The notes under the pieces were generated by a model that worked only from the letters and a program-made list of their open reading frames with translations, was not told the origin of the DNA and searched no databases. The translations under genes and the position numbers were made by a program. Of a stretch of 51,786 nt of DNA, positions 1 to 51,786 are shown in pieces; within the stretch, counting starts at the first letter, position 1; each line of letters begins with the position of its first letter. The stretch comes from Actinomycetes bacterium (GTDB taxonomy: Bacteria > Actinomycetota > Thermoleophilia > UBA2241): contig JAKPOQ010000047.1 in assembly GCA_029547745.1 (NCBI GenBank), positions 1 to 51,786 on the forward strand, read 5' to 3'.

Positions 1-3
1 GCG

Positions 4-441
4 TCAGCTCTCCAGGAGGATCGTGACGGGCCCGTCGTTGACGAGCTCGACGTGCATGTGCGCGCCGAAGATGCCGGTTTGGACGGGCACTTCCACGGCG
101 CGCAGCGCTTCGACGAAGGCGCCGAACACGGTCTCGCCGGCAGTGGGGGGCGCGGCGGCGGTGAAGCTTGGGCGGTTCCCCTTGCGGGTGTCCGCATACA
201 GCGTGAATTGAGGGACGGCGAGCACTGTGCCGCCGACGTCGCGGAGAGCGAGGTTCATGCGGCCGGCGTCGTCTTCGAAGATGCGGAGCTTCGCGGTCTT
301 GCCGGCCAGTCTGACCGCCGCTTCGGGGCCATCGCCGTGACCGACACCGACGAGCGCCAGCAGACCGCGTTCGATGTCGGCGACGCGCTCGCAGCTCACG
401 GTCACTGAGGCGCGGCTCACGCGCTGAAGGACGACGCGCAT
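4..441 (-). CDS. dtd: D-aminoacyl-tRNA deacylase (DTD1 family)
   Basis: Removes D-amino acids wrongly attached to tRNA; a cytosolic homodimeric editing enzyme. The 145-residue product has the usual DTD1 length and begins [13 protein letters not shown], the typical family start. The active-site segment reads PQFTLYAD at residues 77-84, where SQFTLYAD is more common, so the first Ser is Pro here. The C-terminal cross-subunit Gly-Pro motif is visible as NDGPVT. The ORF is complete, with its stop four bases from the window edge. It is transcribed away from groES, leaving about 480 bp between the two start codons. No second gene of its transcript is visible because the window ends. The family assignment is secure; only the effect of the Ser-to-Pro change is unknown. 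Confidence 0.93.
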
Positions 442-613
442 GCGCTGATTCTAGCCCTGCGGAGGGCGGCTGCGGCAGCAGGTGCCAGTGTCAGGCCGCC
501 CTTCCCCACCACGGCACTCCATACCGTCGAGTGCCAGGTCGCCGGTCGGGGTGCGTCGGGCGGAGCGGCCTCCGCTCAGGCGGCGTGCCGACGCGCCTCA
601 CGGGCACAGGTCA

Positions 614-701
614 CGTTCGAAGCTCGCGCGCATGCCGTAGTCGAAGCCGACAGGCAGGCCGCGGTCGAAGCTTGCGCGTGCACCACGTTCGGAGCTCGCG
701 C
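614..701. repeat. Degenerate ~24-bp repeats in the dtd-groES gap
   Basis: The 442-803 gap holds no convincing gene. Within it a motif close to CGTTCGAAGCTCGCGC recurs about every 24 bases (near 614, 663 and 686, with a weaker TAGTCGAAGCCGACAG copy near 638). The copies differ by a few bases. The small ORFs reported over this stretch on both strands look like by-products of the repeat. Function unknown. Confidence 0.5.
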
Positions 702-803
702 ACTGCGCTCGGGAGGGGCGACGCGTTCGACGACGCCGACGGGTCGCGCGCTTCGCGAGGCGCGTCGCGCCCCGAGGTGGGCGACGCGCGCCCCGATGTA
801 GGT

Positions 804-832
804 TTGACAGCCGTTTGTTCCGGTCATACCAT
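804..832 (+). promoter_or_regulatory. groESL promoter (sigma-70 type)
   Basis: A perfect -35 box TTGACA (804-809) and a -10 box TACCAT (827-832) are separated by exactly 17 bp. Transcription would begin near 839, about 80 nt before the groES ATG, placing the CIRCE element in the early 5' leader as in other HrcA-controlled operons. Confidence 0.85.
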
Positions 833-848
833 AGCGGCCCCCTGAGAT

Positions 849-875
849 TCAGCACTCTCACCATAAGAGTGCCAG
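849..875 (+). promoter_or_regulatory. CIRCE operator (HrcA binding site)
   Basis: The sequence TCAGCACTC, nine spacer bases, then GAGTGCCAG matches the CIRCE consensus TTAGCACTC-N9-GAGTGCTAA with one mismatch in the left arm and two in the right. It lies just downstream of the predicted start site. HrcA would repress groESL here and be released on heat shock. No hrcA gene is in this window. Confidence 0.88.
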
Positions 876-918
876 CAGTACGGTCAGGACAAAGCCATGC
901 TAGGAGGAGGGTCGTTGT

Positions 919-1215
919 ATGAAGCTCAAGCCGCTTGAGGACCGCGTCATCATCAAGGCGGTCGAGGAAGAGGAGAAGACCGCGAGCGGCATCGTGCTGC
1001 CCGACACGGCGAAGGAGAAGCCCATGATGGGCGAGGTCGTGGCGGTCGGTGACGGCAAGTGGGACGAGGACGGCGAGAAGCGCATCCCCGTAGACGTCAA
1101 GGTGGGCGACAAGGTCATCTACGGCAAGTACTCGGGGACCGAGTACAAGACCGCCGATGGCGACGAGCTCCTGATCCTGCGCGCCAGCGAGATCCTGGCC
1201 GTGGTCGTGAAGTAG
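919..1215 (+). CDS. groES: Co-chaperonin GroES
   Basis: Heptameric lid of the GroEL folding chamber, acting in the cytosol. The 98-residue product has the normal length and starts [21 protein letters not shown]. The mobile loop that contacts GroEL is visible as [13 protein letters not shown], and the C-terminal strand ends with SEILAVVVK. The ATG is preceded by a strong AGGAGG site at 903-908. Expression should be heat-inducible through the CIRCE element in the leader. groL follows 18 bp downstream, forming the classic bicistronic operon. Confidence 0.98.
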
Positions 1216-1227
1216 AGAGGAGGCTGA

Positions 1228-2859
<1,632 letters not shown>

Positions 2860-2945
2860 ACCGATTCGCCGACGGCGATCGCTTCGCTCCTTCGTCTGCG
2901 AGAAGGAGTAAGCGAGGTCGTTGAGAGCAGACCTCTTTCGCGTCA

Positions 2946-2983
2946 GAGGGGGCCGGCGGTGCCCACGCACCGCCGGCCCCCTC
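2946..2983 (+). terminator. groESL terminator hairpin
   Basis: A perfect 17-bp inverted repeat (2946-2962 with 2967-2983) closes a 4-nt CCAC loop. No U-run follows (ACTGTTGCG), the style often seen in GC-rich actinobacteria. It is the first strong stem after groL. Confidence 0.72.
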
Positions 2984-3111
2984 ACTGTTGCGACGGACGA
3001 GCCAAGCAGGCCCGCCCGCCGCGCTCGCCTGGCGCATCTGTGTCCAGCCGGCGCTGGGCCATCCGTCTAGAAAGGCAGGCCGGTAGCGGCCCCGAGGAGT
3101 ACAACACGCGC

Positions 3112-3351
3112 ATGGGCGGGGTGGCCGGCAAGTCGGTCGCGGTGCTCGTCGTCACCGGACCGCAGCGCGAGCGCTTGTATGCGCGCTTCAGGCGGCTGTA
3201 TGCAGGCCACACCGATGTGCACGTGGTACTCGACCGTCGCGAGGGTGAGCGGCGCGGCGCGGAGCGGTACGTGGCGACCGAACGCCGCCGCGGCGCGCGG
3301 CGCGCGTCTGCTCCCTGGCTCGTCTTCCCTCCGTCCGATTCCGTCGAGTGA
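3112..3351 (+). CDS. Small basic protein of unknown function
   Basis: Not a family I can name. The reading frame is open from 2959, but the ATG at 3112 gives a sensible 79-residue product beginning MGGVAGKSVAVLVVTGPQRE. It has one probable beta strand (SVAVLVVTG), a helix rich in Arg/Tyr (RERLYARFRRLYAG), a second strand (DVHVVLDRR) and then two copies of an ERR-type basic motif (REGERRGAERYV and TERRRGARR). Short proteins with an RRxGERR tail are scattered through GC-rich bacteria with no known role that I can state. It sits alone between the groL terminator and the methyltransferase promoter. It could be a chance ORF; codon third positions are GC-rich as in real genes nearby. Confidence 0.42.
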   Translation: MGGVAGKSVAVLVVTGPQRERLYARFRRLYAGHTDVHVVLDRREGERRGAERYVATERRRGARRASAPWLVFPPSDSVE

Positions 3352-3446
3352 CCCGGCCGGGAGAGGCCGCCTCCCAGGCCGGCGGTGCCTCTACACCGGG
3401 GGTCAGAGGCGGGATCCCTGCAGAGGACGACCGCGTCGTCCACCGG

Positions 3447-3476
3447 TTCTCACCAACGGGAGCGTTCGCATATACT
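3447..3476 (+). promoter_or_regulatory. Possible promoter of the methyltransferase gene
   Basis: A good -10 box TATACT (3471-3476) lies 47 bp before the ATG. The upstream TTCTCA (3447-3452) is an imperfect -35 with an 18-bp spacer. This is the only low-GC pocket in the gap. The rest of 3352-3522 shows short GC-rich inverted repeats but no gene. Confidence 0.5.
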
Positions 3477-3522
3477 CGGCGACACCCGTACACCCGAGCG
3501 TTCGCTGTGGAGGTCGTTGTCT

Positions 3523-4326
3523 ATGTTCCTGATGGGTGAATCGATCAACGGGACACGCAAGCAGGTCGGCGACGCGATCCAGGCCCGCGACGCCGAGTTC
3601 ATCAAGGCTCTTGCTCTGGAGCAGGCCGAGGCTGGAGCCTCCGTGCTCGACGTCAACGGCGGGGTCGCCGGGGGGAACGAGGTCGACGACCTCACCTGGC
3701 TCATCGACACCGTGATGAGCGTCACCGACGCCCGGCTCATGGTCGACTCGGCCAGTCCGCAAGCACTCGACGCCGGTGTCCGCGCCGTCGTCGACAAGGG
3801 CGGCAAGGTCCCTTTCATCAACTCCATCAGCGGTGAGCAGCCGCGCATCGACGCCGTGCTTCCGTTGATCCGCGAGTTCAAGTGCCCGGTCGTCGGTCTT
3901 TGTTTGAGTGACGCCGGCATCCCGGCGACGGCCGAGGACCGCTTCGCCGTGGCGCAGAAGCTCCACGATCTCTGCACCGGCGCCGGTCTTCCCGCGGAGG
4001 ACCTCTGGATCGACCCGCTCGTCCTTGCAGTCTCGGCCGACCCTTCCGCGGCCCTCGTGTGCATGGACACGCTCAAGCTCATCAAGACGCGTCTGCCGGT
4101 GCGGACGACGGGCGGGCTCAGTAACGTGAGTTTCGGCCTGCCGAACCGTCCGCTGCTCAACCGCACGTTCGTCGCCATGTGCGCCGGCATCGGCATCGAC
4201 GGCGTCATCATCGACGTCCGTAACAAGCAGATGATGGCGACGATCAAGGCTATCGAGGCGCTGCGCGGCGAGGACAGCTTTTGCGGCGCCTATCTCAAGG
4301 CCCACCGCGCGGGCGCTCTCGAATAG
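3523..4326 (+). CDS. Methyltetrahydrofolate methyltransferase, MtrH/AcsE-like (DHPS fold)
   Basis: Predicted to move a methyl group between a corrinoid protein and tetrahydrofolate in the cytosol. The 267-residue product begins MFLMGESINGTRKQV, matching the family start (IGExINGT). It continues with ASVLDVNGG, a pterin-site strand, MVDSASPQALDAG, FINSISGE and TTGGLSNVSFGLPNR, all typical of the TIM-barrel pterin-binding enzymes (AcsE, MetH pterin domain, MtgA/MtvA). The ATG at 3523 is chosen because the upstream in-frame extension does not resemble the family. The true DHPS gene (folP) is elsewhere in the window, so this is not a folate-synthesis enzyme. No corrinoid protein is adjacent; the nearest likely partner is the MttB-family protein at 10428. 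Direction of transfer cannot be told from sequence. Confidence 0.85.
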   Translation: MFLMGESINGTRKQVGDAIQARDAEFIKALALEQAEAGASVLDVNGGVAGGNEVDDLTWLIDTVMSVTDARLMVDSASPQALDAGVRAVVDKGGKVPFINSISGEQPRIDAVLPLIREFKCPVVGLCLSDAGIPATAEDRFAVAQKLHDLCTGAGLPAEDLWIDPLVLAVSADPSAALVCMDTLKLIKTRLPVRTTGGLSNVSFGLPNRPLLNRTFVAMCAGIGIDGVIIDVRNKQMMATIKAIEALRGEDSFCGAYLKAHRAGALE

Positions 4327-4370
4327 CGCTCGGTAGAGCCGGAAGGAATCCCGAGGGGGCAGGGGACGTC

Positions 4371-5486
4371 ATGGCGACGGTGCGCGCCCGCGCGCGCGAG
4401 CTGGGCATCACCATCGGCGTCTTGCCGACGGGTCCGTTGAACGCTATCACCGATGTGCCCGGGGTCATGGTCGGGCATTGCACGGTGTCGTGGGGCGGGC
4501 CCGACCTGCCGCGAGGCAGCGGGCCCGCCCGCACCGGCGTCACCGCCGTCATCCCGCACGGCGACGACATCTGGCACCAACGTGTCGTCGCCGGCGCCTT
4601 CGCCGCCAACGGCGTAGGTGAGGTCGTGGGCATGCATGCGATCCGTGAGTGGGGTCTCATCGAGACGCCGATCATGCTCACCAACTCGCAGAGCGTCGGC
4701 GCCGTCTACGACGCGACGGTGCGCTGGATGATGGCGCGAGACCCGTTGGCCGGCATCGAGGATGCTGTAATGCCCGTGGTCGGGGAGTGCGACGACAGCA
4801 TGCTGAACGATATGCGCGGCATGCACGTGCGCGAGGAGCACGTGCATGCCGCGCTCGACTCCGCGACGACGGGGCCCGTCGCCGAGGGGTGCGTGGGCGC
4901 CGGCACCGGGATGACGTGCTTCGACTTCAAGGGCGGCATCGGCACGTCGTCGCGGATCGTCAGCCCATACCCAGGTGCCATCTACACGGTCGGTGTCCTC
5001 GTCATGACCAACTTCGGCACGCGCGAACGGCTGACAGTGGACGGCGTACCGGTCGGACGCGAGATCAGGGACCTCATGCCCGAGGTCCATGGCGAGGGCT
5101 CGTGCATCGTGCTGCTGGCCACGGACGCCCCGCTGACGGCGCGGCAGTGCGAGCGTCTGGCGAAGCGCTGCTCGCTCGGCCTCGCCGTGACCGGTTCGTA
5201 CGCGGCCGACAGCAGCGGCGAGTTCATGGTCGCGTTCACGACCGCTCACCGCGTCCCGCGTGTGACGAGTGGCCTGGTGGCTGTGACGTCGGTGGCGAAT
5301 GACGCGATGGCCGAGCTCTTCGCGGCCGCCGTCGACGCGACGGCAGAGGCCGTGATCGACTCGCTATGCGCTGCTACGGACACCGTGGGACGGGACGGGA
5401 ACAGGGCGTATGCCCTGCCGCTCGACCGGCTGGTGGCAGTTATGGAGAGGTTCGGCCGCTCCGTGCACCTGCCTTCGGCCGGGTAG
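4371..5486 (+). CDS. P1-family peptidase, DmpA/BapA-like (self-processing aminopeptidase)
   Basis: An N-terminal-nucleophile hydrolase that removes N-terminal residues from D- or beta-amino-acid amides and short peptides. The 371-residue product contains TDVPGVMVGH near residues 27-36 and the self-cleavage site HGEG/SCIVLLATDAPL. By analogy with DmpA the precursor is cut between Gly243 and Ser244, and Ser244 becomes the nucleophile. The ATG at 4371 follows a purine-rich GAGGGGGCAGGGG stretch; the longer ORF upstream overlaps the methyltransferase and has no family similarity. It lies 44 bp after the methyltransferase, probably on the same transcript, and just before the peptide importer, which fits a role in breaking down imported peptides. 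No signal peptide is visible, so it should act in the cytosol. Confidence 0.9.
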   Translation: MATVRARARELGITIGVLPTGPLNAITDVPGVMVGHCTVSWGGPDLPRGSGPARTGVTAVIPHGDDIWHQRVVAGAFAANGVGEVVGMHAIREWGLIETPIMLTNSQSVGAVYDATVRWMMARDPLAGIEDAVMPVVGECDDSMLNDMRGMHVREEHVHAALDSATTGPVAEGCVGAGTGMTCFDFKGGIGTSSRIVSPYPGAIYTVGVLVMTNFGTRERLTVDGVPVGREIRDLMPEVHGEGSCIVLLATDAPLTARQCERLAKRCSLGLAVTGSYAADSSGEFMVAFTTAHRVPRVTSGLVAVTSVANDAMAELFAAAVDATAEAVIDSLCAATDTVGRDGNRAYALPLDRLVAVMERFGRSVHLPSAG

Positions 5487-5493
5487 CCTGCGT

Positions 5494-5523
5494 TTGCCCG
5501 GCTCCGCAGCCGGGTGGTATACA
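5494..5523 (+). promoter_or_regulatory. Candidate promoter of the dpp block with operator-like palindrome
   Basis: TTGCCC (5494-5499), an 18-bp spacer and TATACA (5518-5523) form a plausible promoter just after the peptidase stop. The spacer is filled by the palindrome CCCGGCT-CCGC-AGCCGGG (5497-5514), and the -10 is embedded in TGGTATACAA (5515-5524), which fits the TNGTnnACNA pattern of GntR-type operators. The palindrome could instead be a weak terminator stem for the peptidase gene. Confidence 0.45.
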
Positions 5524-5851
5524 ACATCCGGCTCGTCGCCTTCGCGCTGCGTCTGGCGGGGGTCATAAGATGGTGGCGCGAAAGCCGGAGGGGCCTTCGG
5601 GTCTGCTATGGTGACCGGCGTCCTGCTACAGGAGTGTCGAAGGGAGGTCTGCCGAGCGTGATGGTCTCGCCGTCACCGTCCCCATACGGCGGTCGCCCGT
5701 CTCTCTGCGGCCATGTCCACGAAGCCGACCTCTCGTTCCCGTCCGCCCCGTCGATCGCAGCGGACGACGTTCTCGTCCGTCGGTTCAGAACCGAGGGGGG
5801 TGACGGCATGCGGGCGTCTCTCGTCGGACGGTCGTCGGGCCGCTGATCGTC
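5524..5851 (+). other. Long leader before dppB, no clear gene
   Basis: About 330 bp separate the candidate promoter from dppB. A 62-codon frame starting ATG at 5660 behind GGGAGG (5643-5648) ends at 5846, six bases before dppB; its product (MVSPSPSPYGG...) has no recognisable features. An extended -10-like TGCTATGGT occurs at 5604-5612 without a -35. I see no known riboswitch or IS here. Confidence 0.4.
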
Positions 5852-6820
5852 ATGGACAGGCGCAGGTACTTCGCGAGGAAGATCGCCAATGCCCTGTTGA
5901 CCGTCGTCCTTGTGGCGTCGTTCAACTTCATCCTGTTCCGGATTCTGCCCGGCGACCCGGCCCGTCTGCTGTTGCCGAAGGGCAAGCAGCCGCCGGAAGC
6001 AGTTGAGAAACAGCGCAAGGCTTTCAACCTCGACAAGCCTTTGTGGCAGCAGTTCATCTATTACTGGGGCGACACGCTTGGCGGTGAGTTCGGCATGTCG
6101 TTCTCCGAGAAGCGACCCGTGTCCGAGGTCGTGGTCGAACGCATCTGGCCGACCGTTGTACTCGTGGGCGTCGGCACCATCTTCGCGACGATCATCGGCA
6201 TGATCAGTGGCGTCTTCGCCGGCTGGCGACGCAACGGCACGTTCGACGTCGTGACGACGAACTTAGGGATGGTGTTCTACTCCATGCCTACCTTCTGGTT
6301 CGGCCTGCTGATGATCATGCTCTTCTCGACGGAGTTGCGCTGGTTCCCCACGGGACGCATGGAAGAGCCCGGCGCCGACCTCCAGGGTTGGGCCCAGCTC
6401 ATGTCGCTGGCGAAACATCTCTTTCTTCCGGCGTTCACGTTCGCCATCGCGTACGTGGGTGAGTACCACCTGATCATGCGCAGCTCCATCACCGGGGTCA
6501 TGAACGAGGACTTCACGCTGACGGCGCGGGCCAAGGGTCTCTCTGATACCCAGGTGCTTTGGAAACACGTGGTGCCGAACGCGATGCTGCCGACGGTGAC
6601 CATCGTGATGATGAACATCGGCTTCGTGATGTCGGGCGCGATCCTCTCGGAGACGGTGTTCAACTGGCCTGGGCTGGGTCTTCTGTCGTACGAGGCGATG
6701 CAAAAGCGGGATTACCCGGTGATGCAGGCGGTCTTCCTGCTGGCGAGCGTCGCCGTGATCCTCGCCAACCTTATCGCCGACATCATGTACTACTACCTCG
6801 ACCCGCGAGTGAAGTCATGA
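5852..6820 (+). CDS. Dipeptide/oligopeptide ABC transporter permease, DppB-like
   Basis: First transmembrane subunit of a peptide or nickel-type importer. The 322-residue product starts with a short cytosolic segment and a TM helix (NALLTVVLVASFNFILFRILPGDP), followed by the conserved periplasmic insertion with the PLWQQFIYYWGD segment. It has further TM helices and the cytoplasmic EAA loop (LTARAKGLSDTQVLWKHVVPNAMLPTV, split by the usual Gly) that docks on the ATPases. Length is normal. The stop overlaps the next start as ATGA, so translation is coupled with the second permease. Substrate cannot be inferred from the permease alone; the neighbouring hydrolases suggest peptides or acylated amino compounds. 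Confidence 0.93.
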   Translation: MDRRRYFARKIANALLTVVLVASFNFILFRILPGDPARLLLPKGKQPPEAVEKQRKAFNLDKPLWQQFIYYWGDTLGGEFGMSFSEKRPVSEVVVERIWPTVVLVGVGTIFATIIGMISGVFAGWRRNGTFDVVTTNLGMVFYSMPTFWFGLLMIMLFSTELRWFPTGRMEEPGADLQGWAQLMSLAKHLFLPAFTFAIAYVGEYHLIMRSSITGVMNEDFTLTARAKGLSDTQVLWKHVVPNAMLPTVTIVMMNIGFVMSGAILSETVFNWPGLGLLSYEAMQKRDYPVMQAVFLLASVAVILANLIADIMYYYLDPRVKS

Positions 6821-8250
6821 TGCCGCGCCGCTTTCGCAACTGGATCCTGGTCTGGACGCCCGTCGCGTGGGTGCTGCTCGCGCTCTGCACCTATCCGAAG
6901 GACCGTCCGGTCATCATCGACCCGCAGATCTACCCAAAGGGCGAGGCGCCCACGGTCAGTCTGATGCGGTCCATCGGCGGGTTCTTCGCTCCGTCGATCG
7001 GCAACTATCCGGCTTGGATCATGATCGCCCTCGCACTGTGTGCGTTCGCCTTCGGCGTCACGGGTCTCGTCCGCCGGAGCAAGGCACGGACCATGAACCT
7101 GCTGTTGCTCGCCATGGGCGTCGTGTTCGTCCTGTGGGGACTCGACGCTGGCGGCTGGAGCGGTTGGCAGGCCGGTGGGCGCCATGGCGAGCGCGGCTGG
7201 CTCTTCCAGACTCTGGCGCTCGTGCTCGCCGCGCTGTGTATCTACTTCTGGGCGCGCGCCAACCCCGAACGCGCCGAGCTCACGACGTGGAACACCCACC
7301 AGGTCTGGAAGCTCTACCGGGCCAACTGGCAGGGCATGGTGGGCCTGTGCATCATGGTGTTCTTCGCCCTTCTCGCCCTGCTGGCGCCGTTCCTCGCCGA
7401 CCACATGATGCTCGACCCCAACGCTCAGATCGGTGTCCCGTATGCACCACCGGACCGCGACTATTACATGTGGCTGGGCTGCACCGAGATCGGTCAGTCG
7501 GTCCTCGCCGAGTCCATCTGGAGCGCGCGCATCTCCCTGGTCGTCGGTCTCCTGGCGACGGCCATCAGCACCGTCCTCGGCGCCGGCATCGGCATCGCCG
7601 CCGGCTACTACGGTGGTTGGCAGAGCGAGGTCTGGATGCGCATCACCGATGTCTTTCTGGTGCTGCCATGGCTGCCGCTCGCCATGGTGTTGGCGGCGGC
7701 GTGGGGCCAGAACTTCTGGATGATCATCATCATCATCGGGATCACGAGCTGGCCCGGGACGGCGCGTGTGGTGCGCTCGGACACCCTTCGTGTCCGCGAG
7801 CTGCAGTTCATGGAGCGCGCCCGCGCCATCGGCTCGAGCAACGTCCACATCATGACCAAGCACGTCCTGCCCAACGTCTTCCCCCTGATCTTCGCCAATA
7901 CCATCCTCGTGGTGGCCATCGCCATCCTCTCCGAGACGACGCTGTCGTTCCTCGGTCTCGGCGACCCGCTCAACTTCAGTTGGGGCACGATGCTGAACTA
8001 CGCCTGGGAGAACGGCGCCGCCGGCTTGCCGGCATGGTGGTACCTGCTTCCGCCCGGTATCGCTATCGTCCTCGTCGTCGTCGCCTTCACCTTCATCGGC
8101 ACCGCCTTCGACGAGGTTCTCGATCCCAAGCTGCGCAAACGCGAAGAGAGTGACGAACGGGCGAAGACGCGTGGTGCGGCCACCGGCGAACCCGCATTGG
8201 CCGGAGCCGGCGGGGGCACGGCCCTCGACGACAAGGAAGGCGAGCGATGA
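6817..8250 (+). CDS. Dipeptide/oligopeptide ABC transporter permease, DppC-like, with N-terminal extension
   Basis: Second permease of the importer. The 477-residue product is far longer than the usual 280-320. Residues from about 165 onward form the ordinary DppC core: a TM helix (GLCIMVFFALLALLAPFLAD), the GCTEIGQSVLAESIWSARISL segment, the EAA loop (MERARAIGSSNVHIMTKHVLPNVFP) and LSETTLSFLGLGDP. The first 160 residues add about four hydrophobic helices (for example WILVWTPVAWVLLALCTYP and MNLLLLAMGVVFVLWGLDAGG) that I cannot match to a known domain. The start is the ATG in the ATGA overlap with the upstream permease; a longer in-frame ORF runs back through that gene but would be an out-of-frame product. 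The C-terminal tail is charged and Gly-rich. Confidence 0.9.
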   Translation: MMPRRFRNWILVWTPVAWVLLALCTYPKDRPVIIDPQIYPKGEAPTVSLMRSIGGFFAPSIGNYPAWIMIALALCAFAFGVTGLVRRSKARTMNLLLLAMGVVFVLWGLDAGGWSGWQAGGRHGERGWLFQTLALVLAALCIYFWARANPERAELTTWNTHQVWKLYRANWQGMVGLCIMVFFALLALLAPFLADHMMLDPNAQIGVPYAPPDRDYYMWLGCTEIGQSVLAESIWSARISLVVGLLATAISTVLGAGIGIAAGYYGGWQSEVWMRITDVFLVLPWLPLAMVLAAAWGQNFWMIIIIIGITSWPGTARVVRSDTLRVRELQFMERARAIGSSNVHIMTKHVLPNVFPLIFANTILVVAIAILSETTLSFLGLGDPLNFSWGTMLNYAWENGAAGLPAWWYLLPPGIAIVLVVVAFTFIGTAFDEVLDPKLRKREESDERAKTRGAATGEPALAGAGGGTALDDKEGER

Positions 8251-9263
8251 GCGCTACCGCGACGCCGGCTCCTGCCAAGACTGAGGAACGCATCGAGCAC
8301 AAGGGCCTCCTCGAGGTCCGTGGCCTCTGCACCTACTTCAAGCTCTCCCAGGGCTGGGTGCATGCGGTAGAGGACGTGAGTTTCACGATCGAGAAGGGCG
8401 AGAGTCTCGGCTTGGCCGGTGAGTCGGGCTGTGGCAAGACGACGGCGGCGCTCTCCATCCTCAAGCTCCTGCCCGAGAACGGGCGCATCGTCTCTGGCGA
8501 CATCCTCTTCGACGGCCGCAACCTCACGAAGCGTACCGAGTACGGCATGTCGAAGATCCGCTGGAAGGAGATCTCGATGATCTTCCAGGGGGCGATGAAC
8601 GCCCTCAACCCCGTGCAGGAGACGGGCAAGCAGGTCGCCGAGCCGATCATGCTGCACGAGGGTCTTTCCGAGGCCAAGGCCCTCGATCGGGCGCGCGAGC
8701 TCTTCGAGCTCGTCGGCATCAATCCGAAGCGCGTCATGGACTACCCGCACCAGCTCTCCGGCGGCATGCGCCAGCGGGCGATGATCGCCATGTCCCTTGC
8801 CTGCAACCCCAAGCTCGTGATCGGCGATGAACCGACGACCGCCCTTGACGTCATGGTGCAGGCGCAGATCCTCGACCTCATCGCCCGTCTGCGCCGCGAG
8901 CTCGATCTCTCGTTCATCCTCATCAGCCACGACCTCTCGGTGATGGCCGAGACCTGCGACAAGGGCGTCATCATGTACGCCGGTCGTGTCGTCGAGTCGG
9001 GGACCACGGAGCACCTCTTCCGCGACGCGCGGCACCCCTACACGCGGCAGCTCATCCGGGCGTTCCCGAACATCCACGAGAGGCGCGAGATGGTCTCCTC
9101 GATCAAGGGCGACCCGCCCAACCTGCTCGAGCCGCCGCCGGGCTGCCGTTTCGCCCCGCGCTGTGACGAGCGCATCGCCGGCTGCGACGAGGTCGACCCG
9201 GCTGCGGTCGAGGTCACGCCGGGCCACTTCGTGAGCTGTCACCTGTTCAAGGAGGCGACGTGA
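8247..9263 (+). CDS. Peptide ABC transporter ATP-binding protein, DppD-like
   Basis: First of the paired cytosolic ATPases that drive the importer. 338 residues: Walker A GESGCGKT at residues 58-65, Q-loop MIFQGAMNALNP, signature LSGGMRQR, Walker B LVIGDEPTTALD and switch His in ILISHDLS. It closes with the oligopeptide-transporter C-terminal domain holding the conserved Cys cluster (GCRFAPRCDERIAGC). Its start overlaps the permease stop by four bases and its own stop overlaps the next gene, so the transporter genes are translationally coupled. Confidence 0.95.
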   Translation: MSATATPAPAKTEERIEHKGLLEVRGLCTYFKLSQGWVHAVEDVSFTIEKGESLGLAGESGCGKTTAALSILKLLPENGRIVSGDILFDGRNLTKRTEYGMSKIRWKEISMIFQGAMNALNPVQETGKQVAEPIMLHEGLSEAKALDRARELFELVGINPKRVMDYPHQLSGGMRQRAMIAMSLACNPKLVIGDEPTTALDVMVQAQILDLIARLRRELDLSFILISHDLSVMAETCDKGVIMYAGRVVESGTTEHLFRDARHPYTRQLIRAFPNIHERREMVSSIKGDPPNLLEPPPGCRFAPRCDERIAGCDEVDPAAVEVTPGHFVSCHLFKEAT

Positions 9264-10411
9264 CGATGGCCGGCGACGAGCAGCTCACGGCTCCGGCGCC
9301 GTCCGCCGACAGACAGGTCCCGGTGAGCGGCGGCCCGCTCGACCGGCGCGCGCCCACCGAGCCCGGCTCCACCTACACCGGCGGGCGCGTCTCGACCGAG
9401 GACCTCGCCACGGCCGACGTCACCGACGGCGTGCTCTTCAAGATCAGAGACCTCGAGGTCTACTTCCCGATCCACCAGAGCTTCGTCAAGTCGCTGGTCG
9501 CTCCCGAGAAGAAGTACGTCAAGGCCGTCGACCACGTCTCGTTCGACGTGCGCCAGGGCGAGATCCTCGCCCTGGTCGGCGAGTCGGGCTGCGGCAAGAC
9601 GACGACCGGCCGCGCCATGCTGCGTCTCGAGGACGCGACGGGGGGCCACATCTACTACAAGGAGCTGCCCGTCGAGCGCTTCAGCCAGAAGACGCTGCGG
9701 GAGTACCGCAAGAAGGCACAGATCATCTTCCAGGACCCCTACAACTCGATCAACCCCAAGCAGACGATCTTCGACATCGTCGCCGAACCGCTCGAGGTCA
9801 ACGGCCTTGTGGCGACCGAGCGCGAGAAGGAGGAGCGCGTCGTCAGGGCGATCAACGAGGCGGGTCTGCGGCCGGCGGAGGAGTACCTCTACCGCTACCC
9901 GCATGAGCTCTCCGGCGGGCAGCGGCAGCGGGTCTGCATCGCCGGCGCCACGGTGCTCGACCCCGACGTGATCGTCGCCGACGAGCCGGTCGCGAGCCTC
10001 GACGTCTCGATCCGCAACGACATCCTCAAGCTCATGGTCGAGCAGAAGGAGAAGCTCGGGGTCACCTACGTCTTCATCACCCACGACCTCTCCCTCGCCT
10101 GGGTGATCAGCGACCGCATCGCCGTGATGTACCTCGGGCGGATCGTCGAGATCGGCGACACCGAGGAGGTCGTCTCGAACCCGAAGCATCCGTACACGAA
10201 GGCACTCATCAGCGTCATCCCCGTTCCTGACCCGCTGGCCAAGCACGAGCACGTGATCCTCAGCGGCGAGACCCCGAACCCCGTCGACCTGCCCTCGGGC
10301 TGTCGCTTCCACCCGCGCTGTCCCGAGGCGATCGACGCCTGCAGCGAGATCGAGCCCACAGACGTCCACATCGGCGGCACGCACTACGCCGCCTGCATCA
10401 GGCTCACATGA
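9260..10411 (+). CDS. Peptide ABC transporter ATP-binding protein, DppF/OppF-like
   Basis: Second ATPase of the importer, 383 residues. After an unusual Pro/Ala-rich N-terminal extension of about 55 residues it shows Walker [10 protein letters not shown]-loop [14 protein letters not shown], signature LSGGQRQR, Walker [13 protein letters not shown], switch His (FITHDLS) and the C-terminal Cys-rich domain ([15 protein letters not shown]). GTG at 9260 lies behind AAGGAGG and overlaps the previous stop; an ATG six bases later is the alternative. The solute-binding protein is not adjacent but encoded about 4.5 kb downstream in the same direction. Confidence 0.95.
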
Positions 10412-10427
10412 GTAGTCGTTGCCGCCG

Positions 10428-11936
10428 ATGCCCGGAGAGATCGCCAGACCTGGACAGGGCCCGGTGACGTGCCCCGTCGACATCTGGCCGGACGACGCCG
10501 TCGAGGCGATCCACGTCGCGTCGCTCGCGTTGCTCTCCCGCGCCGGGGTACGCGTCGAGTCGCCGACCGCGACCGAGATGATGCTGGCGGCCGGTTGTAC
10601 TGCCGCCGGCGATCGTGTCCTGGTCCCCGAGGCCGTGGTCAAGGAGGCGCTGGCGCGGTGTCCGGAGCGTTTCGTCCTCGCGGCGCGCGACGGCGAGAAG
10701 TCGCTTGTCATGGACGCTGAGCCGGCGCAGACCTATGTGCACAACCTGGGCGGCGCCCGGGACGTGATCGATCCGCGTACGGGCGCCGGCCGGCGCGCGA
10801 CGATGCGCGACCAGGTCCTCGCGTCGCGCGTCATGCACCACCTCGAGAACCAGCATCAGGTGACGTCGCTGTGGCAACCGGACGACGTGCCCAGTCTGCT
10901 CGAGCCGCTGTACTCGTACGTCGTCCTCGCGTGGGAGACCGACAAGGCGATCGGGGGGCCGGGCATCTCCCACGCCTTCCAGGCGCACTACCTGACGCAG
11001 ATGGCCACCGTGGTCACGGGCGCGGACGGTACGGACGGGACGTACCCCGTCGACCTCGCGTTCTCGCCGGTCAGTCCGCTGACCCTCGGGAGGGAGGTCA
11101 CCGACGCCCTCGTCGCGCAGGCGCGTCGGGGTGGGGCGGCCATCGAGATCCTCCCTTGTCCCGCCGCCGGGACGACGGCTCCCGCCTCCGTGTCCGCGGC
11201 CGTGGCACAACAGAACGCCGAAGTCCTCGCCGGGATCGTCCTTACGGAAGCGGTCGCGCCGGGCACCCCCGTCTACTATGGGCCGCGACTGAGCGCCGTG
11301 GACCCACGCAGCGGCGTCGTGGTCTCCGGCACTCCCGAGACAGGTGTCGCGTCACTCGCCGCCATCCTGCTGGCGAGGCGCTATGGCCTGGCGTGCGACT
11401 GCTACGGACCCTCCACCGACAGCAAGGTCGTCGACGCCCAGTTCGGGTACGAGCGCGCCGTGAACGCCCTTCTCGGCTTGGCCGGCCGGCCGCGGCTGCT
11501 CTCCGGGATCGGCGAGATACAGGCCGGCGTGGGCAGCTGCCTCGAGGTCGTCCTGATCGACGACGAGATCCTGAACAACGCGATGTACGCCCTGACGCCG
11601 CGGCCATGGGACGCCGACGCCCTCGACGTCGACGCCATGGTCGACGGCGTCCTTTCGGGCCGCGGTTTCCTCGGCACCAGACACACGCGTCGCTACCTTC
11701 GCAGCGATTGCGTGACCCCTCTCGTGGGTTATCGCGGCGGCTTGAGCGAGTGGCTCGCCGCCGACCGTCATGGCGTACTCGACCTCGCCGAGGAGAAGGT
11801 GGCGGAGGTCATCGCAGGTCCCCCCGTCGGGCTGCCCGACGACGTACTGGGCAGCCTCTGTACGATCATCGAGCGTGCGGCGCGGGAGGCCGGCGTCGAC
11901 GAGTGGCCGGACCCTCGTCGCCTGCTCGACGTTTGA
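10428..11936 (+). CDS. MttB-family (trimethylamine methyltransferase-like) protein without pyrrolysine
   Basis: Members of this superfamily demethylate quaternary or tertiary amines and pass the methyl to a corrinoid protein. The 502-residue frame has no in-frame UAG, so it belongs to the non-pyrrolysine branch whose characterised members act on compounds such as glycine betaine, proline betaine or carnitine. Family segments seen: SPVSPLTLGREVTDAL, QQNAEVLAGIVLTEAVAPGTPV (split by no gap), TGVASLAAILLARRYGL, TDSKVVDAQFGYERA, GIGEIQAGVGS and VLIDDEILNN. The ATG at 10428 is used; a TTG nine bases upstream is possible. It follows the transporter directly (16 bp) and precedes two hydrolases, so it is probably co-transcribed. 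The corrinoid protein and its reactivase are missing from the window. The substrate is unknown. Confidence 0.86.
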   Translation: MPGEIARPGQGPVTCPVDIWPDDAVEAIHVASLALLSRAGVRVESPTATEMMLAAGCTAAGDRVLVPEAVVKEALARCPERFVLAARDGEKSLVMDAEPAQTYVHNLGGARDVIDPRTGAGRRATMRDQVLASRVMHHLENQHQVTSLWQPDDVPSLLEPLYSYVVLAWETDKAIGGPGISHAFQAHYLTQMATVVTGADGTDGTYPVDLAFSPVSPLTLGREVTDALVAQARRGGAAIEILPCPAAGTTAPASVSAAVAQQNAEVLAGIVLTEAVAPGTPVYYGPRLSAVDPRSGVVVSGTPETGVASLAAILLARRYGLACDCYGPSTDSKVVDAQFGYERAVNALLGLAGRPRLLSGIGEIQAGVGSCLEVVLIDDEILNNAMYALTPRPWDADALDVDAMVDGVLSGRGFLGTRHTRRYLRSDCVTPLVGYRGGLSEWLAADRHGVLDLAEEKVAEVIAGPPVGLPDDVLGSLCTIIERAAREAGVDEWPDPRRLLDV

Positions 11937-11947
11937 CCCGCAAGCCG

Positions 11948-13015
11948 ATGGCGATCCCTTTCATCCACGTCCAGGCGCGCGGTACGTACCGGGAGCTGGG
12001 CCGGGCGGTCGGCGAGGCGGCGCGTGAGCAGGTGCGGGCCTCTGTCGACTTCTTCGCCGGCGGGTTCGAGGCGATGACGTGCGGACGGCTGACCTTCGCT
12101 GCGGCCGAAGAGCAGGCGCACGCCTACGCCACGTGCGCCGAGCGCTGGCTCCCGCAGTACGTGGACGAGCTCCGCGGCCTGGCCGAAGGGTCTGGCGTGC
12201 CCTTCACCAAGCTGATGGTGCTGAACTGCGCCGAGGAGTTCACTGCGACGGAGCCGGTGGGCGGCGACCATTGCACTGCAGTGGCGGTCGCCGCCCGCGG
12301 TCGACATGTCGTCGGCCACAACATGGACTGGTACGTGATCGACGCCGAGAACAACGTCCTGTTCGATCTGACCGTCCCGGACGGCACGCGCATCATGGGC
12401 ATCGCCGGGGCGCCCTACCTGCTGATGCTCGGCATGAACTCTCACGGCGTGGCCAACGTGAGCAACTCAGTCTACTCATCCGACAACCGGGTCGGCGTGC
12501 CGAACGCGTTCGTGCGCCGCTGGTCGATCGAGGCCCCGACGCTCGAGGAGGCGCGTGCTCGCGGCCTGCTTGCCGCACGGGCGCGGGGGACGAACCACTT
12601 CCTCGCCGATCTCGGGAGCAGGCTGTGGGACGTCGAGACGTCGGCTACCGCCTATGCGTTCATCGACCGTTCCGACGCCGGGACCATGGCGCATACCAAC
12701 CACTTCACGTCGCCGCTCATGGCCCCGTTCGAGGGGACGCGTCACGAAGAATCGCGGGTCCGGCTCGAGACGGCCGAGCGTCTTCTCACCGAGGGGGTCT
12801 CGCGCGGCGACGACCCCGTCGCGCTCGTCAGCCGCGTCCTGCGCTGTCATGATCCCTCGGCGGAGTACGCGATCTGTGGCCATGCTGACGAGAGCGTCGC
12901 TCTCGCCGCGCAGGGGATGACCGTGGGCAGCATGGTCTGTGATCTCGACGAGCGGGTGTTGTACGCATGCGCCGGACCGCCGTGCGAGAACCAGTACCAG
13001 ACGTTCTCGCTGTGA
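11948..13015 (+). CDS. C45-family autoproteolytic acyltransferase/hydrolase
   Basis: Related to isopenicillin-N acyltransferase; such enzymes cut themselves before a Cys that becomes the N-terminal nucleophile and then hydrolyse or transfer an acyl-amide bond. The 355-residue product has RGTYRELGRAVGEA near the start, the probable cleavage site GDH/CTAVAV with Cys109 as nucleophile, and the conserved GHNMDW at about residue 121. GMNSHGVANVSNS and AHTNHF follow. The ATG at 11948 gives the expected N-terminus; the longer in-frame ORF upstream overlaps the MttB gene and is spurious. No signal peptide, so cytosolic. Its position between the MttB homologue and the D-aminoacylase suggests deacylation of an imported N-acyl compound, which is inference. 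Confidence 0.88.
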   Translation: MAIPFIHVQARGTYRELGRAVGEAAREQVRASVDFFAGGFEAMTCGRLTFAAAEEQAHAYATCAERWLPQYVDELRGLAEGSGVPFTKLMVLNCAEEFTATEPVGGDHCTAVAVAARGRHVVGHNMDWYVIDAENNVLFDLTVPDGTRIMGIAGAPYLLMLGMNSHGVANVSNSVYSSDNRVGVPNAFVRRWSIEAPTLEEARARGLLAARARGTNHFLADLGSRLWDVETSATAYAFIDRSDAGTMAHTNHFTSPLMAPFEGTRHEESRVRLETAERLLTEGVSRGDDPVALVSRVLRCHDPSAEYAICGHADESVALAAQGMTVGSMVCDLDERVLYACAGPPCENQYQTFSL

Positions 13016-13029
13016 GGGGGTGAGCCGGC

Positions 13030-14679
13030 GTGGCCGTCTTCGACATCGTCGTCGCCGACGGCAGGATCGTGGACGGGTGCGGGAACCCCTGGTACCGAGG
13101 AGACCTCGGTATCCGTGGTCGTCGCGTCGCCGCCGTGGCGCCGCCGGGGACCCTTCGCGGCCGGCGCATCATCGATGCTGGCGACCGCTACGTGACGCCG
13201 GGGTTCGTCGACCCGCATACACATTCCGACATCTCGATCATCGCCTACCCGCGGGCAGAGTCCGCGGTGTTCCAGGGCGTCACGACGCATGTGACGGGAA
13301 ACTGCGGCATGGGCGCGGCCCCGGTGACGGACCGCTTCCGCGCCGAGGCCCGCGCCGAGTGGGAGTACTACTGGTCGGTCGACGTCGACTGGTCGTGGCG
13401 GAGCTTCGCGCAGTACCTGCGGGCGGTCGAGGCCCGGGGGACGGCCATCAACATCGCCCCGCTCGTCGGCCATGGCGCCTTGCGCATCGCGGCGATGGGC
13501 AACGCCGAACGGCGGGCCACGTCGCGGGAGATCGCCGTGATGTGTCGCTTGCTCGAGCGAAGCATGCGCGCCGGCGCCCATGGACTCTCGACCGGCCTCG
13601 TCTACCCTCCGGGGTGCTTCGCCGCGACGGACGAGATCGTCGCCCTCTGTGAGGTCGTGGCGAAGTACCACGGCATCTACACGTCGCACATCCGCGGCGA
13701 GCGTGAGACGATCCTCGACGCCGTCCGCGAGGCGATCGCGATCGGCCGCGCCGCGGGTGTGCCGGTGGAGGTCTCGCACAACGCTCCGAAGTGGGGGGCG
13801 GGCCCGGAGGCCAAGGCGAACCTGGAGCTGGTCGAGGAAGCCCGGCGCGCGGGACAGGATGTGACGGTCGACAACGACAGTCACACGGACCTCGCGCCGC
13901 GCCTGTCGCGCGCTCTTCCCCAGACGTTCCTCGGTCTTCCCCACGAGCGCCTCATGGCGCTGCTTGCGGACCCGGAGCAGCGTCCCAACGTGCGCCGGGC
14001 TGTGGAGAGCGACACCCCGCCCGGCGCAGGGTACGCCGGACTCGTGAAACACGGCCGCTTCGACCGTATCGTCGTCCTCTACGCGCCGAACCAGCCGCAC
14101 CTCCGCGGGCAGACGGTCGCGAAGATCGCCGCCGTCCGCGGCGCCGACCCGTTCGACACGTTCCTAGACCTGATCGTCGAGGAAGACGACCGGGTCGTCG
14201 GCATCTTCGACTACATCGACGAGGCTGAGATACGCCGTGTCCTCACGCACCCGCTCACCATGGTCTGTTCCGACGGCTTCGTCATGCCGCCCGCCGAAGG
14301 GCTCGACGACCCTGCTCTGTACTGGCCATGCAGCTACGGCGAGTACCCGGGCATCCTCGAGCGCTACGTGCGTGACGAGCCGGTCCTGCGCCTCGAGGAG
14401 GCCGTCCGCAAGATGACGTCCTTCCCGGCGCAGCGCTTCGGCCTGACCGATCGCGGCGCCCTGCGCCCGGGGTTGGCGGCGGACGTGCTCGTGTTCGACC
14501 TCGAGCGCCTGCGCGACCGCGCCACGAACCCGTACCCGCACAGCTATCCGTTCGTCAACATCCCACACGCATACGCGGAGGGCATGGATCTCGTGCTCGT
14601 GAACGGGGTCGTCGTCATCGACGAGGGCCGCCACACCGGGGAACTGCCCGGCCGCGTCCTGCGCCACCACGGGCGCTGA
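13030..14679 (+). CDS. N-acyl-D-amino-acid deacylase / D-aminoacylase (amidohydrolase family)
   Basis: Zinc amidohydrolase that releases D-amino acids from N-acyl derivatives; some relatives act on other N-acyl or cyclic amides. The 549-residue product starts with GTG 14 bp after the previous stop. The N-terminal beta domain leads into PGFVDPHTHSD with metal ligands His63 and His65. The family-specific GNCG appears with Cys92, and YTSHIRGE, VEVSHNAPKWG and the late VCSDGF segment supply further barrel-edge residues. The C-terminus returns to the beta sandwich (LRPGLAADVLVFD). Length and motif order match D-aminoacylases well. A short perfect palindrome overlaps the stop codon. It is the third unrelated amidase in this block. 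Confidence 0.9.
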   Translation: MAVFDIVVADGRIVDGCGNPWYRGDLGIRGRRVAAVAPPGTLRGRRIIDAGDRYVTPGFVDPHTHSDISIIAYPRAESAVFQGVTTHVTGNCGMGAAPVTDRFRAEARAEWEYYWSVDVDWSWRSFAQYLRAVEARGTAINIAPLVGHGALRIAAMGNAERRATSREIAVMCRLLERSMRAGAHGLSTGLVYPPGCFAATDEIVALCEVVAKYHGIYTSHIRGERETILDAVREAIAIGRAAGVPVEVSHNAPKWGAGPEAKANLELVEEARRAGQDVTVDNDSHTDLAPRLSRALPQTFLGLPHERLMALLADPEQRPNVRRAVESDTPPGAGYAGLVKHGRFDRIVVLYAPNQPHLRGQTVAKIAAVRGADPFDTFLDLIVEEDDRVVGIFDYIDEAEIRRVLTHPLTMVCSDGFVMPPAEGLDDPALYWPCSYGEYPGILERYVRDEPVLRLEEAVRKMTSFPAQRFGLTDRGALRPGLAADVLVFDLERLRDRATNPYPHSYPFVNIPHAYAEGMDLVLVNGVVVIDEGRHTGELPGRVLRHHGR

Positions 14680-14697
14680 GCGGGGCGCGCCCCGCTC
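14678..14697 (+). terminator. Short palindrome at the end of the D-aminoacylase gene
   Basis: GAGCGGGG-CGCG-CCCCGCTC begins inside the stop codon. No U-run follows. It may be a weak terminator or processing stem before the solute-binding-protein gene. The remaining gap to 14919 has no gene; an inverted pair GGTCA/TGACC lies near 14790-14805. Confidence 0.4.
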
Positions 14698-14919
14698 GAC
14701 AAGATGCCGAGTGACAAGTCCGCTCTCTTCGGGTCGCCTCCAGGAGCAGAAGAATGGTGAGGTTCTCGGGAGCGCTCGCCGCCAACCTTGGTCAGAAACG
14801 TGACCTAGGCAAGATCGTGGCCCCTTGCCAGAATGAGATGTGTGCGGCCAGCATGAGCCGCGCGCGTCTCCTCGCGAGGCAGGTGCGCCAGAAGGGCAGC
14901 GGTCAGGGGGGTGGATTTC

Positions 14920-16743
14920 ATGAGGTGGTCAGGGATCGCTCGCGAGCGCGGACGGCTGTTCGTCCTCGTGTGCGCGTCCGTCCTGTTCGTCGGCCTCGTC
15001 GCCGGCATCGGCATGGCGTTGGCCGCCGACGAGAGCCCGTCGCCAGGCGAGAGCAAGGTCGTACTCAAGCTGGGTTGGACGAACGAGCCCGACAACCTCA
15101 ACCCGTTCGTCGGGTACGAGGGATCCTCGTACGAGGTCTGGGCGCTCAACTACGACATGCTGATCGGCTACGCGGCCGAGGACGGGTCCCCGGAGGGGAG
15201 GATCGCCGAGAGCTGGGAGGTGTCGGACGACGGCCTCACGTGGACGTTCAAGATCCGCGAGGGCGTCAAGTGGCAGGACGGCACGCCCCTCACCGCGAGT
15301 GACGTGGCCTTCAGCTACAACGTCATCATCGACAACGACCTGACGGCCTACTCCACCTATACGAAGAACATCGACCACGTGCGGGCGATCGACGATACCA
15401 CGGTCGAGATGGTCTGCTCGCAGCCCAAGGCGAACATGGAGCGGCTTTGGGTCTACGTCCTGCCGGAGCACATCTGGGGCAAGCTCAAGAACGTCGAGAA
15501 GTACCGCATGGAGTACCCCATCGTCGGCTCGGGCCCGTTCCAGTGTGCGGAGTGGAAGAAGGGCAACTACGTCAAGATGGTCAAGAACCCGGGCTACTGG
15601 GGACCCGAACCGACCATCGACGAGATCTACTTCCAGTATTACACGAACTCCGACACGATGGCTCAGGAGGTCAGGTCGGGCGTCCTCGACGGGGCCGTCG
15701 ACATCCCGACGGCGCAGTTCAAGACGTTCGGTGACCTGGAGGGCTTCGACGCCGTCGCCTACAACATATTCCTGTGGGAGTACCTGTCGTTCAACTGCTA
15801 TAGCGAACCCCAGTCGCTGGGCGACCCGGTGCTGCGCGACGTGAAGTTCCGCCAGGCGCTGAACTGGGCCGTCGACAAGCAGAAGTGCGTCGACATCGCT
15901 TGGAGCGGTCTTGCGGTGCCGGGGACGACCGTCATCCCGCCAGACGAGTTCCCGGCCGACTGGGACGCCCACTACGAGCCGACTGCCGACGAGACTTACG
16001 GGTTCGACCTCGACAAGGCCAGGCAGTTGTTGGACGAGGCGGGCTACACCGATTCCGACGGCGACGGCGTCAGGGAGTCCAAGGGCAAGCCCATCAAGCT
16101 TCGCCTCTGGGCGCGCAGCGAGTCGCTCTCGAGCCAGAACATGGGCAAGCTCATCGCCGGGTGGTTCTCGGACATCGGCCTCAAGATCGAGTTCCAGGTC
16201 ATGGACGACGGCGCCATCTCGGACAAGCTATACAACTACGACGCCGACTGCGCCTACGCGCCGGACTACGACATGTACATCTGGGACTTCTGGGGGTACG
16301 CGGACCCCGGGGACACGTTGTCGAGCTTCACGACCGACCAGATCGAGTGGTGGAACGACCCCTGCTGGAGCAACGCGGAGTTCGATCGCCTCGCCAAGGA
16401 ACAGTACGGCGAGATGGACCCCGCCGCTCGCCTCGACATGATCCATCGCATGCAGCAGATCATGTACGTGGAGTCACCGGAGATCGTGGTCGACTATCCG
16501 TCGACGCTCGAAGTCGTCAACACCGACCGCTGGGAGGGATGGACGCCGTTCATGGACGGCGGCGTCTTCTACACGAACTACGCCATCGACAGCTATCTGA
16601 ACCTGAAGCCGAAGGCCGCGGAGGAGGCCGGCGGCTCCAGCGCGACGACGGCGATCGTCGTGGTCGTCGTGATCGCCGTCGTCATCGCGCTGGTCGCCTG
16701 GCTGCTCTTGCACGGCCGTGGCGGTCACGTCGAGGAGGCCTGA
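14920..16743 (+). CDS. Peptide ABC transporter solute-binding protein (SBP_bac_5) with C-terminal membrane anchor
   Basis: Extracytoplasmic ligand-binding component, most likely for the Dpp-type importer upstream. The 607-residue product has a signal peptide (hydrophobic [20 protein letters not shown], probable cut after ALA), then the family-5 fold: [36 protein letters not shown] split over the conserved KWx[13 protein letters not shown], and [11 protein letters not shown]. The signal peptide has no lipobox Cys at its end. Instead residues near 580-600 form a strongly hydrophobic helix ([20 protein letters not shown]) followed by a short basic/acidic tail, so the protein should be tethered by its C-terminus. 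ATG 14920 follows a G-rich ribosome site; GTG 14911 is an alternative. A perfect hairpin follows the gene. Confidence 0.92.
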
Positions 16744-16793
16744 CACCCGGGCGGCGCTCCCGCGTGCGGCGTGTGCCGCCGCGGCGCTTCGAG

Positions 16794-16829
16794 ACGGCGC
16801 CGGCGGGGCTGTGGCCCCGCCGGCGCCGT
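16794..16829 (+). terminator. Terminator hairpin after the solute-binding protein gene
   Basis: Perfect 16-bp stem (16794-16809 with 16814-16829) with a TGTG loop, followed by TTGCTTGCG. It separates the importer block from the next promoter. Confidence 0.75.
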
Positions 16830-16849
16830 TTGCTTGCGCCGCGGGTCTG

Positions 16850-16878
16850 TTCCCACGCCTTTGGACATCCTGTAGAAT
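16850..16878 (+). promoter_or_regulatory. Promoter of the orphan ATPase / pucR pair
   Basis: TTCCCA (16850-16855), a 17-bp spacer and TAGAAT (16873-16878). Transcription would start near 16885, about 60 nt before the ATPase ATG. It follows a strong terminator, so this pair is a separate transcript. Confidence 0.6.
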
Positions 16879-16945
16879 CGCTGGGTCCTGCGTGAGGAGC
16901 GTGGGGCCGCAGACACCCCGACTCGAGAAAGGCAGGAGAAGAGCT

Positions 16946-18115
16946 ATGGCGGTAGACCCGAACGTGTACGACATCGAGATGGAGCACGTCACCAAACGGT
17001 TCGGCGACTTCGTCGCCGTCAAGGACATGGACCTCAAGATCAAGAAGGGCGAGTTCTTCTCCATGCTCGGCCCGTCGGGGTGCGGCAAGACGACCACCCT
17101 GCGCATGGTAGCCGGCTTCGAGGAGCCGACCGAGGGCGAGATCTACCTCGCCAACACGCCTGTGGCCGGCGTGCCGCCGTACAAGCGCCCCGTGAACACC
17201 GTCTTTCAGAGCTACGCCCTTTTCCCGCATCTCAGCGTGTGGGAGAACGTAGCCTTCGGCCTCAAGCGCAAGCATGTGGACAAGAAGGAGATCGAACAGC
17301 GCGTCGGCGAGGCCATCGCCATGGTCGAAATGGAGTCCATGAAGGACCGCAAGCCTGTGCAGCTCTCCGGCGGCCAGCAGCAGCGCGTCGCCCTGGCGCG
17401 AGCGCTGGTGAACCGCCCGACCGTGCTCCTTCTCGACGAACCGCTGGGCGCTCTCGACGCGAAGTTGCGCAAGGCGATGCAGCTCGAGTTGAAGAAGCTG
17501 CAAAGTGACGTCGGCATCACCTTCATCTACGTGACCCACGACCAGGAAGAGGCGCTGACCATGAGCGACCGCCTGGCCGTCATGAGCCAGGGCGTGGTCG
17601 AGCAAGTCGGGACGCCGGCGGAGATCTACGAGAATCCACAGTCCGCCTTCGTCGCCAACTTCATCGGGGTGTCGAACATCTACCTGTCGGACGTGACCAG
17701 GGTCGAAGGCGGCGTTGCCGAGTGCCGCACCGACAAGGGTCTCGGCGTCCTCGTGTCGGCGCACGGCAAGGACATCAAGGCGGGCGACAAGGTCGGCGTC
17801 GTCATCCGTCCCGAGAAGTTCGCCATCGCCCCCGTCGAGAAGGCCGCGGCGATCTCGGACCGCGAGAACGTCTTCGACGGCGTCATCAAGGCGATCGTGT
17901 ACATCGGGTCGGTCACCCAGTTCATCGTCGACATCGAGGGCAAGCACTTGGCCCAGATCCTGTTCCAGAATCTGTACCACACCGAGCGTGAAGAGTGGGC
18001 CGAGGACGAGAAGGTCAAAGTGGCCTGCTGGAAGGACAGTGCTTCGCTCATCACCGATGTCAAGACGGGCATGGCCGAGAAAGACCTCATGGGCGAGGTC
18101 GTGAAACGCATCTGA
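16946..18115 (+). CDS. ABC transporter ATP-binding protein, PotA-like
   Basis: Cytosolic ATPase of the spermidine/putrescine or Fe3+-type import class. 389 residues: Walker A GPSGCGKT at 42-49, [20 protein letters not shown], signature LSGGQQQR, Walker [16 protein letters not shown], switch His (YVTHDQEEA), then a C-terminal TOBE-type domain ending near residue 389. ATG 16946 follows GGCAGGAG. No matching permeases or periplasmic protein lie next to it, so it is an orphan here; it may power permeases encoded elsewhere. It is probably co-transcribed with the PucR-family regulator that follows 31 bp downstream. The polyamine substrate label is by class only. Confidence 0.85.
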
Positions 18116-18146
18116 CCGCGGCCGGAGCCCTGGAGGGACGGAAGCA

Positions 18147-19805
18147 GTGATCACGGTCCAGGACATCCTCGACATCGCCGATCTCGACCTCAAACTGCTC
18201 GCCGGAGCGAAGTCGGTGAGCAACCCGGTGCGCTGGGTCCACATCACCGAGGTGCCCGATCCCACGCGCTGGCTGAGGGGCGGCGAGCTCCTGTTGACAA
18301 CGGGGTATGGCTTCCAGGGCCCGGAGGAGAGACAGGTCGAGCAGCTCAAAGTGCTGATCGACCACAACCTCTCCGGTCTCGGCTTCGGGACCGGGTTCAC
18401 CTTCGACAAGGTGCCGGAATGCCTGGTCAGGGTGGCCGACGAGTACAGCTTCCCCCTTTTCGAGGTGCCGTACCACGTCCCGTTCATCGCCATCACCGAA
18501 GCCGTCGCCTCAAAAATCGTCAACGAGCAGTACTCGCTTCTGCAGCGCAGTCTGGCCGTGCACGAGAAACTGACCAAGATCGTGCTCGAAGAGAAGGGGC
18601 TCGAGGCCATCCTCTCGACCCTTTCGGCCCTGGTCGGCTGCTCCGCCGTGTTGTTCGACTTCCACGGCGTCGTGCTCTGCGAGGCGTCGTACCGGCGGCG
18701 CCTCGGCGCCGAACTCATCGCCGACCTGTGGCGCAACATCTCCGACCGGCGGGCCAACCGTCAGGACTTCGCTCTCGGCATCGAGGGTGTCGGCTCGGGC
18801 GTCCAGGTGTATCCGGTCGTCGCCTCGCACCGGATCGGCGCCTTCCTCGCCGTCGTCAAGGACTCCGGCGACTTCTCGGACTACGACCGCATCATCCTGC
18901 ACCACGTCGTGACCGTGACGGCGCTCGAGCTCGTCAAGAAGAAGGCCGTCGACGAGACCGAGAAGCGGCTCGCCGGCGACTTCTTCGACGAGCTCATCGC
19001 CAGTGACCTCTACGAGGAGGAGATCGCCCGGCGCCTCGCCTTCTTCGGCCTCGACCCGGATGCGGAGCACCTCATCGTGCTCGTCGACATCGACGGCTTC
19101 AAAACGTTGGGCGACGGCCCGTCCGAGCACGAGGACGCGGTCGTCCAGGACGTCAAGGAGCGTCTGCACTGGGCGGTCGACGAGTTCATGGCGCGACGCG
19201 ACATGCCGTTCATCAGCGCGTCGCGCAGCGACTCGGTCATGATCCTCGTCCAGCCGGGCAAGGGCGATGGCCACAAGGTGCTGGCCATGGCCGGCGAGCT
19301 CAAGGAGGCCATCGACACGATGCTGCCCGAGATCACGGTCTCGATCGGCATCGGACGCCCCCACCGCTCGCTCGTCGATCTGCGCCAGAGCTACTACGAA
19401 TCGCTCTACGCGATCAAGATCCGCAAGCTCAAGGGCGGGCGCGGCGTTCTTGCCAGCTTCGACGACCTCGGGTCGTACGGTCTGCTCCTCGGGCTCCAGG
19501 ACACCCTGTCGCTCGAGGTCTTCTGCGACAGCGTGTTGGGTAAGCTCCGCGAGTACGACGAGCAGAACTCGAGCGACCTCGTCAAGAGTCTGGCGTGCTT
19601 CCTCGAGGCGAACGGTCACTGGGGCGATGCCGCCGAGAAGCTGTACGTCCACCGTCACACCCTGCGCTACCGCATGAAGCGCGTCGAGGAGATCACCGGG
19701 AGGGACCTTGACGTCGCCCAGGACCGGATGGAGTTCTGGCTCGCGCTCAAGGCCCGCGAGCTTATCGAGCAGCCACGAAAGCCAAAGGGCGGGCGCGAGA
19801 GCTGA
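18147..19805 (+). CDS. PucR-family transcriptional regulator
   Basis: Cytosolic DNA-binding regulator of the PucR type, named for purine catabolism but found with many amine and amino-acid catabolic gene sets. The 552-residue product has the PucR N-terminal ligand domain (TVQDILDIADLDLKLLAG to about residue 125, with ELLLTTGYGF), a middle sensor region and a GGDEF-like central domain. The C-terminal helix-turn-helix is read in NGHWGDAAEKLYVHRHTLRY and RMKRVEEITG. GTG 18147 follows GGAGGGACGGAAG. Its location at the end of the catabolic block makes it the obvious candidate regulator of the methyltransferase/importer genes, but no binding site can be assigned from the sequence. Confidence 0.9.
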   Translation: MITVQDILDIADLDLKLLAGAKSVSNPVRWVHITEVPDPTRWLRGGELLLTTGYGFQGPEERQVEQLKVLIDHNLSGLGFGTGFTFDKVPECLVRVADEYSFPLFEVPYHVPFIAITEAVASKIVNEQYSLLQRSLAVHEKLTKIVLEEKGLEAILSTLSALVGCSAVLFDFHGVVLCEASYRRRLGAELIADLWRNISDRRANRQDFALGIEGVGSGVQVYPVVASHRIGAFLAVVKDSGDFSDYDRIILHHVVTVTALELVKKKAVDETEKRLAGDFFDELIASDLYEEEIARRLAFFGLDPDAEHLIVLVDIDGFKTLGDGPSEHEDAVVQDVKERLHWAVDEFMARRDMPFISASRSDSVMILVQPGKGDGHKVLAMAGELKEAIDTMLPEITVSIGIGRPHRSLVDLRQSYYESLYAIKIRKLKGGRGVLASFDDLGSYGLLLGLQDTLSLEVFCDSVLGKLREYDEQNSSDLVKSLACFLEANGHWGDAAEKLYVHRHTLRYRMKRVEEITGRDLDVAQDRMEFWLALKARELIEQPRKPKGGRES

Positions 19806-19910
19806 CATGGCGTGAGGCCTGACGGGGAGCGGGGGCTGAAGGCGGCTCGGGCGCGAGGTTCGAAGGTGGCCGTCCGAGCCGAGGGTGGCCGCCCGCCCTC
19901 CTCTCGCCGA

Positions 19911-20699
19911 TCACGACGTCAGGAGCGCCCCGCCGTCGACGACGACGTTGACGCCCGTCATGCCCTCGTCCTCGAGGCAGAGTCGCACGGCGGCGCAGAT
20001 CTCGCCCGGCGTCACGAGCCGTCCTTCGCTAGTCTTTGCAGCTGCTCGGAGGGTGGCTGCGCGGTGGTCGTCGTCGTCGAGATCGACCGGGCCCGGAGCC
20101 ACCCCGCAGACGCGGACGCCGTCGGCGGCCCAAGCCCGGGCGAGTTCCTTCACGAGGTGGATCTGCGCCGCCTTCGCGGCGCCGTGCGCCGCGAAGGCGG
20201 CGCACGGCTGCGATCCCAGGTAGTCGGTGATGGCGACGATCGTCCCGCGAGAGATCGGCGAGCGGCTGTGCTCTGAAGAGACCGGCGTCTCACCGTTGCG
20301 GGCGGCCGGCTCGATCATGACGTTGCGGGCGGCACAGGCCGCGAAGAAGAACCCTCGCGCGATGACGTTGAACGAGAGATCCCACGCAGCCTCGTCGATC
20401 TGGTCCGGCGGCGTCGGCATGAACGGTCCGCTGGCCGCGTAGACGAGCGCGTCCAGTCCGGAGAGAGCACGTCGCGCAGCAGCTACGGCCTCGCGGGCTC
20501 CGGTCGCCGTCCCGGTGTCTGCAGACAGTCCGATGGCGCGCGGAGGGCCGCCGAGGGATTCCGCGACGCGTGTCGCGGCTGTTCCGTCGCGCGATGTGAG
20601 GGCCACGCGAGCACCGGCGTTCGCGAGGTCGGCGGCGAGCAGGCGACTGAGGTGGCGGGCGCCTCCGATGACGAGGGTACGTGTGCCGACCAGCTTCAT
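19911..20699 (-). CDS. Short-chain dehydrogenase-like protein with degenerate active site
   Basis: Rossmann-fold SDR of 262 residues. The nucleotide motif is altered: IGGARHLSRLLA in place of TGxxxGxG, closer to the GGARRIG form of pteridine reductase/FolM-type SDRs. The catalytic segment reads GTIVAITDYLGSQP, then FAAHGAAKAA: Asp stands where Ser is usual (as in pteridine reductases), Lys is kept, but the catalytic Tyr of YxxxK is His. The end VAPGPVDLDDDD and GMTGVNVVVDGG is standard. So it may bind NAD(P) and lack normal redox activity, or use His. It runs convergently with pucR and divergently from the Lrp regulator. Confidence 0.82.
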   Translation of the reverse strand: MKLVGTRTLVIGGARHLSRLLAADLANAGARVALTSRDGTAATRVAESLGGPPRAIGLSADTGTATGAREAVAAARRALSGLDALVYAASGPFMPTPPDQIDEAAWDLSFNVIARGFFFAACAARNVMIEPAARNGETPVSSEHSRSPISRGTIVAITDYLGSQPCAAFAAHGAAKAAQIHLVKELARAWAADGVRVCGVAPGPVDLDDDDHRAATLRAAAKTSEGRLVTPGEICAAVRLCLEDEGMTGVNVVVDGGALLTS

Positions 20700-20794
20700 G
20701 AGCGCTTCGCAAAGGCGGACGGTCCTGAAGATCGGCCTCTGCCGGAGTCAAGTCTCGGTGCGGCCGCGTGCTGACGGGCGTTCTTTCGATCTGC

Positions 20795-20832
20795 GCGGCG
20801 AGGCCCGGGGGCGTAGCCGCGGGCCTCGCCGC
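20795..20832. repeat. 13-bp inverted repeat between divergent SDR and lrp genes
   Basis: GCGGCGAGGCCCG (20795-20807) pairs perfectly with CGGGCCTCGCCGC (20820-20832) around a 12-nt loop. It lies between two divergent starts, where a terminator would not be expected, so an operator or mRNA-leader role is as likely. Confidence 0.55.
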
Positions 20833-20867
20833 GATCGCATGGTCGACCACGCATGCTCGATCCTGTC

Positions 20868-20923
20868 TGCTTCGCTAGAATCTCGACCATTACTATACGG
20901 GAGCGGGTCACTGGTAGGTGACC
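20868..20923 (+). promoter_or_regulatory. lrp promoter region with GGTCAC/GTGACC operator-like repeat
   Basis: A -10-like TACTAT (20891-20896) stands in a low-GC pocket; the -35 at 20868 (TGCTTC) is poor. Immediately downstream the perfect inverted repeat GGTCAC-N6-GTGACC (20906-20923) overlaps the probable transcription start region. Lrp-family genes are often autoregulated, so this is a candidate operator. Confidence 0.42.
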
Positions 20924-20954
20924 GCCCGTTCTGCCCTTTCGATGGGGAGGCGAC

Positions 20955-21446
20955 GTGTCGCAACCGCTTGACGCACAGGACAAGAGGCTGATCGCCTTGC
21001 TCGGCGAGGACGGCCGTGCACCACTTGCCCAAGTCGCTCAGCACGCCGGGATGTCGCGTCCAACCGTGACCGCACGCCTGAAACGGCTGACCGGTGACGG
21101 CATCCTGCGCATCGCCGGGCTGGTCGACGTCTTCAAGATGAGCGGGCTGACGACGGCGGTCGTCGGCCTTACGGTGGACAAGCACCGCCTTGACGAGAAG
21201 CTCGAGCAGATCGGCGCGCTGCCCGCTGTCACCTGGGCAGCAGTCGTGACCGGACGCTACGACATCTTGGCCGAGATCGCGACCGAGGACGGGGTCCGCG
21301 GTTTGTACGACTTCCTCAACTTGTCACTGCGGGAGGTGGGAGGCATCAACTCGAGCGAGATGTTCGTCGTGATGAAGTCCCGGGATCGCTGGACGCTGCT
21401 ACCCAGTCCGATGCGCCGCACCTGGATGGGGACGCCTTCGGAATGA
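20955..21446 (+). CDS. Lrp/AsnC-family transcriptional regulator
   Basis: Small feast/famine-type regulator of 163 residues. An N-terminal winged HTH is clear (LDAQDKRLIALLGEDGR, then VAQHAGMSRPTVTARLKRL). A C-terminal RAM ligand-binding domain follows (TTAVVGLTVDKHRLD, WAAVVTGRYDILAEIATED). GTG 20955 follows GGGGAGGCGAC. The gene sits 150 bp before the transhydrogenase genes in the same direction, so it may control them and the aldehyde oxidoreductase beyond; that is inference from position. The effector amino acid cannot be told. Confidence 0.92.
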   Translation: MSQPLDAQDKRLIALLGEDGRAPLAQVAQHAGMSRPTVTARLKRLTGDGILRIAGLVDVFKMSGLTTAVVGLTVDKHRLDEKLEQIGALPAVTWAAVVTGRYDILAEIATEDGVRGLYDFLNLSLREVGGINSSEMFVVMKSRDRWTLLPSPMRRTWMGTPSE

Positions 21447-21478
21447 AGGCGGCGGGAAGCGAGACGCATGTTGGCAGC

Positions 21479-21509
21479 TTGTACATCAGCCAAGAAGGAA
21501 TGTTACTAT
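21479..21509 (+). promoter_or_regulatory. Possible promoter of the transhydrogenase operon
   Basis: TTGTAC (21479-21484) and TACTAT (21504-21509) in an unusually low-GC stretch, but with a long 19-bp spacer. An activator may be needed. An AGGAGG ribosome site stands just before the pntAA ATG. Confidence 0.4.
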
Positions 21510-21596
21510 TCGAGCAATCGTCAGACCGTCTTGATGCTGAACTGTCAAGTCGTAAGAACACCGCGTCAGACGCACGCTTGTCGATGAGGAGGACCA

Positions 21597-22760
21597 ATGA
21601 TCATCGGAATCCCCAAGGAGATCCTCGAACATGAAGGGCGTGTAGCGGCGCTGCCATCGGAGGTCGCCGAGTACGTCAAGATGGGTTTCACCGTGCTGGT
21701 CGAGTCCTCGGCAGGAAGCGGAGTGTTCCAGTCGGACGATGACTATGCATCCGCCGGCGCAGAGATCGTCGCCGATGTCGCTGATCTCTTCGCGCGAGCG
21801 GACGTCATCCTCAAGGTCAAGCAGCCGGAGTACAACCGCAGACTCGGCAAGAACGAGGCGGAGCTGATCGGCGAGGGCAAGATGCTCATCACCTTCCTCC
21901 ATCCGGCGAACCCCTCCAATCACGAGATCGTCCGTGTGCTCCGCGACCGTGACGTCACATCGTTCACGATGGACGCGATCCCGCGCATATCGCGAGCTCA
22001 GTCGATGGATGCTCTGACCTCGATGTCCACGGTCACCGGATACAAGTCCGTCATCGTGGCGGCATATCACCTTCCCGAGTTCATTCCCATGATCGGTACG
22101 GCTATCGGCGCCACGAGGCCGAAGACGTGCCTCTGCGTCGGCGCCGGTGTGGTCGGCCTCCAGGCCGTCGCCACCGCGCGGCGGCTGGGGGCTGTCGTGA
22201 AAGCCTTCGACATCCGTGAGGCCGCTCGCACCGAGGCCGACAGTCTCGGCGCGAAGGTCGTCGGGTTCGAAGTGCCAGAAGACGTTGCGCTGGGGCCCGG
22301 TGGTTACGCTCGAGCGCTGCCGCCGGAGTGGCTCGAGAGGGAGCGCGAGGCCTTGAAGCCGGTCATCGCGGAGTCGCATATCGTCATCCTCAGCGCTCTC
22401 GTTCCGGGCGAAGTCGCGCCGGTTCTCGTCACGAAGGAGATGGTCGCCTCCATGCAACCCGGCTCGGTCATCGTCGACGTCGCCGTGGACCAGGGCGGCA
22501 ACTGCGCGGCGACCGTACCGAACGAGGAGGTCTACGTGGATGACGTTCTCGTCTCGGCGGTCGCCAACATCCCGGGTTCCATGCCCGTCGTGGCCAGTTG
22601 GCTCTACAGCAAGAACATGCTCGAGTACGTGAAGAACCTGTTCAAGAAGGGTATTGGCACGCCGGATTGGGACGATGAGATCGTCCAAAGCACCCTGGTC
22701 ACTCGGAACGGCAAGATCGTCCACCGGGGGACGCTGGCTGCGATGGGTGTCGAGTCGTGA
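21597..22760 (+). CDS. pntAA: NAD(P) transhydrogenase alpha subunit, part 1 (NAD-binding domain I)
   Basis: Soluble NAD(H)-binding domain of the proton-translocating transhydrogenase, which drives hydride transfer between NADH and NADP+ using the proton gradient. The 387-residue product shows the alanine-dehydrogenase-like N-terminus (MIIGIPKEILEHEGRVAA), the mobile-loop region with PRISRAQSMDALTSM and the dinucleotide motif GAGVVGLQAVATARRLGA. Splitting of alpha into two genes matches the three-gene type known from Rhodospirillum rubrum. Alanine dehydrogenase is excluded by the RISRAQ segment and by the two following membrane-subunit genes. Start ATG follows AGGAGG. Confidence 0.95.
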   Translation: MIIGIPKEILEHEGRVAALPSEVAEYVKMGFTVLVESSAGSGVFQSDDDYASAGAEIVADVADLFARADVILKVKQPEYNRRLGKNEAELIGEGKMLITFLHPANPSNHEIVRVLRDRDVTSFTMDAIPRISRAQSMDALTSMSTVTGYKSVIVAAYHLPEFIPMIGTAIGATRPKTCLCVGAGVVGLQAVATARRLGAVVKAFDIREAARTEADSLGAKVVGFEVPEDVALGPGGYARALPPEWLEREREALKPVIAESHIVILSALVPGEVAPVLVTKEMVASMQPGSVIVDVAVDQGGNCAATVPNEEVYVDDVLVSAVANIPGSMPVVASWLYSKNMLEYVKNLFKKGIGTPDWDDEIVQSTLVTRNGKIVHRGTLAAMGVES

Positions 22761-22794
22761 GCGTGAGCGGCCGCCGAGGCCAGGGGGTGACCCG

Positions 22795-23070
22795 GTGAGC
22801 GATCTCGTTCTCATGGCCGTCGTCTTCGTGGCGTCTTTCTTGATCGGGTACGTGCTCATCTCGAAGGTGCCGCAGCGGCTCCATACGCCGCTCATGTCCA
22901 TGACCAACGCGATCTCTGCGGTGACGATAGTCGGCGCGCTCTTGGTGTTCGCTCTGCCCACCACGACGCTCGAGCGAGTGCTCGGGGCGGTAGCGCTCGT
23001 CGCCGCGGCGTTCAACCTCGTCGGAGGCTTCGCCGTCACGGCTCGCATGCTCAAGATGTTCAAGCGCTGA
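22795..23070 (+). CDS. pntAB: NAD(P) transhydrogenase alpha subunit, part 2 (membrane)
   Basis: Small membrane component of the transhydrogenase. The 91-residue product has three or four TM helices (LVLMAVVFVASFLIGYVLISKVP, then SAVTIVGALLVFALP and VLGAVALVAAAFNLVGGFAV) and the conserved HTPLMSMTNAISAV segment of the proton channel. The ORF track starts it upstream at 22654; the GTG at 22795 behind CAGGGGGTGA is the right start because the protein then begins at the family N-terminus. It lies between pntAA and pntB. Confidence 0.94.
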   Translation: MSDLVLMAVVFVASFLIGYVLISKVPQRLHTPLMSMTNAISAVTIVGALLVFALPTTTLERVLGAVALVAAAFNLVGGFAVTARMLKMFKR

Positions 23071-23165
23071 CTCGACCGTGACAGACGGATTTCGATGCCA
23101 GCTGCTCGCAGCCGGCTGCGAAGTCCCGTGGGCGACCGACGAAACCGCCGATACTGCGAGGCGAC

Positions 23166-24602
23166 ATGGGAGACTGGAAGAACCTGCTGGTCGAGCTGGC
23201 GATCATCGCGATCCTGATCGTCGGGATCGCGCAGTTCCGCTCGCCGCGGGGCGCTCGCCGCGGCAACTACGTCGCGGCGCTGGCGTTGGCGCTGGCGCTC
23301 GCCGTCGTGTTCATCCGGGAAGGTCTGAACCTGCCGGCGGTCGTGATTCCATCGCTCGCTGCGGGCGCCATGGTCGGCTGGCTGGTCGCTGCACGTGTCA
23401 GCATGATCCAGATCCCGGCGCTCGTCGCCTTTCAGCACGGAATGGGCGGGGTGGCCGCTTTCCTCGTCGCCTTCGTCGAGCTCACGCGGGACAGCGCCGG
23501 CCTTTCAGTCACCGCTACCATCTCGGGTTACGTCGGACTCATCGTCGGTTCGGCGACCTTCGCCGGGAGCATGATCGCCGCGGGGAAGCTCGCCAACCGC
23601 CTCGACCAACGGCCGACGGTGTACAGGCGGCACAACGCGATCCTCGTCCTCATCCTTCTCGTCGGCACCGGGCTCGTGCTTGGGGCGGTATTCAGTGCAG
23701 GTGCCGTCCAGAGCGCGCTCATCGTCGCGGTGATCGCTTCGGCCATGGTCCTCGGAGTCGTGTTCTCGATCCGCATCGGCGGCGCCGACATGCCGGTGCT
23801 CATCTCGTTCCTCAACGCCACTGCCGGTCTGGCGGCGGCGTTTGTGGGCGTGGTGATCGAGAGCCGCCTGCTCATCGCCGCTGGGGCGACCGTCTGTTCG
23901 TCCGGCTCCATTCTGACCTATGTGATGTGCACCAGCATGAATCGGAGCCTGATGAACGTGCTCATCGGCCAGAGGGCGGCAAGGGGTGGTCGTGGCGCCG
24001 AAGTCGCGAAAACGGCGCCTGCCTCGGCCGCCGCCACCTCGTCCGCCGAGGCCGCCCCGGTCGCCGCGGCCGATCCCCACAGGCGCGCCCTCGATGCTCT
24101 GCGCGCCGCCCGTTCGGTGATCATCGTCCCGGGCTACGGAATGGCTCAGGCGCATGCCCAGTCCGAGGTCGCCCGCCTCGCCGGTCTGCTCGAGAAGCAG
24201 GGCAAGCAGGTGCGCTTCGCGGTGCATCCCGTGGCCGGCCGCATGCCGGGCCACATGCATGTCCTGCTCGCCGAGGCCGAGGTCGAGTACGACAAGCTCT
24301 TCGAGATGAAAGACATCAATGACGACTTCGCCGATACCGATGTCGTCCTCGTCGTCGGTGCCTGCGACGTCGTCAACCCGGCGGCCATCACGCGTGAGGG
24401 TACGCCGATCTCGGGGATGCCCATCCTAAGAGCCCACGAGGCGGGCACCGTGATCGTCTGCAACCTCGACGAGAAGCCCGGCTACTCGGGCGTCGACAAC
24501 CCGCTCTACGACGATCCCAAGGCGGTCCTTCTCTTCGGCGACGCCAAGGCCACCATCGAGGGTTTGACCGCGGGACTCGAGGCCGTCGACGTGGGCGACT
24601 GA
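23166..24602 (+). CDS. pntB: NAD(P) transhydrogenase beta subunit
   Basis: Carries most of the membrane domain and the NADP(H)-binding domain III. 478 residues: about eight TM helices to residue 270 with the conserved AFQHGMGGVAAFLVAFVE and FLNATAGLAAAFVG segments, then an Ala-rich linker. Domain III follows with VPGYGMAQAHAQ, FAVHPVAGRMPGHMHVLLAE and VGACDVVNPAA; the NADP-lid region GSDVVNP of other species reads GACDVVNP. The linker (APASAAATSSAEAAPVAAAD) is longer and more Ala-rich than usual. Subunit order AA-AB-B is standard, so a full enzyme is encoded. Confidence 0.96.
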   Translation: MGDWKNLLVELAIIAILIVGIAQFRSPRGARRGNYVAALALALALAVVFIREGLNLPAVVIPSLAAGAMVGWLVAARVSMIQIPALVAFQHGMGGVAAFLVAFVELTRDSAGLSVTATISGYVGLIVGSATFAGSMIAAGKLANRLDQRPTVYRRHNAILVLILLVGTGLVLGAVFSAGAVQSALIVAVIASAMVLGVVFSIRIGGADMPVLISFLNATAGLAAAFVGVVIESRLLIAAGATVCSSGSILTYVMCTSMNRSLMNVLIGQRAARGGRGAEVAKTAPASAAATSSAEAAPVAAADPHRRALDALRAARSVIIVPGYGMAQAHAQSEVARLAGLLEKQGKQVRFAVHPVAGRMPGHMHVLLAEAEVEYDKLFEMKDINDDFADTDVVLVVGACDVVNPAAITREGTPISGMPILRAHEAGTVIVCNLDEKPGYSGVDNPLYDDPKAVLLFGDAKATIEGLTAGLEAVDVGD

Positions 24603-24669
24603 CCGGGGGCGTTCTCCCGATGTCGCCGGCGAGACAGGAGGCATGGGTCCCTCGACCGGTTCGAGCGCC

Positions 24670-24710
24670 GTCGGCGGCGGTACCACACGCGGTCGGCGGC
24701 GGTACCACAC
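24670..24710. repeat. 19-bp tandem direct repeat in the AOR upstream region
   Basis: GTCGGCGGCGGTACCACAC occurs at 24670-24688 and identically at 24692-24710 (22-bp period). The pntB-AOR gap (24603-25051) contains no convincing gene. Confidence 0.85.
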
Positions 24711-24746
24711 CCGTCTCTAGCGCCTGGTCGTGACGATATCCTCGCC

Positions 24747-24784
24747 GTGGAGTCTTGCTGCCGCGCGGTGGAGTCTTGCTGCCG
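24747..24784. repeat. 17-bp tandem direct repeat in the AOR upstream region
   Basis: GTGGAGTCTTGCTGCCG at 24747-24763 and identically at 24768-24784 (21-bp period). It is a second, unrelated duplication only 37 bp from the previous one. Confidence 0.85.
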
Positions 24785-24930
24785 GCGAGACGCAGGGCGG
24801 CAAGCTCGCCGTTGCGTCCGTGGCCGAGACGCACAACCTGGCCTACACGCGTCTGGACAAAGTGGTCGCCTGAACGGACTTTCGGGTCCCGGGCGGCCAC
24901 TGGCCACCCGCGCAGTCATGTGCTTGAATC

Positions 24931-24961
24931 GGGCCGCGGTCGGCGCTGCCGACCGCGGCCC
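24931..24961 (+). terminator. Perfect 14-bp hairpin in the AOR leader
   Basis: GGGCCGCGGTCGGC-GCT-GCCGACCGCGGCCC, followed by GCGCGTCTTTGG. It lies 330 bp after pntB and 90 bp before the AOR start. It may end the pnt transcript or act as an attenuator in the AOR leader; sequence alone does not decide. Confidence 0.5.
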
Positions 24962-25051
24962 GCGCGTCTTTGGAGCTCTTCGGCTCGACGGCGCGCCCTT
25001 GACCACGAGCCGGGGATCGGGAGCCCCGCCTCGGCAGGAAAGGAGCGGCGT

Positions 25052-26797
25052 ATGGGCGACCTCCTGCGCATCGATCTCACCACGCGCACGTCGGCACAGG
25101 AGACGGTACCCCCCGAGCTGATCAAGGAACTGATCGGCCCAAAAGGGATCGGCACGTACTACCTGCGCAACGAGGTCGGGCCGGAGGTGGACCCTCTGAG
25201 CCCCCAAGCGAAGCTCATCTTCGTGTCCGGGCCGATGGCTGGCACGGCCATGCTCGGCAGCAACCGCTACAGCCTCTACTACGTCTCGCCGCTGACCAAC
25301 GGGTACGGCGAGTGCTACGCCGGCGGCAACGTCGCACCGCAGTTCGCCAAGACCGGGTTCAAGGTCGTGATCGTCGAGGGACAGGCGGACGCGCCCGTGT
25401 ACCTCGAGATCAGCGAGGCCGGCGTCGAGTTCCACAGCGCGGCGGACCTCTGGGGGCTTGACGCCTTCGAGACCGAAGACAAGATCCTCGAGCGCACGGC
25501 GCACAAAAGGGCGCAGGCGTGTGTCATCGGCCCCGCCGGCGAGAAGCTCGTGCGGTTCGCCTGCGTGAACAACGACTACTGGCACCAATTGGGCCGCGGC
25601 GGTCCGGGAGCGGTCTTCGGCAGCAAGAACCTGAAGGGCATCGTCTGGCACGGCGACCAGAAGGTCGAGGTCGCGCGACCGGACGATTTCAAGGCCCTGG
25701 TCCGTGACATGGTCGAGCGCAGCAAGGACGACCCTGGCGTGGCCGCCTACCAGCGTGGGGGCACGCTCAACATGGTGCGCACGATGAACGGCGCCAACGC
25801 CTTCCCGACCCGGTACTGGCGCAAGGGCACCGTCGACGGCTTCGAGAAGATCAGTGTCGAGACGATGCTCGAGAAGCACGGCACGAGGACCGAGGTGTGC
25901 CCGCCGTGCGTCATGAAGTGCGTCAAGCACAACTTCGTCTTCGAGGGTCGCCACAAGGGCCTCGAGTGCGAAGGCCCCGAGTACGAGACGGCCTACGTGT
26001 TCGGCGGCCTGTGTGAGATCGTCGACTTCGCCGAGATCATGTGGCTGAACGACATCTGCGACCGTCTCGGCGTCGACACGATCACCGCCGGCAACCTCTG
26101 CGCCCTCGCCATCGAGGCGTCCCACCGGGGCCTCATCGACGAGAAGATGGAGTTCGGCGATCCGGACTGCGTCGCCGAGTTCCTGCGCAAGATGGCTCTC
26201 CGTGAGGGCATCGGCGATGTCTGGGCGGAGGGCGTCCTGCGAGTCGAGAAGGAGATCCCTGAGCTCAAGGGCGTCGCCGTGCACTGCAAGGGCATGGAAC
26301 CGGCCGGATACGAACCACGCGTCATGAAGGGCATGGGCCTGGGCTTCGCCGTCACCGCGCGCGGAGCGTGCCACCTCCGGGCCACCATGTACAAGCCGGA
26401 GCTGATGGGCCTCACGGACCCGCGCGCCTGGGAGGACAAGGCGCCCGTCTACTGCGACTGGGAGGACCGGCTGACGATCATGGATTGCCTGATCTACTGT
26501 CGGTTCTACCGCGACCTCGTGACGTGGCCGTACATCACCCAGGTGGTGAACGCGACCGTCGGCACGGACTACACGGAAGAGGATCTCCATCGCGTCGCCA
26601 ACCGCATCGTCACGATGACGCACGACTTCAATGCGGCCCGGGGGATCGGCCGTGAGTCCGAGACACTTCCCGAGTGGGTCACGGACAAGCCGATGGAGGA
26701 CGAGAACGGTTACGACCTGCCGCAGAGCGAGCTCGCCGCCATGGTGGCCCACTACTACCGCATCCGCGGCTGGGCCGAGCCGGCGGAGGTCGCCTGA
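25052..26797 (+). CDS. Aldehyde:ferredoxin oxidoreductase (tungstopterin enzyme)
   Basis: Oxidises aldehydes to acids, or the reverse, with ferredoxin as electron partner; cytosolic, oxygen-sensitive, binding a bis-pyranopterin tungsten cofactor and one [4Fe-4S] cluster. The 581-residue product starts MGDLLRIDLTTRTSAQE, the family N-terminus, behind AAAGGAG; the longer upstream frame is rejected. Seen: LGRGGPGAVFGSKNLKG (pterin contact), the cluster motif CPPCVMKC at residues about 283-290, RLGVDTITAGN near 339, EGPEYETAYVFGG, and the C-terminal DCLIYCRF with further Cys. Tungsten rather than molybdenum is inferred from the family. The physiological aldehyde is unknown. Confidence 0.93.
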   Translation: MGDLLRIDLTTRTSAQETVPPELIKELIGPKGIGTYYLRNEVGPEVDPLSPQAKLIFVSGPMAGTAMLGSNRYSLYYVSPLTNGYGECYAGGNVAPQFAKTGFKVVIVEGQADAPVYLEISEAGVEFHSAADLWGLDAFETEDKILERTAHKRAQACVIGPAGEKLVRFACVNNDYWHQLGRGGPGAVFGSKNLKGIVWHGDQKVEVARPDDFKALVRDMVERSKDDPGVAAYQRGGTLNMVRTMNGANAFPTRYWRKGTVDGFEKISVETMLEKHGTRTEVCPPCVMKCVKHNFVFEGRHKGLECEGPEYETAYVFGGLCEIVDFAEIMWLNDICDRLGVDTITAGNLCALAIEASHRGLIDEKMEFGDPDCVAEFLRKMALREGIGDVWAEGVLRVEKEIPELKGVAVHCKGMEPAGYEPRVMKGMGLGFAVTARGACHLRATMYKPELMGLTDPRAWEDKAPVYCDWEDRLTIMDCLIYCRFYRDLVTWPYITQVVNATVGTDYTEEDLHRVANRIVTMTHDFNAARGIGRESETLPEWVTDKPMEDENGYDLPQSELAAMVAHYYRIRGWAEPAEVA

Positions 26798-26811
26798 GCC
26801 GGCGGAGGTCG
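26777..26811. repeat. 16-bp direct repeat across the AOR stop codon
   Basis: GAGCCGGCGGAGGTCG at 26777-26792 and again at 26796-26811 (19-bp period). The first copy encodes the last residues of the oxidoreductase; the second lies just after the stop. Confidence 0.8.
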
Positions 26812-26833
26812 TTCGGGGCGGCTGAGATCGTTC

Positions 26834-26876
26834 GAGGCGGCGGGGCGGGACTCATGGAGGCCCGCCCCGCCGCCTC
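26834..26876. terminator. Bidirectional terminator between AOR and the minus-strand ORF
   Basis: Perfect 16-bp stem (26834-26849 with 26861-26876) around an 11-nt loop, placed between two convergent genes and ending two bases before the minus-strand stop codon. TCTCATCTT follows on the plus strand. Confidence 0.78.
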
Positions 26877-26878
26877 TC

Positions 26879-27202
26879 TCATCTTCCGACGTAGTCTTTG
26901 AGCTTGTGGTAGGGCGCCGCCGCGGCCTGAAGGGCGTCGACAGCCACCTGCAGGCGCCGCAGGCTGACCTGCAGACCGCCGAGGTCCGCCGTGATTCCGT
27001 CGGCGGTGTGACCGACGGCCTCCGCCAGCTCTGCGGCGACGGTCGTCTTGCGCGTGAGCTCGGCGATCAACGGGGTGTACGTACGCGAGAGCCGCGCCCC
27101 GATCTTGCCCAAACGATAACCGCGGTATGCGACGTAACCGAAGGCGACGACGACCAACCCGAGGCTGGCGAGGCCGATCGCGAGCAGTACCCAGCCGTTC
27201 AT
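26879..27202 (-). CDS. Small membrane-anchored coiled-coil protein, function unknown
   Basis: I do not recognise a named family with certainty. The 107-residue product has one N-terminal TM helix (VLLAIGLASLGLVVVAFGYVAYRG) followed by a long amphipathic segment with heptad-like hydrophobics (AELTRKTTVAAELAEAVG, then LGGLQVSLRRLQVAVDALQ) that should be a cytosolic or external coiled coil. The layout resembles DUF948-type or methyl-accepting-like small proteins. It shares strand with the NlpC/P60 hydrolase gene 129 bp upstream and may be co-transcribed with it, which would suggest an envelope role; that is inference. Its stop abuts the AOR terminator. Confidence 0.7.
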   Translation of the reverse strand: MNGWVLLAIGLASLGLVVVAFGYVAYRGYRLGKIGARLSRTYTPLIAELTRKTTVAAELAEAVGHTADGITADLGGLQVSLRRLQVAVDALQAAAAPYHKLKDYVGR

Positions 27203-27331
27203 GTCGCGAGTCTACGTCGTGCGCGACGCGGAAGACAGCCCCGGACGCGGTAAGGCCGATCGCGCGGGGCAGCGGCGCGGTGTCCGGACCCTGGTCTTGG
27301 CGCGAGGTCGCGTGTCGCTCATGGCGGCGGC

Positions 27332-28465
27332 TCAGAGGAGGCGGATGCGGTAGCGGCAAGCGAAGTCGGCACCGCGACCGGCGAGTCGGCTGACCTTGAC
27401 GACGTCGCCGGTGTGCGGCGCCTCGATGAACAGACCGCCGCCCACGTAGATGCCGACGTGGTTGTAGAAGGAGGCGCTGCCGAAGAACACGAGGTCGGCA
27501 GGACGCAGGCGGCCCAACGGCACGGGGTCACCGAGGCGCGATTGCATGGTGGCGCCATGCGGGAGGCGCACACCGAACTGTGCGTACACGTAGGTGACGA
27601 GGCCCGAGCAGTCGAAGCCGCTCGGCGACGCGCCTCCCCAAACGTAGGGGACGCCGAGCCAGCGCATGGCGGCGCGTACGACGGCGAGCTCGGCCGGCGT
27701 GGCGTCGATCGTCCCGAGGACGACGTCCGCCCGGCGGGCGAGCTCGCCGGCCGTCGCCGCCGCCAGCTCGGCCTGGCGCTCGAGCTCCTTCCTGATCCGG
27801 GCGCTGACGCTGGCAAGGACCGCTTGACGCTGGACCATCTGGTCTTCGACGAGGGCCCGCCTGTCGCGTAGCTCGAGCTCGCGGACGAGCGCCTGCTCGC
27901 GCCGCTCCTCGATCGTGGCCGCGATCGTCACGACCTCGGCGGCGAGGTCGTCCATCGTCTGGACCGTCGCCGCGTCGGCGGTGGCGATGCGGCGGTAGAA
28001 GCTGAGCTGACGGGGCACGCCGGTGAAGTCGCCGGCGTTCAACAAGATGTCGATGAAGGTCGTCTTGCCGCCCTTGTACATCTGTGCCAACCGTCGGCCA
28101 TAGGCGGTCTGCGTCTCGCGGAGGTCGGTCTGCACAGCGGCCAGGTCGCGTCGCGCAGCCATGAGCTCGACGTTGAGAGCGTCGAGGTGCGCACGGGCGT
28201 CGTTGTACTCCTCGACCGAGGCCGACAGGCGGCGGTCGAGAGCGGCGATCTCGGCGCGGATGCGCCGCGCCTCCGCCTGCAACCCGGCGATGCCTTCGGC
28301 CTTGTCGCCGAAGGTGAGCTCGCGCGGCGCGGCCGCGGTACTCGCAGGGCGCAGGAGCGCGCCACCCGGTAGCGTGGCGAGGGCGGCGCAGGCGAGCGTC
28401 ACCGCGAGAGCACGGTGGTCGGCGGTCGTCCGCCGGCCGGTGGCGATGTCCCGGGTCTTGCCCAT
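27332..28465 (-). CDS. NlpC/P60 peptidoglycan hydrolase with N-terminal coiled coil
   Basis: Secreted cell-wall endopeptidase, probably cutting within the stem peptide. The 377-residue product has an N-terminal signal region (LAVTLACAALATLPGGALL), then a coiled coil of about 200 residues (IAGLQAEARRIRAEIAALDR onward, MAARRDLAAVQTDLRETQ, ERREQALVRELELRDRR). The NlpC/P60 catalytic domain is C-terminal: nucleophile Cys in FDCSGLVTYVYAQ, His in NHVGIYVGGG, third polar residue in EAPHTG. Coiled-coil plus NlpC/P60 is the RipA/PcsB-like layout in which the coil controls activity, often through FtsEX; no ftsEX is nearby. It is transcribed divergently from tRNA-fMet. Confidence 0.92.
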   Translation of the reverse strand: MGKTRDIATGRRTTADHRALAVTLACAALATLPGGALLRPASTAAAPRELTFGDKAEGIAGLQAEARRIRAEIAALDRRLSASVEEYNDARAHLDALNVELMAARRDLAAVQTDLRETQTAYGRRLAQMYKGGKTTFIDILLNAGDFTGVPRQLSFYRRIATADAATVQTMDDLAAEVVTIAATIEERREQALVRELELRDRRALVEDQMVQRQAVLASVSARIRKELERQAELAAATAGELARRADVVLGTIDATPAELAVVRAAMRWLGVPYVWGGASPSGFDCSGLVTYVYAQFGVRLPHGATMQSRLGDPVPLGRLRPADLVFFGSASFYNHVGIYVGGGLFIEAPHTGDVVKVSRLAGRGADFACRYRIRLL

Positions 28466-28539
28466 GATCGTCCAGCGAGTGTATCGGAAGGATCCTCCCG
28501 TTCTGTATGCCGTCGCGCCCTTGGCGTCCTCTCCGCGCC

Positions 28540-28569
28540 TTTACAATCGACCGCGCAAAGGTCTAGAAT
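28540..28569 (+). promoter_or_regulatory. tRNA-fMet promoter
   Basis: TTTACA (28540-28545), 18-bp spacer, TAGAAT (28564-28569), with the tRNA starting 18 bp after the -10. Five of six -35 bases match consensus. Confidence 0.75.
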
Positions 28570-28586
28570 ATGCAATCCAGAAGCGA

Positions 28587-28663
<77 letters not shown>

Positions 28664-28673
28664 AGCCTCCTCA

Positions 28674-28702
28674 GGGCGCCCGTCCGGGCGCCCTTCTTCT
28701 TC
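28674..28702 (+). terminator. tRNA-fMet intrinsic terminator
   Basis: GGGCGCCC-GTCC-GGGCGCCC followed by TTCTTCTTC, 10 bp after the tRNA CCA. It is the most canonical intrinsic terminator in the window. The following stretch to 28920 contains no recognisable gene. Confidence 0.88.
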
Positions 28703-28920
28703 ATGGCACGCAAGTGTCTCGCGTGGAGCGAGCATGCCGGTGCCCGACGCCTCGAAGCAGGCCTCTGGTTTCGCCCTCGAGGCCGGACCGACATGATGCC
28801 GCTCCGGCCCAAGGCTATGCTACGCAGAAGGCAAGCGACCTCGGCGGCGCCGTGAAGCGACAGGGCGTCGTAGGTTGGCGCCGCGTGGGTCGGCGGCATC
28901 AGGATCATTCGGGAGGTGTG

Positions 28921-29268
28921 ATGACGATTCTACTCACGGTGAACACGGCGCCCTACGGTAGCGAGGGCCCCTACAATGCGTTACGGCTGGCCGAGGCGCT
29001 CGCCGCGGCGGGCTCGACCGTGGAGGTGTTCCTCATGGGCGACGGCGTCCACATGGCGCGGTCCGGCCAGCAGCCGGGAGAAGCACACGCGTCGCTCGAG
29101 CGGATGCTCCGGAGCGCGCTCGAGCAGGACGTTCGTGTCGCCTGCTGCGCGACGTGTTGCCGTGCGCGAGGATTGGCCGCCAATGATCTGATCGAGGGCG
29201 TGCAGGTCGCTACTATCCACGACCTCGCGGAGGCTGTGGAACGGTGCGAGCGGACCCTTTCGTTCTGA
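28921..29268 (+). CDS. DsrE/DsrF-like family protein
   Basis: Small cytosolic protein of 115 residues, in the family that carries sulfur on a Cys or regulates sulfur relay. It begins MTILLTVNTAPYGSEGPYNALR with the expected beta-alpha start, then FLMGDGVHMAR, and a Cys-rich loop CCATCCRARG near residue 75 where sulfur-carrying homologues hold their reactive Cys. ATG 28921 follows CGGGAGGTG. It overlaps the tilS start by 25 bp, so the two are translated together; this hints at a role near tRNA modification, though TilS itself does not use sulfur. True dissimilatory sulfite-reductase DsrEFH partners are absent. Confidence 0.85.
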   Translation: MTILLTVNTAPYGSEGPYNALRLAEALAAAGSTVEVFLMGDGVHMARSGQQPGEAHASLERMLRSALEQDVRVACCATCCRARGLAANDLIEGVQVATIHDLAEAVERCERTLSF

Positions 29269-30791
29269 GGATGGAGCGCCGGGTGGCCGCGTTCGTCGCG
29301 GGGCGCGACGTGGTGCGCCGCGGCGAGCGCGTCCTCCTCATGCTCTCCGGCGGCGCGGATTCGATGGCCATGCTGGCCCTGGTCCGCGCCGCCGATGAGC
29401 GGCTCGGCCTCGGCCTCGGGCTCGCCGCGCTGCACGTGGACTATGGCCTGCGGGGCGCCGATTCGGCACGCGACCGTGAGATCGTCGTCAGGGCCTGCGC
29501 CGCGGCCGGCATCGACCTCGAGGTCGTGGCCCTGGAGGGGCGCCTGCGCGGCCCCGACTTCCAGGCGCGCGCCCGGGAATTGCGCTACGAGCGCGCCTGG
29601 CAGGAGGCTGCGCGGCGCGCCTGCACGGTCGTGACGGCCGCGCACAACCGCGACGACCAGGCCGAGACCATCGTGTACAGGCTGGCGAAGTACGCCTCGC
29701 CGCAAGGGCTCGTAGGGATGCGGCCGCGCGAGCAGGGCGCGCCGGGGCGCGCCGCTCTCGCGCGGCCGCTGCTCTGCCTGGGCGCCGACGAGATCCGCGC
29801 CTACTGCGCCACACGCGGCATCGAGTTCGGCGAGGACGTGACCAACGCGGCGCCTATCTACGCGCGTAACATCGTCCGTCATGAAGTGCTGCCGCGGCTC
29901 GCGCGCCTCAATCCCCGCGTCACCGAGACGCTCGCGGCCGCGGCCGGGATCGCGGCGGCCGAGCGCGAGGTCGTCGCCGCCGCCGTGGAGGCCGCCTGGG
30001 AGCGCGTCGCCGTGAGCGACGGCGAGGACGACCTCGCCGCACTCGACCTTGACGCGCTCGCGCGCGAGCCGGAGGCGCTGCGCGCGCTCTGCCTGCGGCG
30101 TCTGCTCGAGCGCGGCCGCGCGGCGGACGCCCTCGTCGAGCGGCGCGAGGTAGAGGCGCTGGAGCGCCTCGCCGCGCGCCGCGACGACGCCGGCTCCGTG
30201 AGCATTCGCGGCGGATGGGAGGTCGTGCGCGGCGGCGGCCGGCTTCGCCTGCGCCGCCGCCGCACGCCGCACGTCTGCTCGCCCATGATCTTGCCCGTCG
30301 GGGGCCGGGCGTGCTTCTGCGGGCGACGCTTCGTCGCCCGCCTTCTGCCTGGCGCCGTGTGGCCGGATGCCGGTGTGGTCGGCCGGGCATCGGCCGCTCC
30401 TCCTGTGTCGGCGACAGGACGCGCCGTCGTGCCGACGCCGGTGACAGGGAGCGCAAGCAAGCTGCCGTCCGGGCGGAGCGCGGCGACACGGCTGGAGGCC
30501 TTCGTCGGTCTGGCCACCCCGCCTTTGCGTCTCGAGTTGCGCCACCCGGCGCGCGGCGACCGCTTCACGCCGTTCGCCATGGAGGGCGAAACGACGGTGG
30601 CGCGCTTTCTCGCCGCCGCCCACGTCCCGCCGGCGGCGCGCGAGCGCGCCCTCGTCCTCGTGATCGACGGCTGCATCGCCTGGGTAGGGTATGAGACAAG
30701 GACAGGAGAACGGCGGGGAAGGGTTGCGCAGCCCTTCCGTGTGTCCGAGAGTACGGCTTGCACGCTCCATGTCGTCGAGGAGGAAGGGTGA
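29244..30791 (+). CDS. tilS: tRNA(Ile)-lysidine synthetase
   Basis: Converts C34 of tRNA-Ile2 to lysidine so that AUA is read as Ile; essential in most bacteria. The PP-loop motif SGGADS is at residues 35-40, followed by [12 protein letters not shown] and the [10 protein letters not shown] segment typical of TilS. The 515-residue product contains a long Pro/Ala/Gly-rich stretch (about residues 345-420, including ACFCGRRF) between the middle domain and the C-terminal TilS domain ([15 protein letters not shown]). Two short hairpins lie in this DNA (30319-30341 and 30717-30738). GTG 29244 has a GGAGG site ten bases upstream inside dsrE; ATG 29271 is the alternative. The stop overlaps the hpt start (GTGA). 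Confidence 0.92.
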
Positions 30792-31351
30792 CCGGCGAGA
30801 TCGCGACCGTCCTGGTGTCGGCCGAGCAGTTGAGCGAACGCGTCGACGAGCTCGCCCGCCAGATCTCGGCCGACTACGCGGGCAAGGAGCTCCTGCTCGT
30901 GGGCGTCCTCAAGGGGGCGGTGTTCTTCCTCGCCGATCTTGCCCGCCGCCTGACCGTACCCTGCACTCTGGATTTCATGGCGGTGTCAAGCTACGGGTCG
31001 TCGACCGACCCGTCGGGGGTCGTGCGCATCCTCAAGGACCTCGACAGCGAGATAGAGGGACGGCACGTGCTCATCGTCGAAGACATCGTCGACTCGGGCC
31101 TCACGCTCAACTACCTGCTCAAGAACCTCCGCTCCCGCGACCCGGCCTCACTCGAGGTGTGCACGTTGCTGACCAAACCGGCCCGTCGCCGCGCGCAGAT
31201 CGACTGTCGCTACGTGGGTTTCGAGATCCCCAACGAGTTCGTCGTAGGATACGGGCTCGACTACGCCGAGCGGTATCGTACCCTCGACTTCATCGGCGTC
31301 CTCACGCCCGAGGCGGCAGCCGTCGCCGGCGAGGGCGACGCCCTCCTGTAG
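30788..31351 (+). CDS. hpt: Hypoxanthine phosphoribosyltransferase
   Basis: Purine salvage: joins hypoxanthine or guanine to PRPP. The 187-residue product has the PRPP-binding loop [14 protein letters not shown], the [18 protein letters not shown] strand-helix with the PPi loop, and [20 protein letters not shown] near the C-terminus. The GTG start overlaps the tilS stop by four bases, coupling translation. tilS-hpt-ftsH is a widespread Gram-positive gene order. Confidence 0.97.
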
Positions 31352-31356
31352 ACCGT

Positions 31357-31432
31357 CTGGGCGTCGCCGCAGCCTCACAGCGCGCGCAGAGTGCCTGGGC
31401 GTCACCGTACTTTCTCAGCGCGTGCAGGGCTT
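31357..31432. repeat. Imperfect 38-bp tandem repeat between hpt and ftsH
   Basis: Two units beginning CTGGGCGTC (31357 and 31395) agree at about 27 of 38 positions. Together they fill most of the space before the palindrome at 31441. Confidence 0.55.
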
Positions 31433-31440
31433 CTTTGCGG

Positions 31441-31471
31441 CCCTGTCGGGGTATGCTACCCTGCGACAGGG
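31441..31471 (+). promoter_or_regulatory. Nested palindrome upstream of ftsH
   Basis: CCCTGTCG (31441-31448) pairs with CGACAGGG (31464-31471), and inside it GGGTA pairs with TACCC around a TGC loop, leaving only a two-base bulge. The inner part also contains a -10-like TATGCT (31452-31457), without a clear -35. It could be an operator over the ftsH promoter or a terminator-like stem after hpt (GCTTTGG follows). Confidence 0.55.
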
Positions 31472-31535
31472 CTTTGGAATGCGCCCATCGGCGGCTGCCC
31501 GTGACGGCGTCTCGACCGACCAGCGAAGGGTTGAA

Positions 31536-33503
31536 GTGAACAGATTCATCCGCAGCGCCCTCTTTCCGATCCTCATCGTCATCTTGGTGGCGATGGCGAT
31601 CGAGTACTGGATCCAGGGCGACAACAGCGCCAAACCGGAGGTCAGCTACAGCGGGCCGGCGCCCAGCTTTGTGAGCGACCTCGAGGCGGGCAGGGTCCAG
31701 TCCGTGCTCATGAACACACGCGACCAGACCCTACAGGTGACGACCACCGAGAAGGATGCGGACGGCAACCCCGTCACCTACAAGGTCGAGTATCCGAGCA
31801 CCGACGAGACGACGAAGCTCATCCAGGATTCCGGCGTCAAGTTCACGTCCACAAGTCCGGGCAACCCGTGGTGGACGAGTGCCCTGACGTTCATCCTGCC
31901 GCTCGTCCTGATGATCGGCCTCTGGATCTTCATCATGAACCAGATGCAAGGTGGTGGCTCCAAGGTCATGAGCTTCGGCAAGAGCCGCGCCCGCCGGGTG
32001 AGCGCCGACTCGCCCAGAGTCACGTTCAAGGACGTGGCCGGCGTGGACGAGGCCGTCGAGGAGCTCCAGGAGATCAAGGAGTTCCTCGAGAACCCGAAGA
32101 AGTTCCAGCAGCTCGGGGCGCGCATCCCCAAGGGGGTCTTGCTCTACGGCCCGCCGGGCACCGGCAAGACCCTGCTCGCCAGGGCGGTCGCCGGCGAGGC
32201 GGGCGTGCCCTTCTTCAGCATCTCGGGTTCCGACTTCGTCGAGATGTTCGTCGGGGTCGGCGCCTCGCGCGTGCGCGACTTGTTCGAGCAGGCCAAGCAG
32301 AACGCGCCGTGCATCATCTTCGTGGACGAGATCGACGCCGTCGGTCGGCATCGTGGCGCCGGCCTGGGCGGCGGCCACGACGAGCGCGAGCAGACCCTCA
32401 AGCAGTTGCTCGTCGAGATGGACGGCTTCGAGATGAAGGACAACATCATCCTCATCGCCGCCACCAACCGTCCCGACATCCTCGACCCGGCGCTGCTGCG
32501 GCCGGGCCGGTTCGACCGTCAGGTCGTGGTCGACAGGCCGGACCGCGCCGGCCGGCGCCAGATCCTCGAGGTCCATACGCGCGGCAAGCCCATCGAGAAG
32601 GAGATCGACCTCGATGCACTTGCCGCGCAAACCCCCGGGTTCACCGGCGCCGACCTGGCCAACCTCGTCAACGAGGCGGCCCTGCTCGCCGCCCGGCATG
32701 GCAGCAGGATCATCACCATGGCCGAGCTCGAGGAGGGCATCATGCGCGTCCTCGCCGGGCCCGAGAAGAAGAGCCGGCTCATCTCCGAGAAAGAGAAGGC
32801 GATCACCGCCTACCACGAGACGGGTCACGCTCTCGTCGGTCACTTCCTGCCCAACACCGACCCCGTGCACAAGATCTCGGTCGTGAGTCGTGGTCAGGCG
32901 CTCGGCTTCACCATCTCGCTGCCCACCGAGGACAAGTTCCTGACGACCAAGTCCGAGCTCATGGACTCTTTGGCCATGACGCTTGGGGGCCGCGCTGCCG
33001 AGGAGGTCGTCTTCGGCGAGATCACGACCGGGGCGGCCAACGACATCGAGAAGGCGACGAGCATCGCCAAAGAGATGATCATGCGCTACGGGATGAGCGA
33101 GGAGCTCGGTCCGCGAACGCTGGGTCACAACCAGGCGTTGCCGTTCCTGGGGCGCGAGTTCGCCCAGGAGCCCGACTACTCCGAAGAGGTGGCGCGCCAG
33201 ATCGACGAGGAGTTGCGGCGCATCATCGAAGAGGCGCACCAGCGTGCCAGGGACCTGCTGGTCGAGCGGCGCGAGCAGCTCGATGCCATCGCGACCATCC
33301 TCGTCCAGCGCGAGACCCTCGAGCGGTCCGAGTTCGAGGCCCTGCTCGACGGCGTCCCCGAAGAGGAGGTGTTCCGCGAGCGCGACGCCAAGGCGGCGGC
33401 GCAGCGCGAGCAGAAGCAGCGCGGCAAAGGCAAGAAGGAACGCGTCCCGCAGCCTCAGGTCGTCGCTCCTCCGGTCAAGCCCGCCCACCCCGAGGTCACC
33501 TGA
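31536..33503 (+). CDS. ftsH: ATP-dependent zinc metalloprotease FtsH
   Basis: Hexameric membrane protease that degrades misfolded membrane proteins and regulators. 655 residues: TM helix near 5-25 ([18 protein letters not shown]), extracytoplasmic domain, second TM helix near 108-130 ([18 protein letters not shown]), Walker A GPPGTGKT, pore loop FVEMFVG, Walker B IIFVDEID and second region of homology (RPGRFDRQ). The zinc site is HETGH. The C-terminal tail is Lys/Arg/Gln-rich. GTG 31536 follows GAAGGG; the ORF track start at 31422 lies inside the palindrome region and has no family similarity. Confidence 0.97.
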
Positions 33504-33521
33504 GGTCGGGCCTCTCCTTCC

Positions 33522-34088
33522 GTGGACCAGGACAAGATCAAGGAGGGCGTCCGCCTCATCCTCGAAGGGATCGGCGAGGACCCCGACCGGCCGGGGCTCG
33601 TTGAGACGCCGAGTCGCGTCGCCGAGATGTACGCCGACATCTTCTCGGGGATCGACAGCGTCGACCCGTCGAGTCTGCTGGTCGAGATGGCCGGCGACCA
33701 TCACCGCGAGATGGTCCTCATCCGCGACATCGACTTCTACTCGGTCTGCGAGCATCATCTGCTGCCGTTCCACGGCCGTGCCCATGTGGCGTACATCCCG
33801 AGTGAGCACGGCCGCATCACCGGCTTGAGCAAGCTCGCCAGGGTGGTGCGCCTCGTGGCCGCGCGACCACAGTTGCAGGAGCGCATAACAAGCCAGATCG
33901 CCGACGCGATCGTCACGGCCCTCGACCCCGCCGGAGCGCTGGTCCTCATCGAGGCCGAGCACCTCTGTATGTCGATGCGCGGCGTGCGGACGCCCGGAGC
34001 CAAGACCGTGACCAGCGCGGTGCGGGGCATCATCCAGACGAACGCCGCGACGCGGGCCGAGGTCCTCTCGCTCATCAACGCAGGTTGA
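33522..34088 (+). CDS. folE: GTP cyclohydrolase I
   Basis: First step of folate synthesis, GTP to dihydroneopterin triphosphate; zinc-dependent decamer. The 188-residue product shows [19 protein letters not shown], the zinc-site motif [16 protein letters not shown] and the second zinc Cys in HLCMSMRGV. Its GTG start follows ftsH by 18 bp. It leads the folate gene set folE-folP-folB-folK. Confidence 0.97.
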
Positions 34089-34098
34089 GGCTGCCCTG

Positions 34099-34935
34099 AT
34101 GACCGATCCCCTCCTCCTGGAGCGTGATCTCGATCTCCCGTGCGTGATGGGGGTCCTCAACGTGACCCCGGACTCGTTCTCGGACGGTGGCCTTTTCATC
34201 CATCCCGAGGCCGCTCTCCGTCAGGGCGAGGCCATGGCCGCGGACGGTGCCGCGATCATCGACGTCGGCGGCGAATCGACGCGGCCCGGGTCCGATCCGG
34301 CGTCTGTCGACCAAGAGGCGGCGCGCGTCGTCCCCGTCGTGGCCGCCCTGCGCGGCAAGGTCGCGACGCCCGTCTCGGTGGACACGTCCAAAGCCGAGGT
34401 CGCGCGTCGCGCGCTGGCCGCGGGAGCGACGATCGTCAACGACGTCACCGCGTTGCGCGGCGATCCGGCGATGGCCGAGGTCGTCGCCGAGGCCGGGTGC
34501 CCCATATGCCTGATGCACATGCTCGGGGCGCCGAAGACCATGCAGGACGACCCCCACTACGAGAACGTCGTCGACGATGTCCTCCGCTTCCTCGAGGAGC
34601 GCCTGGCGTTTGCCGTTGCCGCCGGCATCCGCGAGGAGCAGGTCATGCTCGACCCCGGCATCGGGTTCGGCAAGACGGTCGAGCACAACCTGCTCCTCAT
34701 CCGCCATCTCGACCGCTTCGTCGCGCTGGGACGGCCGGTCGTCCTCGGGGCGTCGCGCAAACGCTTTCTGGGCGCGATCCTCGATGCTGAGCCGCAGCAG
34801 CGGCTGTTCGGGACCGTGGCGACGACGGTCATCGGGCTGCAGGCAGGAGCGGCGGTGTTCCGCGTACACGACGTGAAGCCGAACGTCGAGGCCTTGCGGG
34901 TGACCGAGGCGGTCCGCAGCGCCGGCGACGGCTGA
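34099..34935 (+). CDS. folP: Dihydropteroate synthase
   Basis: Joins the pterin pyrophosphate with para-aminobenzoate. 278 residues with both family signatures: VMGVLNVTPDSFSDGG near residues 15-30 and IDVGGESTRPGSDP near 54. These are followed by SVDTSKAEVA, INDVTALRGDP-type sequence and DPGIGFGKTVEHN. It lies 10 bp after folE. The target of sulfonamides. The MtrH-like gene at 3523 shares its fold but not these signatures. Confidence 0.97.
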   Translation: MTDPLLLERDLDLPCVMGVLNVTPDSFSDGGLFIHPEAALRQGEAMAADGAAIIDVGGESTRPGSDPASVDQEAARVVPVVAALRGKVATPVSVDTSKAEVARRALAAGATIVNDVTALRGDPAMAEVVAEAGCPICLMHMLGAPKTMQDDPHYENVVDDVLRFLEERLAFAVAAGIREEQVMLDPGIGFGKTVEHNLLLIRHLDRFVALGRPVVLGASRKRFLGAILDAEPQQRLFGTVATTVIGLQAGAAVFRVHDVKPNVEALRVTEAVRSAGDG

Positions 34936-34948
34936 CGGGGAGTCGACG

Positions 34949-35317
34949 ATCGCGACCGACGAACTCACCGTCGCCGTCGAGGGCATCTCCCTGCGCGGGC
35001 GGTGCGGGGCCACCGCCGAAGAGCGCGCCGTGGGGCAGACGCTCGTCGTCGATGTGCGCTTCGCGCCACGGCGGATCACGGCGATGGCGAGCGACTCGCT
35101 CGCCGATGCCGTCGATTACGGGCACGTCGTCCGGCTCGTGCGTGAGATCGTCGAGGGCGGCGAGTTCAACCTGCTCGAGCACCTCGCCGCCACCATCGCC
35201 GACACCGTCTGGGAGACCTTTGCTCTGGGCTGGCTGAGGGTCGGGGTGAGCAAAGTGGCGCCGCCGGTGTCGGCGCCCACCGACGCGGCGCGCGTCGAGG
35301 TGACGCGCCGCGGGTGA
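34949..35317 (+). CDS. folB: Dihydroneopterin aldolase, apparently starting at ATC
   Basis: Cleaves dihydroneopterin to 6-hydroxymethyldihydropterin. The frame encodes TDELTVAVEGISLRGRCG, then AVGQTLVVDVRF, YGHVVRLVREIVEGGEFNLLEHLA and SKVAPPV, the usual aldolase order. After the in-frame stop at 34901 there is no ATG, GTG or TTG until GTG 35030, which would remove about 27 conserved N-terminal residues. ATC at 34949 has GGGGAG six bases upstream and gives a 122-residue product of normal length starting at the family N-terminus. ACG 34946 is a less well spaced alternative. A base-calling error is also possible. folP ends 13 bp upstream, folK follows. Confidence 0.85.
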   Translation: MATDELTVAVEGISLRGRCGATAEERAVGQTLVVDVRFAPRRITAMASDSLADAVDYGHVVRLVREIVEGGEFNLLEHLAATIADTVWETFALGWLRVGVSKVAPPVSAPTDAARVEVTRRG

Positions 35318-35384
35318 GGCACGGCGCGCCTGAGACGCGACGCGCGCCCCGAGCCGCGCGGCATCAGTGGGCTCAGGCGCCCTG

Positions 35385-35939
35385 ATGGACGAAAGGACCG
35401 GTGTGGAGTCCGATCAAGGCGACAGAGAGACGGGTACGGCGGAGCGGCGTCGCGCCTTCGTGGCCCTCGGCTCGAACCTTGGAGACCGCGCCGCCAATCT
35501 GGCCGCGGCCCGCGTCGCTCTTTCGGGGCTGCCCGGCACGACGCTGCTCGCTGCGTCGCGTGTCTACGAGACCGCGCCGCAGGACGTCGTCGACCAGCCG
35601 GCCTTCCTCAACCAGGTCCTGTGTCTCGAGACGAGCCTGGCGCCGCGCGAGCTGCTGCGCGCCGGCCAGGCGATCGAGCAGGCGCGTCACCGCGGGCGGG
35701 GCTTCCGATTTGGGCCGCGCACGCTCGATGTCGATATACTGCTCTTCCAAGGCGTCGAATCGAGCGACCCGGAGCTGACGCTGCCGCACCCGCGCATGTT
35801 CCAGCGCGCCTTCGTGCTGGTGCCCCTCGCCGAGATCTGGGGCTGGGCCGTCGGGATGCCCGACGTCGATGTGGAGGGCTTGGCGGCGTCCCTTGCACGT
35901 GACCAGGCCGTGCGAGTCTACGGAGGCGCGAAGGCGTGA
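35385..35939 (+). CDS. folK: 2-amino-4-hydroxy-6-hydroxymethyldihydropteridine pyrophosphokinase
   Basis: Transfers pyrophosphate from ATP to 6-hydroxymethyldihydropterin. The core starts at RRAFVALGSNLGDRAANL, with YETAPQDVVDQPAFLNQV, RHRGRGFRFGPRTLDVDILLF (the metal-binding D-x-D within it) and LPHPRMFQRAFVLVPLAEI. ATG 35385 gives 184 residues with a charged N-terminal leader of about 22; GTG 35403 would shorten it. It closes the folate set. A 22-bp tandem duplication runs from its last codons into the nadA start. Confidence 0.95.
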   Translation: MDERTGVESDQGDRETGTAERRRAFVALGSNLGDRAANLAAARVALSGLPGTTLLAASRVYETAPQDVVDQPAFLNQVLCLETSLAPRELLRAGQAIEQARHRGRGFRFGPRTLDVDILLFQGVESSDPELTLPHPRMFQRAFVLVPLAEIWGWAVGMPDVDVEGLAASLARDQAVRVYGGAKA

Positions 35940-35965
35940 GCGCGGAGGCGCGGAGGCGTGAGCGG
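35922..35965. repeat. 22-bp tandem duplication at the folK-nadA junction
   Basis: GGAGGCGCG-AAGGCGTGAGCGC (35922-35943) is followed directly by GGAGGCGCG-GAGGCGTGAGCGG (35944-35965), two mismatches in 22. The first copy contains the folK stop; the second supplies the nadA ribosome site. Confidence 0.85.
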
Positions 35966-36876
35966 TGAGCACTGACTTCTCGGCGCAACAGGCTGAGCTC
36001 CGGCGTCTGGCGGCGGCGCGCAACGCCGTGGTGCTCGCCCACAACTACCAGCGCGCCGAGGTCCAGGAGGCGGCCGACTTCGTCGGCGACTCTCTGGAGC
36101 TGGCGCGCATCGCCGCCGCCACCGAGGCCGACGTCATCCTCTTCTGCGGCGTCCACTTCATGGCTGAGACGGCGAAGATCCTCTCGCCGCAGAAGACCGT
36201 GCTCATGCCCGACAGACGCGCCGGTTGTCCCATGGCCGACATGATCACGGCCGACGACGTGCGCGCCTTGCGCGCGGAGCACCCGGGCGCCGTGGTGGTC
36301 GCCTACGTGAACACGACGGCGGCGGTGAAGGCCGAGGTCGACGTGTGCTGCACGAGCGCGAACGCGGCGCAGATCGTGGCGCGCTACCCGGAGGAGCAGG
36401 AGATCGTGTTCGTCCCCGACCAGCACCTCGGCGACTGGGTCGCCCACCAGACGGGGCGGCGGATGACCCTGTGGCCGGGGTACTGCCCGGTCCACGTCAT
36501 CATCCGCCCCGAAGACATCGTGGCGCGGCGCGCGGAGCATCCGGGGGCTAAAGTGATGGCTCACCCGGAGTGTCCGCGCGCCGTGGCCGACCTCGCCGAC
36601 GTCGTGACGAGCACGTCGGGCATGCTGCGCTACCCGCAGAGCGACGACACGGCCACGTACGTCGTCGCCACCGAGGTCGGTCTTCTTACCGGGCTGCGGA
36701 AACGTCACCCTTCGCGTACGTTCGTCGCGGCGAGCGAGTACGCCGTCTGCGCGAACATGAAGCTGGGTACCCTCGAGGGCGCCATCGCCGCGTTGCACGA
36801 CGGGCTGAACGAGGTGACGGTCCCCGACGACGTGCGCGAGCGGGCCTTGCGTGCCGTGACGCGCATGGTCGAGTAG
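35965..36876 (+). CDS. nadA: Quinolinate synthase
   Basis: Condenses iminoaspartate with dihydroxyacetone phosphate; oxygen-sensitive [4Fe-4S] enzyme. 303 residues: VLAHNYQRAEVQEAADFVGDS (split by Leu onward), ILFCGVHFMAETAKIL with the first cluster Cys, WPGYCPVH with the second and AHPECPRAVADLAD with the third. GTG 35965. First of nadA-nadB-nadC, the complete aspartate route to nicotinate mononucleotide. Confidence 0.97.
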   Translation: MSTDFSAQQAELRRLAAARNAVVLAHNYQRAEVQEAADFVGDSLELARIAAATEADVILFCGVHFMAETAKILSPQKTVLMPDRRAGCPMADMITADDVRALRAEHPGAVVVAYVNTTAAVKAEVDVCCTSANAAQIVARYPEEQEIVFVPDQHLGDWVAHQTGRRMTLWPGYCPVHVIIRPEDIVARRAEHPGAKVMAHPECPRAVADLADVVTSTSGMLRYPQSDDTATYVVATEVGLLTGLRKRHPSRTFVAASEYAVCANMKLGTLEGAIAALHDGLNEVTVPDDVRERALRAVTRMVE

Positions 36877-36903
36877 CCGGACCGGGACGACGAAGGCCCT
36901 CCC

Positions 36904-38529
36904 ATGTCGCGTCCGTACATCGCCCGGATCGACGGAGAGAAGCTGCACCGGCGCACGTTCGACGTGCTGGTGCTGGGCGGCGGCATCGCCGGCCTGACGG
37001 CCGCCATCTCCGCCGCCCGCCGCTGGCGCGTCGGCCTCCTGACGAAGGCGGGCTTCGACGACACTGCCACCTTCCTCGCCCAAGGCGGCATCGCCGCGGC
37101 CCTCGGTGAGTCGGACTCGCCCGACCTGCACTTCGAGGACACGGTCAAGGCCGGAGCGGGCCTCTGCGACGAGAAGGCGGTCCGGGTGCTCGTCGACGAG
37201 GGCCCGGACCGCGTACGGGAGCTGATGGAGGTCTGCCCGCATTTCGACCGTGTCGACGGCGAGATCGTGCTGGGGCGGGAAGGGGCGCACTCGGTGGCGC
37301 GCGTGGTGCACGCCGGCGGTGACGCCACCGGCAGCGAGGTATCGAGCGCGCTCGCTGAGGCGGCGAGGCTCGGCAGCCGCGTGCAGCTCTACGAGGACGA
37401 GTTCGTGATCGACCTGCTGACGCTCGACGGGCGCTGCGTGGGCGCCCTTTCGATGAGTCTCGACGACGGCCAGCTCACCCTCAACACGGCGATGGTCACC
37501 GTCCTCGCCACGGGTGGCGCGGGTCAGGTGTACGGACGTACCACCAACCCGACGGTCGCCACGGGCGACGGTATCGCCATGGCCTATCGTGCCGGCGCCG
37601 CGATCCGCGACCTCGAGTTCGTCCAGTTCCACCCCACCGGCCTCGCGGTCGAAGGCCAAGAGACCGTCCTGCTCATCACCGAAGCGCTGCGCGGCGAGGG
37701 CGCCTACCTGCGCAACGAGGCCGGGGAGCGCTTCATGGTGGGGAAGGATCCGCGCGCCGAGCTTGCGGCGCGCGACGTCGTCGTGCGCGCGATGGTGGCC
37801 GAGATGCGGCGCGAGAAGAGCGACCACGTCTACCTCGATGCCAGGCACCTCGACGCGGAGATGCTCGCTCAGCGCTTCCCGACGGTGAGCGCCGGGCTCG
37901 CCCAGCATGGTCTGCACCTGGCCACCGACCTCATCCCCGTCGCGCCGGTCTGCCACTACTTCATCGGTGGCGTCATGACCGACGTCTGGGGCCGGTCGAC
38001 GGTGCCGGGCCTGTACGCGAGCGGCGAGTGTTCCAGCACCGGGGTGCACGGCGCCAACCGCCTCGCCTCGAACTCCTTGCTGGAGGGCCTGGTGTTCTCG
38101 GATCGGGTGGTCCGCGACCTCGACCGCTACATCGGCAGCCTTGGGGAGGACGTGCGCAGGTTGCGGTTCGCCCTGCCGGAAAGCGCGCCGGCGGCGCAGG
38201 ACGGCGCCGACGCCGCCGCGGCGCGCCGCGCCCTGACGGCGACGATGCTGCAGTGGGCAGGGGTCGTCCGCGACGGCAACGGGCTGAAGGTCGCCATCCG
38301 CGAGCTGCGGAGGCTCAACTCGGAGCTTGCCTTCGGACGCATGGGCGTGGCCGAGTACGAGACGCTCAACCTGCTGACGCTGGGGACGCAGATCGCCAAG
38401 TCGGCGCTGCTGCGCGAGGAGTCGCGCGGGGTGCACCTTCGCGAAGATTTTCCCACCCGCGACGACGAGCGCTGGCGACGGCACATCACGCTGCGTCTGC
38501 CGCCCGCGCAGCGGGAGGGACCGGCGTGA
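36904..38529 (+). CDS. nadB: L-aspartate oxidase
   Basis: FAD enzyme that makes iminoaspartate for NadA; in anaerobes it can use fumarate instead of oxygen. 541 residues: FAD motif VLGGGIAGLTAAI near residue 24, FLAQGGIAAALGESDSP, HPTGLAVEG-type segment, YASGECSSTGVHGANRLASNSLLEG (split here at Gly) and a C-terminal helical domain. Lies 27 bp after nadA. The HPTG and GANRLASNSLLE motifs separate it from succinate dehydrogenase flavoproteins together with the neighbours. Confidence 0.97.
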   Translation: MSRPYIARIDGEKLHRRTFDVLVLGGGIAGLTAAISAARRWRVGLLTKAGFDDTATFLAQGGIAAALGESDSPDLHFEDTVKAGAGLCDEKAVRVLVDEGPDRVRELMEVCPHFDRVDGEIVLGREGAHSVARVVHAGGDATGSEVSSALAEAARLGSRVQLYEDEFVIDLLTLDGRCVGALSMSLDDGQLTLNTAMVTVLATGGAGQVYGRTTNPTVATGDGIAMAYRAGAAIRDLEFVQFHPTGLAVEGQETVLLITEALRGEGAYLRNEAGERFMVGKDPRAELAARDVVVRAMVAEMRREKSDHVYLDARHLDAEMLAQRFPTVSAGLAQHGLHLATDLIPVAPVCHYFIGGVMTDVWGRSTVPGLYASGECSSTGVHGANRLASNSLLEGLVFSDRVVRDLDRYIGSLGEDVRRLRFALPESAPAAQDGADAAAARRALTATMLQWAGVVRDGNGLKVAIRELRRLNSELAFGRMGVAEYETLNLLTLGTQIAKSALLREESRGVHLREDFPTRDDERWRRHITLRLPPAQREGPA

Positions 38530-38554
38530 TGGGCCGTCGCACAAGGGGGTCGAG

Positions 38555-39394
38555 GTGAGCGAGGCGTGGGAGCGGCGCGCCGCCCGCGAAGCGGCGCGGC
38601 GCGCCCTCGACGAAGACCTTGCCGGCTACGGCGACCTCGCCGGCGCCGTCTTCAGCGCCGACGTGCGCGCTCATGTCGTCGCTCGCGAGACCGGGGTGCT
38701 CTCCGGGCGCCTCGCCTTCGAAGAGACCGCCCGCCTGGTCGACGAAGGGGTCGACGTGCGCTTCACGCGCGCTGACGGCGAGCGGTTCGCGACGGGTGAC
38801 GTGCTCGCTCGTGTCGCCGGTCCCGGCGCCTCCGTGCTGGCGCTGGAGCGCACTGGTCTCAACTTCCTCGGTCGCCTCTCCGGGGTGGCGACGACGACGG
38901 CGCGCTTCGTCGCCGAGACCGAGGGCACCAAGGCGCGCATCGCGGCGACCCGCAAGACCACGCCGGGCCTGCGCGCCCTCGAGAAGCTCGCCGTCGTCCA
39001 CGGCGGCGGCTTGCCGCACCGTTTCGGTCTGTTCGACGCGGCGATGATCAAGGACAACCATGTGCGCGCCGCGGGCGGCGTCGGCGCCGCCGTCGCCGCC
39101 GTCCGCGGCGCGCTCGGTCACGTGCACGGCATCGAGGTCGAGGTCGACGACCTCGCTCAGCTCGACGAGGCGCTTTCCGTCGGCGCGACCGTCGTCCTGC
39201 TCGACAACATGGACCTGGACGAGGTGCGCGCCGCCGTGGCCCGGGTGGCCGGGCGCGGGCTCGTCGAGGTCTCCGGTGGAGTGACGCTCGACCGCGTCCG
39301 CGACCTCGCCACCACCGGGGTCGACGTGATCTCGGCGGGGGCTCTCACCACGCGCAGCGCATGGATCGACATCGCCCTCGACTTGGAGGCCTGA
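38555..39394 (+). CDS. nadC: Nicotinate-nucleotide pyrophosphorylase (carboxylating)
   Basis: Quinolinate phosphoribosyltransferase, third enzyme of the set. 279 residues: ALDEDLAGYGDLAGAVF at the N-terminus, TRKTTPGLRALEK at the active site, MIKDNHVRAAGG, IEVEVDDLAQLDEAL, LLDNMDLDEVRAAV and VEVSGGVTLD. GTG start, 25 bp after nadB; its stop is two bases before the coaX ATG. Confidence 0.97.
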   Translation: MSEAWERRAAREAARRALDEDLAGYGDLAGAVFSADVRAHVVARETGVLSGRLAFEETARLVDEGVDVRFTRADGERFATGDVLARVAGPGASVLALERTGLNFLGRLSGVATTTARFVAETEGTKARIAATRKTTPGLRALEKLAVVHGGGLPHRFGLFDAAMIKDNHVRAAGGVGAAVAAVRGALGHVHGIEVEVDDLAQLDEALSVGATVVLLDNMDLDEVRAAVARVAGRGLVEVSGGVTLDRVRDLATTGVDVISAGALTTRSAWIDIALDLEA

Positions 39395-39396
39395 GC

Positions 39397-40170
39397 ATGC
39401 TGCTCGCCGTCGACGTCGGGAACACCGAGACCGACATCGGCCTCATGGAGGACGGCGAGGTCGCGAGCGAATGGCGCCTGGCCACCGTGCGCCATCGCAC
39501 GAGCGACGAGATCGCCGGCCTCCTTCAGGGTTTCTTCTCCCTCCAGGGCACGACCCTGCGGGCGATGGTGGACGAGGTGGGGATCGCCTCTGTCGTCCCC
39601 CGGCTGACGCAGCAATGGGCGGAGATGTGCGACAAGCACCTCGGGATCGTGCCCTTCATCGTCGGTCCGGGGACGCGTACCGGCATGCGGATCGCCATGA
39701 AGAGCCCGGCGGAGGTCGGCGCCGACCGGATCGTCAACGCAATCGCGGCGTACGAGAGATACGGCGGGCCGTGTATCGTCGCCGATTACGGGACGGCGAC
39801 GACCTTCGACGTCATCTCCGAGGACGGCGAGTATCTCGGCGGAGCTATCGCGCCCGGCATCGAGGTCTCGCTGGAGGCGCTCACCGCACGCGCCGCCAAG
39901 CTCATCACGGTCGAGATCGTGGAGCCGGCGCGTGCCATCGGCAAGTCGACGACCGAGGCGCTGCAGGCCGGCGCCGTGTACGGGTTCGCGGGCGAAATCG
40001 AGGGTATCGTGCACGCGATCTGGAAGGAGCTCGGCGCCCGGTGCCCGGTCGTGGCGACCGGGGGTCTCGCCGAGCTGATCGCGCGTCACACCGACGTGAT
40101 TGAGAGTGTCGATCCGTACCTGACCCTGCGCGGCATCGAGATCGTGATGCGCCGTCAGCGCGGCAGCTGA
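39397..40170 (+). CDS. coaX: Type III pantothenate kinase
   Basis: First step of CoA synthesis from pantothenate, ASKHA fold. 257 residues: LLAVDVGNTETDIGL phosphate motif, VGPGTRTGMRI, GADRIVNAIAAYERYGGP, VADYGTATTFDVIS and APGIEVSLEALTARAAKL. Two bases after nadC, so co-transcribed; the nadC-coaX order is common in actinobacteria and clostridia. Confidence 0.96.
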   Translation: MLLAVDVGNTETDIGLMEDGEVASEWRLATVRHRTSDEIAGLLQGFFSLQGTTLRAMVDEVGIASVVPRLTQQWAEMCDKHLGIVPFIVGPGTRTGMRIAMKSPAEVGADRIVNAIAAYERYGGPCIVADYGTATTFDVISEDGEYLGGAIAPGIEVSLEALTARAAKLITVEIVEPARAIGKSTTEALQAGAVYGFAGEIEGIVHAIWKELGARCPVVATGGLAELIARHTDVIESVDPYLTLRGIEIVMRRQRGS

Positions 40171-40180
40171 GCGGCGCCTC

Positions 40181-41242
40181 TTGGACGGCAGGGACGCGCA
40201 GCAGAGGCGCAAGCCCGGTCGCCGTCAGCCCGAAGACGAGCAGCCGGCGTCGCCTGCCGACGCGCCGGCGGGCGACTCCCTCCTCCGTCCATTGACCATC
40301 GGTGGTCTCGTGCTTGACCGCCGTCTGTTCATGGCCCCGATGGCGGGGCTCACGACGCAAGCCTTCCGGCGCAGCGTACGCCGCTGGGGAGCGGGTCTCG
40401 TGCACACTGAGATGATCGCCGCCATGGGGATCGTCCATGGCAATCGCCGGACGCTCGACTATCTTGCCTGCGGCAGCGACGAACATCCGATCGGCTTCCA
40501 GCTCTTCGGCGGCGACGCGACCGCACTCGCGCGCGCCGCGGAGGCGTGCGTCGCCGCCGGCGCCGACCTCGTCGACCTGAACATGGCGTGCCCGGTCAGG
40601 AAGGTCGTCAAGACCGGCGCTGGGGCGGCGCTCCTCGGCGCGCCCGAGGCGGCCGAGGCCGCCGTGCGCGCCGTGGTCGCCGCCGTCCCGGCGCATGTGC
40701 CCGTGACGGTGAAGATCCGCAGTGGGCTGCGCGAGGGCGACGAGGCGGGGCGCCGTTTGGCGCCCCGCCTCGTCGCCGCCGGCGCAGCCGCGATCTGCGT
40801 CCACCCGCGGACGGCGGCGCAACTCTATCGCGGCCGCGCCGACCATACGGTGACGGCGACCCTGGCGGCGGAGCTGCCCGTCCCCGTCGTCGCCTCCGGC
40901 GACGTCGACGGGCGCGCCGCCGCCCTCGCCCTGCTCGACCGCGGCGCGGCCGCCGTCATGCTGGCGCGCCACGCCGTGGGTCGACCGTGGCTCTTCCGCG
41001 AGATCCTCGCCGATGGACCGCCGCCCTCGAACGCAGAGCGAAGCGCCGAGGTGCGCCGCTTCGTCGCCGAGGTCTTCGCCACCATGGGGCCGCGCGGCGT
41101 CGGCTACCTCCGTCAGTTCTGGCCCCGGTTCCGACGGGCTCGCGTCTTCGAGCGCGAGTTGGCCACGGAGCTCATGAAGGCGACCAGCGAGGCTGAGGTC
41201 AGCGTGCTGCTTGCGCGCCTCGAGGCTCCGCGAACGGCCTGA
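40181..41242 (+). CDS. dus: tRNA-dihydrouridine synthase
   Basis: FMN enzyme that reduces uridines in the tRNA D loop. 353 residues with a basic, Pro/Ala-rich leader of about 35, then FMAPMAGLTTQAFR, IGFQLFGGDA, the active-site LNMACPVRKVVKTGAGAALL (catalytic Cys in ACPV), VTVKIRSGLREG, ICVHPRTAAQLYRGRADH and ASGDVDGRAAA with HAVGRPWLFREI. DusB-like by these motifs. TTG 40181 is the likely start. The coding sequence contains a perfect 19-bp inverted repeat at 40736-40777. Confidence 0.93.
   Translation: MDGRDAQQRRKPGRRQPEDEQPASPADAPAGDSLLRPLTIGGLVLDRRLFMAPMAGLTTQAFRRSVRRWGAGLVHTEMIAAMGIVHGNRRTLDYLACGSDEHPIGFQLFGGDATALARAAEACVAAGADLVDLNMACPVRKVVKTGAGAALLGAPEAAEAAVRAVVAAVPAHVPVTVKIRSGLREGDEAGRRLAPRLVAAGAAAICVHPRTAAQLYRGRADHTVTATLAAELPVPVVASGDVDGRAAALALLDRGAAAVMLARHAVGRPWLFREILADGPPPSNAERSAEVRRFVAEVFATMGPRGVGYLRQFWPRFRRARVFERELATELMKATSEAEVSVLLARLEAPRTA
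40736..40777. repeat. Perfect 19-bp inverted repeat inside dus
   Basis: 40736-40754 pairs without mismatch with 40759-40777 around GTTT. It encodes the GDEAGRRLAPRLVA region; aligned by eye with family members, the protein length here is normal, so no insertion is implied. Confidence 0.9.
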
Positions 41243-41328
41243 AGGACGCCTCGCGGTCGCAGGCGCACCCGGGCAGCGCTCGCCCTGCGCGGCATGCGCG
41301 ACTTCGTCCGCAGGCCGCGCAGAAAGGT

Positions 41329-41357
41329 TTGCCAGCCTCCATGCCATGTCCTATACT
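41329..41357 (+). promoter_or_regulatory. greA promoter
   Basis: TTGCCA (41329-41334), exactly 17 bp, TATACT (41352-41357). It is one of the two best promoters in the window. Start expected near 41364, about 55 nt before the greA GTG. Confidence 0.85.
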
Positions 41358-41371
41358 GGCCAGCCATTCCT

Positions 41372-41399
41372 GCCGGGGAGCGCTGCCGTGCTCCCCGGC
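41372..41399 (+). promoter_or_regulatory. Hairpin in the greA 5' leader
   Basis: GCCGGGGAGC (41372-41381) and GCTCCCCGGC (41390-41399) form a perfect 10-bp stem with an 8-nt loop, beginning about eight bases into the transcript and ending before the ribosome site TAGGAGGA. It may stabilise the mRNA or attenuate it. Confidence 0.65.
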
Positions 41400-41419
41400 G
41401 GTTCGTGTAGGAGGACGAA

Positions 41420-41899
41420 GTGGCCGACAGGGAGATCATCCTTACGCCCGAGGGGTATCGCCGTCTCAAGGAAGAGATCGAGTACCTTTCGACCGTCAAG
41501 CGTGAGGAGGTCGCCGAACGCATCCGCGACTCCCGTGACTTCGGTGACATCACGGAGAACTCGGAGTACGACGACGCCAAGAACGAGCAGGCGCTCCTTG
41601 AAGCCCGCATCTACGCCCTCGAAGAGAAGCTGCGTGCGGCCACGGTGATCGACTCGGGAGCGGTGAGCACCGAGACGGTCGGCGTCGGCACCAAGGTCAC
41701 CATCCAGGATGTGGAACGTGGCGACGTCACGCAGTACGTGATCGTCGGCTCGGCCGAGGCCGACCCGAGCGACCACAAGCTCTCTTACGAGTCCCCGGTC
41801 GGTCGGGCGATCGTCGGCCACAAGCCGGGCGACACGGTCATCGTGTCCGTCCCCCAGGGCGCCAAGAAGCTCAAAGTCCTGGCCATCGAGAAGGCCTGA
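41420..41899 (+). CDS. greA: Transcription elongation factor GreA
   Basis: Rescues backtracked RNA polymerase by stimulating transcript cleavage. 159 residues: N-terminal coiled-coil hairpin with ILTPEGYRRLKEEIEYL and FGDITENSEYDDAKNEQAL (the acidic tip residues are in this segment), then the C-terminal FKBP-like domain (YVIVGSAEADPSDHKLSYESP, with SPVGRAIVGHKPGD). GTG start behind TAGGAGGACGAA. lysS follows 11 bp downstream, the same pairing as in many actinobacteria. Confidence 0.97.
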   Translation: MADREIILTPEGYRRLKEEIEYLSTVKREEVAERIRDSRDFGDITENSEYDDAKNEQALLEARIYALEEKLRAATVIDSGAVSTETVGVGTKVTIQDVERGDVTQYVIVGSAEADPSDHKLSYESPVGRAIVGHKPGDTVIVSVPQGAKKLKVLAIEKA

Positions 41900-41910
41900 C
41901 CGCCGCCGCC

Positions 41911-43398
41911 GTGGACGGGGTCCCCGGGCACGACGGCGACGTCTTCGCCGAACGGCGGGCAAAGCTCGCGGCTTGGCGCAAGACGGGGACCGCCTATCCC
42001 ACCAAGTACCAGCCGCGCGACGAGATCGGCCCGCTGCGCGCAGCCTACGAGCGTCTCGAGGCGGGCGGCGAGGCGCCCGACGTCCACCGCGTCGCGGGGC
42101 GTCTCATGGCGAAGCGCATCCACGGTAAGGTCTCCTTCCTCGTCGTCAAGGACATGAGCGGCGAGCTGCAGCTCTTCTGCGCCCTCGATGCGCTGGGCAA
42201 GGACCGCTACGCGGCGCTCGAGCACCTCGACCTGGGCGACCACATCGGCGCCGAGGGCACGATGATGCGCACGCGGCGCGGCGAGCTCTCGCTGCGCATC
42301 ACGTCCTGGCAGTTGCTCAGCAAATCGCTGCGCCCACTGCCCGAGAAGTTCCACGGCCTCACCGATGTCGAGCTCCGCTACCGCAAGCGCTACCTCGACC
42401 TGATCATCAACGACGAGTCCCGGGAGGTGTTCGTCAAGCGGGCGGCGATCATCAAGAGCATCCGCGACTTCCTCGACGGGCGTGGCTTCGTCGAGGTCGA
42501 GACGCCCGTGTTGCAGCCCCTCTACGGCGGCGCCATGGCGCGACCGTTCGTCACTCACCACAACGAGCTCAAGCGCGACCTCTACCTGCGGATCGCTACC
42601 GAGCTGTACCTCAAGCGCTGCATCATCGGCGGTATCGACCGCGTCTACGAGATCGGCAAGGACTTCCGCAACGAGGGCGTGAGCTACAAGCACAACCCCG
42701 AGTTCACCATGCTCGAGACCTACGAGGCCTACGTCGACTACAACCACGTGATGACGATGGTGGAAGAGATGGTCGGCGCCGCGGCGCGCGCCGTCGGTAG
42801 TCTCACGGTCGACTTCCGCGGCCACGAGATCGACCTGACGCCGCCGTGGCCGCGCACGACCATGCGCGCGGCCATCCTCGAGAAGTCGGGCATCGACATC
42901 GGCGCCGACGACGCGCGCACGGTCGCCGACCTGCAGGCGCGGATCAAGGACGCGGGGCTCGTCGACAAGGTCCCGCTCGCCCCGACCTGGGGCACCCAGG
43001 TCGACGAGCTCTTCAGCGAGACGGTCGAGCCCCACCTCATCCAGCCCGTCTTCATCACCGAGCATCCTCTCGAGACCAGCCCGTTCGCCAAGAAGTGCCC
43101 GCATGACCCGCGCTTCGTCGAGCGCTTCGAGGGCTTCATCGCCGGCATGGAGACGAGCAACGCCTTCAGTGAGCTCAACGACCCGGACGACCAGCGCGCC
43201 CGCTTCCTGCAGCACGTGAGCGACTTCGCGGCCGGGGACGAGACGGCGCACCAGCTCGACGAGGACTTCCTCGAGGCGATGGAGTACGGTATGCCGCCGA
43301 CGGGCGGCATGGGCATGGGCATCGACCGCCTGGTGATGATCCTCACCGGCGTGCCCAGCATCCGCGACGTCATCCTCTTTCCGGCCCTGCGGAGCTGA
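41911..43398 (+). CDS. lysS: Lysyl-tRNA synthetase, class II
   Basis: Charges tRNA-Lys. 495 residues: OB-fold anticodon domain (RVAGRLMAKRIHGKVSFLVV), then the class II core with motif 1 around FLDGRGFVEVETPVLQP, motif 2 as FRNEGVSYKHNPEFTMLE and motif 3 as GMGMGIDRLVMILTG. Motif order and length match bacterial LysS. GTG 41911; co-transcribed with greA from the strong promoter at 41329. Confidence 0.97.
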   Translation: MDGVPGHDGDVFAERRAKLAAWRKTGTAYPTKYQPRDEIGPLRAAYERLEAGGEAPDVHRVAGRLMAKRIHGKVSFLVVKDMSGELQLFCALDALGKDRYAALEHLDLGDHIGAEGTMMRTRRGELSLRITSWQLLSKSLRPLPEKFHGLTDVELRYRKRYLDLIINDESREVFVKRAAIIKSIRDFLDGRGFVEVETPVLQPLYGGAMARPFVTHHNELKRDLYLRIATELYLKRCIIGGIDRVYEIGKDFRNEGVSYKHNPEFTMLETYEAYVDYNHVMTMVEEMVGAAARAVGSLTVDFRGHEIDLTPPWPRTTMRAAILEKSGIDIGADDARTVADLQARIKDAGLVDKVPLAPTWGTQVDELFSETVEPHLIQPVFITEHPLETSPFAKKCPHDPRFVERFEGFIAGMETSNAFSELNDPDDQRARFLQHVSDFAAGDETAHQLDEDFLEAMEYGMPPTGGMGMGIDRLVMILTGVPSIRDVILFPALRS

Positions 43399-43423
43399 GA
43401 CGGCAGGGGGCCGCGCGGCCAGC

Positions 43424-44089
43424 TTGGAACGAGCACTGATGTCGTGGAGCGGGGGCAAGGACAGCGCCCTGGCGCTGGCCGAGGTCCGGACGCGGCGAAG
43501 CCTCGACGTCGTCGCCCTCCTCACCACGGTGACCCAGGACTACGGCAGGGTCAGCATGCACGGCGTACGCAGGACGCTGCTCAAGGCGCAGGCCGACGCG
43601 CTCGGTCTGCCGCTCGTCGAAGTCTCCATCACCAGGGACGCCACCAATGAGGAGTACGAGACGAGCATGGCCCGGACGCTGTCCGCCTCCAAGGAGGCTG
43701 GGGTGGCGACGGTCGTGTTCGGCGACCTGTTCCTCGAAGACCTGCGCGCGTACCGCGAAGAGAAGCTGCGCCAGGCGGACATGAAGGCCGTGTTCCCGAT
43801 CTGGAAGAGCGACCCGGAGCGGCTGGCGCAGCGCTTCATCGCGGCCGGGTTCAGGGCGGTCACGACCTGCGTCGACACGCAGGCCCTGGCTCGGGAGTTC
43901 GTCGGCAGGGAGTTCGACGAGGCGTTCCTCGCCGATCTGCCCGATGGCGTCGACCCGTGCGGAGAGAACGGCGAGTTCCACTCCTTCGTCTACGACGGGC
44001 CGATCTTGCGGCGGGCGATCGCCGTCAGGACCGGTGAGAAGGTGCTCCGCGAGGGCCGGTTCGCCTTCTGCGACCTTGTCGAAGGCTGA
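43424..44089 (+). CDS. PP-loop ATP ligase, diphthine-ammonia-ligase (Dph6)-like family
   Basis: ATP-pyrophosphatase-type enzyme of 221 residues. The PP-loop SWSGGKDSALAL stands at the N-terminus and the family-specific GENGEFHSFVYDGP near residue 183, the signature of the Dph6/MJ0570 group. Between them is VSITRDATNEEYETSM. In archaea and eukaryotes relatives amidate diphthine on EF-2; bacteria lack diphthamide, so the substrate here is unknown. TTG 43424 or ATG 43439 may be the start. It follows lysS by 25 bp. Confidence 0.85.
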   Translation: MERALMSWSGGKDSALALAEVRTRRSLDVVALLTTVTQDYGRVSMHGVRRTLLKAQADALGLPLVEVSITRDATNEEYETSMARTLSASKEAGVATVVFGDLFLEDLRAYREEKLRQADMKAVFPIWKSDPERLAQRFIAAGFRAVTTCVDTQALAREFVGREFDEAFLADLPDGVDPCGENGEFHSFVYDGPILRRAIAVRTGEKVLREGRFAFCDLVEG

Positions 44090-44150
44090 CCGGTCACGTC
44101 GTTCCGGGCTTGCGTGAGCCTCGGGCGCGCCCGCGTGGCGGGCCTCTGGG

Positions 44151-44190
44151 CCCCAGGCCGCGCGGCCGGGAGAGGCCGCGCGGCCTGGGG
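44151..44190 (+). terminator. 17-bp hairpin before clpC
   Basis: CCCCAGGCCGCGCGGCC and its exact complement surround GGGAGA; TCGCGTTCCG follows, so no U-run. It probably ends the greA-lysS-ligase transcript. The remaining leader to 44326 contains a -10-like TACCAT at 44213 without a good -35; no CtsR-type heptad repeat is evident. Confidence 0.68.
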
Positions 44191-44326
44191 TCGCGTTCCG
44201 CAAGGAATCGGGTACCATGGAGATGCGCTGCTCCGCGGGGCTCTGAGTGCGGGGCACGAAGGGAACGACAGGGCGTCGCGTCCGGCGCACCCCCGCCGCC
44301 CGCGTCGCACGTAAGGAGATCGCACG

Positions 44327-46885
<2,559 letters not shown>

Positions 46886-46889
46886 CGGC

Positions 46890-48311
46890 GTGAGCCGGGC
46901 GACGACCGTCTTCACTTGCTCGCAGTGCGGGCGCCGCGAGGCCAAGTGGCTTGGCCACTGCCCCGACTGCGGCGCCTGGGACTCGTTCGTCGAAGAGGCG
47001 CTGACCGAGGTCACGCCGCGCGGACGAGCACGGAGCGGCAAGGCGCAGGGGGGCGGGGGCTCCGCCCCCGCCCCCCTGCGCCTTGCCGCCGTCGCCTCGT
47101 CCGCGACCGAGCGCTTCTCCACCGGCATCGACGAGCTCGACCGGGTGCTCGGCGGCGGCATCGTGCCCGGTTCCCTCGTCCTCGTCGGCGGCGAACCGGG
47201 CATCGGCAAGAGCACGCTCCTGCTGCAGGTGCTCGACAAGGTCGCGGGCGCCGGTCGTTCTACCCTGCTCGTCTGCGGGGAGGAGTCGGCGGCGCAGGTC
47301 AAGATGCGGGCGGAGCGCGTCTGCGCCGCCTCCGACGACATCGCCGTGCTCGCCGAGACGCAGCTCGAGACCGTCATCGAGAGCGTGGCCGCCGCGCATC
47401 CGGCCCTCGTGGTCGTCGACTCTGTGCAGACCCTCTACAGCGACGGCTTCACGTCGGCGCCGGGGAGCGTGAGCCAGGTGCGCGAGGCCGCCGGCGCCTT
47501 TCTGCGTCTCGCCAAGGCGACGGGCACGGTCGTGATCCTCATCGGGCACGTCACGAAGGAGGGCGCCATCGCCGGCCCGCGGGTGCTCGAGCACATGGTC
47601 GACACGACGTTGCAGTTCGAAGGCGACCGCCACCGCTTCTACCGCACCCTGCGGGCGACCAAGAACCGGTTCGGGTCCACCGACGAGCTCGGCATCTTCG
47701 AGATGACCGGGTCGGGCCTCGTGCCCGTCGCCGACCCGTCCCGGCTCTTTCTCGACGGCGCCGGGCCTTCGGCGGGCGCCGTCGTCCACATCGCCGTCGA
47801 GGGCACGCGCTGCTTCCCCGTCGAGGTCCAGGCGCTGGTCAGCCGCAGCGAGATGGCGGTGCCCCGCCGGGTGACGAACGGTTTCGACCGCAACCGCCTG
47901 GCGATGATCATCGCCGTCCTCACTCGTCATGCGCGGCTGCCTTTGTCATCGCACGACGTCTTTGTTACTATTGCAGGCGGAATCCGCATTGACGAACCCG
48001 CGGCAGACCTTGCCGTCGCCCTCGCCATCGCGTCGGCCGAGTGCGACGTGCCTTTGTCTCCGCGGGTCGCAGTGTTCGGGGAGATCAGCCTGACCGGTCG
48101 ACTTCGTCCTTGCAGCCAGTCTGAGCGCCGCGTCGGCGAAGCGACACGTGTGGGGTTCGCGCGTGTCGTGGCGCCGGTGAGCGGCGCTGCTGCCCAAGGG
48201 GACCAGCGAGTCTCCGGAGCCGACGACCTCCGCGCCGCGATGGCCTTGGCGTTCGATCCCACCCCGGCACGGCGAGGCCACATCGCGGCCAGTGACGACA
48301 AGGGGGTCTGA
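46890..48311 (+). CDS. radA: DNA repair protein RadA (Sms)
   Basis: Helicase-like protein that processes recombination intermediates. 473 residues: N-terminal zinc finger (FTCSQCG...GHCPDCG), RecA-like core with GGEPGIGKST near residue 102, the RadA-specific KNRFGSTDE near 257 and a C-terminal Lon-protease-like domain (VFVTIAGGIRIDEPAADLAVALA, split at Gly). GTG start four bases after the clpC stop. The linker between zinc finger and core (GKAQGGGGSAPAPLRLA) is encoded by a perfect 25-bp inverted repeat. A promoter-like sequence lies in the 3' part. Confidence 0.97.
   Translation: MSRATTVFTCSQCGRREAKWLGHCPDCGAWDSFVEEALTEVTPRGRARSGKAQGGGGSAPAPLRLAAVASSATERFSTGIDELDRVLGGGIVPGSLVLVGGEPGIGKSTLLLQVLDKVAGAGRSTLLVCGEESAAQVKMRAERVCAASDDIAVLAETQLETVIESVAAAHPALVVVDSVQTLYSDGFTSAPGSVSQVREAAGAFLRLAKATGTVVILIGHVTKEGAIAGPRVLEHMVDTTLQFEGDRHRFYRTLRATKNRFGSTDELGIFEMTGSGLVPVADPSRLFLDGAGPSAGAVVHIAVEGTRCFPVEVQALVSRSEMAVPRRVTNGFDRNRLAMIIAVLTRHARLPLSSHDVFVTIAGGIRIDEPAADLAVALAIASAECDVPLSPRVAVFGEISLTGRLRPCSQSERRVGEATRVGFARVVAPVSGAAAQGDQRVSGADDLRAAMALAFDPTPARRGHIAASDDKGV
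47036..47088. repeat. Perfect 25-bp inverted repeat inside radA
   Basis: 47036-47060 is the exact reverse complement of 47064-47088 with a TCC loop. Because of the symmetry, both strands encode a GKAQGGGG-type peptide here. It is the longest perfect palindrome I found in the window and lies in the disordered linker of the protein. Confidence 0.93.
47943..47971 (+). promoter_or_regulatory. Promoter-like sequence inside radA, possibly for carD
   Basis: TTGTCA (47943-47948), 17 bp, TACTAT (47966-47971), in a locally low-GC patch of radA. Transcripts would reach carD after about 340 nt. The codons overlap a conserved RadA motif, so chance is possible. Confidence 0.42.
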
Positions 48312-48315
48312 GACC

Positions 48316-48852
48316 TTGTATCAGGTTGGCGATAAGGTCGTGTATCCGCACCACGGCGCCGGCAAGATCATGAAGATCGAGCAGCAGGAAGTCCTCGGTC
48401 AGCGGCGCGAGTACCTCACCATCCAGATCCTCCACAACGACATGACGGTCATGGTCCCGGTCGAGAACGCCGATCGCGCCGGCCTGCGTAAGGTCGTCGC
48501 CGCCGACGTCGTCGACCAGGTCATCGAGGTCCTGCGCGGTGGCCCCACGAAGATGCCCAAGAACTGGAGTCGGCGCTACAAGCACAATCGCGACAAGCTC
48601 AAGACGGGCGACATCTTCGAGGTCGCCGAAGTGGTGCGGAACCTGGCCATCCGCCACGCCGACAAGGGTCTCTCGACAGGCGAGAAACAGATGTTCTCGA
48701 AGGCGAAGAAGATCCTCGCCAGCGAGCTCATGTATGCGCGCGACCTCGACGAGGAGCAGGCCACCCTCTTCCTCGAAGAGGTGCTCACGAGCGTCCAGAC
48801 CGGCGCCGTCCCCTCGGCCGGCGAGGCGCTCGAGACGGCGACGGTCGCGTAG
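48316..48852 (+). CDS. carD: CarD-family RNA polymerase-binding regulator
   Basis: Binds the RNA polymerase beta lobe and stabilises open complexes; essential in mycobacteria. The 178-residue product begins (TTG) YQVGDKVVYPHHGAGKI, the Tudor-like RNAP-interaction domain, and continues with NWSRRYKHNRDKLKTGD and the C-terminal DNA-binding helices (LSTGEKQMFSKAKKILASEL). TTG 48316 behind AGGGGG gives the same N-terminus as known CarD proteins; GTG 48292 would add eight residues and overlap radA. radA-carD neighbourhood is typical of actinobacteria. Confidence 0.94.
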   Translation: MYQVGDKVVYPHHGAGKIMKIEQQEVLGQRREYLTIQILHNDMTVMVPVENADRAGLRKVVAADVVDQVIEVLRGGPTKMPKNWSRRYKHNRDKLKTGDIFEVAEVVRNLAIRHADKGLSTGEKQMFSKAKKILASELMYARDLDEEQATLFLEEVLTSVQTGAVPSAGEALETATVA

Positions 48853-48862
48853 CTCTTCCGTC

Positions 48863-49942
48863 ATGGCCCCTTCACCTCGAGGCAGGGGCGTGCTGGCGCC
48901 GGCGATCCGCTTCTTGTTCGCCCTGCTCGGCGTCGTCGCGGGGTACCAGGTCGCCGACTGGGCGCGCAAGACAGGTCTTCTCCCCGATCTGGGCCACTGG
49001 GGCGACATCGGTGTCGTCGTCACCATGGCGGTCGTGGGGTTCGCGGCAGGCTACGGGATCGGCGCCCTCCTCGCCTGGCTCGTACGCAAAGGGCTGGACC
49101 ACGTTGACGAAGCGCTCGCGCGCTCGAGCGGACCCGAGGTCCTTGTGGCTGCCGGAGGTGTGGTCCTCGGCCTCGGGATCGCGGCGCTCGTCAGTCTCGC
49201 CGTCGTTCGCATCCCGTATGTCGGGGTCTACCTGCTCCTCCCGCTGTTCCTCCTCAGCGGCTACTTCACCGCCTACCTCGCGGCCAAGAAGCACGTCGAG
49301 ATCCTCCGCCTCATCGGAGTCCGTGGCGCCTTCGAGGCGAGCGCCGGCATGACGCCGCCCAAGATCGTGGACTCAAGCGCGATCATCGACGGACGCATCG
49401 TCGACGTCATCAAGACGGGCTTCGTCGAGGGTGAGATCGCCGTGCCGCGTTTCGTCGTCGAGGAGCTGCAGCGGTTGGCTGACTCGTCCGACCCCGAGAA
49501 GCGTGTGCGCGGGCGGCGCGGCCTCGACTTCGTCCGCCGCCTGCAGAACCACTGCGGCCAGGTGAGCATCGAAGACAAGGACTACACCGATCTCGACGCC
49601 GTCGACGCCAAACTCGTGCGTCTCGGCGGCGAGATCGGCGGCATGATCCTTACCACCGACTACACCCTGAAGAAGGTGGCCGAGATCCAGGGCGTCAAAG
49701 TCCTGAACGTCAACGACCTGGCCGACTCCGTCAAGCCGGCCGTCCTGCCCGGAGAGGTGATCGAGGTGAAGATCATCCGCGAAGGGCGCGAACAGGACCA
49801 GGGCGTCGGCTACCTGGACGACGGCACCATGATCGTCGTCGAGGCGGGAGCCTCTCTCGTCGGGTCACGTGTCGAGGCCGAAGTCACCAGCGTGCTGCAG
49901 AGCCCATCAGGGAAGATGATCTTCGGGCGGCTCGTCCGATAA
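48863..49942 (+). CDS. Membrane PIN-TRAM domain protein (YacL-like)
   Basis: 359 residues. Four N-terminal TM helices (FLFALLGVVAGYQVADW, VVVTMAVVGFAAGYGIGALLAWL and two more to about residue 145) are followed by a cytosolic PIN nuclease-like domain starting KIVDSSAIIDGRIVDVIKTG with its acidic residues, and GGMILTTDYTLKKVA. A TRAM RNA-binding domain (LPGEVIEVKIIREGREQDQG) closes the protein. The layout is that of YacL and mycobacterial homologues. ATG 48863 lies 10 bp after carD. Probably an RNase or RNA-binding membrane protein; substrate unknown. Confidence 0.93.
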   Translation: MAPSPRGRGVLAPAIRFLFALLGVVAGYQVADWARKTGLLPDLGHWGDIGVVVTMAVVGFAAGYGIGALLAWLVRKGLDHVDEALARSSGPEVLVAAGGVVLGLGIAALVSLAVVRIPYVGVYLLLPLFLLSGYFTAYLAAKKHVEILRLIGVRGAFEASAGMTPPKIVDSSAIIDGRIVDVIKTGFVEGEIAVPRFVVEELQRLADSSDPEKRVRGRRGLDFVRRLQNHCGQVSIEDKDYTDLDAVDAKLVRLGGEIGGMILTTDYTLKKVAEIQGVKVLNVNDLADSVKPAVLPGEVIEVKIIREGREQDQGVGYLDDGTMIVVEAGASLVGSRVEAEVTSVLQSPSGKMIFGRLVR

Positions 49943-49955
49943 GAGAGGGGTGTGG

Positions 49956-50672
49956 ATGACGGCAGCGACCCGCGGGGGCGCCGTCTGGGTGATCGTGGCG
50001 GCGGCGGGCGACAGCCGACGCATGGGACTGCCGGACGGCGAGTCGAAGCAGTTCCTGTTGCTGGGGGGTGAGCCTGTCCTCAGCCATTCCATCCGGCGCC
50101 TGCTCGAGATGCCCGAGGTCGGTGGCCTCGTGGTCGTCCTGCACCCGTCACATACGGTGCGCTTCGCCGATGAGCTGTTCTGCTTCGACGACGCCAAGCC
50201 CCTGCTGATCGCCGAGGGCGGCCGTCGCCGGTCCGACTCGGTCAGGGCCGGGCTCGTCGTAGTCCCGTCGGACGCCGAGATCATCGCCGTTCACGACGGC
50301 GCCCGACCGTTGTTCTCGCGGCGCGTGTTCGGCCGCTGCCTCGAGGCTTTGGCCAGCGTGGACGGCGCGGTTCCGGGCATCGAGGTGAGCGACACGCTCA
50401 AGCGTTGCGACGCCGGCGGAGTCGTCGAGACCACGGTCTCGCGCGAGCGTCTGTGGGCGGTACAGACGCCGCAGGTGTTCCGCGCCGCCGCCCTGCGCGA
50501 CGTGTACCGACGAGGCGACCTCGCGGCGACCGACGACGCGGCGCTGCTCGAGCGCGCCGGGTACAAGGTCGTCGTCGTTCCGTCAACGCCCGCGAACGTC
50601 AAGATCACGACCCCGGCCGACCTGCCCCTCGCCGGGGCGCTGCTTTCGTGGGAGGCCGAAGCTGACGTGTAG
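49956..50672 (+). CDS. ispD: 2-C-methyl-D-erythritol 4-phosphate cytidylyltransferase
   Basis: Third step of the MEP isoprenoid pathway. 238 residues: VAAAGDSRRMGLPDGESKQF nucleotide-binding start, EGGRRRSDSVRAGL, AVHDGARPLFSRRV with conserved DGARP, and the late AATDDAALLERAGYKV. ATG 49956 is preferred behind AGAGAGGGG; GTG 49950 would add two residues. Its last 11 bases overlap the proposed ispF start. Confidence 0.95.
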   Translation: MTAATRGGAVWVIVAAAGDSRRMGLPDGESKQFLLLGGEPVLSHSIRRLLEMPEVGGLVVVLHPSHTVRFADELFCFDDAKPLLIAEGGRRRSDSVRAGLVVVPSDAEIIAVHDGARPLFSRRVFGRCLEALASVDGAVPGIEVSDTLKRCDAGGVVETTVSRERLWAVQTPQVFRAAALRDVYRRGDLAATDDAALLERAGYKVVVVPSTPANVKITTPADLPLAGALLSWEAEADV

Positions 50673-51144
50673 GGTCGGCCACGGCTATGACGCGCACCGC
50701 TTCGCGCCGGGACGCAGACTGATCCTCGGCGGCGTCCAGATCGAGCATCCCGCTGGTCTCGCCGGCCATTCCGACGCCGACGTCGCTGTTCACGCCGTCG
50801 TCGACGCCCTGCTCGGCGCCTCCGGCCTCGGCGACATCGGCGCGTGGTTTCCCGACGACGACCCGGCCTACGAAGGCGCGTCGAGCCTCTCGTTGCTGCG
50901 CGACGTGGCGGCACGGCTGCGCGCGACAGGCTGGCGCGTGGGCAACGTCGACGTGACGGTGGTCTGCCAGGAGCCGAGGCTCATGCCGTATCGGGAGGCC
51001 ATGCGCGCCAACCTCGCCGGAGCGCTCGGCGTGAGCGTCGACGCCGTCGGCGTCAAGGCGACCACCACCGAGGGGATGGGCTTCGAGGGCCGCGGCGAAG
51101 GCGTCGCCGCCGAGGCCGTCTGCCTGCTCGAGCGCGACGACTGA
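50662..51144 (+). CDS. ispF: 2-C-methyl-D-erythritol 2,4-cyclodiphosphate synthase, apparently starting at CTG
   Basis: Fifth MEP-pathway step; zinc trimer. The frame gives TCRVGHGYDAHRF (zinc ligands Asp and His), then LAGHSDADVAVHAVVDALLG, DIGAWFPDDDP and KATTTEGMGFEGRGEG, all standard. The ORF track shows only the part from GTG 50893 because no ATG, GTG or TTG precedes the conserved N-terminus. CTG 50662 has GGAGG six bases upstream and yields 160 residues, the usual length, starting (M)TCRVGHGYD. It overlaps ispD by 11 bases in another frame. Alternatives: ACG 50665, a frameshifted IspD-IspF fusion, or a sequencing error. Confidence 0.87.
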   Translation: MTCRVGHGYDAHRFAPGRRLILGGVQIEHPAGLAGHSDADVAVHAVVDALLGASGLGDIGAWFPDDDPAYEGASSLSLLRDVAARLRATGWRVGNVDVTVVCQEPRLMPYREAMRANLAGALGVSVDAVGVKATTTEGMGFEGRGEGVAAEAVCLLERDD

Positions 51145-51280
51145 CGGTCGCGGCCGCTGACGGTCGCCTTCCGTCGCCCCGCTCTTCGCGGTCGCGACAG
51201 GGCCGCTCTCGTCGTTCCGCTCTTCGGATCTTGACGCTCTCCGACGATCCCAGAGGAACGCTGAGCGGGTGACAGGACCG

Positions 51281-51299
51281 GCCCGGCGCCCGACCGGGC
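51281..51299. terminator. Weak hairpin between convergent ispF and tatA
   Basis: GCCCGG-CGCCCGA-CCGGGC lies midway between the two convergent genes. The rest of 51145-51325 shows GC-rich short repeats but no gene. Confidence 0.4.
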
Positions 51300-51325
51300 T
51301 CAAGTGCCGCGCCTCGTGATGGGGC

Positions 51326-51532
51326 TCAGCTTCCGGTCTGGTCCTTGCCCTTCTCGATCCGGGCCTGATCCGGGTCTTCGACCTCGTCGGGGGCGTCTTC
51401 GTTCAAGCCTTGCTTGAAGCCGCGGATGCTCTGTCCGAGGCTCCTGCCCAGCTTGGGGAGGCGGGTCGCGCCGAAGAGCAGCAGGATGATCGCCAGGATG
51501 ATGAGGAGTTCGGTTGGGCCGATGTTGGGCAT
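51326..51532 (-). CDS. tatA: Twin-arginine translocase subunit TatA
   Basis: Pore-forming subunit of the Tat export machinery for folded proteins. From the ATG at 51532 the product has 68 residues: MPNIGPTELLIILAIILLLFG (short TM helix, conserved Glu and FG hinge) and an amphipathic helix LPKLGRSLGQSIRGFKQGL, then an acidic/basic tail. The ORF track starts further upstream, but that extension is not TatA-like. No tatB or tatC is nearby, so it is a lone tatA as often seen in actinobacteria. Confidence 0.93.
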   Translation of the reverse strand: MPNIGPTELLIILAIILLLFGATRLPKLGRSLGQSIRGFKQGLNEDAPDEVEDPDQARIEKGKDQTGS

Positions 51533-51659
51533 TGGGCTCTCTCGCTCCGCGTCGATATGCGGTACCGCCGGTGACGTGTGCACCACGCCGCCGCGGCACC
51601 CTCATGAGAAGACTGTACGGCCTCCGGTGACGACGCGCAAGACGCCGCATTGCGCCGCA

Positions 51660-51709
51660 AAGAAAGTACTCGAAAGTGATTCGTTGCGTCAGCTAAGAAA
51701 GTACTCGAA
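51660..51709. repeat. Two 15-bp direct repeats near the window end
   Basis: AAGAAAGTACTCGAA at 51660-51674 and identically at 51695-51709 (35-bp period). They sit in sequence of clearly lower GC than the surroundings, just before a ribosome site and start codon. Confidence 0.88.
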
Positions 51710-51756
51710 CGCTGCCGAGCTTGTCGCCAGGAAGGAAGGCGGCAAGGAGGGTGGCG

Positions 51757-51786
51757 GTGGCCCTGACGATGGCGGAGCGACAGGCG
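51757..51786 (+). CDS. Partial CDS, possible DDE transposase/integrase N-terminus
   Basis: AAGGAGG (51744-51750) is followed by GTG 51757 and the codons for MALTMAERQA before the window ends. This short start resembles the N-termini I recall for integrase-type transposases of some actinobacterial IS elements, which also have repeats in front of the gene. Ten codons cannot prove it; GTG 51751 is an alternative start. Confidence 0.35.
   Translation, partial: MALTMAERQA

Follow-up and report, generated by a model that had tools for sequence, protein, structure and literature searches.

A perfect in-frame palindrome in the radA linker of an Actinomycetes bacterium whose genome carries many unrelated coding palindromes

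A perfect palindrome inside radA

The stretch of DNA analysed here (the window, 51,786 nucleotides of contig JAKPOQ010000047.1 from an Actinomycetes bacterium, assembly GCA_029547745.1, whose genome we call G000) carries an intact radA gene, and its match to the TIGR00416 'sms' model exceeds the cut-off of 403 bits (Table 1). In the linker separating the zinc finger and the ATPase, with the reading frame kept, lies an inverted repeat of 55 bases in total (26+3+26, 47035-47089), in which an exact scan finds zero mismatches. The preliminary description of this DNA had given it as 25+3+25 without mismatch at 47036-47088, coding in frame within the RadA linker; the repeat is indeed exact and grows by one further pair, and its place in the linker is confirmed by both the ORF and the TIGR00416 match. 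As RNA, positions 47015-47110 have a computed fold of -91.8 kcal/mol (z = -10.3).

Table 1. Coordinates of radA, the parts of its palindrome and the two other coding palindromes with 19-bp arms in the window
Feature	Position	Strand	Details
radA (sms)	46890..48311	+	intact, 473 aa, GTG start; ORF list, NCBIfam TIGR00416 547 bits
Imperfect outer extension	47019..47105	+	42-nt arms, 86% complementary
Perfect palindrome, left arm	47035..47060	+	26 nt; exact scan
Palindrome loop, TCC	47061..47063	+	exactly codon 58 (Ser58); exact scan; same codon is the apex in relatives
Perfect palindrome, right arm	47064..47089	+	26 nt; exact scan
Perfect coding palindrome, 19+4+19	40736..40777	+	in CDS 40181-41242; imperfect in G007 and G006
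Perfect coding palindrome, 19+3+19	20164..20204	-	in ORF 19911-20699

Such a repeat is far beyond chance, since shuffled sequences never reach a 26-bp arm: the best arms are only 9-13 bp long when the whole window is shuffled by a third-order Markov model, and in 300 synonymous-codon shuffles of the radA linker the best arm averages 6.2 and never exceeds 16. Composition alone was rejected on these two kinds of shuffle. An intrinsic terminator, which combines a GC-rich stem with a T-run, can be set aside too; no T-run (U-tract) lies 3' of the stem, which is also missing from the results of the terminator scan, so that the premature transcription termination suggested in the preliminary description is unlikely. 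Rfam covariance models run over the whole window match only a tRNA at 28587-28660, and a known RNA family at the palindrome was rejected accordingly.

The stem in related genomes

Our order sample consists of 15 genomes (G000 to G014), every one of them from a single family, and their linkers were aligned by anchoring on a conserved motif 3' of the linker. In this alignment the loop falls on the same radA codon in most family genomes. In G000 all 24 counted pairs match (26 in all), and in G001, a sister species of the same genus, the stem is imperfect, with 21 of 24 pairs and one T-G. A perfect 19-bp stem in G006 and a 14-bp stem in genus g6 both differ from G000 in arm sequence; G011 and G007 have 14 perfect base pairs each, G014 and G012 have 12 of 14, G009 has 8 of 14 in an ungapped alignment and G004 has 6 of 14, while in G003 an assembly gap falls at the site. 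The comparison of radA linkers among relatives that the preliminary description had proposed therefore finds a stem which stays in position and arms which change in sequence.

These changes are coordinated across the stem. Several pairs are G-C, C-G, A-T or T-A depending on the genome, and between G000 and G001 the adjacent pairs 4-7 from the loop have all changed on both sides. The 14 pairs compared in nine family genomes give 126 in total; 106 of these are Watson-Crick and 6 are G-T, against a synonymous-shuffle expectation of 80.3±4.1, and 0 of 5000 shuffles reach 106. Pairing in relatives exceeds that in slid registers (0.58 vs 0.34), an excess that we do not use as proof because shared ancestry predicts most of it. 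Beyond the family the stem is mostly absent, and radA scans of other genome contigs and viral sequences return distant relatives only, at no more than 51% identity. A class relative from another family (G032) has an unrelated 19+3+19 palindrome in its own radA linker (L028; L172:8817-8857), apparently an independent case.

Part of the linker pairing does come from the amino acids, because the Gly codons GGC and GGG, taken as reverse complements, become the Ala/Pro codons GCC and CCC, in register codon to codon. Might the palindrome then be a by-product of coding for a GC-rich Gly/Ala/Pro linker, with no special process behind it? The amino acids alone yield about 80 of the 126 pairs in the family; however, synonymous shuffles miss the G000 stem (0/300), the family sum (0/5000) and the genome-wide count given below, and we regard a mere by-product as quite improbable. 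The answer could also be more mundane, an artefact of assembly or amplification, given that G000 is a 203-contig draft of metagenome type and that an N gap falls on the radA hairpin of one relative (L013). Nevertheless, frame and flanking homology run unbroken through radA, a FolC-like gene and the CDS at 40181-41242, each with its palindrome, and the independent genomes G006, G007 and G011 have perfect stems of different sequence at the same codon, all of which makes an artefact very hard to believe.

A genome rich in unrelated palindromes

One would expect few long perfect palindromes in bacterial coding DNA, as hairpins hold up replication and are cut by SbcCD. Palindromes in general are reported to be over-represented in prokaryotes, chiefly in intergenic DNA, and normally represented in most coding regions (as related in PMC4060949). 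Our window also has perfect palindromes with arms of 19, 19, 17, 17, 17, 16 and 15 bp. One of these, a perfect 17+6+17 at 44151-44190, sits in the gap upstream of clpC (44327), where it could terminate the gene before the gap or act as a regulatory stem.

Our census takes in 519 kb of G000 together with 825 kb of G001 and counts perfect palindromes whose arms measure 15 bp or more, with spacers of at most 12. Because the CDS calls are our own GC3-based ORF picks, the division into coding and intergenic palindromes is approximate, particularly where ORFs are short. G000 has 78 such palindromes in its 519 kb, or about one every 7 kb, and 44 of them lie within called CDS. In its extracted CDS (416 kb) we count 45 at the 15-bp minimum, of which 24 have arms that reach 18 bp or more and 15 have arms that reach 21 bp or more. 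Synonymous shuffles of the same CDS (n=3) contain none at the 15-bp minimum. The corresponding counts in 668 kb of G001 CDS are 16, 6 and 1, with one palindrome of at least 15 in two of the three shuffles. With all DNA counted, this congener thus carries about a third of the load of G000, and with coding sequence alone, between a fifth and a quarter (in CDS, p = 3e-8 at the 15-bp minimum and 6e-6 at a 21-bp minimum), at a GC content in the first sample of 0.70 vs 0.67 in G000. The remaining family members sampled are intermediate, at 3 to 4.4 per 100 kb of CDS in small samples; the class sample has 0.6 per 100 kb; and 80 diverse radA loci (532 kb, mostly of lower GC) have 6 with arms of at least 15, of which 0 are in called CDS. 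The whole G000 genome probably holds hundreds of unrelated perfect palindromes.

The palindromes of G000 have arms of up to 30 bp, short spacers predominate among them, and they lie mainly in less conserved protein regions. ORFs stay open across the coding ones, and both arms are predicted to be translated into functional protein. The longest that we found in G000 are a 30+2+30 within a 599-aa ORF (L138:3419-3480), a 29+3+29 within a 390-aa ORF (L134:2908-2968) and a 29+0+29 outside the called ORFs (L130:5982-6039). The FolC-like gene has a spacerless coding palindrome, 25+0+25 (L138:13338-13387), where G001 is imperfect and has W vs H in G000.

Are these palindromes copies of one another? The preliminary description suggested that the radA palindrome may be a mobile, in-frame palindromic element of a new kind, and proposed a genome search for further copies of the 25-bp arm. 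Across the 2.27 Mb of G000 that search returns a single weak partial match with 3 mismatches, and the palindrome core is present once only; with no other arm copy, the mobile reading fails. In addition, the other G000 palindromes form no sequence family beyond a GC-rich, low-complexity likeness, and a diverged radA stem already sits at the same codon in relatives. A point in favour of mobility is the in-frame 25+3+25 palindrome at L234:1451, the whole segment of which is missing from the G001 orthologue, whether by in-frame insertion or by deletion in G001. On balance we give a mobile element almost no credence. The absence of similar palindromes elsewhere had been named as what would refute it: by sequence they are indeed absent, the arm being unique, but in kind they are plentiful, as many unrelated ones.

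What might make and keep such palindromes?

We think it fairly probable that the radA palindrome is a quasi-palindrome which was perfected, and has been kept perfect, by replication template switching. The nascent strand would fold back at an imperfect inverted repeat, and the polymerase would then copy one arm from the other, perfecting the repeat and sometimes lengthening it in one multi-nucleotide step. The disordered RadA linker would be a good site for this, because its Gly codons reverse-complement its Ala/Pro codons and amino-acid replacements produced by arm copying should be tolerated there; its Gly-then-Ala/Pro amino-acid sequence would seed a codon-registered stem with a one-codon loop. 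The same template switching may have left the many perfect palindromes elsewhere in G000. Processes of this type are documented: template switching perfects quasi-palindromes in E. coli (PMC7202029, PMC6357072) and changes coding sequence in yeast (PMC8604942), it may create and maintain hairpins with compensatory changes, as proposed for hairpins generally (PMC8794818), and an excess of short coding repeats had been put down to it in an earlier proposal (as related in PMC4060949).

The unrelated perfect arms, the mostly short spacers and the imperfect orthologous repeats found in relatives, at radA (G001), at FolC and at the CDS palindrome at 40736, agree with template switching. So do the radA stem that keeps its codon while its arms differ, the surplus of Watson-Crick pairs over synonymous shuffles with only 6 G-T pairs, and the genome-wide surplus of unrelated palindromes. 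Likewise, to judge from the aligned sequences, the two-sided changes in pairs 4-7 by the radA loop would fit a single templated event. Six alignable triplets could be polarised and have 14 arm substitutions on the G000 lineage vs 20 in the sister; as there is no G000-lineage excess, a recent burst is not demonstrated and the process is one that we infer. The pattern that template switching should leave, one arm conserved and the other overwritten, does not differ significantly from what random positions in these genes show, and arm asymmetry is not established because both arms are less conserved than the average of those genes. A single case, L138:14391, has an identity to G001 of 0.93 in the left arm and 0.36 in the right.

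Conservation of the apex codon across genera makes selection for a hairpin the main rival. On this view the radA stem, as mRNA (or DNA), would itself be functional, and selection would keep its pairing at a fixed codon, for example to slow the ribosome between zinc finger and ATPase or to protect or process the transcript. Selection too would hold the apex at one codon across several genera, and this constancy to that extent counts against template switching; the two-sided pair changes and the excess over synonymous shuffles speak for selection as well. However, the stem ranges from 26 bp down to essentially none (the 6/14 of G004 and the ungapped 8/14 of G009), its pairing is more perfect than an RNA stem needs, with few G-U pairs, and comparable palindromes lie in many unrelated genes. 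We consider a selected hairpin unlikely; the translational pausing proposed in the preliminary description would be one of its candidate roles. More broadly, the case is a warning against reading a selected RNA structure into every coding stem that shows covariation.

Nucleases and palindrome load

ExoVII, which has a role in this process in E. coli, and SbcCD are candidate suppressors of such palindromes, and G000 seems to have lost both. None of the 15 family genomes has ExoVII (XseA) above the family cut-off, which it passes in 15 of 25 other class genomes. No credible match to SbcC or SbcD was found in the 203-contig draft of G000, in which RecJ was found; SbcCD is patchy across the family, with SbcC/SbcD present in the sister G001 and a full SbcD in G001, G003, G005, G007, G008, G009 and G013. 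Pooled counts of palindromes with arms of at least 15 are 12.9 per 100 kb for genomes lacking both XseA and SbcD, 5.2 for those with SbcD only, 1.7 for those with both and 0.6 for those with XseA only; since these last, the class relatives with XseA and without SbcD, carry few palindromes, the absence of SbcD alone was rejected as a predictor of load. An explanation of the high G000 load by the family-wide loss of ExoVII and the further loss of SbcCD from G000 is suggestive only, being a correlation in draft genomes whose classes are confounded by phylogeny and whose counts are dominated by two genomes.

E. coli SbcCD cuts the hairpins that palindromes form, and its lower size limit in vitro corresponds to palindromes of 20-36 bp (PMC4245961); many G000 palindromes exceed this limit. 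Exonuclease I, in the words of the title of a work cited in PMC6357072, aborts template switching. A bolder account, which we offer tentatively and as no better than possible, is that loss of ExoVII throughout the family and then of SbcCD in this one species freed template switching, that hundreds of coding palindromes would have followed, the one in radA, itself a repair gene, among the most persistent, and that arm-copying may have become a major source of amino-acid change in linkers. In any case, the pair G000 and G001 offers a natural experiment, both on the factors that keep palindromes in check and on the way in which proteins are shaped by template switching.

Comparison with known systems

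Rickettsia palindromic elements are repeated families of related sequence, about 100-150 bp in length. They resemble the radA case in placing palindromic DNA in frame within genes, but they are longer and their copies are related, whereas the palindromes of G000 are all unrelated and that of radA is single-copy; multiple related copies, by which a Rickettsia-type element is recognised, do not occur in G000.

Quasi-palindrome mutagenesis in E. coli and yeast is alike in that arm copying perfects imperfect repeats and makes multi-nucleotide changes in coding DNA (PMC7202029, PMC6357072, PMC8604942). The difference is that single events or hotspots with short arms are described there (mostly 7-11 bp in the yeast set, PMC8604942), whereas G000 has many arms of 15-30 bp. 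Template switching in RNA hairpins shares perfect stems and clustered compensatory changes with our case, but concerns RNA genes (PMC8794818) rather than protein-coding DNA. We found no published bacterial genome like G000 in the literature searched, which was mostly open-access. The closest published analogue that we found for long perfect coding repeats is the mitochondrial genome of Nematomorpha, in which functional protein genes contain numerous perfect inverted repeats of up to 284 bp (PMC6649704). There, some repeats occupy the same place in several species and their sequences do not form one family (PMC6649704), and G000 similarly has many perfect inverted repeats in ORFs beyond codon-level expectation; the difference is one of setting and size, a bacterial chromosome with arms of up to 30 bp as against mitochondrial repeats of up to 284 bp.
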